A stretch of DNA of 64,000 nucleotides from NCBI GenBank assembly GCA_902596375.1, contig CACJTU010000005.1:21639-85638 (forward strand), written 5' to 3'. Numbering within the stretch: the stretch's first letter is position 1; each line of letters starts with the position of its first letter. Below, one piece after another: positions 1 through 64,000 of this stretch. The DNA comes from an uncultured Pelagibacteraceae bacterium. GTDB taxonomy: Bacteria; Pseudomonadota; Alphaproteobacteria; Pelagibacterales; Pelagibacteraceae. The notes beneath the pieces were generated by a model. That model had not been told where the DNA came from. It did no database searches and worked only from the letters and a program-made list of their open reading frames with translations. The position numbers and the translations under genes were made by a program.

Positions 1-3
1 ATT

Positions 4-140
4 ATCGGGAGAGACTATTTATAGCGCCGAAGGAGCAACCACCCCGGAAACTCTCAGGCAAAAGGACCGATTAAAGCATAACACTCTGGAAAGAGATTGA
101 TTTCCGCCGAAGGAGTAAAGCTCTCAGGCAAAAATACAGA
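4..140 (+). promoter_or_regulatory. Tandem glycine riboswitch upstream of malate synthase
   Basis: Two consecutive glycine aptamers are visible. Both contain the core CGCCGAAGGAG (25-35 and 105-115) followed by CTCTCAGGCA (51-60 and 121-130). The first closes with ATCGG (4-8) against CCGAT (67-71); the second can close with TCTG (85-88) against CAGA (137-140). Only about 21 nt separate the second aptamer from the glcB start and no terminator hairpin is visible, so control at translation start is more likely than attenuation. Glycine riboswitches on malate synthase are known from SAR11, where they tie glyoxylate/glycine supply to this gene. Assignment is secure; mechanism is inferred. Confidence 0.95.
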
Positions 141-161
141 TGGGGTACGAACTAAAGTGCT

Positions 162-2336
162 ATGCAAGAAAAATACATAAAAATTAACAACCTCCAAGTA
201 TCTGAAAAACTATCAAACTTTGTAAGTGACGAATTATTAAAAGGTACAGATATATCAGTAGAAAATTTTTGGTTAGGTCTTGAGGAAACTCTTGATGAGC
301 TAGCACCAAAAAATAAAGAATTAATTAAATTTAGGGAAGATTTACAGAAGAAAATAGATGATTGGCATATCAAAAATAAAGGTAAAGAATTTAATTTAGA
401 TGAGTACAAAAAATTTTTATTAGAAATTGGTTATTTAAAAAATGAAGGACCTGATTTTAAAATAGAAACTGAGAATGTTGATGAAGAAATTGCAAGTATA
501 GCTGGGCCTCAGTTAGTTGTGCCTGTCATGAATGCAAGGTATGCATTAAATGCTGCGAATGCTAGATGGATGAGTTTATATGACAGTCTTTATGGTACAG
601 ATGCAATTGAACAATCTGAAGATAGCGTATCTGAAAGGTATGATCCTTTGAGAGGTGAAATGGTTATAAAATATGGAAGGGATTTTTTAGATAAGTACTT
701 CCCATTAGCTGGACTAAGCTGGAACAAAATTACAAGTTTTGCTGTAAAATATGGAAAATTAAAAGCTTTAAAAGGTGCTGATATTTTTGATTTGGAAGAT
801 GAAAATAAATTTATTGGACACAGAGGTGAAAGTGATAATCCTTCTGCAATTATTTTAAAAAATAATAATTTACATATTGAAATTCTAAAAGACTCAAGAG
901 CTTTTGCTGCCCAACAAGATCATGCTGGTATTAGTGATATTATACTAGAATCTGCAGTATCAACGATTTGTGATAATGAAGATAGTGTAGCAGCAGTTGA
1001 CTCGGAAGATAAAATTATTTGTTATCGAAATTGGCTAGGTCTAATGAAAGGAGATCTTAAGTCAAAATTTGAAAAAGAAGGTAAAATATTTGAGAGAAAA
1101 TTAAATCCACACAGAAGTTATATCTCAAAAGATGGCAAGGGCTTAAAGTTACATGGTAGAAGCTTATTGCTTGTAAGAAACGTTGGTCATTTAATGACTA
1201 ACCCTTCAATTTTATTAAGTGATGGAAGTGAAATACCTGAGGGTATTATGGATGCATTTATAACTACAGCAGCCGCACTACATGATATTAAAAATCAAAA
1301 TAATTCAAGAACTGGATCAGTTTATATTGTAAAACCTAAAATGCACGGTCCAGACGAGACGGCATTTACAGATTTAATTTTTTCTAAAGTTGAAGAAGTT
1401 CTAAATTTACCTAAGTACACATGTAAGATTGGGATTATGGATGAAGAGCGAAGAACATCAGCAAATTTAAAAGAATGCATTAGAAGTCTTAAAAATAGAG
1501 TTTTTTTTATCAATACTGGTTTCTTAGATAGAACTGGTGATGAAATGCATACATCAATGGAAGCCGGTCCTATGATTAAAAAAGGTGATATGAAATCATC
1601 TAAATGGATTACTGCATACGAAAATAACAATGTTGATATTGGTTTAAGTTGTGGGTTTTCTGGTAAAGCTCAAATTGGAAAAGGAATGTGGGCAATGCCA
1701 GACAAAATGAAAGATATGATGGAGCAAAAAACAGGACACTTAAAAGCAGGTGCAAACTGTGCTTGGGTTCCATCACCAACAGCTGCTGCATTACACGCTT
1801 TACATTATCATGAAATAAATATTTTCAATGAACAAAAGAAATTAATAGATAGGGAGCCAGCTAAGCTAGATGATCTTTTATCAATTCCAATAGCAGATAG
1901 ACCCAATTGGTCTGTAGAGGATATAAATAAAGAAATTTCAAACTCTGCACAAACTTTATTGGGGTATGTTGTAAGGTGGGTCGATCAAGGAGTTGGTTGT
2001 TCAAAAGTTCCTGATATTAACAATATTGGTTTGATGGAAGACAGAGCAACTCTAAGAATTTCTTCACAACATATAGCCAACTGGATTCATCATGGAATTA
2101 CAACAAAAATACAAGTAACTGAAATAATGAAAGAGATGGCCAAAATAGTAGATGATCAGAACAAAGATGATCCGCTATATGTTAAAATGAGTGATGATTA
2201 TGAAAATTCTATAGCGTTTCAAACTGCTTGTGATTTAGTGTTTAAAGGCAAAGAACAACCTTCAGGTTACACTGAACCATTACTTCATTTGAATAGGTTA
2301 AAAAAAAAATCTAATCTGAGTTCGAAACCAAATTAG
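162..2336 (+). CDS. glcB: Malate synthase G
   Basis: Condenses glyoxylate with acetyl-CoA to malate in the cytosol. The 724 residues match the usual length of isoform G. Family motifs appear in order: [14 protein letters not shown] near residue 337 with the active-site Arg, IMDEERRT near 425 with a metal-binding Glu, [13 protein letters not shown] near 450 with a metal-binding Asp, and [14 protein letters not shown] near 625 with the catalytic Asp. The ATG at 162 directly follows the riboswitch, and the N-terminus ([10 protein letters not shown]) aligns with other GlcB proteins. No strong Shine-Dalgarno sequence precedes it. The 3' end overlaps the convergent recR by 26 bases. Confidence 0.97.
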
Positions 2337-2922
2337 ATCGATTTTTAAAAGCAGAAAATAAAGTCCCATCATCTAGACTTTCAATCTCTCCTCCTACTGG
2401 TAAACCTTGTGCTAATTTAGTAATTTTAACATCTAAATTTTTTAGACTATCCTGAATATAATATGCAGTGGTTTGACCTTCAACAGTTGCACTAGTTGCA
2501 AGAATTACCTCTTCGATTTTATCTCTATTAACTCTTTCAACTAATGAGTTAATTAACAAATCTTCTTTTCTTTGGCCAACTGAAGAAATTGTCCCTCCTA
2601 AAATATGAAAATAGCCCTGAAATATATTTGAATTTTCAATCGACCATTGGTCTGCAATATCCTCTACTACACAAATTTTATTATATTTTTCATTTGTGTT
2701 CTCACAATTTAGGCATCCATTTGAATTTGACTTTAATGCACCACATGAATTGCATCTAACTACATTTTTATAAACTTGCGCCAATGTATTTGCCATAGGT
2801 TTTACAAGTTCGTCACGATTATTTATTAATTTTAAAACAATTCTTTTAGCTGATTTGGGACCTAAACCTGGAAGTTTTGAAATTAATTTAATTAATTCTT
2901 CTATCTCACTGATGTTTTGCAT
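2311..2922 (-). CDS. recR: Recombination mediator RecR
   Basis: RecR works with RecO, and RecF where present, to load RecA on gapped DNA. The 203 residues are of normal length. A helix-hairpin-helix ([12 protein letters not shown], residues 14-25) comes first. A four-cysteine zinc finger follows around residues 57-73, then a Toprim domain opening with [11 protein letters not shown] near residue 83. It is the last gene of dnaX-ybaB-recR, the standard bacterial order, and starts 3 bases after ybaB. Its C-terminus runs into the convergent glcB. Confidence 0.95.
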
Positions 2923-2925
2923 CTA

Positions 2926-3243
2926 TTATAAAGGCCATTTAAAACCAGGAATTCCAAAACCTCCAGTTGCTTTTGAAATTTCCTCAGTTGTTTTTGATTT
3001 AAGTTGAGATTTAGCACTATTATGTGCTGCAACAATTAAATCTTCAATTATGGTTTTGTCCTCTTTCATAATTTCATCAGATAACTTTATTGTTTGCATC
3101 TCTCCCTCTCCATCCAAAGTTATCTTTACAGAATTTGAACCCGAAACTCCTTCTACTCTAATTTCCTTAATCTTTTGTTGGCTTTCTTTCATTTTTGCCT
3201 CAAGTTCTTTTGCTTTATCTAAAATTTTACTAAAATCAGTCAT
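2926..3243 (-). CDS. ybaB: YbaB/EbfC family nucleoid-associated protein
   Basis: A small DNA-binding protein of about 105 residues with the family layout: an N-terminal helical coil (FSKILDKAKELEAKMKES), then a strand-rich core (VEGVSGSNSVKITLDGEGE) and the C-terminal GGFGIPGFKWP tail. The family forms dimers that bind duplex DNA, and the gene usually lies between dnaX and recR, as here. I chose the ATG at 3243 (MTDFSKIL) because homologues start there; an upstream ATG at 3255 would add four residues. The start overlaps the dnaX stop by a few bases, which suggests translational coupling. Confidence 0.93.
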   Translation of the reverse strand: MTDFSKILDKAKELEAKMKESQQKIKEIRVEGVSGSNSVKITLDGEGEMQTIKLSDEIMKEDKTIIEDLIVAAHNSAKSQLKSKTTEEISKATGGFGIPGFKWPL

Positions 3244-4891
3244 TATCAACTCCATCTTTGTTTGAATTTACATCTATTAATTCGGCATCAGGAAATTTAT
3301 CAATCACACTTTTAAATATTTCTGAATTTTTCATTTCATCCATTAACAGTTTTTTTATATTTTTTTCTTTATCTTTTACTGACATCTGCCCTTTTAATTT
3401 ACTAAACGTAATAATCCATCTTTCACCGGTCCATTCAAAAAGCTTTGATGATAAATCTTTTACAAAATCTTTATCTAAACTTTCATTAAAAGATATTTCA
3501 ATTCTACTTTTTTCAAATTTTACAAGGTTAACATTTTTTTCTAACTCGTATTTAAGTTTGATCTCTTTTTTTTTTGAACAAATTGCAATTAAATCCTCAA
3601 ATGCATTTATATTAATTTTATTTTCTGCTTTAATTTCTGTCTGAACTTCTGGTTTGATTTTTTCTTCCTGTGCAACATTCTTAATTTGATTTATTGTTTT
3701 AGAAGTTAATTTAGTATCTGTATTCTTTACAAAATTTTCACTCTTCAAATGAGCCTCAACATTTTCAATTTTATTTTCAGATTTTACAGAACTTAAATGC
3801 ATTAGTCTTATTAAGAACATCTCAATTGAAAGGTGTTGATTAGAAACTATGTCTATCTCTTCGAGAGAAGAGATGGCAAATTGCCAAAACAATATTAATA
3901 CCTCTGAGTCTATTTGATTTGATAAATTTTTAATTTTAGAGAATTCTTCATCATTTAATGAAAAGTTTGTACTTTCTAAAGTTAAAGAATTAATATTTTT
4001 AAAGTAGTAAAGTAACTCTAAGAAATCATTAATAAAAACCTTTGGTTCAACACCTTGGTCATAAATTTTTCTATAAATACTTATTACTTTTGTTTCTTCA
4101 CCTTTTAAAATTAACTCAAACAAATCGATTAATTGAGATTTATCAAAATACCCAAAAATTTTCTGTGCTGAATTTAAGTCTAATTCTTTTCCTTCATCCA
4201 AACTTAATAATGCTCTATCGAGCAACGATAAAGAGTCTCTAACAGAGCCCTCAGAAATTTTTACTATAAGCTTTAAAGCATCGTCGCTTATTTCTCCATT
4301 TTCCTTATCCTTAATTTTTTTAATAAACTCCAATAATTCTGAGGATTTAATTCTAGATAGATCAAATCTTTGACATCTAGATACGACTGTAATTGGAATT
4401 TTTTTAATTTCTGTAGTTGCAAAAATAAATTTTAGATATTCTGGTGGTTCCTCTAAAGTTTTTAATAAAGCATTAAATGCTTGTTTGCTTAACATATGAA
4501 CTTCATCAATAATGAAAATTTTATATTTAGCCGAGGTCGGCCCGTATCTTGAAAATTCGATTAAATCTCTTACGTCATCTACACCTGTTTTGCTTGCTGC
4601 ATCCATTTCAAGCACATCTATATGACTAGACTCACTTATAGATTTACAGCTTTCACAAAAGTTTTCTTTACATAAATTATCGATACCATTTGAACAATTA
4701 AGTGCTTTTGCAACAATTCGTGCTGTTGTAGTTTTTCCTATTCCTCTTATTCCAGTGAACAAATATGCATTAGGTATTTTGTCAGCTTTAATAGAATTAG
4801 TAATAGTTTCAGCAACAACCTCTTGACCAATAAGATCATCGAAAGTTTGTGGTCTATATTTAAGCGCCAACACTTTTGAGTTATTATTCAT
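3236..4891 (-). CDS. dnaX: DNA polymerase III subunit gamma/tau
   Basis: Clamp-loader ATPase of the replicative polymerase. The 551 residues show a P-loop (TGIRGIGKTTTAR, about 46-58), a four-Cys zinc module after it (CSNGIDNLCKENFCESC), Walker B (FIIDEVHMLSKQ) and the SRC motif (VVSRCQRF). The lysine-rich linker is followed by a C-terminal domain containing ERWIITFSKLKGQ, which is tau-specific in the family. An uninterrupted A10 run (minus strand, 3566-3575) spans codons 439-442. A shift either way there meets a stop within about seven codons, giving a product of gamma size. The gene follows the SRP RNA, as in many bacteria. Confidence 0.96.
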   Translation of the reverse strand: MNNNSKVLALKYRPQTFDDLIGQEVVAETITNSIKADKIPNAYLFTGIRGIGKTTTARIVAKALNCSNGIDNLCKENFCESCKSISESSHIDVLEMDAASKTGVDDVRDLIEFSRYGPTSAKYKIFIIDEVHMLSKQAFNALLKTLEEPPEYLKFIFATTEIKKIPITVVSRCQRFDLSRIKSSELLEFIKKIKDKENGEISDDALKLIVKISEGSVRDSLSLLDRALLSLDEGKELDLNSAQKIFGYFDKSQLIDLFELILKGEETKVISIYRKIYDQGVEPKVFINDFLELLYYFKNINSLTLESTNFSLNDEEFSKIKNLSNQIDSEVLILFWQFAISSLEEIDIVSNQHLSIEMFLIRLMHLSSVKSENKIENVEAHLKSENFVKNTDTKLTSKTINQIKNVAQEEKIKPEVQTEIKAENKININAFEDLIAICSKKKEIKLKYELEKNVNLVKFEKSRIEISFNESLDKDFVKDLSSKLFEWTGERWIITFSKLKGQMSVKDKEKNIKKLLMDEMKNSEIFKSVIDKFPDAELIDVNSNKDGVDND

Positions 4892-4900
4892 ATATCTATA

Positions 4901-4984
4901 AGGAGACTAGAACCTGAATAACTGTCTCTACGACTGCTTCCGTTAAGATCTGGTCGGGTTCAAGCAGCATCCACCTCTAGCCTC
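4901..4984 (-). ncRNA. ffs: Small bacterial signal recognition particle RNA (4.5S)
   Basis: Read on the minus strand, the ends pair: GGAG plus CTAGA at the 5' side against TCTAG plus CTCC at the 3' side. Helix 8 is recognisable from the ACCAGATC strand and the GGAAGCAG strand that forms the Ffh-binding asymmetric loop. The apical tetraloop reads UAAC rather than the usual GGAA, closed by UCU/GGA. Position immediately upstream of dnaX-ybaB-recR is the classic ffs location. The exact ends are estimated from the terminal helix and from the promoter upstream. Confidence 0.85.
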
Positions 4985-4990
4985 CAAATC

Positions 4991-5020
4991 TATTATAGCA
5001 GTTAAAATTTCTAATCTACA
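4991..5020 (-). promoter_or_regulatory. Sigma-70-type promoter for the SRP RNA
   Basis: On the minus strand a perfect TATAAT (4991-4996) sits 7 bases before the inferred RNA 5' end at 4984. A TTGTAG element (5015-5020) lies 18 bases further upstream as a fair -35 box. The match to consensus and the spacing suggest a strong constitutive promoter, as expected for a stable RNA. It may also supply dnaX-ybaB-recR by read-through. Confidence 0.65.
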
Positions 5021-5028
5021 AGAAAAGA

Positions 5029-5865
5029 TTATTGTTTTTTTTGTCTCAAACTATCTGCCTCAAAAACACCTAAGACGTGAAAATCCTCACAATGAAGACC
5101 TAACTCTTCAAGTGATTTTTGAACTTTTGGATCTTCAATATGTCCATCTAAATCACATAAGAAAAAATAAGAATCGAAACTATTTTTTTCGGGATAACTT
5201 TGTAGTTTAGTTAAATTTACACCATTAATAGCAAAACCTCCTAATGACTGGTAGAGAGCAGCTGGCTTACTTTTCAATTTGAATAAAAAAGAAGTTATAT
5301 ACGTTTTATCTTTAAATTCTGGTTGGGAGATATTTTTTCCCATAACTAAAAATCTTGTCAAATTTCCACTTTCATTTTCTATATTTTTTTTAATTACCTC
5401 TAATCCGTAAATTTCAGCACTCAATGAAGATGCTATAGCTGATTGTTTAACATCTTTTGTTTTAGAAATCATTTCAGCAGACCCAGCAGTATCTGCTCTA
5501 ATATGCTCTGCTAAATTATTTTCTTTTATAAACTTTGAACATTGGGATAATCCTTGTGCGTGAGAATACACCTCTTTAATATCTTTTAATTTAGCACCAG
5601 GTTGTCCTAATAAGTTATGTTCAATTTTTTGAAAATGCTCTTTATAAATATTCAGCCTATGTTTAAATATTAAATATTCAATTCCAATGTTACCAGTAAT
5701 TCTATTCGACTCTGGAATTATAATTCTGCTATCTGGCTCTTCAGATGCTTTATTAAAACACTCATCAAAAGTTTTACAGGGCAGTATTTCTGCTTTAGGA
5801 TCGATAGAAAGTGCTGCTAAATGAGAATATGCACCAAAGGTTCCCTGAAAATAAATTTTACTCAT
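5029..5865 (-). CDS. pheA: Prephenate dehydratase
   Basis: Converts prephenate to phenylpyruvate in phenylalanine synthesis. The 278 residues start with YFQGTFGAYSHLAAL, the family's N-terminal GxxGaysh motif. The catalytic domain includes the TRFLVMG motif near residue 170 (the conserved Thr-Arg-Phe). The C-terminal ACT domain contains the ESYP-like segment LQSYPEKNSFDSYFFLCDLDGH for phenylalanine feedback. There is no chorismate mutase domain, so this is the monofunctional form. The ATG at 5865 shares one base with the kdsB stop (TGATG), indicating coupling; an upstream TTG is less likely. Confidence 0.95.
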   Translation of the reverse strand: MSKIYFQGTFGAYSHLAALSIDPKAEILPCKTFDECFNKASEEPDSRIIIPESNRITGNIGIEYLIFKHRLNIYKEHFQKIEHNLLGQPGAKLKDIKEVYSHAQGLSQCSKFIKENNLAEHIRADTAGSAEMISKTKDVKQSAIASSLSAEIYGLEVIKKNIENESGNLTRFLVMGKNISQPEFKDKTYITSFLFKLKSKPAALYQSLGGFAINGVNLTKLQSYPEKNSFDSYFFLCDLDGHIEDPKVQKSLEELGLHCEDFHVLGVFEADSLRQKKQ

Positions 5866-6596
5866 CAATTCTTATATTCCATTATTTTTTTTAAGGCTAG
5901 ATAATCTTCCTCTGTATCTACTCCTATTGGAGATGACTTTGCGAGTGAGACATTAATATCAATATTATTATCTAATGCTCTTAACTGCTCTAATCGATTT
6001 TCTATTTCATTTTTTGATTGATCCAAGTGAACAAATTTTTCAAGACAATCTCTTGAATAACAATAAATTCCAATATGGTGATAAATATTTTCTACCTGCT
6101 CAGATTTTCTTGAAAAGGAGATTGCCTTTGGAAAATGATCCCCTTCTAGGCTGTTTTCAGTGATGACCTTAACAATATTTTCATTCTTGAAGTTCTTAAT
6201 ATCTTTTATTTTTGCGGCAAGAGTTCCTAAATTAGAATTTTTTTTTACCATTTTGTCATTCAAACTTACTATATCATGGATATCGATCGCTGGTTCATCA
6301 CCTTGTAAATTCATAACAAAATCAACATCCTTAATATTTGATTTTTTAAGTGCTTCGTGAATTCTATCTGTACCTGTTTTGTGTTTATTGCTGGTCAAAA
6401 TAGCGTTGAAACCATTTCCTTTAACATCATCAATAATTTCCTGGTCCTCTGTAGCTACAATCACATCTCCAATATTGGCCTCTTCTGCTTTTTTAGATAC
6501 ATGTGAAATAATTGATAAACCATTTATTTTTAACAAAGGTTTACCTGGTAGCCTAGTAGCGGACATTCTAGAGGGTATAATTACTAAAGTTTTCAT
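5865..6596 (-). CDS. kdsB: 3-deoxy-manno-octulosonate cytidylyltransferase (CMP-KDO synthetase)
   Basis: Activates KDO with CTP for lipopolysaccharide inner-core synthesis. The 243-residue protein begins with VIIPSRMSATRLPGKPL, the nucleotide-binding signature. It has MNLQGDEPAI near residue 95 (metal-binding Asp) and YHHIGIYCYSRDCLEKF near 170, all diagnostic. It forms a two-gene unit with pheA and is divergent from the cytochrome gene. KDO transfer releases CMP, which matters here because the local CMP kinase gene is decayed. kdsD of the same pathway is at 11.6 kb. Confidence 0.96.
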   Translation of the reverse strand: MKTLVIIPSRMSATRLPGKPLLKINGLSIISHVSKKAEEANIGDVIVATEDQEIIDDVKGNGFNAILTSNKHKTGTDRIHEALKKSNIKDVDFVMNLQGDEPAIDIHDIVSLNDKMVKKNSNLGTLAAKIKDIKNFKNENIVKVITENSLEGDHFPKAISFSRKSEQVENIYHHIGIYCYSRDCLEKFVHLDQSKNEIENRLEQLRALDNNIDINVSLAKSSPIGVDTEEDYLALKKIMEYKN

Positions 6597-6709
6597 TATA
6601 TTTTCAAATTATTATACTCATTAAACAACTATAGAGGCAAATTTATACATTTAAATTTAGCTTTTTTTTAATTTATCATGTTATACGTTCACTACAAAAT
6701 TTAGAAAAA

Positions 6710-7249
6710 ATGGATTCTTTCGAAATAAATAAAATAGTTGCTGCAGTTTTAATGGTTGCCCTACTTGTTATCGGTATTGGAAAATTATCTGATGTTATAT
6801 TCTATGTAGAGAAACCTGAAACGCCTGGTTATTCAGTTGAAGTAGAAACTGTCACCAATGTATCCACAACCAGCTCAAGTACGACGTCAGACAAAATTGA
6901 TATATCAGCATTGATGGCAATGGGAGATATTGCTCATGGTGAAAAAGTTTTTAAAAAATGTGCAGCTTGTCATTCAATTGTTAAAGGAGGAAAGAATGCT
7001 ATTGGTCCAGCACTATATAATGTTGTAGGAAGAAAAGTTGGAGCGGTTGAAGATTATAAATATTCTAAAGCTTTAGCAGCGTATGATAAAGAATGGACTT
7101 TTGAAGAACTAAATGGATTTTTAATTAAACCTGCTAAATGGATTAAGGGAACAAAGATGGCTTACGCAGGTTTAAGAAAAGAAAAAGATAGAGCCTCTGT
7201 AATAAAATATCTAAATGAAAATTCAGACAGCCCTTTGCCACTACCTTAA
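6710..7249 (+). CDS. cycM: Membrane-anchored cytochrome c (CycM/c552 type)
   Basis: A 179-residue class I cytochrome c. Residues 9-25 form an uncleaved hydrophobic anchor, followed by a Ser/Thr-rich tether (about 47-60). The haem motif CAACH is at 84-88 and the likely axial Met at 150 (GTKMAYAG). The family carries electrons between the bc1 complex and terminal oxidase at the periplasmic face of the inner membrane. The gene stands alone, divergent from kdsB, and its stop overlaps the convergent argF end by 9 bases. Membrane anchoring avoids the need for a freely diffusing carrier. Confidence 0.92.
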   Translation: MDSFEINKIVAAVLMVALLVIGIGKLSDVIFYVEKPETPGYSVEVETVTNVSTTSSSTTSDKIDISALMAMGDIAHGEKVFKKCAACHSIVKGGKNAIGPALYNVVGRKVGAVEDYKYSKALAAYDKEWTFEELNGFLIKPAKWIKGTKMAYAGLRKEKDRASVIKYLNENSDSPLPLP

Positions 7250-8170
7250 TTTTCCAAAACAATATAATAAAACACTTTTTTGCACGTGAACTCTATTAAG
7301 TGCTTGTTGCCATACATGAGATTTTTTCCCCAAGAAAATATCATCACTTACCTCATCCCCTCTCGGCAAACAATGTAAAAAAATGCAACTTTTTTTTGCA
7401 TAACTCATTAATTTTTTATCAATTTTAAATTTCTTAAATGCTTGTATTTTTTTCTTCTTATTAACTTTATCATTTAAAGAAATAACTTTATCAGAAAAAA
7501 TTACATCTGCACCAGCCACTGCTTTTTTAGGATCGTTATAAATATAAATTTTTTTATTATTTTTTTTGACCCATGCTCTAACTTCTTTTCCTGGTTCAAA
7601 TTTTTTAGGACAACCAATACTTAGTTTGAAAGAAAATTTTACTGAGGCAGCAATTAAACTATCCAAAACATTATTAGAGTCACCTATCCAACAAATGTTT
7701 AATTTTGTAATAGGTTTCTTCTTTATTTCCTCAACTGTAAAAACGTCAGATAAAACCTGCGTAGGATGAGATGAGGGACTTAAACCATTAATTACCGGTA
7801 TTGATAAATATTTTGCAAAATTTTCAACCTTTTTATCGCTATCAGTTCTAAGCATAAATCCATCGCCATAAGTAGATAAAATTTTAGCAGTATCAGCAAT
7901 GCTTTCTCCCCCTTGACCTAAATGAAGTTCGTTTGATCTTAGAGTTAAAGTACCGCCACCCAGTTGTTTAATAGCTAAATAAAAGCTTAATCTTGTTCGT
8001 AAACTAGATTTTTCAAACATTTGGATTAATAATCTTCCTTTTAAGGGTGCACCCTTATCAACCTCAAGTGTACTTAGTTTTTTTCTTAAACTTTTTCTTT
8101 TCTTGGCGTCGGTAATAATCTTTCTTAAATCTTTAGCAGGTATATCTTTTAGATTTATAAAATGTTTCAT
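7241..8170 (-). CDS. argF: Ornithine carbamoyltransferase
   Basis: Makes citrulline from ornithine and carbamoyl phosphate. The protein has the carbamoyl-phosphate motif FEKSSLRTRLSF (near residue 48, SxRT), the HPTQVLSD motif near 128, and HCLPRGDEVSDD near the C-terminus carrying the HCLPR ornithine-binding loop. I chose the ATG at 8170 (MKHFINLKDI), which matches homologues and starts 2 bases after argD stops; the open frame extends 7 residues further upstream into argD. It forms an argDF operon. Confidence 0.96.
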   Translation of the reverse strand: MKHFINLKDIPAKDLRKIITDAKKRKSLRKKLSTLEVDKGAPLKGRLLIQMFEKSSLRTRLSFYLAIKQLGGGTLTLRSNELHLGQGGESIADTAKILSTYGDGFMLRTDSDKKVENFAKYLSIPVINGLSPSSHPTQVLSDVFTVEEIKKKPITKLNICWIGDSNNVLDSLIAASVKFSFKLSIGCPKKFEPGKEVRAWVKKNNKKIYIYNDPKKAVAGADVIFSDKVISLNDKVNKKKKIQAFKKFKIDKKLMSYAKKSCIFLHCLPRGDEVSDDIFLGKKSHVWQQALNRVHVQKSVLLYCFGKLR

Positions 8171-8172
8171 TA

Positions 8173-9336
8173 TTATTTTATTTCTGAGCAAACTTTATCA
8201 ATTATTTTTAATGCTAAATCTATTTCTTTTATTTTGACATTTAAAGGTGGTAAAATACGAACAACATTTTCAGCAGCACGGATAGTTAATAATTTATTGT
8301 CCATTAATTTTTTAATAAACTTTGTTTGATCTGTATAAAGTTGAATTCCAATTAATAAACCTCTTCCTCTTATCTCCTTAATAATATTTGGATATTTTTC
8401 CTTTAACTTATTCAATTTTGAAAAAAAATATTTTGAAGATTTTTTTACATTATTTAGAAATTTCTTAGTAGAAACTATATCCATTACAGTATTTCCCACT
8501 GCCATAGCTAACGGATTACCACCAAAAGTTGAACCATGCGTACCTGGAGTCATGCCTGTAGCAACTTTTTTATTCATTAAAACTGCACCAATAGGAAAAC
8601 CTCCACCTATTCCTTTTGCGATTGGTACTATATCTGGTTTTACTTTAGATTTTTCAAAAGCAAAAAAATCCCCAGATCTTCCTACTCCACTCTGGACCTC
8701 ATCTAAGATTAATAATATTTTTTTTTTATCACATAATTTTCTTAATTCTTTTAAACACCAGTCTGGAATTACCTTGATACCACCTTCACCCATTATAGTT
8801 TCAACCATAATTGCAGCTGTATTTTTAGTAATTTTTTTCTTTAATGATTTGTGATCTCCAAAAACAAAATGATCAAACCCTCCTACATAACCAAATCCCT
8901 CAGTCATTTTCTTTGACCCACTTGCAAAAATAGTGGCTAAAGTTCTACCGTGAAAAGAATTTTTAATACATAAAATTCGAGTTTTATTTGGTTTTCCAAT
9001 AGTATAAAAATACCTTCTAGCAACCTTTATTGCTGCCTCAGTAGCTTCTGCTCCTGAATTTTGAAATATCACATAATCAGCAAATGTTTTTTGACACAAC
9101 TTTTTCGCTAATTTTTCTCCTTCTGGAATTTGAAAAGCATTAGAGACATGCCAAAGTTTTTTTGATTGATCTCTTATTGTTTTAATTAATTTTGGATGTG
9201 CATGACCTAATGAGTTAACGGCTATTCCTTGAACAAAATCTAAATATTTTTTACCAGCAGTTGAAAAAAGATAGCTTCCTTTTCCATACTTAAAGGCAAT
9301 TTTTTTTCTGTTATAATTTTTTGCTAAATAACTCAT
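8173..9336 (-). CDS. argD: Acetylornithine aminotransferase
   Basis: A PLP-dependent class III aminotransferase of 387 residues. It shows the N-terminal glycine loop GKGSYLFSTAGKKYLDF, QNSGAEATEAAIKVAR near residue 93, ILDEVQSGVGRSG near 212 with the cofactor-binding Asp, and PIAKGIGGGFPIGAV near 238 with the Schiff-base Lys. It converts N-acetylglutamate semialdehyde to N-acetylornithine and may also serve lysine synthesis (DapC activity), as dapD and dapE are at 54.7-56.7 kb. It heads the argDF unit. Confidence 0.95.
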   Translation of the reverse strand: MSYLAKNYNRKKIAFKYGKGSYLFSTAGKKYLDFVQGIAVNSLGHAHPKLIKTIRDQSKKLWHVSNAFQIPEGEKLAKKLCQKTFADYVIFQNSGAEATEAAIKVARRYFYTIGKPNKTRILCIKNSFHGRTLATIFASGSKKMTEGFGYVGGFDHFVFGDHKSLKKKITKNTAAIMVETIMGEGGIKVIPDWCLKELRKLCDKKKILLILDEVQSGVGRSGDFFAFEKSKVKPDIVPIAKGIGGGFPIGAVLMNKKVATGMTPGTHGSTFGGNPLAMAVGNTVMDIVSTKKFLNNVKKSSKYFFSKLNKLKEKYPNIIKEIRGRGLLIGIQLYTDQTKFIKKLMDNKLLTIRAAENVVRILPPLNVKIKEIDLALKIIDKVCSEIK

Positions 9337-9503
9337 AAATTTAATTTGTTTTATAAAGTTTAATTATTAATACAAGTTAGGATTGAAAATATACATACAC
9401 TTAATTTGCTTATTACTGTTGATAACTCTTAATTTTTGATTGTTTCATTTAAATTAATAACAGTATATTGTCATTTTATAAATATATAACACAACATATA
9501 GAT

Positions 9504-10010
9504 ATGAGCTGGACAGAAGAAAAAGTTGAATCTCTCAAAAAATTGTGGGGTTCTGGTAAAACTGCAAGTCAAATTGCTGAAATAATCGGCGGCATATCAC
9601 GTAATGCTGTTATAGGAAAGGCCCATCGATTAAATCTTTCTGCTAAAATTAAAACTAGAACTGCTGCATCAAACCAAAATTTTGACAACTCAACTAGTGA
9701 AAAAAATACTCAAACATCTAAAAGAGGTCGTAGAAGTAAATTTAAATCATTAATTATTGAAAAAGATTTTGAGCCAGAGAATCCAAAACAATTAGAAGAA
9801 TTAACCGACAACGATTGTAAGTATCCAATAGGTCACCCAAATGAAAAAGATTTTTATTTTTGTGGAAGAACTTCCCTAAAAGACTTCAGTTACTGCAAGC
9901 TTCATCTTCTATACAGTTATCAATCGCGGGATAGCAAAAATAAAAAAGATGATCAAATTGATAAAGACGAGGTCCCAGAATTTATTGGAAAAAAAATTAA
10001 ATCAGCTTAA
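9504..10010 (+). CDS. gcrA: GcrA-family cell cycle regulator
   Basis: The N-terminus MSWTEEKVESLKKLWGSGKTASQIAEIIGG is the hallmark GcrA helix-turn-helix, followed by the conserved SRNAVIGKAHRLNL. The C-terminal part keeps the small Cys-containing segment (NDCKYPIGHPNEKDFYFCG, then YCKLH), a conserved sigma-interacting region. I use the ATG at 9504 because homologues begin at MSWT; the frame is open for 12 more upstream codons with no family match. GcrA is a transcription regulator found in alphaproteobacteria, in some of which it works with CcrM methylation. No CcrM is seen in this window. Confidence 0.93.
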   Translation: MSWTEEKVESLKKLWGSGKTASQIAEIIGGISRNAVIGKAHRLNLSAKIKTRTAASNQNFDNSTSEKNTQTSKRGRRSKFKSLIIEKDFEPENPKQLEELTDNDCKYPIGHPNEKDFYFCGRTSLKDFSYCKLHLLYSYQSRDSKNKKDDQIDKDEVPEFIGKKIKSA

Positions 10011-10999
10011 TTTTGGCTAGTTTTATTTTCTAAATCATTATTAGAAGTATATTTTTCGGTAGAAAACTGTCCACCCTCCCTCCACATATAACAATATTTT
10101 TTTACCTCTTCATCGAAGTATCTTTTGCTTGGTATGCCTATATCTGAATTAGTTTTATACTTGCCCGTTGCAATGTTAGAATAAGCTAAAAGTCTCAACT
10201 GATCTCGAGTAAGTAATGGTTTTGGCATTAATTCAAAAAATCTTGCAGACAATTCTGCAAGGGGTAAAGGGAAAGGAAGCAAAATTCTTTTTTTATCAAT
10301 AAGATTTAATAATCTTTGTAATATCTCTTTAAAAGTAATTATCTCTGGTCCAACACACTCTATAATTTTTGAATAGATATTATTAGAAATTACATGATGT
10401 ATTGTATCAGTTAAATCACTGCAAGCTATGGGGGCAAAACGAGTATTACCTCCGTAATAAATGGGAAATACAGGAAGTCTACTCAATAAAGTCATCAAGT
10501 TACAGGTAAAATTGTCCTCTACAGAGTAAACGATTGAGGGTCTTAAAATTGTCGCTAAAGGAAAGTTTTTTAAAATTTCATTCTCTCCCTCAAGTTTACT
10601 TTTGGCATAATCAGAGTCAACCGCATCATTAATTCCTAGTGCTGATAAATGAATAAAATGTTTAAGATTATATTCTTTACAAAGCTTTGCTAAAATAGAT
10701 GGAAAAACAGTGTGAATGTTTTTGAATGTACTACCTTTTTTCTGCTCAAATAAAATCCCGACTAGATTTATGCAAATATCTGCCTTTTTAAAAAGTTCCC
10801 GAATTTTGTTTTCATCAAATATATTAGCTTCTACGATATTAATAAAACCAGCGTTGCCAAGAGGCTTCAAAATAATGCCTTTTTGATGAATATTTCTTGT
10901 TACAGCAGTGACAGTATAATTATCCTTAGTCAATTTTCTTACAATAGAACGACCTATTTGTCCTGAACACCCGAAAATTAAAACATTTTTAGCTTTCAT
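10007..10999 (-). CDS. NAD(P)-binding epimerase/dehydratase-like protein (NDUFA9-like)
   Basis: An atypical short-chain dehydrogenase of about 330 residues. The N-terminal Rossmann motif is IFGCSGQIGRSIVRKL (GxxGxxG), then NLVGILFEQ and the YAKSKLEGE segment that places the YxxxK pair. ATILRPSIVYS follows, typical of the complex I NDUFA9 family and related quinone-biosynthesis proteins. The alphaproteobacterial members are of uncertain role, possibly respiratory-complex assembly. The ATG at 10999 (MKAKNVLIFG) is preferred to a TTG six bases upstream. It converges on gcrA with a 4-base overlap. Confidence 0.82.
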   Translation of the reverse strand: MKAKNVLIFGCSGQIGRSIVRKLTKDNYTVTAVTRNIHQKGIILKPLGNAGFINIVEANIFDENKIRELFKKADICINLVGILFEQKKGSTFKNIHTVFPSILAKLCKEYNLKHFIHLSALGINDAVDSDYAKSKLEGENEILKNFPLATILRPSIVYSVEDNFTCNLMTLLSRLPVFPIYYGGNTRFAPIACSDLTDTIHHVISNNIYSKIIECVGPEIITFKEILQRLLNLIDKKRILLPFPLPLAELSARFFELMPKPLLTRDQLRLLAYSNIATGKYKTNSDIGIPSKRYFDEEVKKYCYMWREGGQFSTEKYTSNNDLENKTSQN

Positions 11000-11034
11000 A
11001 GACAATTTTTTGCTTTCATATATATATATTTTAA

Positions 11035-11646
11035 ATGAGTAATAATATTCAGCTTCACAAAGGGGATATACCCGAAAACCTAAATTTGGGCAACAGAATA
11101 GCTGTTGATGGTGAATTTATGGGTCTTAATGTTAGACGAGATCCATTGTGTCTAATACAATTATCATCTGGAAATTTAGACGCACACATAATTCAATTTA
11201 ATCGAAATAATTATAACGCTCCTAATTTAGTTAAAATCTTAAGTGATGATAAAATTACAAAAATATTCCATTATTCACGTGCAGATTTAGCTCATATTAA
11301 ATATTATTTAAAAACGGATGTGAATAATATTCTAGACACCAAAATTTGCAGCAAACTGTCTAGAAGTTACTCAGATAACCATTCCTTAAAAACTCTAATA
11401 AAAGAATTCATAAATATAGATATTAGTAAGCAATTTCAAAGCTCTGATTTCGGCGGAGAATTATCACCAGCACAATTAAAATACTGCGCGAATGATGTAA
11501 TCTATCTTCATAAAATTCATGATGAGCTTTATAAAATACTTGAAAGGGAGAATAGAATTAAACTCTATGAAGATTGCTTAAAATTCGTTAAGACAAGAGT
11601 TCAACTTGATTTAGCAGAGTTTAAGGATGATATTTGGTCACATTAA
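11035..11646 (+). CDS. rnd: Ribonuclease D-like 3'-5' exonuclease
   Basis: A 203-residue DEDDy exonuclease. AVDGEFMGL near residue 24 gives the first Asp and Glu, FHYSRADLAHI near 82 the second Asp, and YCANDVIYLHKIHDEL near 150 the Tyr and last Asp of motif III. It is about half the length of enterobacterial RNase D because it lacks the C-terminal HRDC domains; this short form is normal in alphaproteobacteria. It processes tRNA and other RNA 3' ends. The stop shares one base with the kdsD start (TAATG), so the two are coupled. Confidence 0.92.
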   Translation: MSNNIQLHKGDIPENLNLGNRIAVDGEFMGLNVRRDPLCLIQLSSGNLDAHIIQFNRNNYNAPNLVKILSDDKITKIFHYSRADLAHIKYYLKTDVNNILDTKICSKLSRSYSDNHSLKTLIKEFINIDISKQFQSSDFGGELSPAQLKYCANDVIYLHKIHDELYKILERENRIKLYEDCLKFVKTRVQLDLAEFKDDIWSH

Positions 11647-12614
11647 TGAAAAGTAAAAAATTTATTTCTACCGCTAAAGATGTGATCAATCTTGAAATTA
11701 AAGCACTTCAGAAATTGAAAAAAAATATTAATAATTCATTTAATCAAGCAGTACTCCAAATTACAAAATGTCAATCAAAAGTAATTTTGTGTGGTGTTGG
11801 TAAGAGTGGTTTGATAGCATCTAAAATTGCAGCGACACTTGCATCAGTTGGAACACCATCATTTAATCTTTCAGCAAGTGAAGCTTCGCATGGAGATCTG
11901 GGTATGATTTCTAAAAAAGATATTTTAATACTCATAAGCAACTCAGGTGAAACTAGTGAGCTTAAAAATATAATTCAATTCGCAAATAGAAACAAAGTAT
12001 TACTAATTGGTATAGTTTCAAAAAAAGATTCAATTTTATATAAAGCTTCAGACATTAAGCTTTTAATTCCAGTTGTTAAAGAAGCTGGAGGGATTGTGCC
12101 CACAGCTTCAACTACCACTCAACTTGCTCTTGGAGATGCGCTAGCTATTGCAGTTATGCAAAATAAAAAGTTTGGAAAAATACAATTTAAAAAATTACAC
12201 CCAGCAGGTAGTCTTGGAGCACAATTGAAAACAGTTGAAGACATAATGATTACTGGCACTGCAATACCGTTCGTCGATGAAAATATGGAAATAAGCAAAG
12301 CTTTAAAGGTATTAAATAAAAAAAAATTGGGACTTCTAATAGTCAGAAACAAACATAAAAACTTGACTGGTATTTTAGTCGATGGCGAAATAAGAAGGTT
12401 TAGTCAAAAAAACCTAGATTTTAAATCATTACTTGTTAAAAATGTGATGACAAAAAAACCTATCACAATTGATAGAAATGAGCTGGCGGCCAAGGCATTG
12501 TCAGTCATGAACAGCGAAAGGATCACGTCTCTGATTGTGGTAAATAAAAAGAGACCTTTAAAAACTATTGGGGTTGTTCACGTTCACACAATTTTACAAT
12601 CAAATATTTCTTAA
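11646..12614 (+). CDS. kdsD: Arabinose-5-phosphate isomerase (KpsF/GutQ family)
   Basis: Interconverts ribulose-5-phosphate and arabinose-5-phosphate, the first KDO precursor. The N-terminal SIS domain carries ILCGVGKSGLIASKIAATLASVGTP, SASEASHGDLGMI and ILISNSGETSEL. The sequence ends with paired CBS domains, beginning at VEDIMI near residue 198 and at VKNVMTKKP near 270. I start it at the ATG at 11646 (MKSKKFISTA), overlapping the rnd stop by one base; a GTG-type extension into rnd is unlikely. It opens the LPS part of the run, followed directly by lptC and lptB. Confidence 0.94.
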   Translation: MKSKKFISTAKDVINLEIKALQKLKKNINNSFNQAVLQITKCQSKVILCGVGKSGLIASKIAATLASVGTPSFNLSASEASHGDLGMISKKDILILISNSGETSELKNIIQFANRNKVLLIGIVSKKDSILYKASDIKLLIPVVKEAGGIVPTASTTTQLALGDALAIAVMQNKKFGKIQFKKLHPAGSLGAQLKTVEDIMITGTAIPFVDENMEISKALKVLNKKKLGLLIVRNKHKNLTGILVDGEIRRFSQKNLDFKSLLVKNVMTKKPITIDRNELAAKALSVMNSERITSLIVVNKKRPLKTIGVVHVHTILQSNIS

Positions 12615-13190
12615 ATGTCAGGGAAAAAAATTGTAAAAATTTTTCTAATCATAGCTGCCTCGATAATTGTATTTGTTTTACTATATTTTAATATTAACAA
12701 AAATAAAAAAGAATTTAATCAAGTTGAAATTAATACCAAAGAAGAAAATTATAGTTCTAATATTATCAATGGAGTTAATTACACGTCAAAAGATTCAAAA
12801 GGTAATGAATATATTATTAATGCAGAAAAAGGTGAGATCGATATCACTAATAGCAATGTTATATATTTAACTAAAGTAAATGCATTAATTAAGTTAGAAA
12901 ATTCTGAAAATGTAACTGTGACTTCTAATTTTGGAAAATACAATATTAATAACTATGACACAATATTTTCAAGAAATGTAATAATTAAATACTTAAATAA
13001 CAAAATCACTGGTGATTATGCAGATTTTTCTTTAGGCAGAAATTCAATGATCATTTCAAAAAATGTGTTTTATTCTAATTCCGAAAACATTTTAAAATCT
13101 GATGCAATTAGTATAAATATCGAAACAAAAGATACAAAAATTTTTATGTATGAAGCAAATAAAAAAGTTAACATAAAAAGCAAAAATTAA
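12615..13190 (+). CDS. lptC: LPS export protein LptC
   Basis: A 191-residue bitopic protein. Residues 5-25 form one N-terminal membrane helix and the rest is a strand-rich periplasmic domain (NGVNYTSKDSKGNEYIINA, then ITGDYADFSLGRN), matching the LptC fold pattern. LptC passes lipopolysaccharide from the LptBFG transporter to LptA. It starts on the base after kdsD stops and ends one base before lptB. A separate lptA, often found between lptC and lptB, is absent. Sequence identity in this family is low, so the assignment leans on context as well as topology. Confidence 0.85.
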   Translation: MSGKKIVKIFLIIAASIIVFVLLYFNINKNKKEFNQVEINTKEENYSSNIINGVNYTSKDSKGNEYIINAEKGEIDITNSNVIYLTKVNALIKLENSENVTVTSNFGKYNINNYDTIFSRNVIIKYLNNKITGDYADFSLGRNSMIISKNVFYSNSENILKSDAISINIETKDTKIFMYEANKKVNIKSKN

Positions 13191-13191
13191 A

Positions 13192-13968
13192 ATGGCAATA
13201 ATTAAAAAATTTCGTATTCGCAGTTTTAAAAAATTAGATACAGTAATTGAGTTTGAGAACGTATCTTTATCATTTGGAAATAGATTAATTTTAGACAATT
13301 TAAATTTTAAGATAAATAAAGGCTCTATACATGGTATGCTTGGCCCTAATGGCGCTGGGAAAAGTACAATCTTTAATTTAATTACAGGGTTACTTAAGCC
13401 AGATAGTGGAACAATAAAAATTTTTGGGGAAGATGTTACTCATTATCCAGTTTATATTAGAACAAGAAAATTCTCAACTTCTTACTGCCCGCAATATAAT
13501 GGCTTCTTCACCGACTTAACACTTCTTGATAATTTGAGGGCTATCAGTGAAATTGTTATTGAAAATAAAAATTATAGAACAGAAAAAATAAACTATCTAA
13601 TCTCTAAATTTGAATTTGATAATATAAAAGATATTAAAGCACGTTTCTTGTCTGGAGGACAGAAGAAGCGCCTAATCATCGCAATGGCTCTTTTAAGTGA
13701 TCCAAAAATACTTCTATTGGACGAAGTTTATGCTGCCCTTGACGTCCTCACTATTAAAATGATGCAGGAAATAATTGTAAATTTACAACAAGAATATGGT
13801 ATAACTACATGTCTATGCGACCACCAAGCCCGTGACCTCTTGGCAACTTGTGACATCGCCATGATACTCAGTAATGGAAAAATTGTTGCTGAAGAAACAC
13901 CTTCTAATTTGGTAAAAGATATAAATGCAAGAAATGCTTACTTTGGTGAAAATTTTAAATTCAATTAA
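13192..13968 (+). CDS. lptB: LPS export ABC transporter ATP-binding protein LptB
   Basis: A 258-residue cytoplasmic ATPase. Walker A is GPNGAGKST (residues 52-60), the signature is LSGGQKKR (near 155), and Walker B KILLLDE is followed by Val where LptB normally has Pro. The H-loop His lies in LCDHQARDLL and the C-terminal ARNAYFGENF matches the LptB tail. It energises LPS extraction with LptF and LptG, which are not in this window. It follows lptC by one base and precedes aroA by five. Confidence 0.93.
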   Translation: MAIIKKFRIRSFKKLDTVIEFENVSLSFGNRLILDNLNFKINKGSIHGMLGPNGAGKSTIFNLITGLLKPDSGTIKIFGEDVTHYPVYIRTRKFSTSYCPQYNGFFTDLTLLDNLRAISEIVIENKNYRTEKINYLISKFEFDNIKDIKARFLSGGQKKRLIIAMALLSDPKILLLDEVYAALDVLTIKMMQEIIVNLQQEYGITTCLCDHQARDLLATCDIAMILSNGKIVAEETPSNLVKDINARNAYFGENFKFN

Positions 13969-13973
13969 TTTCA

Positions 13974-15296
13974 ATGCCAAATTCAGTAGTAATTCATAGT
14001 AAAATAAAAAAATTTAAAAAAATTATTTCAGTAAGTGGTGATAAAAGCATTAGCATAAGATGGGTGCTATTTTCCTCTCTCGCTAAAGGAGTATCAAAAG
14101 CAAAAAACTTACTACTTTCAGAAGATGTTTTGGCTGCAATAAAAACTATTAGAAAACTAGGAATTAGATCAGAAATAAAAAAGAATGAGTGTAAAATTTA
14201 TGGAAAAGGAATTAATGGATATAAATACAAAAAAAATCTTACACTGAATGCTGAAAATTCTGGAACTCTTGGAAGATTAATACTTGGCTTATTAATCAAC
14301 TCTTCAAAACCAATTAAATTAATCGGAGATAATAGTTTATCAAAAAGAGATTTTAAAAGAATTGCAGACCCTTTAACAAAATTTGGAGCAAAATTTAATT
14401 TAAAAAATAATAAAAATTTACCTTTAACTATATTTGGTTCAAAAGAACTTAAGCCTATTAAATTCACTGAAAAAAAAGGGTCCGCTCAAGTAAAAAGTTC
14501 AGTAATTTTTGCTGGTATGAGAACTAACGGTTTAACATTCATAAAAGCAAAGAAATCTAGAAATCATACTGAGTCCATGAGTAAATATCTTAATTTACCT
14601 TTAAAAGTGATTAGTAAAAAAAATTATGACAAAATTTATGTATCGAAAGTAAAAAAAATAAAAAATTTAAATTATAATATACCTTCTGATATTAGTTCTG
14701 GTGCTTTTTTTATGGTTTTAACTGCCTTGTCTGAAAACTCTCAACTAGTTATCAAAAATGTAAATATAAATCCATCAAGAATTGGGATAATTACAATTCT
14801 AAAAAAAATGGGCGTAAAAATATCTTTTCAAAACAAAAAAAATTATAAAGGCGAAAAAATTGCAGATATAAAAATTAAAGGTGCAAAATTAATTAAACCA
14901 ATCAATTGTCCTGCTAGGTTAAATTCAAGCGCTATCGATGAATTTTTAGTCATCTGGATTTTAGCTGCTAAGGCTAAAGGTATATCTTATTTTAAAAATT
15001 TAGAAGAATTGAATAAAAAAGAAAGTCCTAGACTTATTTGGGGTTCAAGAATTTTAAATAAGATGGGTGTAAAAAATATTGTAACCAAAAATTCAATTAA
15101 AATTTATGGTAACCCGAACTTAAAAATTAATAAAAAAATTATAATTAAAAATTATTTGAAAGATCATAGAGTATTTATGACAAGTGTAATTGCTGCATTA
15201 TCTTTTGGAGGAGAATGGAGTATAGCTAATCCTGAATCGATAAAAACCTCATTTCCTAATTTCTTAAAATTAATAAATGAATTAAAAAAACAATGA
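13974..15296 (+). CDS. aroA: 3-phosphoshikimate 1-carboxyvinyltransferase (EPSP synthase)
   Basis: Joins phosphoenolpyruvate to shikimate-3-phosphate. The 440 residues include the substrate loop VSGDKSISIRWVLFSSLAKG, NAENSGTLGRLILGLL (the conserved N-x-G-T-x-x-R), and IPSDISSGAFFMV near 240. ESPRLIWGSRIL near 350 and the C-terminal KDHRVFMTSVIAAL are also conserved. It is much richer in lysine than most homologues, as other proteins here are. The stop overlaps the first codon of the cmk remnant (ATGA), the normal aroA-cmk junction. aroK and aroB of the same pathway are at 62.3-63.9 kb. Confidence 0.95.
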   Translation: MPNSVVIHSKIKKFKKIISVSGDKSISIRWVLFSSLAKGVSKAKNLLLSEDVLAAIKTIRKLGIRSEIKKNECKIYGKGINGYKYKKNLTLNAENSGTLGRLILGLLINSSKPIKLIGDNSLSKRDFKRIADPLTKFGAKFNLKNNKNLPLTIFGSKELKPIKFTEKKGSAQVKSSVIFAGMRTNGLTFIKAKKSRNHTESMSKYLNLPLKVISKKNYDKIYVSKVKKIKNLNYNIPSDISSGAFFMVLTALSENSQLVIKNVNINPSRIGIITILKKMGVKISFQNKKNYKGEKIADIKIKGAKLIKPINCPARLNSSAIDEFLVIWILAAKAKGISYFKNLEELNKKESPRLIWGSRILNKMGVKNIVTKNSIKIYGNPNLKINKKIIIKNYLKDHRVFMTSVIAALSFGGEWSIANPESIKTSFPNFLKLINELKKQ

Positions 15297-15732
15297 AAAA
15301 ACGAAGTGACATATTATTAAAGGTAACAATCGATAGTCCAGCGATGGCAGTTGCTGGCACACAAGCAAAACTTATTGGTAAGCACTAATAATTACTGGTC
15401 TTGTAAACAGGCCGTGTCTATCGTTTCGTTGTAAATATTAGATTACTCCTGTTTGGATGGCCGTGATATCGGATCTGAAGTCGTAAAGAATGCGGATGTA
15501 AAATTCTACATAACTGCTAATTTAAAAGTAAGAGCTAAAGGCAAAAAATAAAAAGATAACGTATAAAGATGTCCTAAAAAGCATTAAAAAACGTGATAAA
15601 AGTGATAAAAATAGAAAGATTTCGCCCCTTAAAAAAACTAAAGATATGGTATTGCTGAATTGCAGTTCAGAGTCTATAAGCAGCTGCTTTATGAAAATAA
15701 AAAAAATAATAGATAGGAAAATTTATAATTAA
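15293..15732 (+). pseudogene. cmk: Decayed cytidylate kinase gene
   Basis: Four segments resembling Cmk survive in the right order but in three reading frames. Frame 1 starts at 15293 with VTIDSPAMAVAGTQAKLIGKH and stops at 15386; the P-loop GPAxSGKGT has become SPAMAVAGT, losing the Lys. TGRVYRFVVNI (15407-15439) continues frame 1. DGRDIGSEVVKNADVKFYIT starts at 15456 in a second frame and runs to a stop at 15549. The C-terminal part, with ITYKDVLKSIKKRDKSD, is in the third frame (15553-15732). About 100 residues between the second and third segments are deleted. Both operon junctions persist: ATGA with aroA, TAATG with rpsA. Confidence 0.9.
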
Positions 15733-17483
15733 TGGAAATAGAAGTTTATCCAAGCTCAACTACAGCCTCTCAAGAAGAATTCAAAGAATTATTGAAATCA
15801 GAATTTTCAAAAAATAAAAACGTAGAAGAAGGAAAAGTAATTGAATGTACAGTAAAAAAGATTACTGACAATTATTGTTATCTTTCCGCTGATGGACTGA
15901 AGCAAGAACCTGTTTTAGATACAAGGGAATTATCTGCACACGGTTTACTAGACAAAATTAAAGAAAATAGCAAAATTGAAGTGCTCCTCGAACGTCTCGA
16001 ACACCCAAAGACAGGTGAAATAATTGTATCTTATGAAAAGGCTGTCAAATTGGCTGGGTGGAAACGTATCGTCGAGCTTCATAAACAAGAAGAGCCTGTA
16101 AACGGGAAAATTTTAAGACGTTGTAAGGGAGGGGCTGAGGTTTCATTAATAGATTTGGGACTCGTGGCGTTTCTACCAGGCAGCATGATAGACGAAGCTC
16201 CAATGAAAAACTTTGATCATTTAATTGGTCAACCACAAAAATTTGCCATCGTCAAGCTGGACATGCAAAGAGGTAATGTAGTAGTTTCAAGAAAACATAT
16301 AATAAATTCTTTCAAAACAGCTGATAAGAAAAAGCTAATAGAAGGCTTTAAAGAAGGCGATGTTGTTACTGGTACATGTAAACAGTTAACTTCGTTTGGA
16401 GCTTTTTTTAGTCTAGATAATGGTCTAGACGTCTTGTGTCACACTAGTGAATTAAGCTACTCACGTGTCAATCACCCTAATGAGGTCGTTTCGGAGGGCC
16501 AAAAAAAACAGCTAAAAATTATTGGTGTAGATTTAGAGAAGCTGCAGTTATCGACGTCAATTCGAGGTTTACTGCCAGACCCATTTGATAATATTGATAA
16601 GTATGAAGAAGGAAAAATTTACAAATGCAAAATTATAAAGTTGACGGAATTTGGTTTCTTTGCGACTCTCGAAGAGAATTTAGTCTGTCTATGTCATCAA
16701 TCAACTTTTTCTCATACAAAAAAAAATATTGCAGCTAAAAAATTATTTTCGGTAGGTCAAGAAATAGATTTAGCGATAACAGAAATACAAAAAGATCAGA
16801 GAAGAATTTCACTTAGTTACAAGGATACAATTCCTAACCCATTTGAAGAATTTTCAAAAAAATACAAAGTGGGAGACATACTTAATGCTAAAATAGTTTC
16901 TAAGAATGAATACTCATTATTCGTTAAAGTAGATGATATTAAAGACTTAGATATTTTCGTGCATTCAAATAACTTGGTATGGACTGGCAATAGCGATGAA
17001 GAGTTAGCTAAATATAAAGTTGGAGATAGTCTTAAAGTCAGACTTTTAGAGTATAACCAAGAAGAACAAAAAATTAGAGGGGGTGTAAGAGAAGCACTTG
17101 GGCCTGACCCAATTTTATTTTTTGAAGATAAAAATGTTAATGACGTAATTTCTTGTAAAGTTATTTCAGCAGACAAGAAATTAGGTTTAAAAGTTCAACC
17201 AATTGGATGTGAATTAGATTTTATTATTAAAAAGTCTGCTATAAGTTCAAATCCTGCTGATGCTCGCGTAGAACGTTGGACTGGTGGTGAAACTCTTGAC
17301 GTTGCGATTGCAGAAAAAGATTTAAAGAAGCGAAAGATAGTTCTTTCAATTAAACTCTTAGAGCAGCTTGAAAAAGCTGAAGCTTTGGAAAAATACGGAG
17401 CTGAGTCTGGCTCTGGAAGATCACTTCCATTTAGTGGTCTCGCCGATACGCTAAAACAAAAAGAAGAAGATAATAAAGAATAG
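15732..17483 (+). CDS. rpsA: 30S ribosomal protein S1
   Basis: A 583-residue protein built of repeated S1 (OB-fold) domains. Clear repeats include GKILRRCKGGAEVSLIDLG, VTGTCKQLTSFGAFFSLDNG and YKCKIIKLTEFGFFATLEE. Each is followed by linker motifs of the DxxRGNVVVSRKH or DQRRISLSYK type. S1 recruits mRNA to the small subunit, especially leaders without a strong Shine-Dalgarno sequence, which are common here. Its ATG shares one base with the final stop of the cmk remnant, so some coupling could persist across the dead gene. The ihfB gene follows after 11 bases. Confidence 0.96.
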   Translation: MEIEVYPSSTTASQEEFKELLKSEFSKNKNVEEGKVIECTVKKITDNYCYLSADGLKQEPVLDTRELSAHGLLDKIKENSKIEVLLERLEHPKTGEIIVSYEKAVKLAGWKRIVELHKQEEPVNGKILRRCKGGAEVSLIDLGLVAFLPGSMIDEAPMKNFDHLIGQPQKFAIVKLDMQRGNVVVSRKHIINSFKTADKKKLIEGFKEGDVVTGTCKQLTSFGAFFSLDNGLDVLCHTSELSYSRVNHPNEVVSEGQKKQLKIIGVDLEKLQLSTSIRGLLPDPFDNIDKYEEGKIYKCKIIKLTEFGFFATLEENLVCLCHQSTFSHTKKNIAAKKLFSVGQEIDLAITEIQKDQRRISLSYKDTIPNPFEEFSKKYKVGDILNAKIVSKNEYSLFVKVDDIKDLDIFVHSNNLVWTGNSDEELAKYKVGDSLKVRLLEYNQEEQKIRGGVREALGPDPILFFEDKNVNDVISCKVISADKKLGLKVQPIGCELDFIIKKSAISSNPADARVERWTGGETLDVAIAEKDLKKRKIVLSIKLLEQLEKAEALEKYGAESGSGRSLPFSGLADTLKQKEEDNKE

Positions 17484-17494
17484 AGACTATTTAA

Positions 17495-17788
17495 TTGGCA
17501 GTAGTAAAATCAAAACTTCTAAAACAACTCAAAAAAAACTGGCCTAACTTTTCCTTATATAATCTAAATAAGATGACAGATATTGTGCTTAATGAAATAA
17601 AAAGAGCCCTAAGAAGAGGTGATCGGGTTGAATTAAGATCTGATCTAGGAATTTTTTATACTAAAGTTCAGCGGGCAAGAATATCTCGTAATCCACGCAC
17701 AGGAGAGAAGGTAAACACACCTTCAAAACGCACAATAAACTTCAAGATGTCTAAAGAAATGTTTAAAAAGATAAATAATGAAGAGTAA
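17495..17788 (+). CDS. ihfB: Integration host factor subunit beta
   Basis: A 97-residue HU/IHF-family DNA-bending protein. The beta-arm segment VELRSDLGIFYTKVQRARISRNPRTGEKV shows the Arg-Asn-Pro tip that intercalates into DNA, and the RNPRTGE signature is intact. The start is a TTG at 17495, reading as (M)AVVKSKLLKQL, which matches homologues; no in-frame ATG lies nearby. The rpsA-ihfB adjacency is standard in Proteobacteria. The end overlaps pyrF by 11 bases. No ihfA is present in the window. Confidence 0.93.
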   Translation: MAVVKSKLLKQLKKNWPNFSLYNLNKMTDIVLNEIKRALRRGDRVELRSDLGIFYTKVQRARISRNPRTGEKVNTPSKRTINFKMSKEMFKKINNEE

Positions 17789-18449
17789 GATATTTATAGC
17801 ATGTGATACAACCAGCGTTTCAAAAGTTAAAAAAATAATAAAAAGTACTCAAATATCAAAATTGAAAATTGGTTACAAATTTGGACTAGAATTTTTAAAC
17901 TCTAAAAATGGAAGAAAGTTTGTATCGAAATTAAAAAATCAAATCACATTTGGAGATTTTAAGTTCTCAGATATTCCTAACACCTGTGTATCAGCAGTAA
18001 AAACAATTAAAGATCTTAATTTTAATTATTGTACTATGCACATAAGTTCAGGTTTAGAAGCCTTAAAAGAAGCTAAAAAAGTTTCTGGAAAAACTAAAAT
18101 AGTTGGTGTTTCAATTCTAACTTCTTTAGATAACAAGGCTTTAAAAGAAATAGGTTACAATAAAGATGTAAAAAAATTAGTGGTTCATCAGGCAAAACTT
18201 GCTCAAAAAGCAAATTTAGACGCTATAGTGTGTAGTGCACAAGAAGTAAAAATTGTAAGAAAAGTTTTTAAAAAAGAAATTATTACTCCCGGAATAAGAT
18301 TTAATTCAGAAAAAGGAGATCAAAAAAGAGTTCTAACTCCAAAAGCAGCATTTAACAATGGTAGTGATTGGCTGGTAATCGGAAGACCTATTACTAAAGG
18401 AAATATTAAAAATAATATTAAAAAATTAATTGATCATTTAAACTTATGA
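17778..18449 (+). CDS. pyrF: Orotidine 5'-phosphate decarboxylase
   Basis: Final step of UMP synthesis. The 223-residue TIM barrel opens with FIACDTTSVSKVKKII (substrate Asp) and has IGYKFGLEFL. The catalytic tetrad segment FGDFKFSDIPNT corresponds to DxKxxDIPNT of the family, with the first D-x-K preserved. ITPGIRF and WLVIGRPITKG form the phosphate-binding end. It overlaps ihfB at its start and trpF at its end by 4 bases, in the usual alphaproteobacterial pyrF-trpF arrangement. Confidence 0.94.
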   Translation: MKSKIFIACDTTSVSKVKKIIKSTQISKLKIGYKFGLEFLNSKNGRKFVSKLKNQITFGDFKFSDIPNTCVSAVKTIKDLNFNYCTMHISSGLEALKEAKKVSGKTKIVGVSILTSLDNKALKEIGYNKDVKKLVVHQAKLAQKANLDAIVCSAQEVKIVRKVFKKEIITPGIRFNSEKGDQKRVLTPKAAFNNGSDWLVIGRPITKGNIKNNIKKLIDHLNL

Positions 18450-19054
18450 TCAAGATCTGCGGGATATCAGATCCTAAAACTTTAACTTATATTGTTGATC
18501 ACCCTTACCCACCTCAATTTATAGGTTTTATTGTAAATTGGAAAGCAAGCTCACGTTATGTTGAGCCTGATCGATTAAAAGAACTTTTAACTATAGATAA
18601 AAAAAAAAGTAAATATGTAGCTGTTATTGTAAAAAACGATGAGTCTACTCTCGAAAAAATAAAAGGTTTACCTTTTGATTATTATCAAATGTATGACTGT
18701 TCTCGAAAAGAAATAATTAAAATTAAAAAAAAATATAATAAAAAAATAATTGTTGCTCTTACTATTGAAAATAAAGAAGATGTAAAAAAATATAAAGATT
18801 ATAAAGATATATGTGAGATAATTTTATTTGATAGCAAGGGTTACGAGAAATCAATGAGTTTTGATCATAATTTACTTGATGAGGTAGAAGATCCCATAGA
18901 AAAAATGATTGCAGGAAATATTCAAATAGATGATATTCCTAGTTTTAGAAATAAAGATTACATAATCGATCTTAGTAAAGCAGTTGAGGATGAAAATGGA
19001 AAAAAAGATATTAATAAAATTAATAAACTGTTAAATTTGGCTGCTAAATCATGA
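18446..19054 (+). CDS. trpF: Phosphoribosylanthranilate isomerase (divergent)
   Basis: Third step of tryptophan synthesis. The start MIKICGISDP carries the KICG motif with the catalytic Cys. FIGFIVNWKASSRYV stands in for the family's FxFxxxSPRxV, and the end, DLSKAVEDENGKKD, replaces the usual D-x-SSGVE-x-GxKD with the catalytic Asp kept. Overall similarity is weaker than for its neighbours, so part of the call rests on context: it overlaps pyrF and trpB by 4 bases each. The trpFBA order is typical of alphaproteobacteria. Confidence 0.88.
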   Translation: MIKICGISDPKTLTYIVDHPYPPQFIGFIVNWKASSRYVEPDRLKELLTIDKKKSKYVAVIVKNDESTLEKIKGLPFDYYQMYDCSRKEIIKIKKKYNKKIIVALTIENKEDVKKYKDYKDICEIILFDSKGYEKSMSFDHNLLDEVEDPIEKMIAGNIQIDDIPSFRNKDYIIDLSKAVEDENGKKDINKINKLLNLAAKS

Positions 19055-20265
19055 AATTAAAGAAGAGAGTACAACTAATCGATCAACACGACAAATATGG
19101 CTTCTATTGCAATGGAAAATTTGGTGGAAACTTTGTGGCTGAAACTGCTAGAAAACCAATTGAGGACTTAGCAAAACTTTTTGAAAAATTAAGAAAGAAT
19201 AAAAAATTTTTAAAAAAAAGAGATCATTACTTTAAGCATTATTTAGGAGGTGAAACTCCCTTTTTCAAATTGAAAAATTTGACAAAGTATTTAGGTGGTG
19301 CTCAAATTTGGTGTAAAGATGTTTCTGCAATTAATGGTGATGCCCATAAAGCTTATCACGCAACAGTGAACGCTCTAATTTGTAAAGAATCAGGTAAAAA
19401 ATTTATAGCGGGAGACACTGGAGCTGGAATGTTTGGTAAAAATCTTGCTCTTGCTGCGAGAGAGATGGGTCTTTCTGCAAAAATTTTTATGGGAACTAAA
19501 GATATTTCAAGACAAGCACCAAATGTAAAATTTATGCGTGAAGCAGGAGCTGAAGTTGTGCCTGTTGAATCTGGATCTAAAACGCTTGTTGATGCTGTTT
19601 CTGAGTGTATGAGATATTATGTTTCAAATTGTGATACTACTCATTTGGCAGTAGGCAGTGCGATTGGAGCCAACATTTTTTTAAAGATCTGTGCTTGGAG
19701 CACATCTCAAATTTCTAGAGAGCTAAAAAAACAATTAATAAAAGAATTTGGAGAAATTCCTAAATTAAAATTGATAAATGTTATAGGTGGCGGAAGCTCA
19801 GCACTTGGGTTTTGGAATGAATTTATAGATTATGATAAAAAACATGTTGAACTTATAGGGGTTGAAGCAAAATACGCGGCACCACTTGCAACTAATGCGA
19901 AAGTGGCCGTACTTCATGGTGCAGCCCAATACTGTTTAACAAATAAAGACGGACAAATCGCAGACACCCATTCATTATCTGCGGGTTTGGATTACCCAGG
20001 TTCATCACCTCTCCATGGCCTTCTTAAAGATACTAAAAGAGCTCGTTATACTTTGGCTTCAGATAAAGAAGCTTTAAATGCATTTAAACTAGTTACTAAA
20101 CTAGAAAAATTAAGACCAAGTCTTGAACCAGCGCACGCATGGAGTGAGTGTATTCGTATCGCACCTAAACTTAAAAAGAGCGACGTCATTGTGGTAAATA
20201 ATTGCGGAAAGGGCTACAAGGATAAAAAAATTTATATTGATAATATAGGATATTACCCAAAATGA
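19051..20265 (+). CDS. trpB: Tryptophan synthase beta chain
   Basis: A PLP enzyme that joins indole and serine to form tryptophan. The 404 residues are of typical length. The segment NGDAHKAYHA contains the cofactor Lys (normally HKxN; here HKAY). AGDTGAGMFGKNLA, VIGGGSSALGFWN (phosphate loop) and LSAGLDYPGSSPLH follow. The family usually has GAGQHG, VGGGSNAIG and LDYPGVGP at these places, so several near-invariant positions are changed. A diverged TrpB subgroup is a possible alternative, but the trpFBA setting supports ordinary function. Confidence 0.9.
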   Translation: MKLKKRVQLIDQHDKYGFYCNGKFGGNFVAETARKPIEDLAKLFEKLRKNKKFLKKRDHYFKHYLGGETPFFKLKNLTKYLGGAQIWCKDVSAINGDAHKAYHATVNALICKESGKKFIAGDTGAGMFGKNLALAAREMGLSAKIFMGTKDISRQAPNVKFMREAGAEVVPVESGSKTLVDAVSECMRYYVSNCDTTHLAVGSAIGANIFLKICAWSTSQISRELKKQLIKEFGEIPKLKLINVIGGGSSALGFWNEFIDYDKKHVELIGVEAKYAAPLATNAKVAVLHGAAQYCLTNKDGQIADTHSLSAGLDYPGSSPLHGLLKDTKRARYTLASDKEALNAFKLVTKLEKLRPSLEPAHAWSECIRIAPKLKKSDVIVVNNCGKGYKDKKIYIDNIGYYPK

Positions 20266-21062
20266 TAAATCCTATTGATATTGCATTTAAAAATGCAAAA
20301 AAAGAAAATAGACCTGCATTAGTTTCTTATACTGTATGCGGCGACAACAACAAAAAGACATCTTTAAATATTTTAAAAACAATTTCAAAAGATCTAGATA
20401 TTGTGGAATGGGGTGTGGCACACAACTGTCCGACAGCTGATGGAAAAGAAATTCAAAATAGCTCTTACAGGGCTTTAACCAATGGCATAAAGCTTAAAGA
20501 TGTATTCACAATGGTTAAAAAATACAAAAAAGATAAATTTTCAAAACCATTAATTTTAATGGGCTATTATCAAATGATCTTTAATTTTGGTGAAAAAAAA
20601 TTTATAAAAAAATGTAAAGAAGCAGGAGTAAATGGATTGATTGTTGTTGATTTATCTTATCCAGATAACAAAAAATTTGCTCAGTTATGTAAAAAAAATT
20701 CTATTTGTTTTGTTCAATTAATTGCACCCACAACAAGCATTAAAAGGATGCGAGAAATATTGAAAATTTCGCATTCAATGGTTTATATGATTTCAATGAT
20801 TTCTACGACGGGATCTGCTTTAAAAATAACTACCAAAAAGATAATGAAAAATTACGAAATAATTAAAAAGATTAGTCCAAATAAAAACATTGCAATTGGC
20901 TTTGGAATAACCGAAAAAACTATTAAATCACTTAAAAAAGCAGATGCTTTAGTGGTTGGTAGTAGACTTTGTAAAGAAATCTCTAAATCAATTAAAAATA
21001 AACACAATCCTGTCATAATGGTCTCTAAAGTGGTAAAAAAACTAAAAAGTAAAATTATATGA
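20262..21062 (+). CDS. trpA: Tryptophan synthase alpha chain
   Basis: Cleaves indole-3-glycerol phosphate and passes indole to TrpB. The 266-residue barrel has VSYTVCGDNNKKTS, where most TrpA proteins read YxxAGxP. IVEWGVAHNCPTADGKEIQNSSYRAL corresponds to the catalytic Glu plus the PxADGPxIQ segment, and IVVDLSYPD to DLP.EE. Key residues are recognisable but the sequence departs from the consensus in the same way as its partner TrpB. It overlaps trpB and accD by 4 bases each, as in a tightly coupled operon. Confidence 0.9.
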   Translation: MINPIDIAFKNAKKENRPALVSYTVCGDNNKKTSLNILKTISKDLDIVEWGVAHNCPTADGKEIQNSSYRALTNGIKLKDVFTMVKKYKKDKFSKPLILMGYYQMIFNFGEKKFIKKCKEAGVNGLIVVDLSYPDNKKFAQLCKKNSICFVQLIAPTTSIKRMREILKISHSMVYMISMISTTGSALKITTKKIMKNYEIIKKISPNKNIAIGFGITEKTIKSLKKADALVVGSRLCKEISKSIKNKHNPVIMVSKVVKKLKSKII

Positions 21063-21991
21063 ACTGGTTGAATAAGGTTATACGTTCTGGTGAAAAAATA
21101 AAAACTGCCATTAAAGAAAGAATAAGTAAACGTGATATAGAAAACAGCGATTGGTACAGCTGCTGTGTAGGACCCGCACTTAAATCAGAATTAGAGCGTA
21201 ATCTTTTTGTGTGCCCTACTTGTCAGAAATCACACAGAATTTCACCCAAACAAAGGTTTCAAATCTTATTTGGTAATAATTATGAAATAATAAAATCACC
21301 TGTGCCTAAGGACGACATCCTAGGTTTCCATGATACAAAACCATATAAAGAAAGATTAAAAAGTGCTCGTAAGAAAACAGGTTTAGACTGCAGTATGGTG
21401 GTTGCTACAGGATCACTAGAAACAATTAGAATAACAACCGTAGCATCTGAGTTCTCATTCTTAGGTGCATCGATTGCAAGTGCAGAAGGAGAGGCCTTTT
21501 TGGCGGCTGCACAACATGCAATAGAAAATAATAATCCGCTAGTGGTGTTTACGGCGGGTGGAGGAATGCGTATGCAAGAAGGAATGATATCATTGAATCA
21601 AATGCCTCGAACTGTTTTAGCTATTAATGAACTTAAAAAGAAGAAACTACCTTATATAGTTGTGTTAACAGACCCAACTGCAGGCGGTATCACGGCCAGT
21701 TATGCTATGCTAGGAGATCTACACTTGGCTGAACCTGGTGCCACCGTCGCGTTCGCCGGTAAAAGAGTTATTGAAGGAACTGTCAAGGAAGCTTTACCGA
21801 TCGGGTTTCAAACTTCTGAGTATTTGAGAGATAAAGGGCAAGTGGACCTTGTAGTAGAAAGAAAAGATATTGCAAAAACTTTAGAGACTTTGTTATCTAT
21901 ATTATTAAAAAAGAATAAAAGTACAATTATAGAAAATAATGAGGATAATGAGTCTTCTAAACTGACCATACAAACACAACAAGCATCTTAA
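21059..21991 (+). CDS. accD: Acetyl-CoA carboxylase carboxyltransferase subunit beta
   Basis: Forms malonyl-CoA with AccA for fatty-acid synthesis. The 310 residues contain the oxyanion-type loops FTAGGGMRMQEG and LTDPTAGGITASYAMLGD, and FAGKRVIEGT, all typical. The N-terminal zinc ribbon normally has two CxxC pairs; here the second is intact (C52-P-T-C55) but the first reads C35-C36-V-G. The wider start (VIRSGEKIKT) also departs from consensus. The setting trpA-accD-folC is standard. The C-terminal tail is short and polar. Confidence 0.95.
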   Translation: MNWLNKVIRSGEKIKTAIKERISKRDIENSDWYSCCVGPALKSELERNLFVCPTCQKSHRISPKQRFQILFGNNYEIIKSPVPKDDILGFHDTKPYKERLKSARKKTGLDCSMVVATGSLETIRITTVASEFSFLGASIASAEGEAFLAAAQHAIENNNPLVVFTAGGGMRMQEGMISLNQMPRTVLAINELKKKKLPYIVVLTDPTAGGITASYAMLGDLHLAEPGATVAFAGKRVIEGTVKEALPIGFQTSEYLRDKGQVDLVVERKDIAKTLETLLSILLKKNKSTIIENNEDNESSKLTIQTQQAS

Positions 21992-22011
21992 CCTTCTCAT
22001 CCTAATCTAAA

Positions 22012-23280
22012 ATGATTAGTTCAGAAATTTACTATAATAACCTTCAAAAAAAATATAGCCGTAGAATAAATCTTGATAGAAAAAGAATATTAAAAGTTTT
22101 AGACAAACTTAAATTTCTTCATTTAAATCTAAAAAAGCCAATAAATGTAATTGGCTCAGATGGAAAGTTTACAACAGCCATGAATCTCATAGCTTTTATT
22201 GAAGCTAGTAAGAAAAATACTACATTTTTTAGCTCACCTCATTTAGTTTCTTTAACCCATAGATATAGACTGAAAAAAAAATTTATTTCTCTTAAACAAA
22301 TTAAAAAATATGAAAGGATTATCTATAATACTGGCTTAAAACTTACATTGTTTGAGGCATTAACTATGATTTATTTGCTAGCAGCAAATGATCAAAAAAA
22401 AATTGATTATAATATATGTGAAGCAGGAGCGGGATTTGAAAAGGATAGTACAAATTTATGGGATGAGCCAAAGGCTCAAATAATCACTAATATCAATCTT
22501 CAGCATCAAGACCTTTTTGGGGTTAAAACATTAAAAGAAGTCATTAAAATTAAAGTGGGTTATCTATCAAAAAAAACCAATATTTATATAGGAAAACAAA
22601 CACCAAAGGTTCTAAAGGAAATTAAAAAAATATTAAAAAACAATCCTAGCAAGGTAATTTATCCCTCAAATTGGAGAATTATTAAAAATAAAGGGCAATA
22701 CTTTTATAAAGATAAAAAAAACATTATTACTATCAAGTCAAAATATATTCATAGTAAAGGCCTTTTAGATAATTTAGGACTAGCAATAAAAATAGCATTG
22801 GATTTTAAAGTTAAACCATCAATCATTCAAAAAACTATTCCAAAAATAAATTATGAAGGAAGAATTCAATATATTGAAAAAGGTAAATTAAGAAAACATC
22901 TCCAAAAGAATGAACAATTATTGTTAGACGGTGCACATTCAAAGACTAGTGCTAAAAATTTATATGATTATCTTAAAGAAACTAAGTTACCTATCTACTG
23001 TGTATGGGCAATGCAAAAAAATAAATTTCCAAAAGAATTTTTAAAAGAATTTAAAGGTATATTTAAAAAAGTAGTAACTGTTAAAATACCAGGAGAGCCA
23101 AATTCTTGTACGGCTGATGAATTAAAGTCTATCGCCATTAAACAGGATTATAAGGTTGAAACTGCTATCGGAATAAAGGAAGCTCTTAAAAAAATTACAT
23201 CAAAAGAGAAAAAAATAATTGTTGTAATGGGAAGTTTGTATTGGTGTGGATCAGTTTTAAAGGAAAATCAAAGTTTATAA
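22012..23280 (+). CDS. folC: Folylpolyglutamate/dihydrofolate synthase (divergent)
   Basis: Adds glutamate to folates and may form dihydrofolate. The 422-residue Mur-ligase-type protein ends with LLLDGAHSKTSAKNLYDYL, the conserved DGAHN-like motif, and GSLYWCGSVL, matching the GSLYLxG motif. The P-loop, usually GTNGKGST, reads GSDGKFTT, and the E-x-GLGGxxDATN segment reads EAGAGFEKDSTN. The fold pattern and the accD-folC position support the call, but the altered ATP-site loops are unusual. The next gene, 12 bases on, is on the opposite strand. Confidence 0.85.
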   Translation: MISSEIYYNNLQKKYSRRINLDRKRILKVLDKLKFLHLNLKKPINVIGSDGKFTTAMNLIAFIEASKKNTTFFSSPHLVSLTHRYRLKKKFISLKQIKKYERIIYNTGLKLTLFEALTMIYLLAANDQKKIDYNICEAGAGFEKDSTNLWDEPKAQIITNINLQHQDLFGVKTLKEVIKIKVGYLSKKTNIYIGKQTPKVLKEIKKILKNNPSKVIYPSNWRIIKNKGQYFYKDKKNIITIKSKYIHSKGLLDNLGLAIKIALDFKVKPSIIQKTIPKINYEGRIQYIEKGKLRKHLQKNEQLLLDGAHSKTSAKNLYDYLKETKLPIYCVWAMQKNKFPKEFLKEFKGIFKKVVTVKIPGEPNSCTADELKSIAIKQDYKVETAIGIKEALKKITSKEKKIIVVMGSLYWCGSVLKENQSL

Positions 23281-23291
23281 TTTATTAAATT

Positions 23292-26200
23292 CTAGTTTGT
23301 TTTAGTTTTATATTTTAATAATTTATTAAAATTATTGATCATCTTAAATTCTTCTAATGTTTTTGGTGGTGCTTCTAATAATTGAGGATTAAGCAATATA
23401 ATACTCGAACATTGAGCTCTAGACACCGCGACGTTCAATCTGTTACGGTTAAAGAAGAAGGATTTATCTCTTGGTAAATTTTCTACATCACTGCTTGTCA
23501 TGCTTATAATTGTAATTGGCGCTTCTTGCCCCTGAAACCTATCTATAGTACCACAGCGTGTACCCTTAGGGAGTCTTTCTAATAAAAAATTTACTTGAGC
23601 ATTATAAGGAGAAATAATTAAAAAATCTGATATCGTTAAAGGTCTTTCTGTTTTATCTGAATCTATAAATTTTTGACCTAATAATTTTTTAATTATTTCA
23701 TCTATTTTTTTAAATTCTGCCTCACTTGTTTGACTACAATCAGTGTGATCCATTAAAATAGTATGAATACCATCATTATTTATAAAAAAATTTTTAGGGT
23801 AGTTTACTTTTCTATTTTCAGCTGAAATAGCAGTTAAAAGTTTATTCTCATAAAAATTTTCTGATATAAAAACATTAATGTTTGGATGCATTCTATATGT
23901 TCTTGTTAAAAATATACCCATATTAGCAGGCACTGTATCCTTTCCTTCAAGTAAATAATCTAAAACAGAATAACCAGACAAATTTGGATGGCTCCCCTGC
24001 GTTGGCTGACCGAGTTGCATAGCGTCACCAACTAATACAATATTCTTTGTAATCCCACCTAATGCAATTAAATCCGCTAAGGAAAATTGGCTCGCCTCGT
24101 CTATAAAAAGATAATCAATCTTACTTCTGTAATACCAAGAGGCCAAATGATATTTTGTACCTCCATAAAGTAGAATTTTATTTTCTTTTAATCCATCAAT
24201 GTATTTCTTCTCATTGCTCTCTGTTTTAATTAGTTTTCCATCATAAAAACTATCCCCATCATTTGGATTGCCTTTTTTGAGGCCTTTGAAAACAAAATTT
24301 TGCTTATTTGCTATATTTTCTACCCTTTCTAATAAGTTGTGAATTACTTTGTGGGAATTTGCAGTGACAGCAATTTTTTTATTTTTCTTTAATAACTCAA
24401 CTATAGCATTAGAGCTATGAAACGTTTTGCCGGATCCTGGAGGACCCTGAAGATAAATACAACTAGAATTTAATCTTGAAATTATATCAGGAATTTCTTT
24501 AATAAAATTTTCAGATTTAATAATTTTATCACCCGTTTTAAGACCTTTTATATTTGGTATATCTCTATTAAGAAAACTTTTTAAAGCGTCATAACCTTTT
24601 TTATTTTCTAAAATATTTTCACAAAAATCATAAATATTTTTATTTAATTTATCAAAGAGTGAGTGTTGCATTAACTTCTTACCGATCGATAAAGTTTTCG
24701 GAAGTTGTTTTTTTTCTCTTGAAATGCCCTTTCTCAATACTACAGATCTATTAACTTGATCTAACTCTTTAATTGTACCAGCACTATCATCTCTATCTGG
24801 ATCATTATTATTAGCAATAATAACTCCATCTCCTTTCTTTAATTTATATTCTTGCGGCGGGAACAAAAATTTGTATTCAAAACTTCTCTTATTATCTTGA
24901 AATTGTGAAACTAATTTCATATTTCCTATACACTCATTTTCATCAATCAACTCTTCGTGAGATAAATGTTTTCTGTCAAAAAATTCTCTCCACGATGGTT
25001 TCATTTCTCTAGAGTAATATCCTGTTATATCTGAAAGTAGTTTAACTATTGGTTGATCTTTCAATTTTGATTCATTAAATTTTTTTTGGTATTCCAACAA
25101 TTTCACTTCAAACTGTCTAAGTTCGATATGTTCCTTTTCAGGAACATGCCATTTAGTATCCTCTGGTTTAATTTTTAATAACCAGTTTCTTAACTTAAAA
25201 GTACTTATACAGTCTTGTTTGTTATATTCTTCAATTTCGTTTAAGAGTTTTTTATCTTTTGTCTCCATCCATTGAATATAATATTCCTCAGAAACATCAC
25301 CTTTTCTTACATCTCCACTTCTTTCAAATTGATAATATTTTTCGATTTCTTTAATTGAATAACTTTTCTGAGAAACATAGATTGCTTGTTTGACTACTCT
25401 AAATAGATCAACAAATCGCTCAAGATTTAGATAATGATCATAATCAACTCCATGTACTTTATGTAAAGAGGTCAAACGCTCAAGAGCCGTAATCTCATAT
25501 GAGGCGTAATGATAAATTTTAGCATTAGGATATTTTTTAAAATGATTATTGGTAAATGAAAAAAAATCTATCACACTTTGTTTTTCCTCTTTTCTGTTAT
25601 GACTCCAGAATGGCTTAAATATTTTCTTTCCATTCTCCTCATAAAAAACCCCAAAGAGGTATTCTAGCTTTCCAGAAAATACATGGTCTTGAACCGACTC
25701 TATATCAAAAAACAAGTCACACTCTGAAGGCTGAGGTAATAAATTAAAACCTTTTTTTAAATAGAGATTTTCTTCATTAATATTAAATATTGGATATCCT
25801 TTTTTCTCAGCTTCTATTTGTAATTTTGCCTGTTTTATTATTTTAATCTTTGCTTCTTCTCTAAGTCCTTCTATTTTTTTTTTTGGATCTAACTTAGCTA
25901 ACTCATCATAATTATTAATCCCTACTTTATTAAGTTTTATTGTATTTTTTTTATTATTGCCTAAAACTTGATTCAAATGTCTATTCTTAATCCACTCGCC
26001 TTCACAGACTTCTTGCCAATCACAAAAAGTACAAAATCCACATTTTTCTGACTTAGTTTTATTTAATTCATTTGAAATAAAGTCTTCGTAAGAATTTTTA
26101 TGTAATAAAAAAGTATCATAAACTTCCCTAAGTTTAATTGCTTCCTTACTTTTATCTTTTAATAAAATATAAAAATTATTGGGTAATATTCCTTGGGTCT

Positions 26201-26663
26201 CTTTCAATAAAAAGCAATATAGACCTACTTGGTAAACGTGATCCCCTTTTACACTTGCAGAATTTTTAGTATCGGTAACCTCATAGCTCCAATTGCCTAA
26301 ATTTGATTTTAAATCTTTATTAATTTCTAAAAAATCTAATTCCCCACTCCATTTGCCAGACTCTAACCATCCTCCATAAATTAATTCATATCCTTGTTTT
26401 AAAGCTTTAATTGTTTCTTTTATTTTGTCTTTTTTAGATAAGCTCTTTAAATCCTTAATATTTTTTATTTTTTTATATTTTTTGCTTAGTTCTTTAAAAT
26501 AGTTTAATTCATGAATTAAACCTTTTTCTAATCTTAATTTGTCAGAAAATGTTTTTTCAGTTCGCTTTAAATTTAATGTTTTTTCATTAAATTCATTAGT
26601 AATTATATGCTTACAATTAACAAATCTTGTAAGCATTGTTGGTGAGTAAAAATTTTTATTCAA
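23292..26663 (-). CDS. RecB-like nuclease / SF1 helicase fusion (TM0106-type)
   Basis: A 1123-residue multidomain protein. The N-terminal third has a RecB/Cas4-like nuclease pattern, including YEVTDTKNSASVKGDHVYQVGLY and a Cys cluster CGFCTFCDWQEVC near 208-219 that could hold an Fe-S cluster. A middle RNase H-like exonuclease region begins at DLFFDIESV near 310. The C-terminal UPF1/Dna2-type helicase has Walker A GPPGSGKT near 741, IDEASQFSLADL near 854 and NRLNVAVSRAQ near 1080. It probably processes DNA or RNA ends. It lies leftward between folC and trxA, whereas alphaproteobacteria often have addAB-trxA-folC here. Confidence 0.85.
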   Translation of the reverse strand: MNKNFYSPTMLTRFVNCKHIITNEFNEKTLNLKRTEKTFSDKLRLEKGLIHELNYFKELSKKYKKIKNIKDLKSLSKKDKIKETIKALKQGYELIYGGWLESGKWSGELDFLEINKDLKSNLGNWSYEVTDTKNSASVKGDHVYQVGLYCFLLKETQGILPNNFYILLKDKSKEAIKLREVYDTFLLHKNSYEDFISNELNKTKSEKCGFCTFCDWQEVCEGEWIKNRHLNQVLGNNKKNTIKLNKVGINNYDELAKLDPKKKIEGLREEAKIKIIKQAKLQIEAEKKGYPIFNINEENLYLKKGFNLLPQPSECDLFFDIESVQDHVFSGKLEYLFGVFYEENGKKIFKPFWSHNRKEEKQSVIDFFSFTNNHFKKYPNAKIYHYASYEITALERLTSLHKVHGVDYDHYLNLERFVDLFRVVKQAIYVSQKSYSIKEIEKYYQFERSGDVRKGDVSEEYYIQWMETKDKKLLNEIEEYNKQDCISTFKLRNWLLKIKPEDTKWHVPEKEHIELRQFEVKLLEYQKKFNESKLKDQPIVKLLSDITGYYSREMKPSWREFFDRKHLSHEELIDENECIGNMKLVSQFQDNKRSFEYKFLFPPQEYKLKKGDGVIIANNNDPDRDDSAGTIKELDQVNRSVVLRKGISREKKQLPKTLSIGKKLMQHSLFDKLNKNIYDFCENILENKKGYDALKSFLNRDIPNIKGLKTGDKIIKSENFIKEIPDIISRLNSSCIYLQGPPGSGKTFHSSNAIVELLKKNKKIAVTANSHKVIHNLLERVENIANKQNFVFKGLKKGNPNDGDSFYDGKLIKTESNEKKYIDGLKENKILLYGGTKYHLASWYYRSKIDYLFIDEASQFSLADLIALGGITKNIVLVGDAMQLGQPTQGSHPNLSGYSVLDYLLEGKDTVPANMGIFLTRTYRMHPNINVFISENFYENKLLTAISAENRKVNYPKNFFINNDGIHTILMDHTDCSQTSEAEFKKIDEIIKKLLGQKFIDSDKTERPLTISDFLIISPYNAQVNFLLERLPKGTRCGTIDRFQGQEAPITIISMTSSDVENLPRDKSFFFNRNRLNVAVSRAQCSSIILLNPQLLEAPPKTLEEFKMINNFNKLLKYKTKTN

Positions 26664-26745
26664 TTTCGGTTTTTTATTATTTAACTAATACTAAATATTT
26701 TAATCTTTACTGAAAGAAAATTTTTTTGTTAAATTTAGTTACAAA

Positions 26746-27069
26746 CTATTCACTGGAAATTGAGGAGTCCAAAAACTCTTTTACCTTAGCTGGTCCAGGG
26801 AAGCCAACAAGTCTATCGACCTCTACGCCTTTGCGAAAAATAATTGTACTTGGAACTCCTCTGATACCCATGGCGCTTCCAGTATTTATACCTCCCTCCT
26901 CCACATCTGCATAAAAAAATTTGCAAGAAGGATAACTTTCACTAAGTTGTTCAAGCACAGGGGATAATTGCTTACAAGGTGAGCACCATGACGCTGAGAA
27001 TTGAACGCAAACTATTTCTTCTTTAGATATTTTATCTTCCCAATCTGAATCTTGAAATGTATGAATCAT
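26746..27069 (-). CDS. trxA: Thioredoxin
   Basis: A 107-residue cytoplasmic thioredoxin. The active site is WCSPCK (residues 28-33), with Ser where canonical TrxA has Gly. The downstream RGVPSTIIFRKG carries the cis-Pro. There is no signal peptide or extra domain. It reduces protein disulfides and donates electrons to enzymes such as ribonucleotide reductase. In alphaproteobacteria trxA commonly neighbours folC; here a helicase-nuclease gene lies between them. It is divergent from the following nuclease gene, with a 116-base A+T-rich spacer. Confidence 0.94.
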   Translation of the reverse strand: MIHTFQDSDWEDKISKEEIVCVQFSASWCSPCKQLSPVLEQLSESYPSCKFFYADVEEGGINTGSAMGIRGVPSTIIFRKGVEVDRLVGFPGPAKVKEFLDSSISSE

Positions 27070-27185
27070 AATTAGTTATTAAATTTTTAAAATTAGTTTG
27101 TCAATTAAGATAATTGTTTTATTTCAAATTGTTTAAATTTTTATTCATGTCGATTGTTTCTTCATTTTTGATATAAGTAATTTAT

Positions 27186-27962
27186 ATGTTTGTTGCAGAT
27201 AAAAATTTTCCTTGGTCATCTAAATATAATCCCGAATCAGACAAACCATTTATCATGTCTCGTTCTAAGATAGATCTATACTTAAAGTGCAAAAGATGCG
27301 CCTACTTAGATATGCGACTAGGGATCAAAGGCCCAAAACCCTTCCCATACAATTTAAATTCTCGTATTGATTATTTATTAAAAGTCGAACACGATATTGC
27401 TCGAGAAAAGAAAGAAAAAACAAAGTATTTAGAAGAATGTAATATAGACGCTATTCCCTATAGTCATCCTGAATTAGATGTTTGGAGAGAGCCTTTTAAA
27501 GCTGCAAGGTATCACCATAAAGATACAAATATAGTTGTAGCTGGATCTGTGGATGATCTTTGGGAAGATAATGAAAGTAAAAAAATTCATATAGTTGATT
27601 ATAAATCAACACATACTGAAAATTTTCAAAGATTAAAAAACTTCGATGCACCTTATTTGATTGGTTATAAAAGACAGGCAGAGATTTATGCCTGGATTTT
27701 ATCTAAGTTAGGTCTCGATATTCATCAAACAAGTTATTTTTTGTATGTTAATGCTACTTTAGAGCAAGAAACATTCAATAATAAACTAGACTTTGAGTAT
27801 GCATTAATTCCCTATGAAATGAGAGACTTCAATTGGGTTGAAGATACCATTATAGAAATCAAAAACTTTTTAGAAACAAATAAAATTCCAGCAGCTACAA
27901 ATGATTGTGAACTTTGCAAATACATGCATAAATTTTTTGAATTTATTAAAAAGAAAAATTAA
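27186..27962 (+). CDS. PD-(D/E)XK superfamily nuclease (RecB/Cas4-like)
   Basis: A 258-residue stand-alone nuclease. MSRSKIDLYLKCKRCAYLD (24-42) resembles the N-terminal RecB motif with C35 and C38. GSVDDLWEDNESKKIHIVDYKST supplies the catalytic Asp and the D-x-K pair, and YKRQAEIYAWIL gives the QxxxY motif. A C-terminal CELC completes four cysteines, arranged 2+2 around the nuclease core, as in Fe-S cluster nucleases such as Cas4. No Cas genes are near. It may be a housekeeping DNA repair nuclease of alphaproteobacteria; the substrate is unknown. Confidence 0.8.
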   Translation: MFVADKNFPWSSKYNPESDKPFIMSRSKIDLYLKCKRCAYLDMRLGIKGPKPFPYNLNSRIDYLLKVEHDIAREKKEKTKYLEECNIDAIPYSHPELDVWREPFKAARYHHKDTNIVVAGSVDDLWEDNESKKIHIVDYKSTHTENFQRLKNFDAPYLIGYKRQAEIYAWILSKLGLDIHQTSYFLYVNATLEQETFNNKLDFEYALIPYEMRDFNWVEDTIIEIKNFLETNKIPAATNDCELCKYMHKFFEFIKKKN

Positions 27963-27978
27963 AATTTATTTTTTTTCT

Positions 27979-28557
27979 TTAAGCAATCTTATTTAATTTA
28001 TCTAGTTTAGAAGATCGCCTATCAGTTAATACACTTTGAACTAATTTTCGATTACAATTTACTCCTAATGACTGTGCAACTTTTCTTGCAATACTAGTTT
28101 TAGTTTCACACTTACTATTTTTTTCATCTCTTATTTTTGATTTATCTTTTTCACCCACAGCTGTATCTATCCTTTTTTGATATTCTGCTGCACTTGGAGC
28201 TTTGTCAAAAATTTCTAATATCTTTTCTTTTTTTTGTTCTAAAATTTTCCTACCTAATAATGAGTTATTATTATTTTTCATAGATGTTAGTATTTCTTCA
28301 ATTTTAGTGTCTGTAGGAATTTTATATATCGTAGGTGTTGAACCTTCTTTCCCAACCCTTTTTAATTTTGCCATTATAATATTATTATTATTTGCAAATC
28401 TTGGAAGGTTATCTGCCCTATCAATTAAAATTTTTCTTTTATTAAGAAAATTAATTAATTCATCAGCGTCTAAATAACCACTGGGCTTTTCCTCATATAA
28501 ATAGCCCTCATCTTTTTTAGTTTTTAAATCATATGGATTGCTATTTTTTTGACTCAT
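27979..28557 (-). CDS. Unknown protein, last gene of the RmuC/GHKL operon
   Basis: A 192-residue charged, Lys/Asn-rich protein that I do not recognise. It has no signal peptide or membrane segment. The C-terminal end (TSIARKVAQSLGVNCNRKLVQSVL) could form a helix-turn-helix-like pair, followed by a basic tail, so nucleic-acid binding is possible but unproven. It is the sixth and last gene of the leftward operon, 15 bases after rmuC, and converges on the nuclease gene 16 bases away. A good AGGAGG-like site lies just upstream of its ATG (minus strand, near 28563). Confidence 0.7.
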   Translation of the reverse strand: MSQKNSNPYDLKTKKDEGYLYEEKPSGYLDADELINFLNKRKILIDRADNLPRFANNNNIIMAKLKRVGKEGSTPTIYKIPTDTKIEEILTSMKNNNNSLLGRKILEQKKEKILEIFDKAPSAAEYQKRIDTAVGEKDKSKIRDEKNSKCETKTSIARKVAQSLGVNCNRKLVQSVLTDRRSSKLDKLNKIA

Positions 28558-28572
28558 TTAACCTCCTTAATT

Positions 28573-29706
28573 TTAATTTGGTTTATTAATATCTTCAGGG
28601 TCTTCAACAAAATTAACCATTTTATCTTTATCATCAGTTTTAACCAGCTGATTTACATCTAGACCATGATCATCTTTTAGTTTTATAATCTTAGACTCTA
28701 AACCTTGACTTGAACCATAGCTGGTATGAACCACCTCTGTTAAAGATTTTGCATGAGTATTATGACTTGATATTAATGTTTTTAAACTTTTTTTTAGAGT
28801 ATTATATTTATTAAAAATATCTTCAGCTTTTCCAATAATTGTATCTATTTGAGATATTTGTTTTTCCTGATTTTTAATAGAGGTAATAGTAGAAATTAAA
28901 CTCATTATGCTTATTGGCCCTGCTAACATAATATTTTTTTCAAAGCATAAGTCTAAAATATCATCTGACTTTTCAAGAATACTCAAATAACAACTATCGA
29001 ACGGTAAAAATAAAACCACATATTGATAAGAATTTAAATTATGAATTTTCAAGTAATCTTTACCAGACAATTGCTCAATATGTGTTTTTACAGATTCTAT
29101 ATGTTTCTTTAAATGTAGTTCTCTTGAAGCTTCATCTTTAGCATTAGTAAAGTCCTGAAAGCTCTTTAAGGAAACCTTGCAATCAATAATTATATGATCA
29201 GCTACTGGTCCTTTTATATTTATAATAAAGTCTGGATTAACTGTTTTTTTGTTACCAGTCTCTGGGTCTGTAAGAGTATGCCCTTTTCGTTCATCAAAAT
29301 CACCATCTTCCTCACTTAATCCATTTTTTTCCAGCAATTTTCTAAGTTTCTTTTCATTAAATCGACCTTGATATTTAGCGTCACCAACTAATTTTTCATG
29401 AAAGTTTTTAAAAATTGAATGCTGATTTTTATGTTCATTAAGTATGAGATTGCTTTGATCTTTAAAATCCTCAACGCTTTTTCTATCTAATGCTAATTGC
29501 TCCTTATCTTTTTTTAAATCTGCTAAATATTGCTCAGTAAGATTAATTTTATCTACCAGTTTATCATTTTCATTTTTAAGATTTAATATTTCAGGGCTGT
29601 TAGGATCAACAGAATTATTTTTTTTATGAGAATAATAAAAATATAACAATAACGCTGCAACAGTTAAAGATAATACAATGACAGAAATTATAAGTGAAAT
29701 TATCAT
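28573..29706 (-). CDS. rmuC: RmuC-family protein
   Basis: A 377-residue membrane-tethered nuclease-like protein. A hydrophobic helix (residues 3-24) is followed by a coiled coil to about 110. The RmuC domain shows VNPDFIINIKGPVADHIIIDCKVSLK, giving a D...D-x-K arrangement of PD-(D/E)XK nucleases. It continues with VVLFLPFDSCYLSIL and NIMLAGPISIMSLISTI, both family hallmarks. E. coli RmuC limits inversions at short repeats. Here it lies 14 bases after the ATPase-protease gene in a six-gene operon, not beside repair genes, so a linked role in DNA defence is plausible. Confidence 0.88.
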   Translation of the reverse strand: MIISLIISVIVLSLTVAALLLYFYYSHKKNNSVDPNSPEILNLKNENDKLVDKINLTEQYLADLKKDKEQLALDRKSVEDFKDQSNLILNEHKNQHSIFKNFHEKLVGDAKYQGRFNEKKLRKLLEKNGLSEEDGDFDERKGHTLTDPETGNKKTVNPDFIINIKGPVADHIIIDCKVSLKSFQDFTNAKDEASRELHLKKHIESVKTHIEQLSGKDYLKIHNLNSYQYVVLFLPFDSCYLSILEKSDDILDLCFEKNIMLAGPISIMSLISTITSIKNQEKQISQIDTIIGKAEDIFNKYNTLKKSLKTLISSHNTHAKSLTEVVHTSYGSSQGLESKIIKLKDDHGLDVNQLVKTDDKDKMVNFVEDPEDINKPN

Positions 29707-29720
29707 AAAATATTTATATC

Positions 29721-31313
29721 CTAATTAATAAATTTGTTCCATTGTTTAGAATACTTGCTGACAACGGCATTATTATCAATACAAGCCGATATCAAGTAAG
29801 TTAAACAGTCAGAGAATTCTCTAGAACCATCATCATTACCTGTAGCGTGGCTCAGCTCATGTAAAAATACAGAGAACATCTTTCCAAAACTTTGCTTAAA
29901 TAAATCAGCATGTAAATATACAGTCTTAGAATTATAATCAGAATTATTTTTTATTTCCCCTAGTAATTCTTTACAAAATATTTTTTTGAACTTTAAATTA
30001 TATAAAGATTCATCCTCATCATCTTCATTATTAAAAAGTTTTGCAAAAGAGGGGCTTACTCCTTTGGCTGCTTCAAAACAAAAATTAACAGCTTCTTTTT
30101 CTTTTGAAGTTAAGTCTGCAGTTTTTTTATTCTTTATTCTTTTTTCTGCATTGGCTTTAGATCTAATAAAACTCTCTAATGAGCTCATAACCCCAAAATT
30201 ATTAAAGTAACTTGGAAGCATTATCTTGTTATTATTTTTCATTTTCTTATCACGACTTCTAATATAATTTTGCGTTTTAGTAGAAAACCAATCGTGATAA
30301 GAAATTTCACGAGAATAAGTGTACCTGCTTTCGCTTAAATACTCGTTGCCAAACAAGTCTTTTAGAGATTTATCATCCTTCAATCGTCCATAAGTAGCTG
30401 AGGCTAGAGCACTTAATAGTAAATGCCCTTTAGGCCAAATTTCTTTTGAACTTTCTAAAATATATCGGATAGCGGGATTATTCTCCATTGCTCCGTAGTA
30501 GAAGCCGCTTCTTGCAAATATTGAATAAAATGTACTTTGTAATTTCGCATCAAACGCTTGACGATCTCGATCTATTTTTACTTTTTTTTCTAATGCAGCA
30601 TATTTCTTATCAATAGAAATAATTACTGGAATTCCTTTAATATCAACTCTCTTTAAACCTTTATAAAAACCAAACCCGTCTTTAGTTTTTGATTTGTAAA
30701 TTGTTATATCGTTATATGAATGTAACACTTCTCCAATTAATGGGTTTGAAGAATAAAAAAAGTTTCTTAACCCAAATTCAAATGCCTTTTTAAGTTTTTT
30801 ATCTAATGTGTTAATAATAAAGTAATTCCCTTTTAACTTATTAATTTTAAAATAATTATAAACCAAAGCTCTAAGACCATCTGTGCCTGGAACCTCTTTA
30901 CCAACAGAAACTATTAGACATTGGTCTCCAGAAATCATTATTGGATTTGTAATTCCCATTCTTGCCATATCCGATAGACACTTCTTTACACCTTCCCCAT
31001 GTGCACCTATCATATTTTCTTGTTCGGTTTTCGATGAGCCAATATAATATAGTTTTTCTAAAGAATATTCATTTGGCGCATACACTTTAATTAAATCATT
31101 ATCTGTTGAGATTTTAATTTGATCTATATCCATTTTTGCTGAAACAACTCCATCTCTAGCATTTTGTAAAATATCTCTAGATATTTTCTCATGATCCCAA
31201 ATCTCTTCTCCCCAGCTGGTTGTCACGGATGACTCGATTGATTTAATGTGTTGTGCTTCTGTCACCTCATTTAATTCTAAAATTATATCTTTTAACTTTT
31301 TAATATTGTCCAT
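29721..31313 (-). CDS. GHKL-type ATPase fused to a metzincin-like metalloprotease motif
   Basis: A 530-residue protein with two recognisable ends. Residues 42-55 (EKISRDILQNARDG) match the GHKL N-box, with Asn51 and Asp54 placed to bind Mg-ATP. Residues 91-110 (GSSK, then IGAHGEGVK) resemble the Hsp90/MORC-type ATP lid. Near the C-terminus HELSHATGNDD (485-495) matches HExxHxxGxxD, with Glu499 nearby. The middle is unassigned, apart from a KxxIDRDRQAFD segment near 244. No signal peptide is present, so it is probably cytosolic. An ATP-driven conformational switch controlling proteolysis is an inference. I do not recognise a named family. Confidence 0.75.
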   Translation of the reverse strand: MDNIKKLKDIILELNEVTEAQHIKSIESSVTTSWGEEIWDHEKISRDILQNARDGVVSAKMDIDQIKISTDNDLIKVYAPNEYSLEKLYYIGSSKTEQENMIGAHGEGVKKCLSDMARMGITNPIMISGDQCLIVSVGKEVPGTDGLRALVYNYFKINKLKGNYFIINTLDKKLKKAFEFGLRNFFYSSNPLIGEVLHSYNDITIYKSKTKDGFGFYKGLKRVDIKGIPVIISIDKKYAALEKKVKIDRDRQAFDAKLQSTFYSIFARSGFYYGAMENNPAIRYILESSKEIWPKGHLLLSALASATYGRLKDDKSLKDLFGNEYLSESRYTYSREISYHDWFSTKTQNYIRSRDKKMKNNNKIMLPSYFNNFGVMSSLESFIRSKANAEKRIKNKKTADLTSKEKEAVNFCFEAAKGVSPSFAKLFNNEDDEDESLYNLKFKKIFCKELLGEIKNNSDYNSKTVYLHADLFKQSFGKMFSVFLHELSHATGNDDGSREFSDCLTYLISACIDNNAVVSKYSKQWNKFIN

Positions 31314-31611
31314 TATTTCCTCCTATTTTTTTTATATTATCAATCTTGTCAATTTCCTCTCTTAGAACTTCTATTTCAGTACATCCTTTGATAAATGTTC
31401 TTTTTTGTCTTTGTCTTTTCAAAAATCTTAAAACATTAATTGGAAAATAATAAATATCACAAAATAAGCTCTCTAGTTTTCTATCTTGATAGTATTTTAA
31501 TTTTGCTTTTTCTTGAATTTGTTGGTGCTTAAAATATTCTAAACACTCTTTTTGCCAAGTTAGCATATACTGTAATCTTTCTTCCAAAATATATTTAAAA
31601 TTTTTGTTCAT
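31300..31611 (-). CDS. Unknown small helical protein
   Basis: A 103-residue basic protein rich in Lys, Gln and aromatic residues, with no recognised domain. The predicted character is largely helical (LEERLQYMLTWQKECLEYFKHQQ, then VLREEIDKIDNIKK). It overlaps the start of the GHKL/protease gene by 14 bases and starts 3 bases after the WGR gene, so it is translated as part of the same operon. Close linkage suggests it is a partner or subunit of the system, but no function can be assigned. Confidence 0.65.
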   Translation of the reverse strand: MNKNFKYILEERLQYMLTWQKECLEYFKHQQIQEKAKLKYYQDRKLESLFCDIYYFPINVLRFLKRQRQKRTFIKGCTEIEVLREEIDKIDNIKKIGGNNGQY

Positions 31612-31614
31612 ATA

Positions 31615-31827
31615 TTAATTTTCTACATATCCTTTCGAAGTTTTCTCTCTGATTTTCTTTTCACAATATTTTTTTGCCTGATCTTTAGTAGCAAAACTTT
31701 TTTCATTTTCAGCTGGATTTTGGATACCTATTCTTCCATATTTTACCAAAACCTTATTTGCATTTAGGCTTATTTCCCAAAACTTATGTGAATTTGTTCC
31801 TAAATCTTTATATTCAAAATGTCTCAT
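31615..31827 (-). CDS. WGR-domain protein
   Basis: About 70 residues consisting of little but a WGR domain. KFWEISLNANKVLVKYGRIG carries the aromatic-x-x-x-L and the YGRIG core (WGR in most members), and the end AKKYCEKKIREKTSKGY matches the usual K..KgY tail. WGR domains bind nucleic acid ends and occur in PARP-type proteins and in bacterial stand-alone forms. I chose the ATG at 31827 (MRHFEYKD), which has an AAGGG site about 6 bases upstream; a start at 31842 would add five residues. It may deliver DNA recognition for the operon. Confidence 0.8.
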   Translation of the reverse strand: MRHFEYKDLGTNSHKFWEISLNANKVLVKYGRIGIQNPAENEKSFATKDQAKKYCEKKIREKTSKGYVEN

Positions 31828-31842
31828 ATTTTTCCCTTTCAT

Positions 31843-32247
31843 TTAGTGTAACGTTTTATTTTTATTTGCCTCTATTCTTCTTCCGAAGTCGTCTTGTCCG
31901 TCATCAGATGTCCATTCATCTAATGAATTCATAAATTCTTTATGGTGTTCTAATAATTGTCTAGAAACTGATTTCGTATAATATTTAAAAGCTGGATAGC
32001 TCATTCTAAACATCATTTTTTGCATCAACCTATAATGAAACAAATATAAGCAATGATCCCTGTCGATATTTTCTCGATTAGTTTTTTCATCAAAAGCTTC
32101 AACAAGTTCTTTGGCGTACAAATCCATTTTGTTCCAAATATCTTGGTTTGTTTCTATTTTTTGCTCTTTTAATGACTTGGTTTTAAACTCTAAGATTTTG
32201 CTTTTGCTTTTGTTTTTGTTTGTTTTTTTATCTTTAAAATCGCTCAT
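31843..32247 (-). CDS. Unknown protein, first gene of the RmuC/GHKL operon
   Basis: A 134-residue cytosolic protein of no recognised family. The N-terminal 35 residues are Lys/Asn-rich and probably disordered. The central part (KMDLYAKELVEAFDE to YPAFKYYTKSVSRQLLEHHKEFM) looks helical, and the tail is acidic then basic. It heads the leftward operon and abuts the WGR gene. The upstream spacer holds a palindrome that could be an operator. It might be the operon's regulator, but no clear helix-turn-helix is visible. Confidence 0.68.
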   Translation of the reverse strand: MSDFKDKKTNKNKSKSKILEFKTKSLKEQKIETNQDIWNKMDLYAKELVEAFDEKTNRENIDRDHCLYLFHYRLMQKMMFRMSYPAFKYYTKSVSRQLLEHHKEFMNSLDEWTSDDGQDDFGRRIEANKNKTLH

Positions 32248-32290
32248 AAAAGCCTTTTAACAGGCTAAAAATATAAAGTCAACTTTTTTT

Positions 32291-32343
32291 TTGTCATTTG
32301 ACAATATTTTTTACAAATATATCTTGTTTTATTGTCATTAGAC
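32291..32343. promoter_or_regulatory. Operator-like repeat pair in a divergent promoter region
   Basis: Between the divergent starts at 32247 and 32392 lies a perfect 14-base palindrome, TTGTCA-TT-TGACAA (32291-32304). A second copy, TTGTCATTAGACTA (32332-32345), keeps the left arm exactly and 4 of 6 bases of the right arm. The copies start 41 bases apart, about four helical turns, and the spacer is almost pure A/T. A dimeric regulator controlling both transcription units is the simplest reading. TTGTCA also resembles a -35 box, so overlap with promoters is likely. Binding is not demonstrated. Confidence 0.5.
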
Positions 32344-32391
32344 TATATATATAAAGTGTAAAAGTGAATCGTAACAAAAAAATTAATAAAC

Positions 32392-33789
32392 ATGCAGAAA
32401 AATAGACCAGAATCTCAAAAAAATGGTGAATTACTCTCATCTATCCTAGAGAAAGCCAACATAAGCCAAAGATTGTGCTCTATAAATATGGGTGAAAATG
32501 ATGCCTTTCTAACGAACTTTATTTACAGATCCCCATTAAAATTCTCTAGAGACTTTTCATATAAATTTTTATCAAGCATTTACCATTTTGTATTAAGGGA
32601 TTCTCAAAAAAGAGCTACAGAAAAATTTGATGAGATAATTAATGATCAAAACATATTGGATTTAAATATCAATAAAAAATTATTAATTCCAGCTTTGGAA
32701 AGACACACACTCGCAATAATTAATATTAACGCTGATGTATTTGAAAAAGATGATGAACAAATTATTGAAAGTTATATTCAAGAAATTTATCCAGAAACAT
32801 TTGAAAATTATAAAAACTTCTTAAGAAAATTGGATTATCAAAGAACGGGACTAAAAAATATATCTAATGTTCAGCAAATATATGAACAAGAACATCAAGA
32901 TACTTTAGAAATTTTATCTTCAGAAGAAATAGATATGCTAAATGGTTTCTCAGAATTTGAAATTCAAATGGAGTCCACTAATAATTTCTTTTACATTTGC
33001 GAAAATTTAAGAACTAAAATTATTCCATCATTTTATTCCCCTACAGACTATAAAGAAATAAAAATGGATTATTTTAATAAAGGTGCATTCTTAATTAGAC
33101 GTAAAGAAATTAATCAACTCAAAAACAATAATACAATTGGAGGACAAATAGTTTGGAAATCAGGAAAATTTAATTTTGAAGCTGAAAAAAAACAAAAAAG
33201 CAGATGGTTTTTCGGCAGAAAAGAAAAAGTAAAAGAAGATGATGAAAAAATGCTAAAAGAAATAGATGAAATTAAAAGAGAGCATGAAAAACAAATGGCT
33301 CTTATTGCTAAAATAGAGAAAGAGAAAGAAAAAATTGTTAACGAAACTAAAAGACAAATAGCACAACAAAATAAAGAAGATTTTAAACAAGTTTCTAAAA
33401 TGATTGATGAAACTTACTACAAAGAAAAAAATAAACAAAATGATGATTATGAAGTTCCTGAGTTCTTGAAAAAACAAGAAGAACAATTAAAAAAATGGAA
33501 AGAATTAGCTAGCAATGATAAACTTGTAGCAGAGAGTAATAATTCTTATTTTACCGAAGAGTTCCAAAAAAAATTTTTAAAAGAGCGTGAAGAACAACTT
33601 CTAGAAATGAGAAAATTATTAAAAAAAGGAAAAAATATTCGTTTACACGAAATAGATCAGTTTATAAATAAATATGGGAATTCAGACGAAACAAGAGAAT
33701 TTATTAATAATATTGCAGGTTTGAAATTATTCGATGAAAATAATTATAAAAACCTAATCTTAGATAAGGAAGAAAAGAAATTAGCTTAA
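32392..33789 (+). CDS. Unknown coiled-coil protein paired with an exonuclease
   Basis: A 465-residue cytosolic protein that I do not recognise. Residues 1-270 appear globular. Residues about 285-345 (from DDEKMLKEIDEIKREHEKQ onward) form a long charged coiled coil, and further helical segments follow (QKKFLKEREEQLLEMRKLLKK). It reads rightward from the operator-like spacer and precedes the ExoI-like gene by 4 bases. This indicates one two-gene operon, possibly with the protein acting as adaptor or oligomerisation platform for the nuclease. Confidence 0.75.
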   Translation: MQKNRPESQKNGELLSSILEKANISQRLCSINMGENDAFLTNFIYRSPLKFSRDFSYKFLSSIYHFVLRDSQKRATEKFDEIINDQNILDLNINKKLLIPALERHTLAIININADVFEKDDEQIIESYIQEIYPETFENYKNFLRKLDYQRTGLKNISNVQQIYEQEHQDTLEILSSEEIDMLNGFSEFEIQMESTNNFFYICENLRTKIIPSFYSPTDYKEIKMDYFNKGAFLIRRKEINQLKNNNTIGGQIVWKSGKFNFEAEKKQKSRWFFGRKEKVKEDDEKMLKEIDEIKREHEKQMALIAKIEKEKEKIVNETKRQIAQQNKEDFKQVSKMIDETYYKEKNKQNDDYEVPEFLKKQEEQLKKWKELASNDKLVAESNNSYFTEEFQKKFLKEREEQLLEMRKLLKKGKNIRLHEIDQFINKYGNSDETREFINNIAGLKLFDENNYKNLILDKEEKKLA

Positions 33790-33793
33790 AGTT

Positions 33794-35239
33794 ATGGCAC
33801 TATTTACTTATTTTGATTGTGAGTCAGATGCTGGAGCTGCACAAAAAGCAACCTGTCTTTCTGTAGCTGCTGTAACAGTTGATGAAAATTTTAAAATTGT
33901 AGACCAGTGGAAGATAAATTCAAGATTTAGAGCCTCTCGTGCATTTGAAGTTGATGCGATGCTTGCTCACAATATTCCTGTTGAAGTAATTGAAAACGAA
34001 AAATTATCAAATAGTGAGCTCGTGAATGAATGGGAAAAAAGGTTCAAAGCTCTAGCCGAAAGAGGAACTATCTTTGTCGGATATAATTCAATGAATTATG
34101 ACAATATACTTCTTCAAAACAGCTTATATATCAATCTAAAATGGCCTTATATAACTAATAAAGAACAATTTGATCTACTTCCTGCAATTAGGGCAGCTAG
34201 TGTATTCGCACCTGGTGCACTTAATTATGAGCTTAATGAAAAAGGCAACACTTCATTTCGTTTACAATCAATGCTGTCCGCAAATGGTATAGAAACTAAA
34301 GGCGCTCATGATAGTTTATATGATACGATCGCAACTAAGGATCTTGCTCAAAAATTATTTGAAAAAGCTCCCGATGTATTTAATGCATCGATAGCATTAA
34401 GAAAAAAAGCAGATGTACTTCCTAAAATTAAAGAAGGTATATTTTGTTGGCATGAAGCTTACTTTAAAGCAAAGATATATTGTGGGATGTACTTGGGTAA
34501 TACTATTTTTCCTGGTTGGTATTATTTGTATGATTTACGAAAAAATCCTGAGGACGTATTAAAGTTAGATAGAGATGGTTTAAAGGAAAGTTTGAAAGGT
34601 AGTCCAAAATATATCCGTACATGTAAAAGTAACCGTGCGCCAATTATAATGAATAGTGAATTTGCATTATTAGATGATGAGTACAAAGCTCTTGGTATGA
34701 ACGAAATTAAAAAAAGATATAATTTACTAAAAAAAAATAAAGAAGAGTTGGCTGCAAAAATAAGGGATATTGTTCAAGAACAATATGAAGAGAGACAAGA
34801 ATTTAATCAAGAAGAATTACAACCAGAAGAAAAAATCTATTCGTTGACTGGAGAATTGAGCAATGAGGAACGAAATCTTATGAACCAATTTAATCAAGAT
34901 AACTCTCCTAAAGAAAAAAAGAGAATTTTTAATCTTTTTAAAAGAAATGATATTAAAGTTTTAGCAGAGATGAAATTATTTGATGATTATGATGGTAATG
35001 AAGATAAATTTTGTCAAATATTAACAAAGAGAGATTTTAAAAGAGTAAAAAAAAGAATTGCTAAAAATATTTTAGATATGTCGGACAAACCAAGTCCATT
35101 TATAAAAATTCCTGCACAACAAGCTAGACTAGATACTCTCAAAATCGTAGCAGAAAAAAATGAGGACCATGAGAAAATGGAACAATTAGATAGCCTCGAC
35201 AGATACCTTGAAAAAATGAAGCTTAAATTTGCTTCATAA
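33794..35239 (+). CDS. Exonuclease I-like (SbcB-type) DEDDh exonuclease
   Basis: A 481-residue homologue of E. coli ExoI, of nearly equal length. ExoI motif I is YFDCESD (Asp8, Glu10), motif II FVGYNSMNYDNILLQ near residue 96 (Asp) and motif III GAHDSLYDTIAT near residue 172 (His, Asp). QFDLLPAIRAASVFAPGAL and FRLQSMLSANGIE align with ExoI-specific segments. ExoI digests single-stranded DNA 3' to 5'. The C-terminal half, after about 200, is weakly conserved and Lys/Glu-rich. It is the second gene of a pair inside the nuclease-rich region. Confidence 0.85.
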   Translation: MALFTYFDCESDAGAAQKATCLSVAAVTVDENFKIVDQWKINSRFRASRAFEVDAMLAHNIPVEVIENEKLSNSELVNEWEKRFKALAERGTIFVGYNSMNYDNILLQNSLYINLKWPYITNKEQFDLLPAIRAASVFAPGALNYELNEKGNTSFRLQSMLSANGIETKGAHDSLYDTIATKDLAQKLFEKAPDVFNASIALRKKADVLPKIKEGIFCWHEAYFKAKIYCGMYLGNTIFPGWYYLYDLRKNPEDVLKLDRDGLKESLKGSPKYIRTCKSNRAPIIMNSEFALLDDEYKALGMNEIKKRYNLLKKNKEELAAKIRDIVQEQYEERQEFNQEELQPEEKIYSLTGELSNEERNLMNQFNQDNSPKEKKRIFNLFKRNDIKVLAEMKLFDDYDGNEDKFCQILTKRDFKRVKKRIAKNILDMSDKPSPFIKIPAQQARLDTLKIVAEKNEDHEKMEQLDSLDRYLEKMKLKFAS

Positions 35240-35273
35240 AGAAGAATTTTTAGAGATAAAAAAATTTTATTTA

Positions 35274-36386
35274 TTATAATTCAAGTTCTTTACTTGTATA
35301 TTCTAGGAACAACTTTTTAAGTTCATCTAAATTTTTAAATTCTCCATAATAAGAAAAACCATTTGTTGCCCAAAAAAAAAGCATGAAGTTTCCTAATCTT
35401 TTATAAATTTTATAATAAAGTGTATTTTGGTCATCTTTATAAAAAATTTTGCCATTCTTAATTACTTCATTAAAATTTGATTTATTTTTATTATATAAAT
35501 AAATATATCTCAGATTATCTTCACTTCTATATCGTTCAGTAATTTCAAAAAAATTGTCTACTTCAATTTTTTTATTATTAGTTTCTTTGGATGAATGCTC
35601 TAATATAAAGAATGGTATTCGTTCAATAGAATTATAATTTCTTGATTCTATGAATTCAACTTTGTTATCTTTTAGATTCCATTGATTTATTGAGGCAGCA
35701 TCAAAAAATGCCATTAAACAATTTAAATCTGGAATTCTAACTATTGGACAAAATAAAGCTTTATCTTTTATAATTTTTTTAAGATTATTAAAAAAATCGT
35801 TAAAATAATCATATCTTGCTTGATAATCATTGTTATTTCTAATCTCAAATTTATCTAATTTTATATCTGAAGGAATATTTTCAAGTCCAAATATAGTAAA
35901 TATTAAGTCAAATTTATCTTCCAATTCAAACAAACTCTTATATTCCAAAGGTAAAAAATTTAAATTTTTTTGACTAAATTTTTCTTTCGCAAATCCAATT
36001 ATTTTTTCTTCAATATCTACCCCAATAAAATTTTGAGAAGGATATTTCTCTGCAAGATAATTAAGTAATATACCGTTGTAACAACCTAATTCTAAAATAT
36101 TAGTAGGTTTTATTTCTTCAAATAATTCTAAAATTTTTAAAGAATTTTCTAAAAAAAAATCTGATTGAAAGTACATCAATGTAGATGTTTCTCTAAAATT
36201 TTTACAAAAATTATAAGGATTTCCATTTGAAGAATCTTTATACCTGTCTACAAATAATTGATTTAATTCTTCAGCTCTCTCTTCTCCAAATTCTTTATAA
36301 AAATTTCTCCATATTTGATCCTCAGTCAGATTAAATCTAAGATAATTTTCATTACAATATGATTTATATTTCTTTCTACTTTTCAT
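35274..36386 (-). CDS. Class I SAM-dependent methyltransferase of unknown target
   Basis: A 370-residue protein. Motif I is NILELGCYNGILLNYLAEKYP near residue 96, followed by the acidic motif II NFIGVDIEEKI, so it binds SAM. No NPPY-type DNA methylase motif is present, and the C-terminal 180 residues are unassigned. It is the last gene of the leftward restriction-like operon, 15 bases after the helicase. It could modify DNA, protein or a small molecule; co-transcription with DNA methylases argues mildly for a DNA-related or accessory role. Confidence 0.75.
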   Translation of the reverse strand: MKSRKKYKSYCNENYLRFNLTEDQIWRNFYKEFGEERAEELNQLFVDRYKDSSNGNPYNFCKNFRETSTLMYFQSDFFLENSLKILELFEEIKPTNILELGCYNGILLNYLAEKYPSQNFIGVDIEEKIIGFAKEKFSQKNLNFLPLEYKSLFELEDKFDLIFTIFGLENIPSDIKLDKFEIRNNNDYQARYDYFNDFFNNLKKIIKDKALFCPIVRIPDLNCLMAFFDAASINQWNLKDNKVEFIESRNYNSIERIPFFILEHSSKETNNKKIEVDNFFEITERYRSEDNLRYIYLYNKNKSNFNEVIKNGKIFYKDDQNTLYYKIYKRLGNFMLFFWATNGFSYYGEFKNLDELKKLFLEYTSKELEL

Positions 36387-36401
36387 GTTCTAGTTGAAAT
36401 T

Positions 36402-38885
36402 TTATTTGTATATAATTGTGTCAAACAAACCATATTTATCAGAACTATTATCAATTCCTGAATAACTCAAACTTGCATCCTCAGTAATTTTAAATTTAAA
36501 TATTGCATCATTCATTAAGGAACTATTAAAAACTCCTAAACTCAATAATAAATCAAAATCTACGACTTCAAGGCCAGTAACTTTTTTAAAGAGACCTGGT
36601 TCTAATTTTGTAATAATATCTTTTAGTTTTCTTTCTCTGTAATCAGTTAAATACATAAAAACAGGAATCCTTGTTGCAAATTTTCTAAGCTTATCCTGTA
36701 TAAGTTTTCTCTTACTCTTATATTCTTTTTCCTTATCACTAATTTCTTTTTTTTCTTTTTTTGATAGATCTTTATTATTAGCTTTCTCTTTCAATTTTTT
36801 TATAGTTTCATTGTTATTAATTATTGTTTGAATATCATCATTTAAAGATCTAAAACCCTCAATCTTCATCAAAGCTTGCATTGCTCTCTCATTATTCATT
36901 AATCTTGAAAGAGTAAAATTATCTACATTTACAAGTGCTGCTGCATCCCATCTTCTTGCTAACATAGTAGCTGACATTCCACTCATAGCAATTTCTAGAA
37001 CTTCACCTGCATTTACTTCTCTCATATCAAAACCATCGTAAGACAAAACCGGTAAAAACTGAATAAACTCTTGAACCTTTTCTTCAGGATTTTTATCTTC
37101 TGAGATACTTAATCTACAACTATAATCAGAAATTAGATGCAAAGCTCTATTTGGAGCAAAATCAAAAACATAGCAATTGCGCTTTATAATTTCTTTTTTA
37201 TTTGGAGAGAGACCATCTGGATTACTAATTTCCCATGGACTTTGGACTCTAAATGCTGATTGAAAATATGTTTCAGGACTAGATGTGTTTCTTAACATAA
37301 ATATTCCAGACCATGGTCTTACCGTTACACCTTGGGTTAACTTAATACATGATAGGGTTATTGTTTTAGTTTTTAAGGGATTTGCCATTGCAGCTTTTAC
37401 TGGGGGTAATGCTTTGACGCCAAGTCCTGCTTTGTTTCCAGCAGCAACCACTACTTTATAATCATGATAAAAGCTGTTTTGCTTCTCTCTCAGCAAATTT
37501 CTCATTGCAAAACATGATGCAACATTAGGCATAAACCAAAAAGTATGATTTAAAAGATTAAGTAATTTAGTGTCAGAGAATGGAAAAGCTGGTTTCTTTG
37601 CACCTAGTTTTAGGTTATCTCTAGTAGTCTCTAGGTGTGCTCCTCGTATCAAATCTAACCACTTTTGTACCTCATCTTTATGATTAAACTTTGCCTCCTC
37701 TTCTATACCTTTGGCTGAAAAAAATTCATTCAAATCAAATTCATCAAATTCTCCTTCTAAAGCAATTTCTTTTATAGCGTCGGGAACTTTATATGTCATT
37801 AAAATCATTCTTGGTAATGACGCATATGGATTGTCTCCATTTGATTTTGGCCAATTTATTTTTGCTTTTTGTTCATCTGTGTATGTCCAATTATAAATTT
37901 GATTTTCTAAAAACTCACCAGAGTCTAAAGCTCTGAATGGTGTGCCAGATAAAATTAAAAAATGATTAGAGGTTATTGGTAGATCTTTGTAATCGAAATC
38001 TTTAAGCGTTTTATTCGATTGATAGCTAACCTCTTGATTATCATCTGTTTCAAATAAATCTTGAGCTTTATCTCTCCATGCACCAAAATGATATTCGTCA
38101 ATTATAACACAGTCCCAATTAATTACATGAATCCACTCATTTTTCGGCTTAATACCACCAGATTTATTTTTTCCTAGGTAATCCTGAAATGAACCGAAAC
38201 AAACAAATGGTTTACTTTTTTTTATTTGTTTGTAGCTCATCCCATCTTTAGATAAAAATTGCCATTCAGAAAAATCTCTATGTCTTAATAAATCTTCTTC
38301 CCATGCATTTTGGACTGCTGGCTTATAAGTCAATACTAAAATTTTTTTCCAATTTGATTTTAATGCTAGTTGATAAGCAGCAAAAGTTTTACCAAATCTC
38401 ATTTTTGCATTCCACAGAAACCTAGGGGTTTTATCTTTATTTTTATCCCTGAAACTTTTAAAATATTTATAGGTAATGTTTACTGCATCTTTTTGTTCTG
38501 GTCTCATTTTGAAATTTAAATCACGATCTTCTTCTCCTGTTTTTCCATCATAAATAAATTTTATTGCTGATTTGGCTACGCTATCTGAGCATCTAAACCA
38601 TTCTCCTTTTGGATTATTAACACCCTTAGATCTTAAAAATTTATGTACCTCTCTATCAGTAAAAGTAGTTCCGTCAGTTCTTACAGCAGATTCTTCAATA
38701 ACAATTTTGTAAGGCTCTTTGCCAGGTCTTAAAGTTGGATATTGTTGTTTTATCCTTCTTTTTACATCCCCTGTGCTTGTATAACCAATTTTTATTAATC
38801 CATCCAATTGAGGGTTTGAGTCACGATATCCATATATTTTTGGAGAAAAGTTTTTTTTATCTTCAAAAAAATTTTTATTTTTCAC
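36402..38885 (-). CDS. GIY-YIG (T5orf172-type) nuclease fused to a superfamily 2 helicase
   Basis: An 827-residue restriction-like protein. Residues 17-100 form a GIY-YIG domain: KIYGY, LIKIGYTST (31-38), VKRRI, the likely catalytic Glu79 and His81 in FTDREVHKF, and GEWF at 94-97. The helicase follows: Walker A MRFGKT (162-167), IIDEYHF (261-267), LSGTPFRAL (313-320) and QSAFRVQSPW (542-551). Such fusions act as the cutting and translocating subunit of restriction systems. It overlaps the upstream methylase gene by 11 bases, as expected for one enzyme system. Confidence 0.88.
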   Translation of the reverse strand: MKNKNFFEDKKNFSPKIYGYRDSNPQLDGLIKIGYTSTGDVKRRIKQQYPTLRPGKEPYKIVIEESAVRTDGTTFTDREVHKFLRSKGVNNPKGEWFRCSDSVAKSAIKFIYDGKTGEEDRDLNFKMRPEQKDAVNITYKYFKSFRDKNKDKTPRFLWNAKMRFGKTFAAYQLALKSNWKKILVLTYKPAVQNAWEEDLLRHRDFSEWQFLSKDGMSYKQIKKSKPFVCFGSFQDYLGKNKSGGIKPKNEWIHVINWDCVIIDEYHFGAWRDKAQDLFETDDNQEVSYQSNKTLKDFDYKDLPITSNHFLILSGTPFRALDSGEFLENQIYNWTYTDEQKAKINWPKSNGDNPYASLPRMILMTYKVPDAIKEIALEGEFDEFDLNEFFSAKGIEEEAKFNHKDEVQKWLDLIRGAHLETTRDNLKLGAKKPAFPFSDTKLLNLLNHTFWFMPNVASCFAMRNLLREKQNSFYHDYKVVVAAGNKAGLGVKALPPVKAAMANPLKTKTITLSCIKLTQGVTVRPWSGIFMLRNTSSPETYFQSAFRVQSPWEISNPDGLSPNKKEIIKRNCYVFDFAPNRALHLISDYSCRLSISEDKNPEEKVQEFIQFLPVLSYDGFDMREVNAGEVLEIAMSGMSATMLARRWDAAALVNVDNFTLSRLMNNERAMQALMKIEGFRSLNDDIQTIINNNETIKKLKEKANNKDLSKKEKKEISDKEKEYKSKRKLIQDKLRKFATRIPVFMYLTDYRERKLKDIITKLEPGLFKKVTGLEVVDFDLLLSLGVFNSSLMNDAIFKFKITEDASLSYSGIDNSSDKYGLFDTIIYK

Positions 38886-40425
38886 CTTTTATTTCTTCAA
38901 TTATTTCTATTTCTCTTTTTGATAGATTATATTTTTTATATAGTTCTTGATCATCCCACTTTTTACTAAAATCCTGCATTGGCACTAATGAATATGCTTT
39001 TTGCATTGTATTTTGAGTAATTTTTATAATTGAGGTCATATAATGAAAAAATTTTGTTTGGGTATATGTGATTACATTGTCAGCCATATTTTTTTTATCA
39101 AAAGGACCAATAATTAAATATGTCTCTGTACAACATGAATTTGTTCCAACTACAATCGGTTTTAACCAATCATTTAAATAATCACCGACCCCCCATGCCT
39201 TTGGTATTAAAATTTTATATTTATTGACCCAATCAATATTTTTTCTAACTTTATTATTTTCAATAAATCCTAATCCTTTACTTTTCCAACCCTGATAATA
39301 AAATTCTACAGCTCCACTAAATTTTTTAAGTTTGTAATTTGGTTTAATTCTTGTGTAACTATTATCTTCTCTTAAATCAAAACCAAAAGGATCATTAGCG
39401 CTAATTAATTCTGAAAAAGATTTTTCTTTTTTTTCTCTCACTTTATTTAAAATTCCAACTGAATCATTATCTCGAATAAAAATTTGTGAAACATCATCAA
39501 GTAACAGTCTTTTACTTTTTGAAATTATCTCACCTTTTTGATGAGAAAAAACTTCACATTCACCATCATAATTTTTGTCCCATAAAAAATAACAAACTCC
39601 TCCTTTTGGAGGGTTTCCAGGAAAACATTCTCTAGCGTCTTTAAAATCATGTAGCTCTTTAATTCTTTTATCATTTAACATTTCTTTTCTAAATGAATCT
39701 AAACCTCTCCCGCCAGTAAACCATCTAGATGGAATTATCATTATTAAGTAGTTCGGATTTAATTTTTTTGCTTGATTAACAAATTTATCATAAATAGGTA
39801 TTGCACTTGATCCTACTCCACCCCCGTCATTCAGTTGATATGGTGGATTTCCAATTATTACATCAAATTTCATATTTTTTATATTTTGTGGAAATTTATC
39901 ATGAATAAAATTGTATGCATAACTTTCAAGAGATTCTCCTCTACTATAGCTCTTTTCATTAGCTCCACAATACCTGCATGAACCATTAAACCATGTATGA
40001 TTAGATTTTTGATAAAAAATGTTTCCATTTTTGGTATTAAATATTTTTGTAATTGAATTTTTACTATCAGCATATTTTGAGCAATACAAAGATCTTCTTG
40101 AGACCAATGAAGTTAATTCAGTGTTAGCGATTCCATATATTTGTTTACTCAAAATATGATTTATTCGTGTTTTAATTTTTGTAATTTTTTTCTCTAAACC
40201 TTTGTTTAGCCTTTTAACTATTTCTCTTAAAAAAACTCCAGATTTACAAGTTGGATCTAAAAATTTTATATTTTCATTTTCCCAAATTTTTTTAGGCAAT
40301 AAATCTAGAAGCTTATTTACGGTTGATGGAGGAGTAAATACTTCATCGTTACTTAAATTTGCTAAACAATTAAGTATATCAGGATTACTTTTTTTTAATT
40401 CTTCACTAGGATTTTTCTTTAACAT
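38875..40425 (-). CDS. N6-adenine DNA methyltransferase (Eco57I-like)
   Basis: A 516-residue modification methylase. DEVFTPPSTVNKLLDLLP starts the family core, motif I is FLDPTCKSGVFL (55-66), and the catalytic motif IV is NPPY (193-196). A CRYCG element at 150-154 sits between them and may be half of a zinc site. The C-terminal half (about 260-500) is probably the target recognition domain. Adjacent genes encode a second methylase-like protein and the nuclease-helicase, so this is the host-protecting arm of a restriction-modification locus. It overlaps both neighbours by 11-20 bases. Confidence 0.88.
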   Translation of the reverse strand: MLKKNPSEELKKSNPDILNCLANLSNDEVFTPPSTVNKLLDLLPKKIWENENIKFLDPTCKSGVFLREIVKRLNKGLEKKITKIKTRINHILSKQIYGIANTELTSLVSRRSLYCSKYADSKNSITKIFNTKNGNIFYQKSNHTWFNGSCRYCGANEKSYSRGESLESYAYNFIHDKFPQNIKNMKFDVIIGNPPYQLNDGGGVGSSAIPIYDKFVNQAKKLNPNYLIMIIPSRWFTGGRGLDSFRKEMLNDKRIKELHDFKDARECFPGNPPKGGVCYFLWDKNYDGECEVFSHQKGEIISKSKRLLLDDVSQIFIRDNDSVGILNKVREKKEKSFSELISANDPFGFDLREDNSYTRIKPNYKLKKFSGAVEFYYQGWKSKGLGFIENNKVRKNIDWVNKYKILIPKAWGVGDYLNDWLKPIVVGTNSCCTETYLIIGPFDKKNMADNVITYTQTKFFHYMTSIIKITQNTMQKAYSLVPMQDFSKKWDDQELYKKYNLSKREIEIIEEIKGEK

Positions 40426-41050
40426 TTTTTTCTAAATCTAAATAATGTATTGGTTTATAGGAATATTTTGGATCAGGGATAATTACTTTTTCACCAAGAT
40501 CTGAGAATAACGTATCTTTTTCAAAAGGTTGATAAGCAATAAGGTCTGAAAAAATATAATCTGTTCTTTTAATTAAACTACCTGTTACAAAGCTCCACTC
40601 TGCAAAAATAATTGGTTGTTTGCTTTCTTGATCCAAAAGACTTAAAGCATCACCCCATACAATGTTAAATGATAAAATATATTTAATAGTTTTAATAAAT
40701 TTTTGACTTATATTTTTTTCATAAATTTTATTATAATTTTCTATAACTAGATCAAATAATCTCTTTCTACACATTTCAACATTGTCTTTAAGTATGTCAA
40801 TTCCATAAAGACTTGAAATAGCTTGAACAATATATCTTTCAAATTCTACTTTACTATTTTTATATCTTTTTGTTATTACATTTATTTTTCTTATAAGAAC
40901 TTGAACCAAAAAGTTTCCATTTCCACATGCTGGCTCAAGAAATCTAGAGTCAATTCTTAAAGTTTCTTCATTAACAATATCCAACATATCATTAACATCT
41001 TTTTCAGAGGTATATACCTCAGCAAATTCTTTAACTCTATCTATACTCAT
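40406..41050 (-). CDS. Short DNA methyltransferase-like subunit
   Basis: A 214-residue protein with motif I FLEPACGNGNFLVQVL (37-52), the downstream YGIDILKDNVEMCRKRL (motif II region), and NIVWGDALSL. No NPPY/DPPY catalytic motif follows. The sequence ends smoothly and resembles a short family commonly placed beside Eco57I-type methylases, as far as I recall, so it is not an obvious truncation. It probably binds SAM as a partner subunit without independent catalysis. It lies upstream of the full methylase with a 20-base overlap. Confidence 0.8.
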   Translation of the reverse strand: MSIDRVKEFAEVYTSEKDVNDMLDIVNEETLRIDSRFLEPACGNGNFLVQVLIRKINVITKRYKNSKVEFERYIVQAISSLYGIDILKDNVEMCRKRLFDLVIENYNKIYEKNISQKFIKTIKYILSFNIVWGDALSLLDQESKQPIIFAEWSFVTGSLIKRTDYIFSDLIAYQPFEKDTLFSDLGEKVIIPDPKYSYKPIHYLDLEKNVKEKS

Positions 41051-41051
41051 A

Positions 41052-41186
41052 TTATGATTTTGGATTTTTTTCTTTTTTAAATTTTTTCATTTCTTTATAA
41101 AGTTTCGCAAAATCTTTATGAGATCCTTTCTTCTTTCCAAGTTCTCTAAACTTTTTGGTCCATTCATTACGATCTTTTTTTTCCAT
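41052..41186 (-). CDS. Very small basic protein leading the methylase operon
   Basis: A 44-residue open frame, MEKKDRNEWTKKFRELGKKK then GSHKDFAKLYKEMKKFKKEKNPKS. It is strongly basic and likely helical, with evenly spaced Trp/Phe/Tyr. It ends one base before the short methylase start, so it would be the first gene of that operon. The rightward neighbour begins 26 bases upstream. Its amino-acid spacing looks like protein, not random A/T codons, but the short length leaves doubt. Confidence 0.55.
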   Translation of the reverse strand: MEKKDRNEWTKKFRELGKKKGSHKDFAKLYKEMKKFKKEKNPKS

Positions 41187-41211
41187 ATTAAATAAGTATA
41201 ATTTAATAAAA

Positions 41212-41676
41212 ATGAACAATAAAGACTATAACAGAAACCCAAAGGGTACAAATCAGTGGAAATTAAGAACTGACAAGGAGCTTCAAAATATAATTAATAG
41301 TAAACCACGAAATTGGACAAAAAAAGATTTTAGAGGCGAAGGTAAACTGAATAAAAAAAAGCTAATGACCAGAAAGGAAACTGATAGAAAAACTCTTAAA
41401 TTTTATCAAACTGGTAGAACATATATAAGAAATTTAAAAGATCATTTTAATAATTCTACCGAAGAAAGTATTAAAGAATTTCAAAAAGGTGAAATAGATT
41501 TCGAAAAACTTAAGAATAGATCTTCAACTATTAAATGGAGAAATAAAATGTCTGAAAATAAGCGTAAAATTTATGACAAAAAAATATATGCAGAGATAAA
41601 AAATAATGCAGAAAGATTAGAAGAAAAAAGAAAAAGACAAAAAAAATGGTATAATCAGCAAAAAGATTTAAAGTAA
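41212..41676 (+). CDS. Unknown basic protein at the island edge
   Basis: A 154-residue, highly charged protein (Lys, Arg, Asn, Glu) without a recognised domain or membrane segment. It begins NNKDYNRNPKGTNQWKL. The end (NAERLEEKRKRQKKWYNQQK) is a basic helix, so nucleic-acid binding is possible. I chose the ATG at 41212; the open frame extends 19 codons further but overlaps the divergent 44-residue gene and adds hydrophobic residues unlike the rest. It precedes a tiny membrane protein gene by 2 bases. Confidence 0.65.
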   Translation: MNNKDYNRNPKGTNQWKLRTDKELQNIINSKPRNWTKKDFRGEGKLNKKKLMTRKETDRKTLKFYQTGRTYIRNLKDHFNNSTEESIKEFQKGEIDFEKLKNRSSTIKWRNKMSENKRKIYDKKIYAEIKNNAERLEEKRKRQKKWYNQQKDLK

Positions 41677-41678
41677 TT

Positions 41679-41810
41679 ATGGATTTAGTATTTTTATTTA
41701 AAATTATATTTCTTCTAGGAGTATTAGTTGCTCTCTATGCTGTAATTAGAAACTTAGATATCATTAAAATTATACTTGGTTATTGGTTTGATTTACTATT
41801 TAGAAAGTAA
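41679..41810 (+). CDS. Small single-pass membrane protein
   Basis: A 43-residue frame, MDLVFLFKIIFLLGVLVALY then AVIRNLDIIKIILGYWFDLLFRK. It is almost wholly hydrophobic, with one clear membrane helix at about residues 3-21 and a second hydrophobic stretch. It starts 2 bases after the upstream unknown gene and overlaps the convergent hisG end by 15 bases. It has no recognised family. Small toxin-like or regulatory membrane peptides have this shape, but that is only a resemblance. Confidence 0.5.
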   Translation: MDLVFLFKIIFLLGVLVALYAVIRNLDIIKIILGYWFDLLFRK

Positions 41811-42470
41811 TTTAAGTATTTTTTTTACTCCCTTTTTTTTAATCGATTTTTTAGCATAAAATAAACAAGCAGAAGAACTTAAGATTGTATCAATAACTTT
41901 TAAATTATTTTGTCTTAATGTTTCACCGGTTGTACTCAGATCCACTATTAAGTCTGCAGTTAATTTATTTGCAGCCTCTGTGGCGCCAAGTGAAGAAATT
42001 AATTCATATTGAGTAATTCCTTTAGAATTAAACCAACCATGAGCAAGGTTTTTAAATTTGGTTGCACAACGCATTAATCTTTTCTTTTTTTGATAAAATT
42101 CGTAAGAAATATCCTCTAAGTCCGTGGGATTGACACAGTCAATCCACATTGTGTCTACCGCAACGATTAAGTCAGATCTTCCCCAACTATATTGTTTTGC
42201 AAGGGCAATGTTAGATTGGATGCTTTGATCACTTTCAAGCCACAAATCTTTTCCACTAATGCCAATATCTCCAATTCCTTTTCCTAATGCTTCTACAATT
42301 TCTGTAGCATTCATATAAAGCACACGAATATTAGGATATCCTTTAATAGACCCGATCAAGGATCGTTCACTTTCCCGAATTATTTTTAATTTTTTTTTTT
42401 TAAAAACTTTTTCTGCTTCAGCTTTCATGCGTCCTTTAGATAAAGTTAAAATAGTTATTGTCTCTTTCAT
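41796..42470 (-). CDS. hisG: ATP phosphoribosyltransferase, short form
   Basis: First step of histidine synthesis. At 224 residues this is the short HisG, lacking the C-terminal regulatory domain. Landmarks are LTLSKGRMKAEAEKVF, the GKGIGDIGISGKDLW segment near residue 63, and the PRPP-binding stretch ELISSLGATEAANKLTADLIVDLSTTGETLR, with a modified E-x-x-G-S-x-E core. Short HisG works in a complex with HisZ, whose gene immediately precedes it and shares one base. It marks the return to core genes after the accessory region. Confidence 0.93.
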   Translation of the reverse strand: MKETITILTLSKGRMKAEAEKVFKKKKLKIIRESERSLIGSIKGYPNIRVLYMNATEIVEALGKGIGDIGISGKDLWLESDQSIQSNIALAKQYSWGRSDLIVAVDTMWIDCVNPTDLEDISYEFYQKKKRLMRCATKFKNLAHGWFNSKGITQYELISSLGATEAANKLTADLIVDLSTTGETLRQNNLKVIDTILSSSACLFYAKKSIKKKGVKKILKLLSK

Positions 42471-43513
42471 CAGATAATAGCTCTATTAATTGCTGCACCA
42501 ACAGCGTTTAAGTCTTTCTTATTTCCAAGATCTTTAATTAAATTATCAAATCGTCCACCACTTAAAAAAATTTCTTTTCTATTATTAAAATTAACTTTAA
42601 TGTTAAAAGTCATTCCGGTGTAATAGCTTATTTGTCTGTTTATATTTGGATTAAAATTAACTTTAACGTTCTTAATATTATTTTTTTTTATTGGAAAATA
42701 ATCATCACTTATAAATATATTAAGATTATTTTTTTGGAAAAAACTATTTAAAATTTTTGGAGCTTTTTCTATAGGGCAAGAAATTCTCAGATAATCTTTT
42801 ATAATTTTAACACTTTTTTTATTCGAAATATTTCTAGGATCCTGGTAATTTTTCAGATCAAATCTTTCTAAAATTTCTCTTAAAGATCTTCCAGAATAGT
42901 TTTTTGTTAAATCTTTCTTTCTAAGTTTTTCAGCTAATATTTTATCCTGTTCAACTAATTTAGGATTAATATCCTTGTTATCAGAAAGCTTTCTTAGTAA
43001 TTGATCAAAATAAATTTCTCTTGAAAAATGACGTTGAATTTTTTCTCTCCATCTTAAAGGGAGTAGTGTGAGTTTACTTACTAAAAGATTAAAAATCTCA
43101 ATATTACTTAGACTTAATTCACATCTCTTAAATTTAGATTTTTTAAATATATCTAAAGATGTTTTAATAATTTCATAATCATCTTTTTCCTTATTTTTTG
43201 AATTAAATATTTCATAACCTGTCTGTTTAATTATGGGAGATTTATTGTTGTTTTGTTTTCGGTAAACTTCACCACTATATGACCATTTTATTTTATTTTG
43301 AGTTTTATCCTTTATTAATTTTAATACACTGGCTATAGATAGGTCACTCCTTAACGAATACTCAGTGTTATTCTGATCATAAAAAGAAAAAAGATATTGT
43401 CTAAAATTACCGCCTGATCTTTTAAGAATGTGCTTAGTTTCTATAATACTATCAAGTTCAATATTCTTAAAACCTCTGGATTTAAGAATTTTAGATAAAT
43501 TTTCTGATTTCAT
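42470..43513 (-). CDS. hisZ: ATP phosphoribosyltransferase regulatory subunit
   Basis: A 347-residue class II aminoacyl-tRNA synthetase-like protein without tRNA charging function. It shows the motif 2 remnant YSLRSDLSIASVLKLI and SYSGEVYRKQ. The C-terminal AFR-type segment YYTGMTFNIKV and LSGGRFDNLIKDLG are typical of HisZ. It forms the allosteric complex with short HisG, sensing histidine. It overlaps hisS upstream by 23 bases and hisG downstream by one, so the three genes form a hisS-hisZ-hisG operon. Confidence 0.92.
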   Translation of the reverse strand: MKSENLSKILKSRGFKNIELDSIIETKHILKRSGGNFRQYLFSFYDQNNTEYSLRSDLSIASVLKLIKDKTQNKIKWSYSGEVYRKQNNNKSPIIKQTGYEIFNSKNKEKDDYEIIKTSLDIFKKSKFKRCELSLSNIEIFNLLVSKLTLLPLRWREKIQRHFSREIYFDQLLRKLSDNKDINPKLVEQDKILAEKLRKKDLTKNYSGRSLREILERFDLKNYQDPRNISNKKSVKIIKDYLRISCPIEKAPKILNSFFQKNNLNIFISDDYFPIKKNNIKNVKVNFNPNINRQISYYTGMTFNIKVNFNNRKEIFLSGGRFDNLIKDLGNKKDLNAVGAAINRAII

Positions 43514-44882
43514 CTATTAATTTATCTTTTGGAACTGTTGTTTGATTATCTCCCTTTAAACCAAGAAGATTTTTTAATGTAAACGTATTATCTTTAAATT
43601 CATTTTCTCCACAAATAATTGCAACTGGAAGTTTTCTTCGATTACCATAATCTAATTGTTTCGATAATTTTTTTTTACTGTCTAGAAAAATTTCTGAATT
43701 AATATTATTTTTTCTTAAATAATTTAAAATCTCATAATATTTTTCTAAATAAGACTCTTCCATAACACATATAAGAACTGGTTTTGCCTCTTTAGCTTCT
43801 ATCTCTTTTTTTTGTAATAAACAGAACACTAGTCTATCAATACCTATTGAGACACCACTTCCTAAAAAAGGGTCTCCTTTAAATTTTGTAACAAGGTACT
43901 CACCTCCACTACAGCATGAGCCTGGGTCTATACTCTTCCCCTTAGGGTTTTTAACGTCAAACTTCAAATTTGTTTCAACGATCCATCCAGTGTAGATATC
44001 TAAACCACGAATTTTTGAGGGATCAAATTTAACTTGATCAGCATACTCACCATACTTTAAGACCTCAAATAAATCTTCAAGTTCTTTAATTCCTTCTTGG
44101 GTTGTTTCGTTATCTGTTTGTTTCTTTAATTGATTTAAATCCTTAACTTTTAAAAATTCTATAATTTTAGATGCTTGTTCATCAGATAAATCTGCTCCTT
44201 TAGTAATTGCCCCACTAGCATCAATCCTTTCTTTTTTTAATAATTCTTCTACTCCTTTGATTCCAAAACCTGGCTTGTCTAATTTATCAATAGCCCGTAA
44301 AACCTTTTGTCTCTGTTTTTCATCAATAATTTTAAGGTCCTGCATCAAACCTTGAACTATTTTCCTATTACTTACATTGATAACAAAATCTGATTTTTTT
44401 AATCCTATTTCTAAAAAGGTAGAACTAATAATATTACATAATTCTGCGTTGGCTTGTTTTTTGTCAAATTTACCAATTATATCTACGTCACACTGTCCGA
44501 AAGATTTATATCTCCCATTTCCTGGTTTCTCTCGTCTAAATACTGTACCTATCTGATATCTCTTATATGGATTTGGTAAGTCCAAATAATTTTGACTATA
44601 AAAACGAATAAAACCCTGCGATAGATCATATCTTAAAGATACATCGGTACCATTTTCATCATAGGTAAATATGTCTGCCATTGGATTTTCATCATCTTCT
44701 GCTAAAGAATTTCCAATAATTGAACTCAATTCCATAGGACTTGTCTCTAAAGGACTAAATCCATATTTAATAAAATTTTTTTCAATAATACCCAGCAACT
44801 TCTTTTTGAGTGCTAATGCATCGCCCCATGTATCTTGAAAGCCACTTGGAAGTATTGCTTTTAATTGTTTTTCTTTACTCAT
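43491..44882 (-). CDS. hisS: Histidyl-tRNA synthetase (alphaproteobacterial type)
   Basis: Charges tRNA-His. The 463-residue class II enzyme has SLRYDLSQGFIRF near residue 83 and RYKSFGQCDVDIIG near 125. These forms resemble eukaryotic HisRS more than the E. coli type (LRPEGTA, R.F.Q). The signature histidine A-like region is represented by IRGLDIYTGWIVE. I start at the ATG at 44882 (MSKEKQLKAIL); an open frame continues 25 codons upstream but runs through tRNA-His and cannot be coding. The divergent enzyme fits the missing G-1 in the adjacent tRNA-His. Confidence 0.94.
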   Translation of the reverse strand: MSKEKQLKAILPSGFQDTWGDALALKKKLLGIIEKNFIKYGFSPLETSPMELSSIIGNSLAEDDENPMADIFTYDENGTDVSLRYDLSQGFIRFYSQNYLDLPNPYKRYQIGTVFRREKPGNGRYKSFGQCDVDIIGKFDKKQANAELCNIISSTFLEIGLKKSDFVINVSNRKIVQGLMQDLKIIDEKQRQKVLRAIDKLDKPGFGIKGVEELLKKERIDASGAITKGADLSDEQASKIIEFLKVKDLNQLKKQTDNETTQEGIKELEDLFEVLKYGEYADQVKFDPSKIRGLDIYTGWIVETNLKFDVKNPKGKSIDPGSCCSGGEYLVTKFKGDPFLGSGVSIGIDRLVFCLLQKKEIEAKEAKPVLICVMEESYLEKYYEILNYLRKNNINSEIFLDSKKKLSKQLDYGNRRKLPVAIICGENEFKDNTFTLKNLLGLKGDNQTTVPKDKLIDEIRKFI

Positions 44883-44890
44883 TTTAATTA

Positions 44891-44905
44891 GGCATCTCCT
44901 ATGCC
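44891..44905 (-). promoter_or_regulatory. Hairpin that displays the hisS ribosome-binding site
   Basis: On the minus strand GGCAT-AGGAG-ATGCC forms a 5-bp perfect hairpin whose whole loop is the Shine-Dalgarno sequence AGGAG. The hisS ATG begins 13 bases beyond the AGGAG, longer than usual. The hairpin begins only a few bases after the tRNA-His CCA end, so it may also serve as a processing boundary. A regulatory role is inferred from structure alone. Confidence 0.35.
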
Positions 44906-44908
44906 TTT

Positions 44909-44986
44909 TGGTACGGATGAGTGGACTCGAACCACTGACCCCTTGAATCACAATCAAGTGCTCTAACCAAGCTGAGCTACATCCGC
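44909..44986 (-). tRNA. tRNA-His (GTG)
   Basis: A full cloverleaf read leftward: acceptor GCGGATG with CATCCGT, D-stem GCTC/GAGC, anticodon arm CTTGA-TTGTGAT-TCAAG, T-loop TTCGAGT, and encoded CCA. The first pair is G1-U72, the discriminator is A73, and the base before G1 is T. Canonical tRNA-His has an extra G-1 opposite C73; its absence with A73 is the known alphaproteobacterial exception. It is co-oriented with hisS, 27 bases upstream of its start, and probably co-transcribed. Confidence 0.95.
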
Positions 44987-45155
44987 ATAGTTTGTTTATA
45001 TTCTTTTTTTTGTGAATTTTAAATAATTATAAATAACAGCCCTAATGGCTATGGAAACAGCTTCTATGTGTACTTCTCAAAGTCTTTCTGTATGTAATAT
45101 TTATATTCATAGGCAGTCTTTTAAACAAAAATAATAAATATGCAATACTTTAAAT

Positions 45156-45195
45156 AAAAAGGACGTTTACCCATTGCAGATAAAACGTCCTTTTT
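45156..45195. terminator. Bidirectional intrinsic terminator after cspA
   Basis: A 13-bp perfect stem, AAAAAGGACGTTT against AAACGTCCTTTTT, encloses a 14-base loop. Both orientations end in a T run (TTTTTATTT leftward, TTTTTAATTTT rightward). It lies 20 bases beyond the cspA stop and 170 bases before tRNA-His, so it ends the leftward infA/tRNA-Phe/cspA transcription. The 155 bases between it and tRNA-His contain no gene that I can support. Confidence 0.85.
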
Positions 45196-45214
45196 AATTT
45201 TGATAAATAGATTA

Positions 45215-45436
45215 TTAAGCTTCTTTTTTGGATACCAAATTAACAGCTGATGGGCCTTTGGGACCGTCTTCAAGGTCGAAAGATAGAGGATGACCTTCCT
45301 CTAAGTATCTCATACCAGCGGCCTTCACAGCGCTTGCATGTACAAAGCAATCCTTCTCTCCGTCTTGTCTCTCGATAAAACCATAGCCCTTCTTTGAATT
45401 ATACCATTTAATTTTGCCTTCAAGTTTTGTACTCAT
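45215..45436 (-). CDS. cspA: Cold-shock family RNA-binding protein
   Basis: A 73-residue single cold-shock domain. RNP1 reads KGYGFIERQDG (KGFGFI-type) and RNP2 reads KDCFVHASAV (FVH-type), with the usual W11 in GKIKWYNSKK. The family melts RNA structure and acts as chaperone or antiterminator. Base composition is less A+T-rich than neighbours, suggesting strong expression. A 130-base leader with an A/T hairpin (near 45538-45563) separates it from tRNA-Phe. Confidence 0.94.
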   Translation of the reverse strand: MSTKLEGKIKWYNSKKGYGFIERQDGEKDCFVHASAVKAAGMRYLEEGHPLSFDLEDGPKGPSAVNLVSKKEA

Positions 45437-45568
45437 CTTATACTCATCCTTATGTTATTATTTTATATAAATAAATTATTTATCTTTTTACTCAAATACA
45501 AGATGAAAAAACAGTCTGGTTATTTTCAAACCTTATGCATTAACATTGAAATTAAATGTTAATTTGGG

Positions 45569-45643
45569 TGGTGGTCGTGGTAAGAATCGCACTTACGACA
45601 CATACCTTTTCAGGGTACTGCTCTACTACTGAGCTACACGACC
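45569..45643 (-). tRNA. tRNA-Phe (GAA)
   Basis: Acceptor GGTCGTG pairs perfectly with CACGACC, then A73 and encoded CCA. The anticodon arm is GTACC-CTGAAAA-GGTAT, giving GAA. Two conserved loop features are changed: the D-loop AGTAGTA has seven bases and only one G where G18-G19 is normal, and the T-loop reads TGCGATT with G at 55. Counting gives A18 facing G55 while G19-C56 is kept. It sits 18 bases after infA and is probably processed from the same transcript. Confidence 0.92.
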
Positions 45644-45661
45644 GTGCCAAAAATAATGTTT

Positions 45662-45880
45662 CTATCCTCGAAACGTTATTCTTCCTTTTTTTAAATCGTA
45701 CGCCGAGACGTCGACAGTAACTTTATCGCCTTGAAGTACTCTAATTCTGTTTTTGCGAAGCTTGCCGCTGGCATGCGCGATGACTTCGTGCCCATTCTCT
45801 AAAGTCACTCTGAACATCGCATTCTTAAGAAGCTCAGTTACTACTCCAGAAAAAGTTAGAATATTTTCTTCTTTTGGCAA
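45662..45880 (-). CDS. infA: Translation initiation factor IF-1
   Basis: A 72-residue S1-type OB-fold protein. It has [45 protein letters not shown], which is nearly invariant in the family (ENG.E..AH.SGK.R). It blocks the A site and helps IF-2 and IF-3 during initiation. The coding sequence is conspicuously less A+T-rich than neighbours. It follows hisD by only 2 bases and precedes tRNA-Phe. Confidence 0.97.
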
Positions 45881-45882
45881 TT

Positions 45883-47160
45883 TTAGTTATTCTCCATTCT
45901 TTTTTTTATAGACCTACTGTGGCCTAATAAATTTTCAAATTTGCTTAACAAATATCCACTCTTACCAAGCTTTGCAACTCCTTTTTTACTAAGCTGGTTG
46001 TAGCTTGTTTGTGTTATAAAATCTTTTACACCTAAACCTGATGAAAACTTTGCGCTACCGTGCGTGCAAAGTGTGTGCTGAGTTGGGCCGTAATCACTAA
46101 GACTCATGCTGCTATAAGGGCCAATACAAACACTCCCGGCCACAATATTATTGTTTAAGTATTTTTTAAAATTTTTTAATAATATCTCGATGTGTTCAGG
46201 GGCCAAATAGTTAGATACATTAAGAACATCTTTATCTTTCTTAACATAGATTAAAATTCCATTATCTTGTAAACTTTTATTAGCTATTTTTTTTCGTGGT
46301 AGATCTTTCAATTGATTTGCAATTGATAGTTTAACTTTTTTAATTAATTTTTTATCTTTACTTAATAATATTGCTAAAGATCCAGGATCATGTTCACTTT
46401 GTGCAATCATACTTGAAGCAACTATATCTGGTGATGTAGAGGAATCAGCCCAACAAACAATCTCACTTGGTCCCATGTTTGCAGACTCAATTCCGCACAA
46501 GCCTTCTAAAAAAACCATTTTTTTTGCAAGAGCTACCCATTTCGATCCAGGGCCAACTATTTTATTTACTGATTTAACTTTTGGTGTTCCATTTGCTAAT
46601 GCCATTATCGCTGAAGCTCCTCCAAGACTATATGATTCTTTTATACCCAATATTGATGCAGCATAATAAACAGCACTATTGAGTTTGCCATTTATTCTTG
46701 GAGTACAAAGCACAATCCTTTTAACACCTGAAATTATAGCTGGAGTAGCGCACATGATTAATGTTGATGGTAAATTGCCAGGAACATAGCAAGCTACACT
46801 GTTAATTGCCTTGCTCTTATAATAAAATTTATTATTTAATTTATCTTTAAAATAAATATCTTTTGGCATTTGCTTTTTATGCCATTCCTTCACTCTTACA
46901 TAGGTTTGATCAATTGCCTTCTTAACTTTTGGGTCTAAGGATTTTATTGCTTTATCTATTTCTTTTTTAGTTGGTATGATTTTTGAATTATTATTGAACT
47001 TTTTTTCATAATATACCAAAGCTTTATCTTTATTTTTTCTGACATTATTGATTATTTTTTCTACTGTTTTAAGAATTGATTTATCTATTTTATTTCTTTT
47101 ACTAATTATCTTATCCAATTCTGAATAAAAATTTCTTGTTTGAGCATTTAAAATTTTCAT
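45883..47160 (-). CDS. hisD: Histidinol dehydrogenase
   Basis: Last two steps of histidine synthesis. The 425-residue zinc enzyme has [29 protein letters not shown], and [11 protein letters not shown] with the catalytic His/Asp region. The C-terminal [22 protein letters not shown] (here [20 protein letters not shown]) is diagnostic. It is separate from the hisG-Z-S operon, joined instead to murA and the DUF2948-like gene upstream (4-base gap) and infA downstream. Confidence 0.96.
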
Positions 47161-47164
47161 AAAT

Positions 47165-47554
47165 TTAAATATTGGATTGATCCTCTAATCTACATTCTAA
47201 AGTATCTGAACTTAAAACTATTTGTGCATTATTATTAAAAATTAATGTTATTTCATAATCATCATTATTTTTCAAATAATCTATTGATAATAATTCTAGT
47301 ATCATTTCTTGTCTTGATTGATCAATATTTTTAGATTTAGATTGAGTTATAAAGTCAAACCTTAAGATACTATTAATTTTTTTATCATCCTGCTCCTTTT
47401 CTTTATTCATTCTTTCAATAGATAATAAAAAAACTTTATTAGATGAAAGGTATTTGATATCTGAAACTTTAACTTTTGCTCCAGAACTTAGGGCTGCAAT
47501 CATCTGCAGTGAATCTGGATCATTTCCAAGTATTTTTGCTAAATATTTACTCAT
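47165..47554 (-). CDS. DUF2948-like conserved protein
   Basis: A 129-residue acidic cytosolic protein with an N-terminal IAALSSGAKVKVSDIKYLSSNKVFLLSIERM and a C-terminal NAQIVLSSDTLECRLEDQ. The pattern and the position between murA and hisD match the alphaproteobacterial DUF2948 family; I judge this from memory of synteny. Function is unknown. It overlaps the murA stop by one base and precedes hisD by four, so it is part of a murA-hisD-infA transcript. Confidence 0.72.
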   Translation of the reverse strand: MSKYLAKILGNDPDSLQMIAALSSGAKVKVSDIKYLSSNKVFLLSIERMNKEKEQDDKKINSILRFDFITQSKSKNIDQSRQEMILELLSIDYLKNNDDYEITLIFNNNAQIVLSSDTLECRLEDQSNI

Positions 47555-48828
47555 TATTTTACCCTTTTAATATTCACACCAATTTTTTTTAGTTTATTTT
47601 CAAAATTTTCATAACCTCGATCACAATGATAAACTCTAGTTACTACTGTGTTACCTTTTGAAACGATACCAGCAAGCACTAAAGCAGCCGATGCTCTTAG
47701 ATCGCTCGACATTACTTCTGCTGCTATAAAGTTTGTATTGCCCTCTATTTTTGCAGTTCTATTTTTTATAGTTATTTTAGCTCCCAGTCGCTGAAGCTCC
47801 ATTGCATGTAAAAACCTACCTTGAAATATATTTTCTGTAATTGTGCTTGTACCATTAGCCTTACAAAGAAGGACCATAAATTGAGGGGCAAGGTCTGTGG
47901 GAAATCCAGGGTACTCCTTGGTTGTTATATTTTTTATACTTTTTATTCTTTCTGGTCCTTTAACATGAATACTATTTTTAAATAATTTAATTTTTGCCCC
48001 AACTTTTTTTAATAAATTTAATTCAGTTTTAATTAACTTTGGATCAAAATTCTTAATTAATAAATCTCCTTTTACTAATGTGGCTGCAACACAAAAAGTT
48101 CCAGTTTCAATCCTATCGCCCATTACAGAATATTTTGTTTCTTTAAGAGAACTTACACCAATGATTTGACAGGTTCTTTTACCAATCCATTTAATTTTAG
48201 CGCCTGCAGAAATTAAAAAATTAGTTAAATCTTTTATTTCTGGTTCACATGCTAAGTTATGTAACAAAGTTTTGCCTTTTGCCAAAACTGCTGACATCAG
48301 GAGTTGTTGTGAAGCCCCAACGCTTATAGATGGAAACTTTATTTTATTACCTTTTAATTTACCATTAGATTTCGCATGAATATATCCTTTTTTTATTTCA
48401 TACCTCATTCCAAGTTTTTTTAAAGCTTCCAAATGTAAATTAATTGGTCTACCAGAATTACCATTCAAAACACATCCACCCGGAAAACTTGAGATTGATT
48501 TATGGTATTTGGCAACTAATGGTCCAAGCACAAGTATTCCTGCTCTCATTGTTTTAACAATTGAATAAGATGCAAACTGTTTTTGCTTTTTGGTCTTAGT
48601 GATTTTTACTGTTTTTTTATTGTTTAAAAATTGAATATTTGATCCAAGAGATTTTAATAAGTTTAGCATTGTATCGATATCTCTTACCCTAGGTAGATTT
48701 TCGATAATCACAGGTTTATCAAACAATAATGTTGCGGCAAGTATTGGCAAAGCCGCATTTTTAGAACCTGAAATCGAAACTTCACCTCTCATCACTCGAC
48801 AAGGACCAGTGATAGAAAATTTATCCAT
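47554..48828 (-). CDS. murA: UDP-N-acetylglucosamine 1-carboxyvinyltransferase
   Basis: First committed step of peptidoglycan synthesis. The 424-residue protein shares the EPSP synthase fold: RGEVSISGSKNAALPILAATLL at the N-terminus (Lys-Asn pair), KTMRAGILVLGPL near 88, and FPGGCVLNGNSGRPINLHLEAL near residue 114, with the catalytic Cys of the GGCxIGxRPI motif kept. FPTDLAPQFMVLL is near 312. It follows dcd by 3 bases on the leftward transcript. Confidence 0.95.
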   Translation of the reverse strand: MDKFSITGPCRVMRGEVSISGSKNAALPILAATLLFDKPVIIENLPRVRDIDTMLNLLKSLGSNIQFLNNKKTVKITKTKKQKQFASYSIVKTMRAGILVLGPLVAKYHKSISSFPGGCVLNGNSGRPINLHLEALKKLGMRYEIKKGYIHAKSNGKLKGNKIKFPSISVGASQQLLMSAVLAKGKTLLHNLACEPEIKDLTNFLISAGAKIKWIGKRTCQIIGVSSLKETKYSVMGDRIETGTFCVAATLVKGDLLIKNFDPKLIKTELNLLKKVGAKIKLFKNSIHVKGPERIKSIKNITTKEYPGFPTDLAPQFMVLLCKANGTSTITENIFQGRFLHAMELQRLGAKITIKNRTAKIEGNTNFIAAEVMSSDLRASAALVLAGIVSKGNTVVTRVYHCDRGYENFENKLKKIGVNIKRVK

Positions 48829-48831
48829 AAA

Positions 48832-49383
48832 TTATTTTGATTTTGCTAAAGTAATTCCTGTTTGACCTTGATACTTTCCATCTCTGTCAGCATAAGAAAC
48901 TTCTGGCTGTTCTCCTTGAAAAAAAAGGATTTGGGCTGCGCCACTATTTGCATAAAGCCTAATACTATTTGAAGTATGATTTGAGAATTCTAAAACTAAA
49001 ACACCTTCCCAACCTGCCTCTAGTACCGTTGGTGGAACACCTAAACCGCACCTTGCATAAGTTGATTTTGCAGTGACAAGACCAGTAACATTTCTTGGCA
49101 TTTTAAAATATTCCAGACTCGCAGCAAGTGCAAAACTATTCGGTGGAATTAAAATAGACTCTTCGTCTTTTACAGTAATGAAATTATCTTCACTGAAATT
49201 TTTTGGATCTGCTGTAGCTCCTTTTATATTAGTAAAAATTTTAAATTCTGATCCACAACGAAGATCATAGCCAAATGGGTTAACACCATGACTAATCCCA
49301 TTAGCAACACTTTTATTCACGAAAGGACTAATCATTTTGTGTTCCTCTGCTAATCTTATTATTTGCTTATCGTTTAGTATCAT
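48832..49383 (-). CDS. dcd: dCTP deaminase
   Basis: Makes dUTP from dCTP for thymidylate synthesis. The 183-residue trimeric enzyme has SHGVNPFGYDLRCGSEF, LIPPNSFALAASLEYFKMP and VTAKSTYARCGLGV. The catalytic Glu lies in TVLEAGWEGVLVLEFSNHT, and QxxGQTGITLA is at the end. A start at 49383 matches homologues. A 36-residue upstream frame overlaps its start by 17 bases. Confidence 0.95.
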   Translation of the reverse strand: MILNDKQIIRLAEEHKMISPFVNKSVANGISHGVNPFGYDLRCGSEFKIFTNIKGATADPKNFSEDNFITVKDEESILIPPNSFALAASLEYFKMPRNVTGLVTAKSTYARCGLGVPPTVLEAGWEGVLVLEFSNHTSNSIRLYANSGAAQILFFQGEQPEVSYADRDGKYQGQTGITLAKSK

Positions 49384-49477
49384 TTTTCTTTTTATTTTTT
49401 TTTTGGAAAATTTTTCTTTTTTTTAAATTCTTTTTAAGCGCTAAGCTTAAACGCTCATTTTTATCCTTCGAACTCAT
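49367..49477 (-). CDS. Very small basic protein upstream of dcd
   Basis: A 36-residue frame starting SSKDKNERLSLALKKNLKKR and ending in a Lys/Asn-rich tail. Its ATG overlaps the stop of the preceding unknown gene (ATGA) and its 3' end overlaps dcd by 17 bases, typical of translational coupling. The first 23 residues look helical and protein-like; the tail is low-complexity. The junctions are the best support; no family is recognised with certainty. Confidence 0.5.
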   Translation of the reverse strand: MSSKDKNERLSLALKKNLKKRKIFQKKNKKKNDTKR

Positions 49478-49767
49478 TCTTTATTTGGATTTGTTAGAAA
49501 ATCAAGTGATAGAGCTTCGTTTGGATCTAACTCTGGTTTTTTATCTTCTTTTTTTTCTTTTTTAGGACCATCTTTTTGTTGTTTTTTTGCACGCTTCTCT
49601 GCAAGTCTTCTTTCTTTTTTAGCCTGCTTTTCCATAAGTTTTGCATTCTTATTTGCACCATAAGTGTAATGAATTCCTGCTAACGCCATGGTACCCGAAT
49701 ATTCAAAGAATTCTTCTTTTAAAACTTTGTTATTTTTATCTAAAATTATTTTTGTATAAATTTTCAT
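49474..49767 (-). CDS. Unknown small protein with a charged tail
   Basis: A 97-residue protein. The N-terminal part (KIYTKIILDKNNKVLKEEFFEYSGTMALAGIHYTYG) looks like a short beta-rich unit. The rest is a long Lys/Glu/Gln coiled segment ending DPNEALSLDFLTNPNKE. I do not recognise a family beyond a general impression that it is conserved in alphaproteobacteria. It heads the leftward dcd-murA-hisD cluster and overlaps the next small gene by 4 bases. tRNA-Thr is divergent upstream. Confidence 0.65.
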   Translation of the reverse strand: MKIYTKIILDKNNKVLKEEFFEYSGTMALAGIHYTYGANKNAKLMEKQAKKERRLAEKRAKKQQKDGPKKEKKEDKKPELDPNEALSLDFLTNPNKE

Positions 49768-49851
49768 GGCTAAAATTTTATAATTTATAGACTATAAAAA
49801 TAATATGGCAATAATCTGAATAATTGCTGTATATATATTACTTATTTTAAA

Positions 49852-49926
49852 GCCCCTATAGTTTTAGTGTTAAAATAAGGGATTGGTAATCTCTAGTCAG
49901 GAGTTAGATTCTCCTTGGGGGCACCA
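49852..49926 (+). tRNA. tRNA-Thr (GGT), divergent
   Basis: Acceptor GCCCCTA/TGGGGGC with A73 and encoded CCA; anticodon arm AGGGA-TTGGTAA-TCTCT gives GGT; T-arm AGGAG-TTAGATT-CTCCT. The D-arm GTTT/AAAT is weak, with a loop of TAGTGTTA. Aligned to standard numbering, position 19 is T and 56 is A, in place of G19 and C56, so the tertiary pair is preserved as T-A. Position 14 is T in place of A. G1-C72, C2-G71 and the GGT anticodon fit ThrRS identity. It reads rightward, ending 2 bases before the convergent membrane-protein stop. Confidence 0.8.
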
Positions 49927-49928
49927 AA

Positions 49929-50648
49929 TTATTTATAAAAGTGTTTCCTTAAAACAATTGTAACTATTATCAAAACAAAAAAAGCTGAAATTGGAATATA
50001 TATATCAGGTGAAAATATTATATCGGTTATTCCAGGTACTTCGGCATTTTGGTCTATAATTTTTTCTAACCCACTCCCAATAGAAACTGCTAAAAAAATT
50101 TGTGGAATTATTCCAATCAATGTAGCAAAGAAAAAATTTATAACTTTAACATTAAATAAAGTTGGTAAGAGACAGCTCAGCTGCCAAGGTATACCACCTA
50201 TAAAACGGTAAATTAATAAATAATTAAACTCAGATTGTTTAAATTTTATTTCCAAGTTTTGAAACTTATTTAAAAACTTTTCTCTAATAAGCTGTTTTAA
50301 AAAATAATTCCCAAAAATATATAAAAAAGTAGCACCAATACTCAAGCCTAAAACAACAACAAATGTACCTATCCATTTTCCAAATATAAAACCTCCCATT
50401 AAAGCTACTGGAGATCCAAATCCTAGAAAAGGGAAAACCCAAAGAATAGTTAATGCTAAAAAAATAATAGAAATTAAAAATATGTTGGAGTTTTTAAGTT
50501 CATCAAAATATGCACTGTTATTTTTTATAAAATCATAGGATGTGATTTCTGAAAGACTAAATTTTGAAAAAAAGAAATACAAAAATACACAAATAATTAA
50601 TAAATAAGATAACCCAATAAATAATTTAATTTTTTTTGTATTTTTCAT
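49929..50648 (-). CDS. TVP38/TMEM64 (DedA-like) membrane protein
   Basis: A 239-residue inner-membrane protein with about five hydrophobic segments. The family core is visible in FPFLGFGSPVALMGGFIFGKWIG, GATFLYIFGNYFL and YLLIYRFIGGIPWQLSCLLP (YRFxxxxPFxxxNxxxg type), then ATLIGIIPQIFLAVSIGSGL. Such proteins are thought to affect lipid scrambling or membrane homeostasis. It is a single gene, divergent from rpmH with a 98-base spacer. Confidence 0.88.
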   Translation of the reverse strand: MKNTKKIKLFIGLSYLLIICVFLYFFFSKFSLSEITSYDFIKNNSAYFDELKNSNIFLISIIFLALTILWVFPFLGFGSPVALMGGFIFGKWIGTFVVVLGLSIGATFLYIFGNYFLKQLIREKFLNKFQNLEIKFKQSEFNYLLIYRFIGGIPWQLSCLLPTLFNVKVINFFFATLIGIIPQIFLAVSIGSGLEKIIDQNAEVPGITDIIFSPDIYIPISAFFVLIIVTIVLRKHFYK

Positions 50649-50746
50649 GATTCTTCTTATTTTAATGCTTAATCTTCTATTTGCTATTTTAATTATTACT
50701 AATATAAAGGTGCAAAAATTTAATAAACCTAAAATAGATTGATATT

Positions 50747-50911
50747 ATGAAACGAACTTTTCAGCCAAAAGTAGGAAAAAGAAAAAAGAAGCATGGATTT
50801 AGGTCAAAGATGAAGACTAAGGGTGGCCGAAAGCTCATCAAAAGGAGAAGAGACAGGAAAAGAAAACATTTAACTGTTTCTTCAACAATGAAAAAGAAAA
50901 AGAGAAAATAA
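50747..50911 (+). CDS. rpmH: 50S ribosomal protein L34
   Basis: A 54-residue basic protein: [20 protein letters not shown], then [19 protein letters not shown], matching the family KRT-x-QPS...HGFR-x-RM-x-T-x-x-GR-x-x-x-x-RR-x-x-GR. The C-terminus extends by about ten residues ([14 protein letters not shown]) compared with the usual 44-46. It leads rpmH-rnpA-yidD-yidC, the standard order. The upstream spacer contains a plausible TAATATAA -10 near 50700. Confidence 0.95.
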
Positions 50912-50922
50912 TTTTTAGTTAA

Positions 50923-51264
50923 ATGAAAAGCAAAATCGTTGCTCTTTCAAAAAATGAGGAATTTAAAACTCTTTTAAAACAAAAAAAGATTTCAAACAAA
51001 TACGTAACAATTTTTTTTGGAAACTTACCTAACAAAGATAAGAAAAAATTAAATATCTCTTTTTCTGTAAAGAAAAAAATAGCAATAGCTGTGAAACGAA
51101 ACAAAATTAAAAGAAGGCTGAGACAAATTTTTAACGATGGAATTAAACAAAATTTAATAAAACTTGAAAAATCTGTCCTTGTTATTGCTCATCCGGCCAT
51201 GCTAAATAATGAATACAAAATTATAAAAGAAACTTTGTTTAAGGATTTTGAGAGAATAAAATGA
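50923..51264 (+). CDS. rnpA: Ribonuclease P protein component
   Basis: Protein cofactor of the tRNA 5' processing ribozyme. The 113-residue protein contains [27 protein letters not shown], the RNR motif region that binds RNA ([12 protein letters not shown]). Most of the N-terminal loop is reduced but the central cleft residues are recognisable. It starts 11 bases after rpmH and overlaps yidD by 4. Confidence 0.93.
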
Positions 51265-51512
51265 ATATATTTACTTTAATTTTAATCAAATTTATCAAAG
51301 CCTATAAATATTTGATTAGTCCATTATTAGGTCATTCATGTAGATATTTACCAACATGTTCTGAATACAGCATAGATGCTTTAAAAGAATATGGTTTTTT
51401 TAAAGGCTTATACATGAGTATAAAAAGAATTTTATCTTGCCATCCTTGGGGAAGTGGTGGGTTTGATCCAGTTAAAAAAGAAGTAAAGGAGAAAAAAATT
51501 GGAAACTCGTAA
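51261..51512 (+). CDS. yidD: Membrane protein insertion efficiency factor YidD
   Basis: An 83-residue membrane-associated protein. The family signature is nearly complete: [29 protein letters not shown] followed by [16 protein letters not shown], with three conserved Cys. It aids YidC-dependent insertion. Its frame overlaps rnpA by 4 bases and yidC by 14. Confidence 0.95.
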
Positions 51513-53178
51513 TATTATAGCCGCCATAAGTTTATCAGCTGCAGTGATCATATTATATTCGCTTTTCTTTGCACCACCACCGGTAACGAAAGAAAATTTA
51601 GCTGAAAAAAATAAAACTGAACAAAACTCAGATGCTCCTAGTCTAGATCAAAAAGAAAATGTAACTGAAATTTCTAGAGAAGATGCTTTGAAAGAAAGTG
51701 AAAGAGTTTTATTTGAAAACCAAAGTATTGTTGGATCTATTTCTTTAAAAGGAGCTGCAATTGATGATCTTACTTTCAAAGAGTACAATGTAAGTTTAGA
51801 AAGTGATGAAAAAGTAAAATTTCTTGCCCCACGAAGCTCTAAAGAAGGCTATATAATAGAAAGTGGTTTTATAACTACGGATAAAAATATCGATATTCCA
51901 AATGCAGATTCAATTTGGTCAGTTTCTGGAAATAATAAATTAACTGATCAATCTCCTATAAAACTAAGTTGGACGAATGATCAAGGGATCACTTTTGAAA
52001 AAGAAATTGCTTTAGACAATAAGTTTTTATTCACGATAAAACAAAGAGTTATAAATTCTTCAGATAAAAACTACGACTTCTATTCTTATGGACAAATTAT
52101 AAGAAATCAAATCCCAGAAGGTTTAACTGATTTTTACATTCTTCATGAGGGTCCTATAGCTACGTTAGATGAAGATTTAATTGAAGAAGATTATGACGAT
52201 ATTGAAGAAAAAAAGTTCTCCAGAACTGCTCAAAAAGGATGGTTAGGAATTGGTGATAAATATTACATATCAACGCTTATTCCACCAAGAGAAAAAGAAT
52301 TCAAAACTACAATGGATTATAAAAAAAAGTACCGAATAAACTTTGTTACAACAGAACCATTAGAGTTAACTGGAAACTCCTCTATAGAAGAAAATTTACA
52401 AGTAATAGTAGCTGCAAAACGAGTTGATGTGATTGATGGATACGCAGAGTCTTTAAAAATAGATAAATTTGATTTAACTATTGACTGGGGAATAATGTAC
52501 TTCTTGACGCGTCCATTATTTACTGCTTTAGAATATTTCTTTAAAATATTTGGTAACTATGGATTGGCAATTATAGCTGTTACTGTTTGTATTCGTATAG
52601 CATTTTTCCCACTAGCTAATTTCTCTTTTAGAAGTATGGCGAAGATGAAAGCCTTACAACCTGAACAAGCTCGTCTTAGGGAGTTGCACAAAGATGATAA
52701 AATGGCACTTCAAAAAGCTACTATGTCTTTATTTAAACGTGAAAAGGTGAATCCTATGAGTGGATGTCTACCGATACTCGTGCAGATCCCAGTATTCTTT
52801 GCTTTATACAAGGTTTTATTTGTAACAATAGAAATGCGTCACATGCCTTTCTATGGTTGGATTGAAGATCTCAGCGCCAAAGATCCCACTTCTATATTCA
52901 ATTTATTTGGACTACTTCCATACGATGTGCCATCCTTCCTAGTTATTGGAGCGTGGCCCGTGGCGATGGGATTATCAATGTGGATTCAGCAAAAACTTAA
53001 TCCTGCACCAACAGATCCAATGCAAGCTAAAATTTTTATGTTCTTTCCGCTTTTTTTAACTGTAATTCTTGCACCATTTCCCAGCGGCTTGGTAATTTAT
53101 TGGACGGTTAACAATATATTAACAATGGCTCAGCAGGTTGTAATAATGAAACGTACATCGGTCAAAACAGTAAATTAA
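51499..53178 (+). CDS. yidC: Membrane protein insertase YidC
   Basis: A 559-residue Oxa1-family insertase of Gram-negative type. An N-terminal membrane helix (5-26) is followed by the periplasmic domain (about 55-325). The core helices begin at [23 protein letters not shown], including [18 protein letters not shown] with the conserved groove Arg, [20 protein letters not shown] and [21 protein letters not shown]. The start is a TTG at 51499 inside yidD (L/M-ETRNII), consistent with homologues. The gene engB, often found between yidC and argB, is absent. Confidence 0.96.
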
Positions 53179-53195
53179 TAATTCAATATTTATAA

Positions 53196-54044
53196 ATGAA
53201 TTTAGAAAAAATACTTCCAAAAGATGGACCACCAATTAATGAAGTAACTAAATATATTGAAAAATATAAAAATGATTTAATAGTAATTAAATACGGTGGA
53301 AATGTTTTAATTGATAGAAACGTATTTAATAATTTTATAACTGATCTTAGTGTTTTAAATAAATTAGGCCTTGCAACTGTGGTAATTCATGGTGGTGGAC
53401 CTAGAATTAAAAGAGAACTAGAAAAATCAAATATTCAATCAAAATTTATAAGAGGACTAAGAGTAACTGACAAAAGTATAATTGATATTGTTGAATCTGT
53501 TTTGATTGATTTTAATAATGACATTGTTGATTCTTTAAAAGACAAAGGTACAGAGGCAATCTCTATTCACACAAAAAATAATAATGTTATAAAAACTATA
53601 CCAGAAGCAGAAGAGCTAGGATTTGTAGGAATACCAAATGAGATTAATAATGAACAAATATTAAATATAATTAATCAAAATAAAATTCCTATAATTTCTC
53701 CATTAGGATTAGGTAAAGAAAACCAAACATATAATATTAATGGAGATACAGCTGCGATGGCTATAGCAAAATCTTTAAAATCTAGAAGACTATTGTTAAT
53801 GACGAATGTTGATGGTGTTCTAGATAAAAATAAGAAATTAATAGAGGAAATTTCTTCATCTGAGGTTCTTAAAATGATTAAAGAAGAAACTATTACAGAA
53901 GGTATGATACCTAAAATAAACGCATGCTTAGACGCCGTAAATAATGGTGTAACAGCAGTTGGTATAATCAATGGCACAAAGCCACATTCGTGTTTATGGG
54001 AAATATTCTCTGACAAGGGCTCTGGGACCCTAATAAGACAATGA
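53196..54044 (+). CDS. argB: Acetylglutamate kinase
   Basis: Second step of arginine synthesis. The 282-residue amino-acid kinase has IVIKYGGNVL (phosphate loop), VVIHGGGPRIKRELEK near residue 62, VTDKSIIDIVESVL, NINGDTAAMAIAKSLKSRRLLLMTNVDGVLD and EGMIPKINACLDAVNNGV near the C-terminus. It overlaps the next gene by 4 bases. argD and argF of the pathway are at 7.2-9.3 kb. Confidence 0.96.
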   Translation: MNLEKILPKDGPPINEVTKYIEKYKNDLIVIKYGGNVLIDRNVFNNFITDLSVLNKLGLATVVIHGGGPRIKRELEKSNIQSKFIRGLRVTDKSIIDIVESVLIDFNNDIVDSLKDKGTEAISIHTKNNNVIKTIPEAEELGFVGIPNEINNEQILNIINQNKIPIISPLGLGKENQTYNINGDTAAMAIAKSLKSRRLLLMTNVDGVLDKNKKLIEEISSSEVLKMIKEETITEGMIPKINACLDAVNNGVTAVGIINGTKPHSCLWEIFSDKGSGTLIRQ

Positions 54045-54712
54045 AAGAATTAAAGAATATCAAAAACATATTATTTGATTGTGATGGGGTACTCTATAGT
54101 GATCTTGAAGGAGTATTTGGTCAAGTAAGTAAAAAAATGACTAAATATATTTCGAATAAATTAAATGTAGATTTAAAAGAGGCAAAAGAATTACAAACAA
54201 ATTATTTTCATAAATATAACACTAGTCTTAATGGTTTAATGATACATCACGATATACCTCCTAGAGAATTTTTAGACTATGTGCATGATATTAATTTAGA
54301 TTTTTTAGAAAAAGATACTGCTTTAAGGAATGAGCTTGAAAATATTAATCTAAACAAATTTGTCTTTACAAATGGCAGTAAAGAACATGTTAAAAATATT
54401 ACTACTCACTTAGGAATTGATGATCAATTTGACGGTGTATTTGATATTGTTGATGCTGAGTACAGCCCAAAACCTGAGGCAAAAGCATTTGATCTGATGG
54501 TCAAAAAATTTCAAATTGATCCAACTGAGACACTTTATATTGAAGATATCGCAAAAAACTTATCTATAGGAAAAGAAAGAGGAGCAAAAACAGTTTGGTT
54601 AATCAATGATGAATACTGGGGGAAAAAAGAGTCTGATGAAGAGTATATTGATTACAAAATTGAAAATCTTTCTTTATTTTTAAAAGAAATAAGGTTATTA
54701 AAAAACTCATAA
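54041..54712 (+). CDS. HAD-family hydrolase (pyrimidine 5'-nucleotidase type)
   Basis: A 223-residue haloacid dehalogenase-type phosphatase. Motif I is ILFDCDGVLYS (residues 10-20) with nucleophile Asp14, motif II FVFTNGSKEHV near 107, motif III Lys in YSPKPEAKAF and motif IV TLYIEDIAKNLSIGKERG. The pattern is that of the SDT1/pyrimidine nucleotidase group, which dephosphorylates UMP or CMP. With the local CMP kinase lost, such an activity would be a route for CMP; that link is inference. It lies between argB and dapD. Confidence 0.88.
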   Translation: MKELKNIKNILFDCDGVLYSDLEGVFGQVSKKMTKYISNKLNVDLKEAKELQTNYFHKYNTSLNGLMIHHDIPPREFLDYVHDINLDFLEKDTALRNELENINLNKFVFTNGSKEHVKNITTHLGIDDQFDGVFDIVDAEYSPKPEAKAFDLMVKKFQIDPTETLYIEDIAKNLSIGKERGAKTVWLINDEYWGKKESDEEYIDYKIENLSLFLKEIRLLKNS

Positions 54713-54716
54713 AACT

Positions 54717-55544
54717 ATGAGTATTGAGAAAATTATAAATGACGCTTGGGAAAATAAAGACCAAGTAAGTCAAAATTCAGATAAATCTTTAAAGGATGCT
54801 GTTAATCGGATTATTGATGATTTAGACGGTGGAAAAGCAAGAGTAGCCGAAAAGATCAATGGTGAATGGGTTACACATCAACATCTAAAAAAAGCTATCA
54901 TGTTAAGCTTTAGAATGTACCCAATGGAAAATTTAAATGGTCCATACAGTAGCTGGTATGACAAAGCTCATTTACTTAAAGGAAAAACAGCTGGATGGAC
55001 AAAAGAAGATCATGAAAAAGCTGGTTTTAGAATGGTGCCTAATTCACCTGTAAGAAAAGGATCATTTGTTGGAAAGAATGCAGTTTTGATGCCATGTTAT
55101 GTAAATATTGGTGCTTATATTGATGAAGGAACAATGATGGATACATTTAGTCGTGCAGGAAGTTGTTGTCAGATTGGAAAAAATTGTCATATCTCAGCTG
55201 GTACTGGAGTTGGAGGAGTATTAGAACCTGCTCAAGCATTACCTACAATTATTGAAGACAATGTTTTCTTAGGAGCAATGTCAGAAGTAGTAGAAGGTGT
55301 AATAGTTGGAGAAGGCTCTGTCCTGAGTATGGGAATGTATATTGGACAATCAACAAAAATTGTTAATAGAAAAACTGGTGAAATAACTTATGGAAAAATC
55401 CCACCCTATTCAGTGGTAGTTCCAGGATCCTTGCCGGATAAAAACAATCCACAAGCGCCATCTTTGTATTGTGCGGTAATAATTAAACAAGTTGATGAAA
55501 AAACAAGATCAAAAACATCAGTTAACGATCTTTTAAGAGATTAA
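54717..55544 (+). CDS. dapD: Tetrahydrodipicolinate N-succinyltransferase
   Basis: A step of lysine and diaminopimelate synthesis. The 275-residue left-handed beta-helix enzyme has RMVPNSPVRKGSFVGKNAVLMPCYVNIGAYIDEGTMMDT, hexapeptide repeats through ISAGTGVGGVLEP, and AVIIKQVDEKTRSKTSVNDLLR at the end. It starts 4 bases after the HAD gene and precedes dapE by 2 bases. The length and sequence are normal. Confidence 0.96.
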   Translation: MSIEKIINDAWENKDQVSQNSDKSLKDAVNRIIDDLDGGKARVAEKINGEWVTHQHLKKAIMLSFRMYPMENLNGPYSSWYDKAHLLKGKTAGWTKEDHEKAGFRMVPNSPVRKGSFVGKNAVLMPCYVNIGAYIDEGTMMDTFSRAGSCCQIGKNCHISAGTGVGGVLEPAQALPTIIEDNVFLGAMSEVVEGVIVGEGSVLSMGMYIGQSTKIVNRKTGEITYGKIPPYSVVVPGSLPDKNNPQAPSLYCAVIIKQVDEKTRSKTSVNDLLRD

Positions 55545-55546
55545 AC

Positions 55547-56704
55547 ATGCCAACAATAAATGAATTAAAATTAGCTAAAGAGCTAATTAGGTTTCCATCT
55601 GTTACAAAAACTGATGCTGGTGTAATTAAATTTTTAGAAAAAAAATTAAAAAAACTTGGCTTTAAAACTAAAATACTCGAGTTCAAAGATAAAAATAGTT
55701 ATCCTGTAAAAAATCTTTATGCAAGACTTGGTACCACAAGTCCAAATTTTTGTTATGCAGGCCATTTGGATGTAGTACCACCTGGTAATTTAAATGATTG
55801 GACTGTTAATCCCTTTAAACCTGCAGTTAAGAAAGGATACTTAATTGGCAGAGGTGCAAATGACATGAAAAGTTCAATAGCTGCATTTGTTACTGCGGTA
55901 AGTAACTTTTCTGAGGTAAACAAAAAATTTGGTGGCTCCATCAGCCTTCTAATTACTGGAGACGAAGAAGGAATTGCAATTAATGGGACGAAAAAAGTTG
56001 TTGAGTATTTGAGAAAAAGAAAAGAAAAAATAGATTTTTGTTTAGTGGGAGAACCTACTAATCCAAATAAATTAGGAGAAATGATTAAAATCGGTCGTAG
56101 GGGTAGTATGAATGGAAAATTGTCTATCATTGGTATTCAAGGTCATGTAGCTTACCCTAACAGAGCAAACAATCCATCTACATCTTTAGTCCAAATACTA
56201 AAAGAGTTGAAAGAAATTAAATTTGATAAAGGAACAAAAGATTTTCAACCTACAAATTTAGAAATAACAAAAATTAATATTGATAATTCAGCTGATAATG
56301 TAATTCCAGGATTAGCTAGTGCATCCTTTAATATTAGATTTAATAACAAACACACATCTTACAAATTAAAAAACAAAATTAATAAAATAATAAAACAAAT
56401 TTGTAATAAAAATAAATCAAAATATAAAATTGAATATAGTGTTTCTGGTGAGGCTTTTTTAACTAAGCCTAACAGAACCACATTTATGATACAAAATATA
56501 ATTAAGAAAATTACTAAAATTAAACCACAGCTATCTACAACTGGTGGTACATCAGATGCAAGATTTATAAGAAAAATAGCTCCATGTTTAGAATTTGGAT
56601 TAGTGGGAAAAACTATGCATAAGGTAGGAGAATGTGTGTCCTTATCTGATTTAAAAAGATTGACTTTAATTTATACTAAAATCTTAGATAACTACTTTAA
56701 GTGA
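55547..56704 (+). CDS. dapE: Succinyl-diaminopimelate desuccinylase
   Basis: An M20-family zinc enzyme of 385 residues. CYAGHLDVVPPGN (zinc His and Asp), LIGRGANDMKSSIAAFVTA (bridging Asp) and LITGDEEGIAINGTKKV (catalytic Glu pair) are intact. VGEPTNPNKLGEMIKIGRRGSMNGKL and TTGGTSDARFI follow. It overlaps the next gene by 4 bases. With dapD upstream it gives a dapDE unit. Confidence 0.95.
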   Translation: MPTINELKLAKELIRFPSVTKTDAGVIKFLEKKLKKLGFKTKILEFKDKNSYPVKNLYARLGTTSPNFCYAGHLDVVPPGNLNDWTVNPFKPAVKKGYLIGRGANDMKSSIAAFVTAVSNFSEVNKKFGGSISLLITGDEEGIAINGTKKVVEYLRKRKEKIDFCLVGEPTNPNKLGEMIKIGRRGSMNGKLSIIGIQGHVAYPNRANNPSTSLVQILKELKEIKFDKGTKDFQPTNLEITKINIDNSADNVIPGLASASFNIRFNNKHTSYKLKNKINKIIKQICNKNKSKYKIEYSVSGEAFLTKPNRTTFMIQNIIKKITKIKPQLSTTGGTSDARFIRKIAPCLEFGLVGKTMHKVGECVSLSDLKRLTLIYTKILDNYFK

Positions 56705-57630
56705 AAACTGGTTTAATTACATCAGATACATCTCAAAATCATGATACAGGTCCTGGGCATCCAGAGCAAATAGCAAGAGTATCAGTCATAATAGAAAATT
56801 TTAAAAAACTTAATAATAAAAATCTTATATGGAAGAAACCATCTAAAGTTTCAGATGATATTCTATTAACCACACATGAAAGTAATTATTTAAATTTAGT
56901 AAAAAGTTCTTTTCCAAAAAAAGGATTTTCTTCACTTGATGGTGATACAATCATTTCACCTGGAAGCAAAGATGCAACTTTCGATGCAGTTGGATCAATA
57001 ATTACTGCAATTGATGGAGTAGAAAAAAAAGAATTTAGAAATGCATTTTGTGGTGTTCGACCTCCTGGACATCATAGCTCACAAAATAAGGCTGCTGGTT
57101 TTTGCATTTTAAATTCAGTAAGTATTGGTGCAAATTATTTGTTAAAAAAATATGAATATAAGAAAGTTGCAATAATAGATTTTGATGTACATCATGGAAA
57201 TGGAACACAGGATATTTTTTATGAAAATGAAAATGTTCTTTTTATATCAACTCATCAATATCCCTACTACCCAGGAACTGGTTCTGAACAAGAAAGAGGT
57301 AAATTTAACAATATCTTTAATATACCTTTGCCAGCTGGCATAAGTTCAGAAGAATATTTAAACGTATTTGACCGTGTATTAAAAAAATTAGAGGAGTTTA
57401 GACCAGAGTTTATATTAATTAGCGCTGGTTTTGACGCCCATGAAGACGACCCCCTCGCTCAATTTAATTTAAAAACAGAGGATTATTTTACTATTACTAA
57501 AAGAGTATTAGAGGCTTCTAAAAAGTTTTGTAATGGAAAAGTTGTTTCAATTTTAGAGGGCGGTTATGACCTAAACGCACTTCGAGACAGCACTAAAAGA
57601 CATGTTGATGCTCTTTTAGAATTTAATTGA
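56701..57630 (+). CDS. Histone deacetylase-family hydrolase
   Basis: A 309-residue arginase-fold deacetylase. GLITSDTSQNHDTGPGHPEQIARV opens it. RPPGHHSSQNKAAGFCILNSVSIG (near 120) carries the active His pair, AIIDFDVHHGNGTQDIFYEN the zinc Asp and His, and ISAGFDAHEDDPLAQ the second zinc Asp. Bacterial members act on acetylpolyamines or other acetyl-amides. The start is a GTG at 56701, overlapping dapE by 4 bases. It sits beside a SET-domain gene, an unusual pair of chromatin-type enzymes in a very small genome. Confidence 0.9.
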   Translation: MKTGLITSDTSQNHDTGPGHPEQIARVSVIIENFKKLNNKNLIWKKPSKVSDDILLTTHESNYLNLVKSSFPKKGFSSLDGDTIISPGSKDATFDAVGSIITAIDGVEKKEFRNAFCGVRPPGHHSSQNKAAGFCILNSVSIGANYLLKKYEYKKVAIIDFDVHHGNGTQDIFYENENVLFISTHQYPYYPGTGSEQERGKFNNIFNIPLPAGISSEEYLNVFDRVLKKLEEFRPEFILISAGFDAHEDDPLAQFNLKTEDYFTITKRVLEASKKFCNGKVVSILEGGYDLNALRDSTKRHVDALLEFN

Positions 57631-57663
57631 TAAATCTTAATAAAACTCTAAATAAAAATCTTC

Positions 57664-58155
57664 ATGAAATTATATAAAATAAAAAAGTCTGGAATTGATA
57701 ATAAAGGTAGAGGACTTTATGCAACTCGAGACATTAAAGAGGGAACCAAAATAATTGACTATGTCGGAAAACTTATAACAAAAAAACAAACACAAGATTC
57801 TGATAAGTACGATAATAGTAAACCAATATATTTATTCACAATAAATAAAAGATACGATCTAGATGGAGATTTTCCATGGAATACTGCAGGTTTAATCAAT
57901 CATTCTTGTGATAATAATTGTGATTACGATGGAAAGGGATTGAAAATTTGGGTCAAAGCAATCAAAGATATTAAAAAAGGTGAGGAGTTTACCTGTGATT
58001 ATGGATTTGGTTATGATGAAAACTACAAACAATTTCCTTGTAAATGTAAATCAAAAAACTGTTGTGGATATATTGTAAGAGCTGAGTCTAGATGGCGAAT
58101 AAATAAAAAGTTTGCTATGAGCAATAAAAATAAATTAATAAAGAACTCTAAATAA
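57664..58155 (+). CDS. SET-domain lysine methyltransferase-like protein
   Basis: A 163-residue SET protein. GRGLYATRDIKEGTKIIDYVG is the N-terminal SET motif, GLINHSCDNNCDY the SAM/substrate core (NHS/C), and GEEFTCDYGFGYDENYKQFPCKCKSKNCCGYI a post-SET-like region with C-x-C-x4-C. Eukaryotic homologues methylate histones; bacterial substrates are mostly unknown. It starts 33 bases after the deacetylase gene and overlaps the convergent truA by 21 bases. Confidence 0.88.
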   Translation: MKLYKIKKSGIDNKGRGLYATRDIKEGTKIIDYVGKLITKKQTQDSDKYDNSKPIYLFTINKRYDLDGDFPWNTAGLINHSCDNNCDYDGKGLKIWVKAIKDIKKGEEFTCDYGFGYDENYKQFPCKCKSKNCCGYIVRAESRWRINKKFAMSNKNKLIKNSK

Positions 58156-58875
58156 AAATAAACCACTAGGTGGTGCTGGAGGAGCACACAGTGTTCTTTT
58201 TTTTGACTTAAATCTCTTTTCAAAAGTTTTTAAATCCCATTTCTTTTCCCCCAAATATTTTAAACAACCAACCATAGATCTGACCTGATGTTGTAAAAAA
58301 GATTGAGAACTAAATTGAAATTCAATTTTGTTTTTTGATGATTTAATATTTATTGATTTTATAGTTTTAATTGGACTTTTAGCGTGACAACTTGATGATC
58401 TAAAAGTTGAATAATCATGAGTTCCTAATAACTTTTTTGCACCCTTTTTCATTAATTCTAAATTTAAAGACTTACGAACATGCCATGCTCTATTTTTTTC
58501 AATTATTGGTTGGCTTATTTGATTAAAAATAAAGTATTTATAAATTCTTTGTTTTGCCGAAAATCTAGCATGAAATTTATTATTTCTTTTTTTAATATTT
58601 TTAATTGCAATGTCTTTTAAATTTAAAAAATGATTTATAGATTTTAAAAATTTGATTGTATCAATTATTTTATTTTTGCAATCAAAGTGCGCAGATTGCT
58701 CAAATGCATGAACCCCAGCATCAGTTCTTCCTTGACCATATAAAACAATTTTTTCTTTTAATAACTTTGATAATTTTTCTTGGATTAATCCTTGAATAGT
58801 TGGACCTTTTTTTTGAATTTGCCATCCTCTAAAATTTGTCCCTACATACTCAATAAGTATTTGGTATCTGTTCAT
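58135..58875 (-). CDS. truA: tRNA pseudouridine synthase A
   Basis: Modifies positions 38-40 of tRNA anticodon arms. The 246-residue protein starts YQILIEYVGTNFRGWQIQ and has YGQGRTDAGVHAFEQ with the catalytic Asp, KQRIYKYFIFN, TFRSSSCHAKSPIKTI and FLQHQVRSMVGCL, all family segments. It is the last gene of def-fmt-truA, sharing one base with the fmt stop, and ends inside the convergent SET-domain gene. Confidence 0.95.
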   Translation of the reverse strand: MNRYQILIEYVGTNFRGWQIQKKGPTIQGLIQEKLSKLLKEKIVLYGQGRTDAGVHAFEQSAHFDCKNKIIDTIKFLKSINHFLNLKDIAIKNIKKRNNKFHARFSAKQRIYKYFIFNQISQPIIEKNRAWHVRKSLNLELMKKGAKKLLGTHDYSTFRSSSCHAKSPIKTIKSINIKSSKNKIEFQFSSQSFLQHQVRSMVGCLKYLGEKKWDLKTFEKRFKSKKRTLCAPPAPPSGLFLFRVLY

Positions 58876-59798
58876 TATAAAAGTAAACCTTTTTTAATTT
58901 GTGTTCCTAAAACAAATTCTCCAATACTTTGAGGCTTTTTTCCTTGCCTTTGAATTTCTTTAATTTTTATTGATTTTTTATCTCCACACGAAATTTCTAA
59001 ATGGTCAGATAAAACCTCGCCTGGTTTTCCCTGTGCTTGTCCAATTTCTGCTTTTAATATTTTATATCTCTCACCGTTAAACATGAAATAAGCACCTGGA
59101 ACTGGATAAAGTCCATTTATTTTACCAATTATAATTTTAGCATCTTCTTTCCAATTAATCTGACCCTCTAATTTTTGAATTTTTGATGCGTATGTCGCTG
59201 ATGAATGATCTTGTTCTATAAAATTTGCTTTATCCTCACATATATCATCTATATTATCTAGAATTTTCTCTGCAGCCAAACTTGATAGCTTTTCATTAAT
59301 ATCTTCAGCATTTAAATTATTTTCTATATTAATTTTATAAACATTACATACCGGTCCTGTATCTAGTTCCTCCCCTATTTTCATAATACTAATGCCTGTC
59401 TCTTTATCTAAATTCATAATTGATCTTTGAATAGGAGCAGCACCTCTCCATTTTGGAAGAATAGATGCATGTATATTAATAAATCCTTTTTTAGTTAAAT
59501 TTAAATATGACTTTGGTATAATTTGACCATAAGCAACAACTATTGCCAAATCTGCCTCTAAAGATTTAAAATATTCTAATTCATCTAAATTTTCTTTTAA
59601 TGAATTTGGTGTTCTAAATTCTATATTTAAAGTCTCTGAAATTAATTGAATTGGTGACTTGTTAATTTTTTGACCTCTTTTAGATTTTTGAGGGGGTTGT
59701 GTATAAACACAAGTAATAGGATATCCATTTTGATAAAGTGATTTTAAAATTGGAACAGCGAACATGGGAGTACCCATAAAAACTATTTTTTTTAGCAT
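58875..59798 (-). CDS. fmt: Methionyl-tRNA formyltransferase
   Basis: Formylates initiator Met-tRNA. The 307-residue protein has IVFMGTPMFAVPILKSL, DLAIVVAYGQIIPKSYL and FINIHASILPKWRGAAPIQRSI, which includes the catalytic Asn, His and the SLLPxxRGAAP signature. DTGPVCNVYKI gives the catalytic Asp, and the C-terminal OB-like domain is present. It lies between def and truA, 3 bases after def. Confidence 0.96.
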   Translation of the reverse strand: MLKKIVFMGTPMFAVPILKSLYQNGYPITCVYTQPPQKSKRGQKINKSPIQLISETLNIEFRTPNSLKENLDELEYFKSLEADLAIVVAYGQIIPKSYLNLTKKGFINIHASILPKWRGAAPIQRSIMNLDKETGISIMKIGEELDTGPVCNVYKINIENNLNAEDINEKLSSLAAEKILDNIDDICEDKANFIEQDHSSATYASKIQKLEGQINWKEDAKIIIGKINGLYPVPGAYFMFNGERYKILKAEIGQAQGKPGEVLSDHLEISCGDKKSIKIKEIQRQGKKPQSIGEFVLGTQIKKGLLL

Positions 59799-59801
59799 TG
59801 A

Positions 59802-60320
59802 TTAAGCTTCTGCAGAAGTAGATTTTAATTTTGATAATTTTTTAATTATCATTGACCTTTTTAATTTTGAAAGATAATCAATAAATAGGACTCCCTCTAA
59901 ATGGTCCATCTCGTGCTGAATACATGTTGCCAGAAGACCATCGGCCTTTAGCAATTTCTTTTCTCCATCGTAATCAAGATATTCTACTTCACACTTACTA
60001 GGTCTATCAATTTCTGCAAACTGATTTGGCACAGAAAGACATCCTTCCTCATAAGTTGCTTTTTTTGGATCTTTATTTTTGATAACCGGATTTACGAAAT
60101 ATCTCGGCTCTTTTTTACTCTCATCTTTACTTATGTCCATAACAATAATTCTCTTTGGTATACCAACTTGTATCGCCGCTAAACCAATTCCGTTTGCGTC
60201 ATACATTGTCTCAAGCATATCATCCATCAATTTTTGCTCTTCTTTACCAACACTATTGACTGGTTTAGAAATTTGCCTAAGTAATTTATTAGGTTCTGTT
60301 ATTATAGTTCTGATAGCCAT
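59802..60320 (-). CDS. def: Peptide deformylase
   Basis: Removes the N-formyl group from new proteins. The 172-residue metalloenzyme has the three motifs: GIGLAAIQVGIPKRI, EEGCLSVPNQ (metal Cys), and CIQHEMDHLEGVLFID (QHExDH). The def-fmt-truA operon is typical of alphaproteobacteria. Its start lies 21 bases after the large exported unknown gene's stop. Confidence 0.96.
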   Translation of the reverse strand: MAIRTIITEPNKLLRQISKPVNSVGKEEQKLMDDMLETMYDANGIGLAAIQVGIPKRIIVMDISKDESKKEPRYFVNPVIKNKDPKKATYEEGCLSVPNQFAEIDRPSKCEVEYLDYDGEKKLLKADGLLATCIQHEMDHLEGVLFIDYLSKLKRSMIIKKLSKLKSTSAEA

Positions 60321-60341
60321 AACTTGATTTTATTATAATTT

Positions 60342-62105
60342 TTATACTTTTAAAGGAAGAACTTTTAGCAATAGTTTGTTTCTAATTAAATCAACATTTA
60401 ATTGATTTAAAGTATTGATAATAAAATAAACTGTATCTTCATCAATATTTTCAATTTTGTCAGGCCCAATTACCTCAATTATTCTCAACAATGCAGCACC
60501 AATCTCATTATTGTCTATCATTGTTTGAATATCTGCAGGCATTTCTGATTGATTTACCTCATATAGACCCTCATATTTTTTTGAAATTTCAACTCCATCA
60601 GATTTAAGCGCCTCTAAAAAAATTATATCTTTTTTCGATAAAAAATATTTTTTATCCTTTTTAATTTTCTTTAAAAATTTGTCTAAATCTTCCTCAATTT
60701 TAGATTTTGCATAGTCTCCATTGAAATAATTTATAAGTTTTGATTGATGTAAAATTTTATTATTATATTTAATCTTTTTATCTACTGTCTCTTTCTCATT
60801 TAAATTGCTATTATAAAATGTTGTAAAATTTGATGGGACATCTTCGACATTAATTTCACCTAAAAATTTTTTTAATTCCAAATCAAAGGCATCACCTATT
60901 TCATCAGATATAAATAGATCCTTTAATATCTTTATAAATTCTAATTTAATTTTTGGTTCTTCAGTTAAAAGAGTTCTTTGATATAAAAGAGCGCGTCCCT
61001 CGATTGAAGATAGGGATTTATATGCCTCTTTTGCATTTAAAAATTGATTAATATTAAATTGGAATTTTTTATAAAATTCGAATAACTCCTCTTCAGAATA
61101 ATTTTTATCATTAACAGCTTTTTCTATTGTAGAAATTTTTTCTACATCAGTAATCTCTATATCTTGAATTTTAAAAAGTAAATTAGCAGCTGAAAGATAT
61201 TTCCAAATTATTTTAGGTGTATCTTCACTTGGTTCATAAGAAAACTCAGGGTTAGTTCTATGAGCTAAATGAAAATCTAAAATTGAATTTATTGATATTT
61301 CTTTATCTGCCTCATCTAAATATCCAAATAAATAATTTATTTTGTTTTCAAAATAACTATCTTCGAAACCTAACTCTTTTTTTAAATCCAAGATTAATTG
61401 AGCCTCTTCATTTTTTCCATAATTGATTAAACAATATAAGTTAAATTTTGATAGATATTCATCTTGAATGGGTTCAGAATTTTTAGAAAAAATCTCACAT
61501 GATTTTTTTATGTTTGATTCTGATAAATAAGTATCTACCAAATATCTCGCTAAATTTGGAAGTAAATTTATTATTTGATTTTTAATTAAATATTCTTCTA
61601 TTAATTCTAAGTTTGCATCTTTTATTAACCAATCAGATTTAAAGCTCATAAATTCTTGCTCAGTAATATTTTGGGTTGGAGAATAAGCATTTGTTAATAA
61701 AGATATATGCATTATATCAGATGCATCTTCTGAAAGATTAAACTTATTAATATTCTGAAATAAATTTTTTAATTTGGTTCCGTCCGAATTTGACCACATA
61801 TCCATACTCAGCCCGTATTCACTAGGGTCGTATAACCCAACAATTTTAATTTCTTTTGTTGAAAATTCTTTGTCTAGTTTAATTGTATCTGTTTGTTTAT
61901 TTGTTTGTAATTCGTAAACACTATTTTGAGTAGTGACACTAGAATCTTCACTTGAAATATTTGTTTCAGAAATCACCTGATTATCTTTTTTTTCTATATT
62001 CCAAATATCAATTGGTTTCTCTTCTGCAAATACAGGTATAAAAAAAATAAGACAAACTAATGTAATTGAAAGATTTTTCTTATTTAACAATTTTAAAATT
62101 TTCAT
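60342..62105 (-). CDS. Large exported protein of unknown function
   Basis: A protein of 587 residues from the ATG at 62105. Residues 1-27 (KILKLLNKKNLSITLVCLIFFIPVFAEE) form a clear signal peptide with an AEE cleavage region, so it is periplasmic or outer-membrane bound. A polar Ser/Thr/Gln-rich stretch to about residue 75 precedes a long helical body rich in Lys, Asn, Ile and Glu, which might be a helical-repeat solenoid. I recognise no family. The frame extends 15 residues further upstream without a better signal peptide. It overlaps the 60-residue membrane protein by 26 bases. Confidence 0.8.
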   Translation of the reverse strand: MKILKLLNKKNLSITLVCLIFFIPVFAEEKPIDIWNIEKKDNQVISETNISSEDSSVTTQNSVYELQTNKQTDTIKLDKEFSTKEIKIVGLYDPSEYGLSMDMWSNSDGTKLKNLFQNINKFNLSEDASDIMHISLLTNAYSPTQNITEQEFMSFKSDWLIKDANLELIEEYLIKNQIINLLPNLARYLVDTYLSESNIKKSCEIFSKNSEPIQDEYLSKFNLYCLINYGKNEEAQLILDLKKELGFEDSYFENKINYLFGYLDEADKEISINSILDFHLAHRTNPEFSYEPSEDTPKIIWKYLSAANLLFKIQDIEITDVEKISTIEKAVNDKNYSEEELFEFYKKFQFNINQFLNAKEAYKSLSSIEGRALLYQRTLLTEEPKIKLEFIKILKDLFISDEIGDAFDLELKKFLGEINVEDVPSNFTTFYNSNLNEKETVDKKIKYNNKILHQSKLINYFNGDYAKSKIEEDLDKFLKKIKKDKKYFLSKKDIIFLEALKSDGVEISKKYEGLYEVNQSEMPADIQTMIDNNEIGAALLRIIEVIGPDKIENIDEDTVYFIINTLNQLNVDLIRNKLLLKVLPLKV

Positions 62106-62262
62106 TTGGAATAATTTTTTCAATTTCTTTTTTAGGTGCAGGAAAATCAATTGTACTTAGAAAAAAAATAATGCCTAAAATAACCCCTAATCCAATTATA
62201 GATTTAATCACAAGTCCTATGATACTTGCTTTGCCTGAACTTGTGTTTTTAATGAATTGCAT
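62080..62262 (-). CDS. Small single-pass membrane protein
   Basis: A 60-residue protein. Residues about 14-36 (ASIIGLVIKSIIGLGVILGIIFFLS) form one membrane helix, with a charged N-terminus and a basic/acidic tail (PKKEIEKIIPNENFKIVK). It precedes and overlaps the large exported unknown gene by 26 bases, so the two are likely co-translated partners. The sequence reads as true protein, not a shadow: the opposite-strand frame here is interrupted. It is divergent from aroK. Confidence 0.65.
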   Translation of the reverse strand: MQFIKNTSSGKASIIGLVIKSIIGLGVILGIIFFLSTIDFPAPKKEIEKIIPNENFKIVK

Positions 62263-62319
62263 ATACTTTTAGATAATTTCAAATTAAGACATATTTATGT
62301 TTTTTCAATAAAGAAACTT

Positions 62320-62832
62320 ATGAAATCAAAAGAAAATCTAGTTTTTTTAGGGATGATGGGTTCTGGTAAGAGCTCTATTGGATCTTTAGTAGCTAAGAAA
62401 TTAAAATTAAATTTTATCGATATTGATAAAGAAATTGAAAAAAATTTAAATATTACAATAAAAAAAATCTTTGAAGTTAAGGGTGAGAATTATTTTAGAA
62501 AAATTGAAGAACAAACAACTTTAAAAAAACTTAAATTAAGCTCTACTGTGATTTCACTTGGTGGGGGAGCTTTTACAAATAACAATATTAGGAAAGAAAT
62601 TTTAAAAAATCATTTATCTTTTTGGCTAAATTGGGATGATAAAATATTGTTAAATAGAATTAAAAATAGTAAAAAAAGACCATTAGCGATTAATGCAACA
62701 GATACTGAGTTAATTGATTTAATTAAGAAACGATCTAACATTTATTCTAAAGCTTTGTATGAGATAAAGTGTGATAATCTTACTAAAATTGAAATAGTAA
62801 AAAAAATTGTAGAAATTTATGAAACAAACTAG
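62320..62832 (+). CDS. aroK: Shikimate kinase
   Basis: Phosphorylates shikimate. The 170-residue kinase has the P-loop GMMGSGKSS (residues 11-19), FIDIDKEIEK (DxD), IKKIFEVKGENYFRKIE, LGGGAFTNNN (GGG) and RPLA near 117. I chose the ATG at 62320 (MKSKENLVFLG), since the 21 codons upstream show no family match and cross the divergent promoter. It overlaps aroB by 14 bases, giving an aroKB unit. Confidence 0.95.
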   Translation: MKSKENLVFLGMMGSGKSSIGSLVAKKLKLNFIDIDKEIEKNLNITIKKIFEVKGENYFRKIEEQTTLKKLKLSSTVISLGGGAFTNNNIRKEILKNHLSFWLNWDDKILLNRIKNSKKRPLAINATDTELIDLIKKRSNIYSKALYEIKCDNLTKIEIVKKIVEIYETN

Positions 62833-63853
62833 ATTAAATATAGTAACTAAAACTGAAAAATATCCAATAATTATTGGATCAAATTTAACGTCAAGTGTGT
62901 CAAAAATTTTTAAATCAAATTCAATTGATTTTGATAAATGTTTAATTGTTGTTGATAAAAATGTTCCAAAAAAATTTGTCTCAAATATTAAAAAGTCTTT
63001 AAAAAATAAAAGTATTTTTGTGTTATTTTTTAATGCTAGTGAAAAAAATAAAAATATTAATAGCGTTAATAAAATTCTAGAAGTTTTATTAAATAAAAAC
63101 TTTTCAAGAAATGATCTTTTAATTTCTTTAGGAGGAGGAATTACAGGTGATGTAAGTGGTTTTGCGGCTAGTCTTTTCAAAAGGGGCCTAAAGTTTGCAA
63201 ATATTCCAACAACTCTTTTAGCCCAAGTTGATTCATCAATAGGTGGAAAAACTGGAGTTAATTCTAAGTATGGTAAAAATTTAATAGGAAGTTTTTATCA
63301 ACCATCATTGGTTCTCTCAGATATACAATTACTTAAATCTTTATCAAAAAGAGAGATAATTTGTGGATATGGAGAAATATTGAAGCATTCATTAATTGAA
63401 AATAAAAAATTTTTTATTTTCTTAAATAAAAATCTTAAAAAGATTTTAAGTCTTTCATCTCCATTTATTGAAAAAGCTATCTATGAAAGTTGTATAATTA
63501 AAAAAAAGATAGTCGAAAAAGACGAAAAAGAAACAGCATTAAGAAAAGTATTAAATTTTGGTCATACATTTGGCCATGCTTATGAGGCAGGATTAGGGTA
63601 CAGTCATAAACTAAATCACGGTGAGGCTGTGATACTTGGAATGAAGACAGCACTTAATTTTAGTTTAAGGGAAAATATGCTCAGTAAAAATGAATATAAT
63701 TTAATTATAAATCATATTGATAATTCTGTTTTACCTTCTTCAATAAAAAAACATTTTTCTATCAAAGATTTAAATAAGATTTTATCTTTTATGATTAAAG
63801 ATAAAAAAAATAATTCTAAAAATCAATTTAGTTTTATTAAAAAACATTGGTAA
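62819..63853 (+). CDS. aroB: 3-dehydroquinate synthase
   Basis: An NAD- and metal-dependent enzyme of the shikimate pathway. The 344-residue protein has LLISLGGGITGDVSGFAASLFKRG (NAD loop), PTTLLAQVDSSIGGKTGVN near residue 133 and CGYGEILKHSLI with the zinc Glu. LNFGHTFGHAYEAGLGYSHKLNHGEAV contributes the zinc His residues. It ends 58 bases before the convergent bolA-like stop. Confidence 0.96.
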   Translation: MKQTRLNIVTKTEKYPIIIGSNLTSSVSKIFKSNSIDFDKCLIVVDKNVPKKFVSNIKKSLKNKSIFVLFFNASEKNKNINSVNKILEVLLNKNFSRNDLLISLGGGITGDVSGFAASLFKRGLKFANIPTTLLAQVDSSIGGKTGVNSKYGKNLIGSFYQPSLVLSDIQLLKSLSKREIICGYGEILKHSLIENKKFFIFLNKNLKKILSLSSPFIEKAIYESCIIKKKIVEKDEKETALRKVLNFGHTFGHAYEAGLGYSHKLNHGEAVILGMKTALNFSLRENMLSKNEYNLIINHIDNSVLPSSIKKHFSIKDLNKILSFMIKDKKNNSKNQFSFIKKHW

Positions 63854-63911
63854 GCCAATTTTCAACAAACAATACTCGAAAAAAAAGGTAAACTTATTTT
63901 TAAGAAAACTT

Positions 63912-64000
63912 TTAACTAATTAAAATTTGGATTGAATGAATAAATTCTTTTAATTCTTTATCTAAAATCTTATAAATTTTTTTATTACTTTCGATTTTAT
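63912..64000 (-). CDS. BolA-family protein, C-terminal fragment (cut by window edge)
   Basis: Reading leftward from the window edge gives 28 in-frame residues ending at a TAA (63912-63914): KIESNKKIYKILDKELKEFI then HSIQILIS. The pattern H/N-x-x-IYK-x-L-x-x-EL-x-x-x-IHSI-x-I matches the BolA C-terminus (RHRxVYxxL...iHALsi). The family works with monothiol glutaredoxins in Fe-S trafficking. The N-terminal part lies outside the window, so the call is tentative. Confidence 0.6.
   Translation of the reverse strand, partial: KIESNKKIYKILDKELKEFIHSIQILIS

Follow-up and report, generated by a model that had tools for sequence, protein, structure and literature searches.

Decay of a cytidylate kinase gene upstream of rpsA in a SAR11 genome: probable displacement by an accessory copy and a putative rpsA promoter in the remnant

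Xenologous gene displacement, in which a homologue is acquired elsewhere, a two-copy stage follows and the old copy is lost, is a known process. The locus described here resembles it in these respects and differs in that a single genus shows the stages and what is left at the end is a putatively promoter-bearing scrap resembling the lost 3' end. In Escherichia coli, the promoters of rpsA are reportedly located in or near the cytidylate kinase gene cmk. The E. coli cmk-rpsA operon (Fricke et al. 1995, as a reference entry in PMC3603445) has cmk directly 5' of rpsA, as was ancestrally the case here; the SAR11 locus departs from it in having a dead cmk and a promoter-like element that persists in the cmk 3' end. 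A second point of comparison is HVR2 (Wilhelm et al. 2007, PMC2217521), described in SAR11 as a region of surface genes flanked by the 23S and the 5S gene. Variable cell surface genes beside a 23S rRNA gene are found at our locus as well, whereas a CMP kinase replacing a core gene goes unmentioned in the passages of that paper on HVR2, and its main text contains no word that begins with "cytidyl". The SAR11 strain HTCC1062 is reported to be without pseudogenes (Giovannoni et al. 2005, as cited in PMC4285135).

The window, by which we mean the whole 64,000-nucleotide stretch of DNA analysed, is C5:21639-85638 of G000, a SAR11-type genome of 1.16 Mb in 41 contigs that is 87% complete. It contains an intact aroA (13974 to 15296, plus strand), with 70 to 75% amino acid identity to three close relatives, and rpsA, encoding ribosomal protein S1 (15732 to 17483, plus strand), the single copy found in the genome. 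The 435-bp interval between them is without a complete gene. The original prediction placed a decayed cmk there, and the analysis bore this out. With the genome's own intact Cmk as the query, tblastn recovered Cmk pieces in order and in three frames: residues 5 to 48 at 50% identity in frame 2, residues 117 to 145 at 69% in frame 3, and residues 151 to 203 at 62% in frame 1. The PF02224 profile matches two of the remnant pieces, with E values of 1.3e-8 and 3.2e-8. The N-terminal piece (15293 to 15440, plus strand) holds the start codon, a damaged P-loop region and all three in-frame stops. The middle piece (15441 to 15537, plus strand) carries the LDGRD motif in a different frame after a 200-bp deletion, and the C-terminal piece (15532 to 15732, plus strand) is open for 66 codons in the third frame. 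Both junctions read from the sequence at the outset are real, the TGA of aroA overlapping the old cmk start codon (ATGA) and the stop of the C-terminal piece overlapping the rpsA start (TAATG).

Of the intact relatives found, the one nearest to the remnant is the cmk of the single cell AG-325-E08 (L113:3345-4001), which likewise lies between aroA and rpsA. Nucleotide identity to it is 81 to 88% over most of the length (81% at 15294-15400, 68% at 15401-15450, and 88% at 15451-15731), with 200 bp missing after 15440, another 20 bp missing after 15537, and an insertion of 3 bp; the larger deletion removes about 67 codons, not the approximately 100 residues first estimated. The 434 aligned bases include 69 substitutions. 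By codon position the differences number 18/146, 14/144, and 37/144, and third positions thus still lead, as expected if the death of the gene was recent. First and second positions together differ at 32 of 290 sites in the remnant versus 9 of 158 over the final 79 aligned codons of aroA, numerically in the direction expected if constraint is relaxed. The region from 15293 to 15732 is homologous to an intact gene found at the corresponding position, its frame is disrupted, and on this sequence comparison it is the dead ancestral cmk of an aroA-cmk-rpsA operon. The idea that it is instead the leftover of an accessory copy was rejected, as its DNA matches the native AG-325-E08 cmk, which is placed among native cmks in the tree described below.

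The result rests on a single assembly of the source genome, which speaks for another reading, that the remnant is an assembly or consensus artefact and that aroA and rpsA flank an intact cmk in the real genome. Two deletions, three stops, and the substitutions counted above exceed the usual assembly error, even if some of the substitutions are ordinary divergence; moreover, aroA and rpsA alongside are intact, and an intact cmk lies on the same contig. We regard an artefact as very improbable.

One supposed sign of decay did not survive comparison. The P-loop Lys missing from the remnant had been counted as lost, but Ala occupies the Walker A Lys column in 21 of the 63 intact Cmks compared, all of them of one subclade (17 native and 4 accessory), with Lys in the other 42. 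Because all 21 subclade Cmks have Ala, the missing Lys was inherited and is not decay. Genuine P-loop changes of the remnant are at other residues, a Gly among them. The P-loop of intact subclade Cmks reads DSPxxxGAGT or similar, and in these proteins (for example, those of L113:3345-4001 and L004:414-1064) the Walker A Lys-to-Ala replacement goes together with the retention of most other active-site residues.

It had also been argued that loss of CMP kinase should matter unless the enzyme was replaced, and a search of the rest of the genome was proposed. A whole-genome PF02224 search recovered an intact cmk at G000:C5:414-1064 (L004:414-1064; minus strand), about 36 kb from the remnant on the same contig, so that replacement elsewhere gained support and the concern over a missing enzyme did not. 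The predicted protein of 216 amino acids covers positions 1 to 210 of the 211-position profile (E value of 3e-42 and 144 bits in the genome search; 146.5 bits versus a cut-off of 26 when scored against the curated threshold). Its Walker A motif has Ala in place of the Lys of GKGT or GKST, and it is filed in the Cmk family on other features. In E. coli Cmk numbering, which we take as the source of the CMP-binding positions, it keeps R41, R110, D129, R131, D132, R157, R181, D185, and R188, while S36 is Thr and S101 is Ala. It is 53 to 60% identical to the native subclade Cmks compared. We infer that a CMP kinase is still encoded in the genome, with the accessory Cmk predicted to be active.

The neighbourhood of the accessory gene consists of a 16S-tRNA-tRNA-23S array (L004:4328-8949), followed by cytidylyltransferase, aminotransferase, and formyltransferase-like genes and then cmk; the contig ends about 400 bp further on, with the 5S side outside it. 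With the 23S rRNA gene alongside and surface genes within it, the site looks like the SAR11 hypervariable region HVR2. The link between the accessory cmk and the window runs across the rRNA operon, and metagenome assembly can produce chimeras at such operons.

Across the genus, the state of this locus is as unusual as had been claimed. Among the matches listed, cmk lies directly before rpsA in 91 of 92 genomes, with G000 as the sole exception, the 92 being genomes with both genes among the best matches listed and a group with a divergent cmk elsewhere being left out. A cmk row for G036 was added and counted, and a second cmk of G183 was added and left uncounted because its rpsA is unlisted. 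Among class-level genomes the cmk-rpsA order occurs in five of the six having both genes, and in the sixth they are on separate contigs. The group left out carries its divergent cmk, which scores about 100 bits, at another place in the genome. Twenty of these genomes, chosen for that property, all have an aroA-rpsA gap without cmk, with 99 to 254 bp between the aligned genes; the cmk-less gap of the single cell AG-422-C20 is 121 bp.

More than one PF02224 match (E values up to 1e-6) was found among 300 genus genomes in G000, G080, G088, G183, and G280, and G080, G088, and G183 each carry another full-length cmk in addition to the copy before rpsA. In a tree computed in quick mode, the four accessory cmks (G000, G080, G088, and G183) fall outside the 17 native subclade cmks, whose clade has a support of 97, and the AG-325-E08 cmk falls inside that clade. 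The native cmk of G080 is from another subclade, which suggests that its accessory copy was probably acquired horizontally. The two cmk matches of G280 have equal scores and lie in opposite directions on one 23-kb contig (C11:6289-6888, plus strand, and 16131-16730, minus strand), possibly as an inverted-repeat assembly or amplification artefact.

The genes near the accessory copies bring in another reading, in which the accessory gene is not a CMP kinase but serves a sulfation or surface cluster (for example, as an APS-kinase-like enzyme) and the cell either is without CMP kinase or uses one as yet unfound. ATP sulfurylase is present in four of four genomes with an accessory cmk versus none of four chosen others, both small samples, and it adjoins cmk in G080 and G088 and lies one gene away in G183; an APS kinase model partially matches (4 to 90 of 152) in G000 and G088, as it does in most genomes searched. 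Against this stand the identity to native subclade Cmks, the largely kept CMP-site residues, and the gene between sulfurylase and cmk in G183, which is itself an APS kinase. A cell without any CMP kinase would in addition be expected to grow badly, and we give this reading very little credence. The sulfurylase loci are in L043, L045, and L195 and at G000:C20:7419-8531 (L212), and a sulfotransferase gene is beside cmk in G183. The sulfurylase-cmk neighbourhood looks like a surface-sulfation module.

The original prediction further suggested that the remnant may be kept for rpsA expression, and a promoter-like element in the cmk 3' end, which is still present in gaps without cmk, lends support to this. 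In the window it consists of TTGCTG (15652-15657), 17 bases, and TATAAG (15675-15680), an element (15652 to 15680, plus strand) that begins 80 bp before the rpsA start; the general form is TTG[AC]T-N17-TAWAAG. As a -35/-10 pair at 17 bp it is conserved as a pattern and is a weak match to the sigma-70 consensus. A generic sigma-70 scan of 13960-15760 left it unflagged and returned seven promoter-like sites versus a mean of 9.8 in shuffles.

We searched 99 distinct sequences upstream of rpsA for TTG[AC]T, any base, 16 to 18 bases, and TA[AT]AA[GA]. The pattern is present in the remnant, in 45 of 50 subclade cmk 3' ends, and in 20 of 24 cmk-less gaps (the 20 chosen genomes and AG-422-C20, plus G158, G181, and G299), and in none of the 21 cmks of the other in-place subclade or the three outgroups. 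Shuffled sequences match at 0.6 to 1%, a rate that is only a guide, the pattern having been drawn from such sequences. The four gaps that miss the strict pattern (L148, L154, L164, and L165) keep a near variant. When the aroA-rpsA gap was compared in relatives, as had been proposed, all 21 cmk-less gaps examined, those of the 20 chosen genomes and AG-422-C20, retained the stretch with the element, 17 strictly and 4 as near variants. In matching cmk-bearing sequences the element starts 79 to 80 bases before the rpsA start codon, inside cmk, and in cmk-less gaps 52 to 78 bases before it. With 49 cmk ends and 21 gaps anchored at the element, identity was 0.60 upstream (at most 0.35 when shifted), 0.53 in the spacer (at most 0.37), and 0.69 downstream (at most 0.56). 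Cmk ends and gaps are thus alike outside the hexamers too, which suggests that the gaps most likely hold the final scrap of a lost cmk.

Codon usage within cmk points the same way. All 48 distinct subclade cmks before rpsA use TTG as the Leu codon of the first hexamer, whereas TTG makes up 8.2% of their other Leu codons; in the relocated copies the hexamer codon is TTA (G000 and G183), GTT (G088), and TTG (G080), or TTG in one of four. This codon test was run after the element had been found. Its sequences are related, so that its probabilities are overstated. Synonymous identity peaks in the last 17 cmk codons, which are rich in Lys and Ile, at 0.80 to 0.84 versus a mean of 0.59 (51 sequences, three of them relocated). 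We infer from these patterns that the element is a putative rpsA promoter.

If the element were irrelevant, the remnant would be an ordinary recent pseudogene, made redundant by the second cmk. The high identity to its intact relative over most of its length suggests the recent death that such an account needs. Both window hexamers are those of AG-325-E08, but at 11% divergence over 12 bases their retention is insignificant alone. The C-terminal open frame is likewise within reach of chance: 32% of neutral simulations leave a comparable 64-codon stretch open, and coupling of translation at TAATG is accordingly no more than a possible ground for retention. The ordinary account fits poorly with the 24 distinct cmk-less gaps that retain the element-bearing stretch, strictly or as near variants, and with the TTG codon fixed before rpsA, unlike in relocated copies, and we consider it unlikely.

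The downstream gene seems to have a history of its own. The window rpsA is only 52 to 55% identical to its closest counterparts in the genus, although identity among three sister rpsAs is 89 to 94%, whereas the window aroA is normal in its relatedness. The same rpsA type occurs in the Pelagibacteraceae single cells AG-422-C20 (91%) and AG-325-E08 (70%), giving a divergent allele common to three SAR11 genomes (window 15732-17483, L112:4001-5752, and L113:4001-5749). In a quick-mode tree, these three share a branch that lies outside 41 other rpsAs of the genus, with G010 also outside on its own long branch. Between AG-422-C20 and the window, identity is 62% for aroA, 91% for rpsA, and 93% for pyrF, while hup, which lies between the latter two genes, is at 67% and trpF at 81%. 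This patchwork suggests that recombination has moved rpsA. Import from outside SAR11 was rejected: the best match among 142 class genomes was 38%, in the same family, making this a divergent SAR11 allele and not one imported from the lineages that were sampled. Local hypermutation of cmk and rpsA, considered because GC3 is 0.30 to 0.33 in part of rpsA, was dropped, since AG-422-C20 and AG-325-E08 share the rpsA type and the latter has an intact cmk. Within window positions 15054-15731, AG-325-E08 is a closer match to the cmk stretch and the final 79 aligned codons of aroA than to the flanking aroA and rpsA, with third-position differences against L113 of 0.10 to 0.30 versus 0.37 to 0.63 in the flanks, which points to a recombined tract.

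We observed a dead cmk, a second cmk that is intact, accessory genes that group separately, and the element with its conservation pattern, and we think it probable that an acquired accessory cmk displaced the old one, which now erodes around a trapped rpsA promoter. In this model the accessory gene beside the rRNA operon would have been active and in place before decay began, taking over CMP phosphorylation and supplying CDP; the ancestral cmk would be dying because of that takeover, having become free to break. It would be eroding rather than cleanly deleted because the putative rpsA promoter lies within its last ~80 bp, the part expected to stay. Selection on the element would slow the loss of the remnant and keep the cmk 3' end for rpsA transcription, with transcription continuing from the upstream operon and coupled translation at TAATG as possible additions. 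Several points weigh against the model besides the possible chimerism at the rRNA operon, the weak sigma-70 match, and the absence of the element from the other in-place subclade. ATP sulfurylase is by the accessory copies in three genomes, which might mean a shift of substrate; transcription of the operon could start upstream; and the relocated G080 copy still has the TTG codon.

A broader reading, on which we are evenly divided, is that in SAR11 a core enzyme gene doubles as the carrier of the rpsA promoter and that acquired CMP kinases, some from a hypervariable region, repeatedly replace the enzyme while the old gene shrinks stepwise to the promoter. Its stages would be two copies (G080, G088, and G183, the expected intermediate state), a decaying copy (G000), and a promoter scrap (AG-422-C20 and at least 20 genus genomes). 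No paper listed in our searches on SAR11 cytidylate kinase, on rpsA and cmk promoters, and on SAR11 hypervariable sulfurylase reports this finding in its title or abstract. SAR11 is the textbook streamlined genome, and here a core gene is caught in the middle of its loss, with a likely reason for its dispensability and a likely reason for its lingering 3' end. If this account is right, the hypervariable "surface" region would also be a source of substitutes for core metabolic genes, and the way in which a gene can be lost would be decided by regulatory DNA that it carries for its neighbour.
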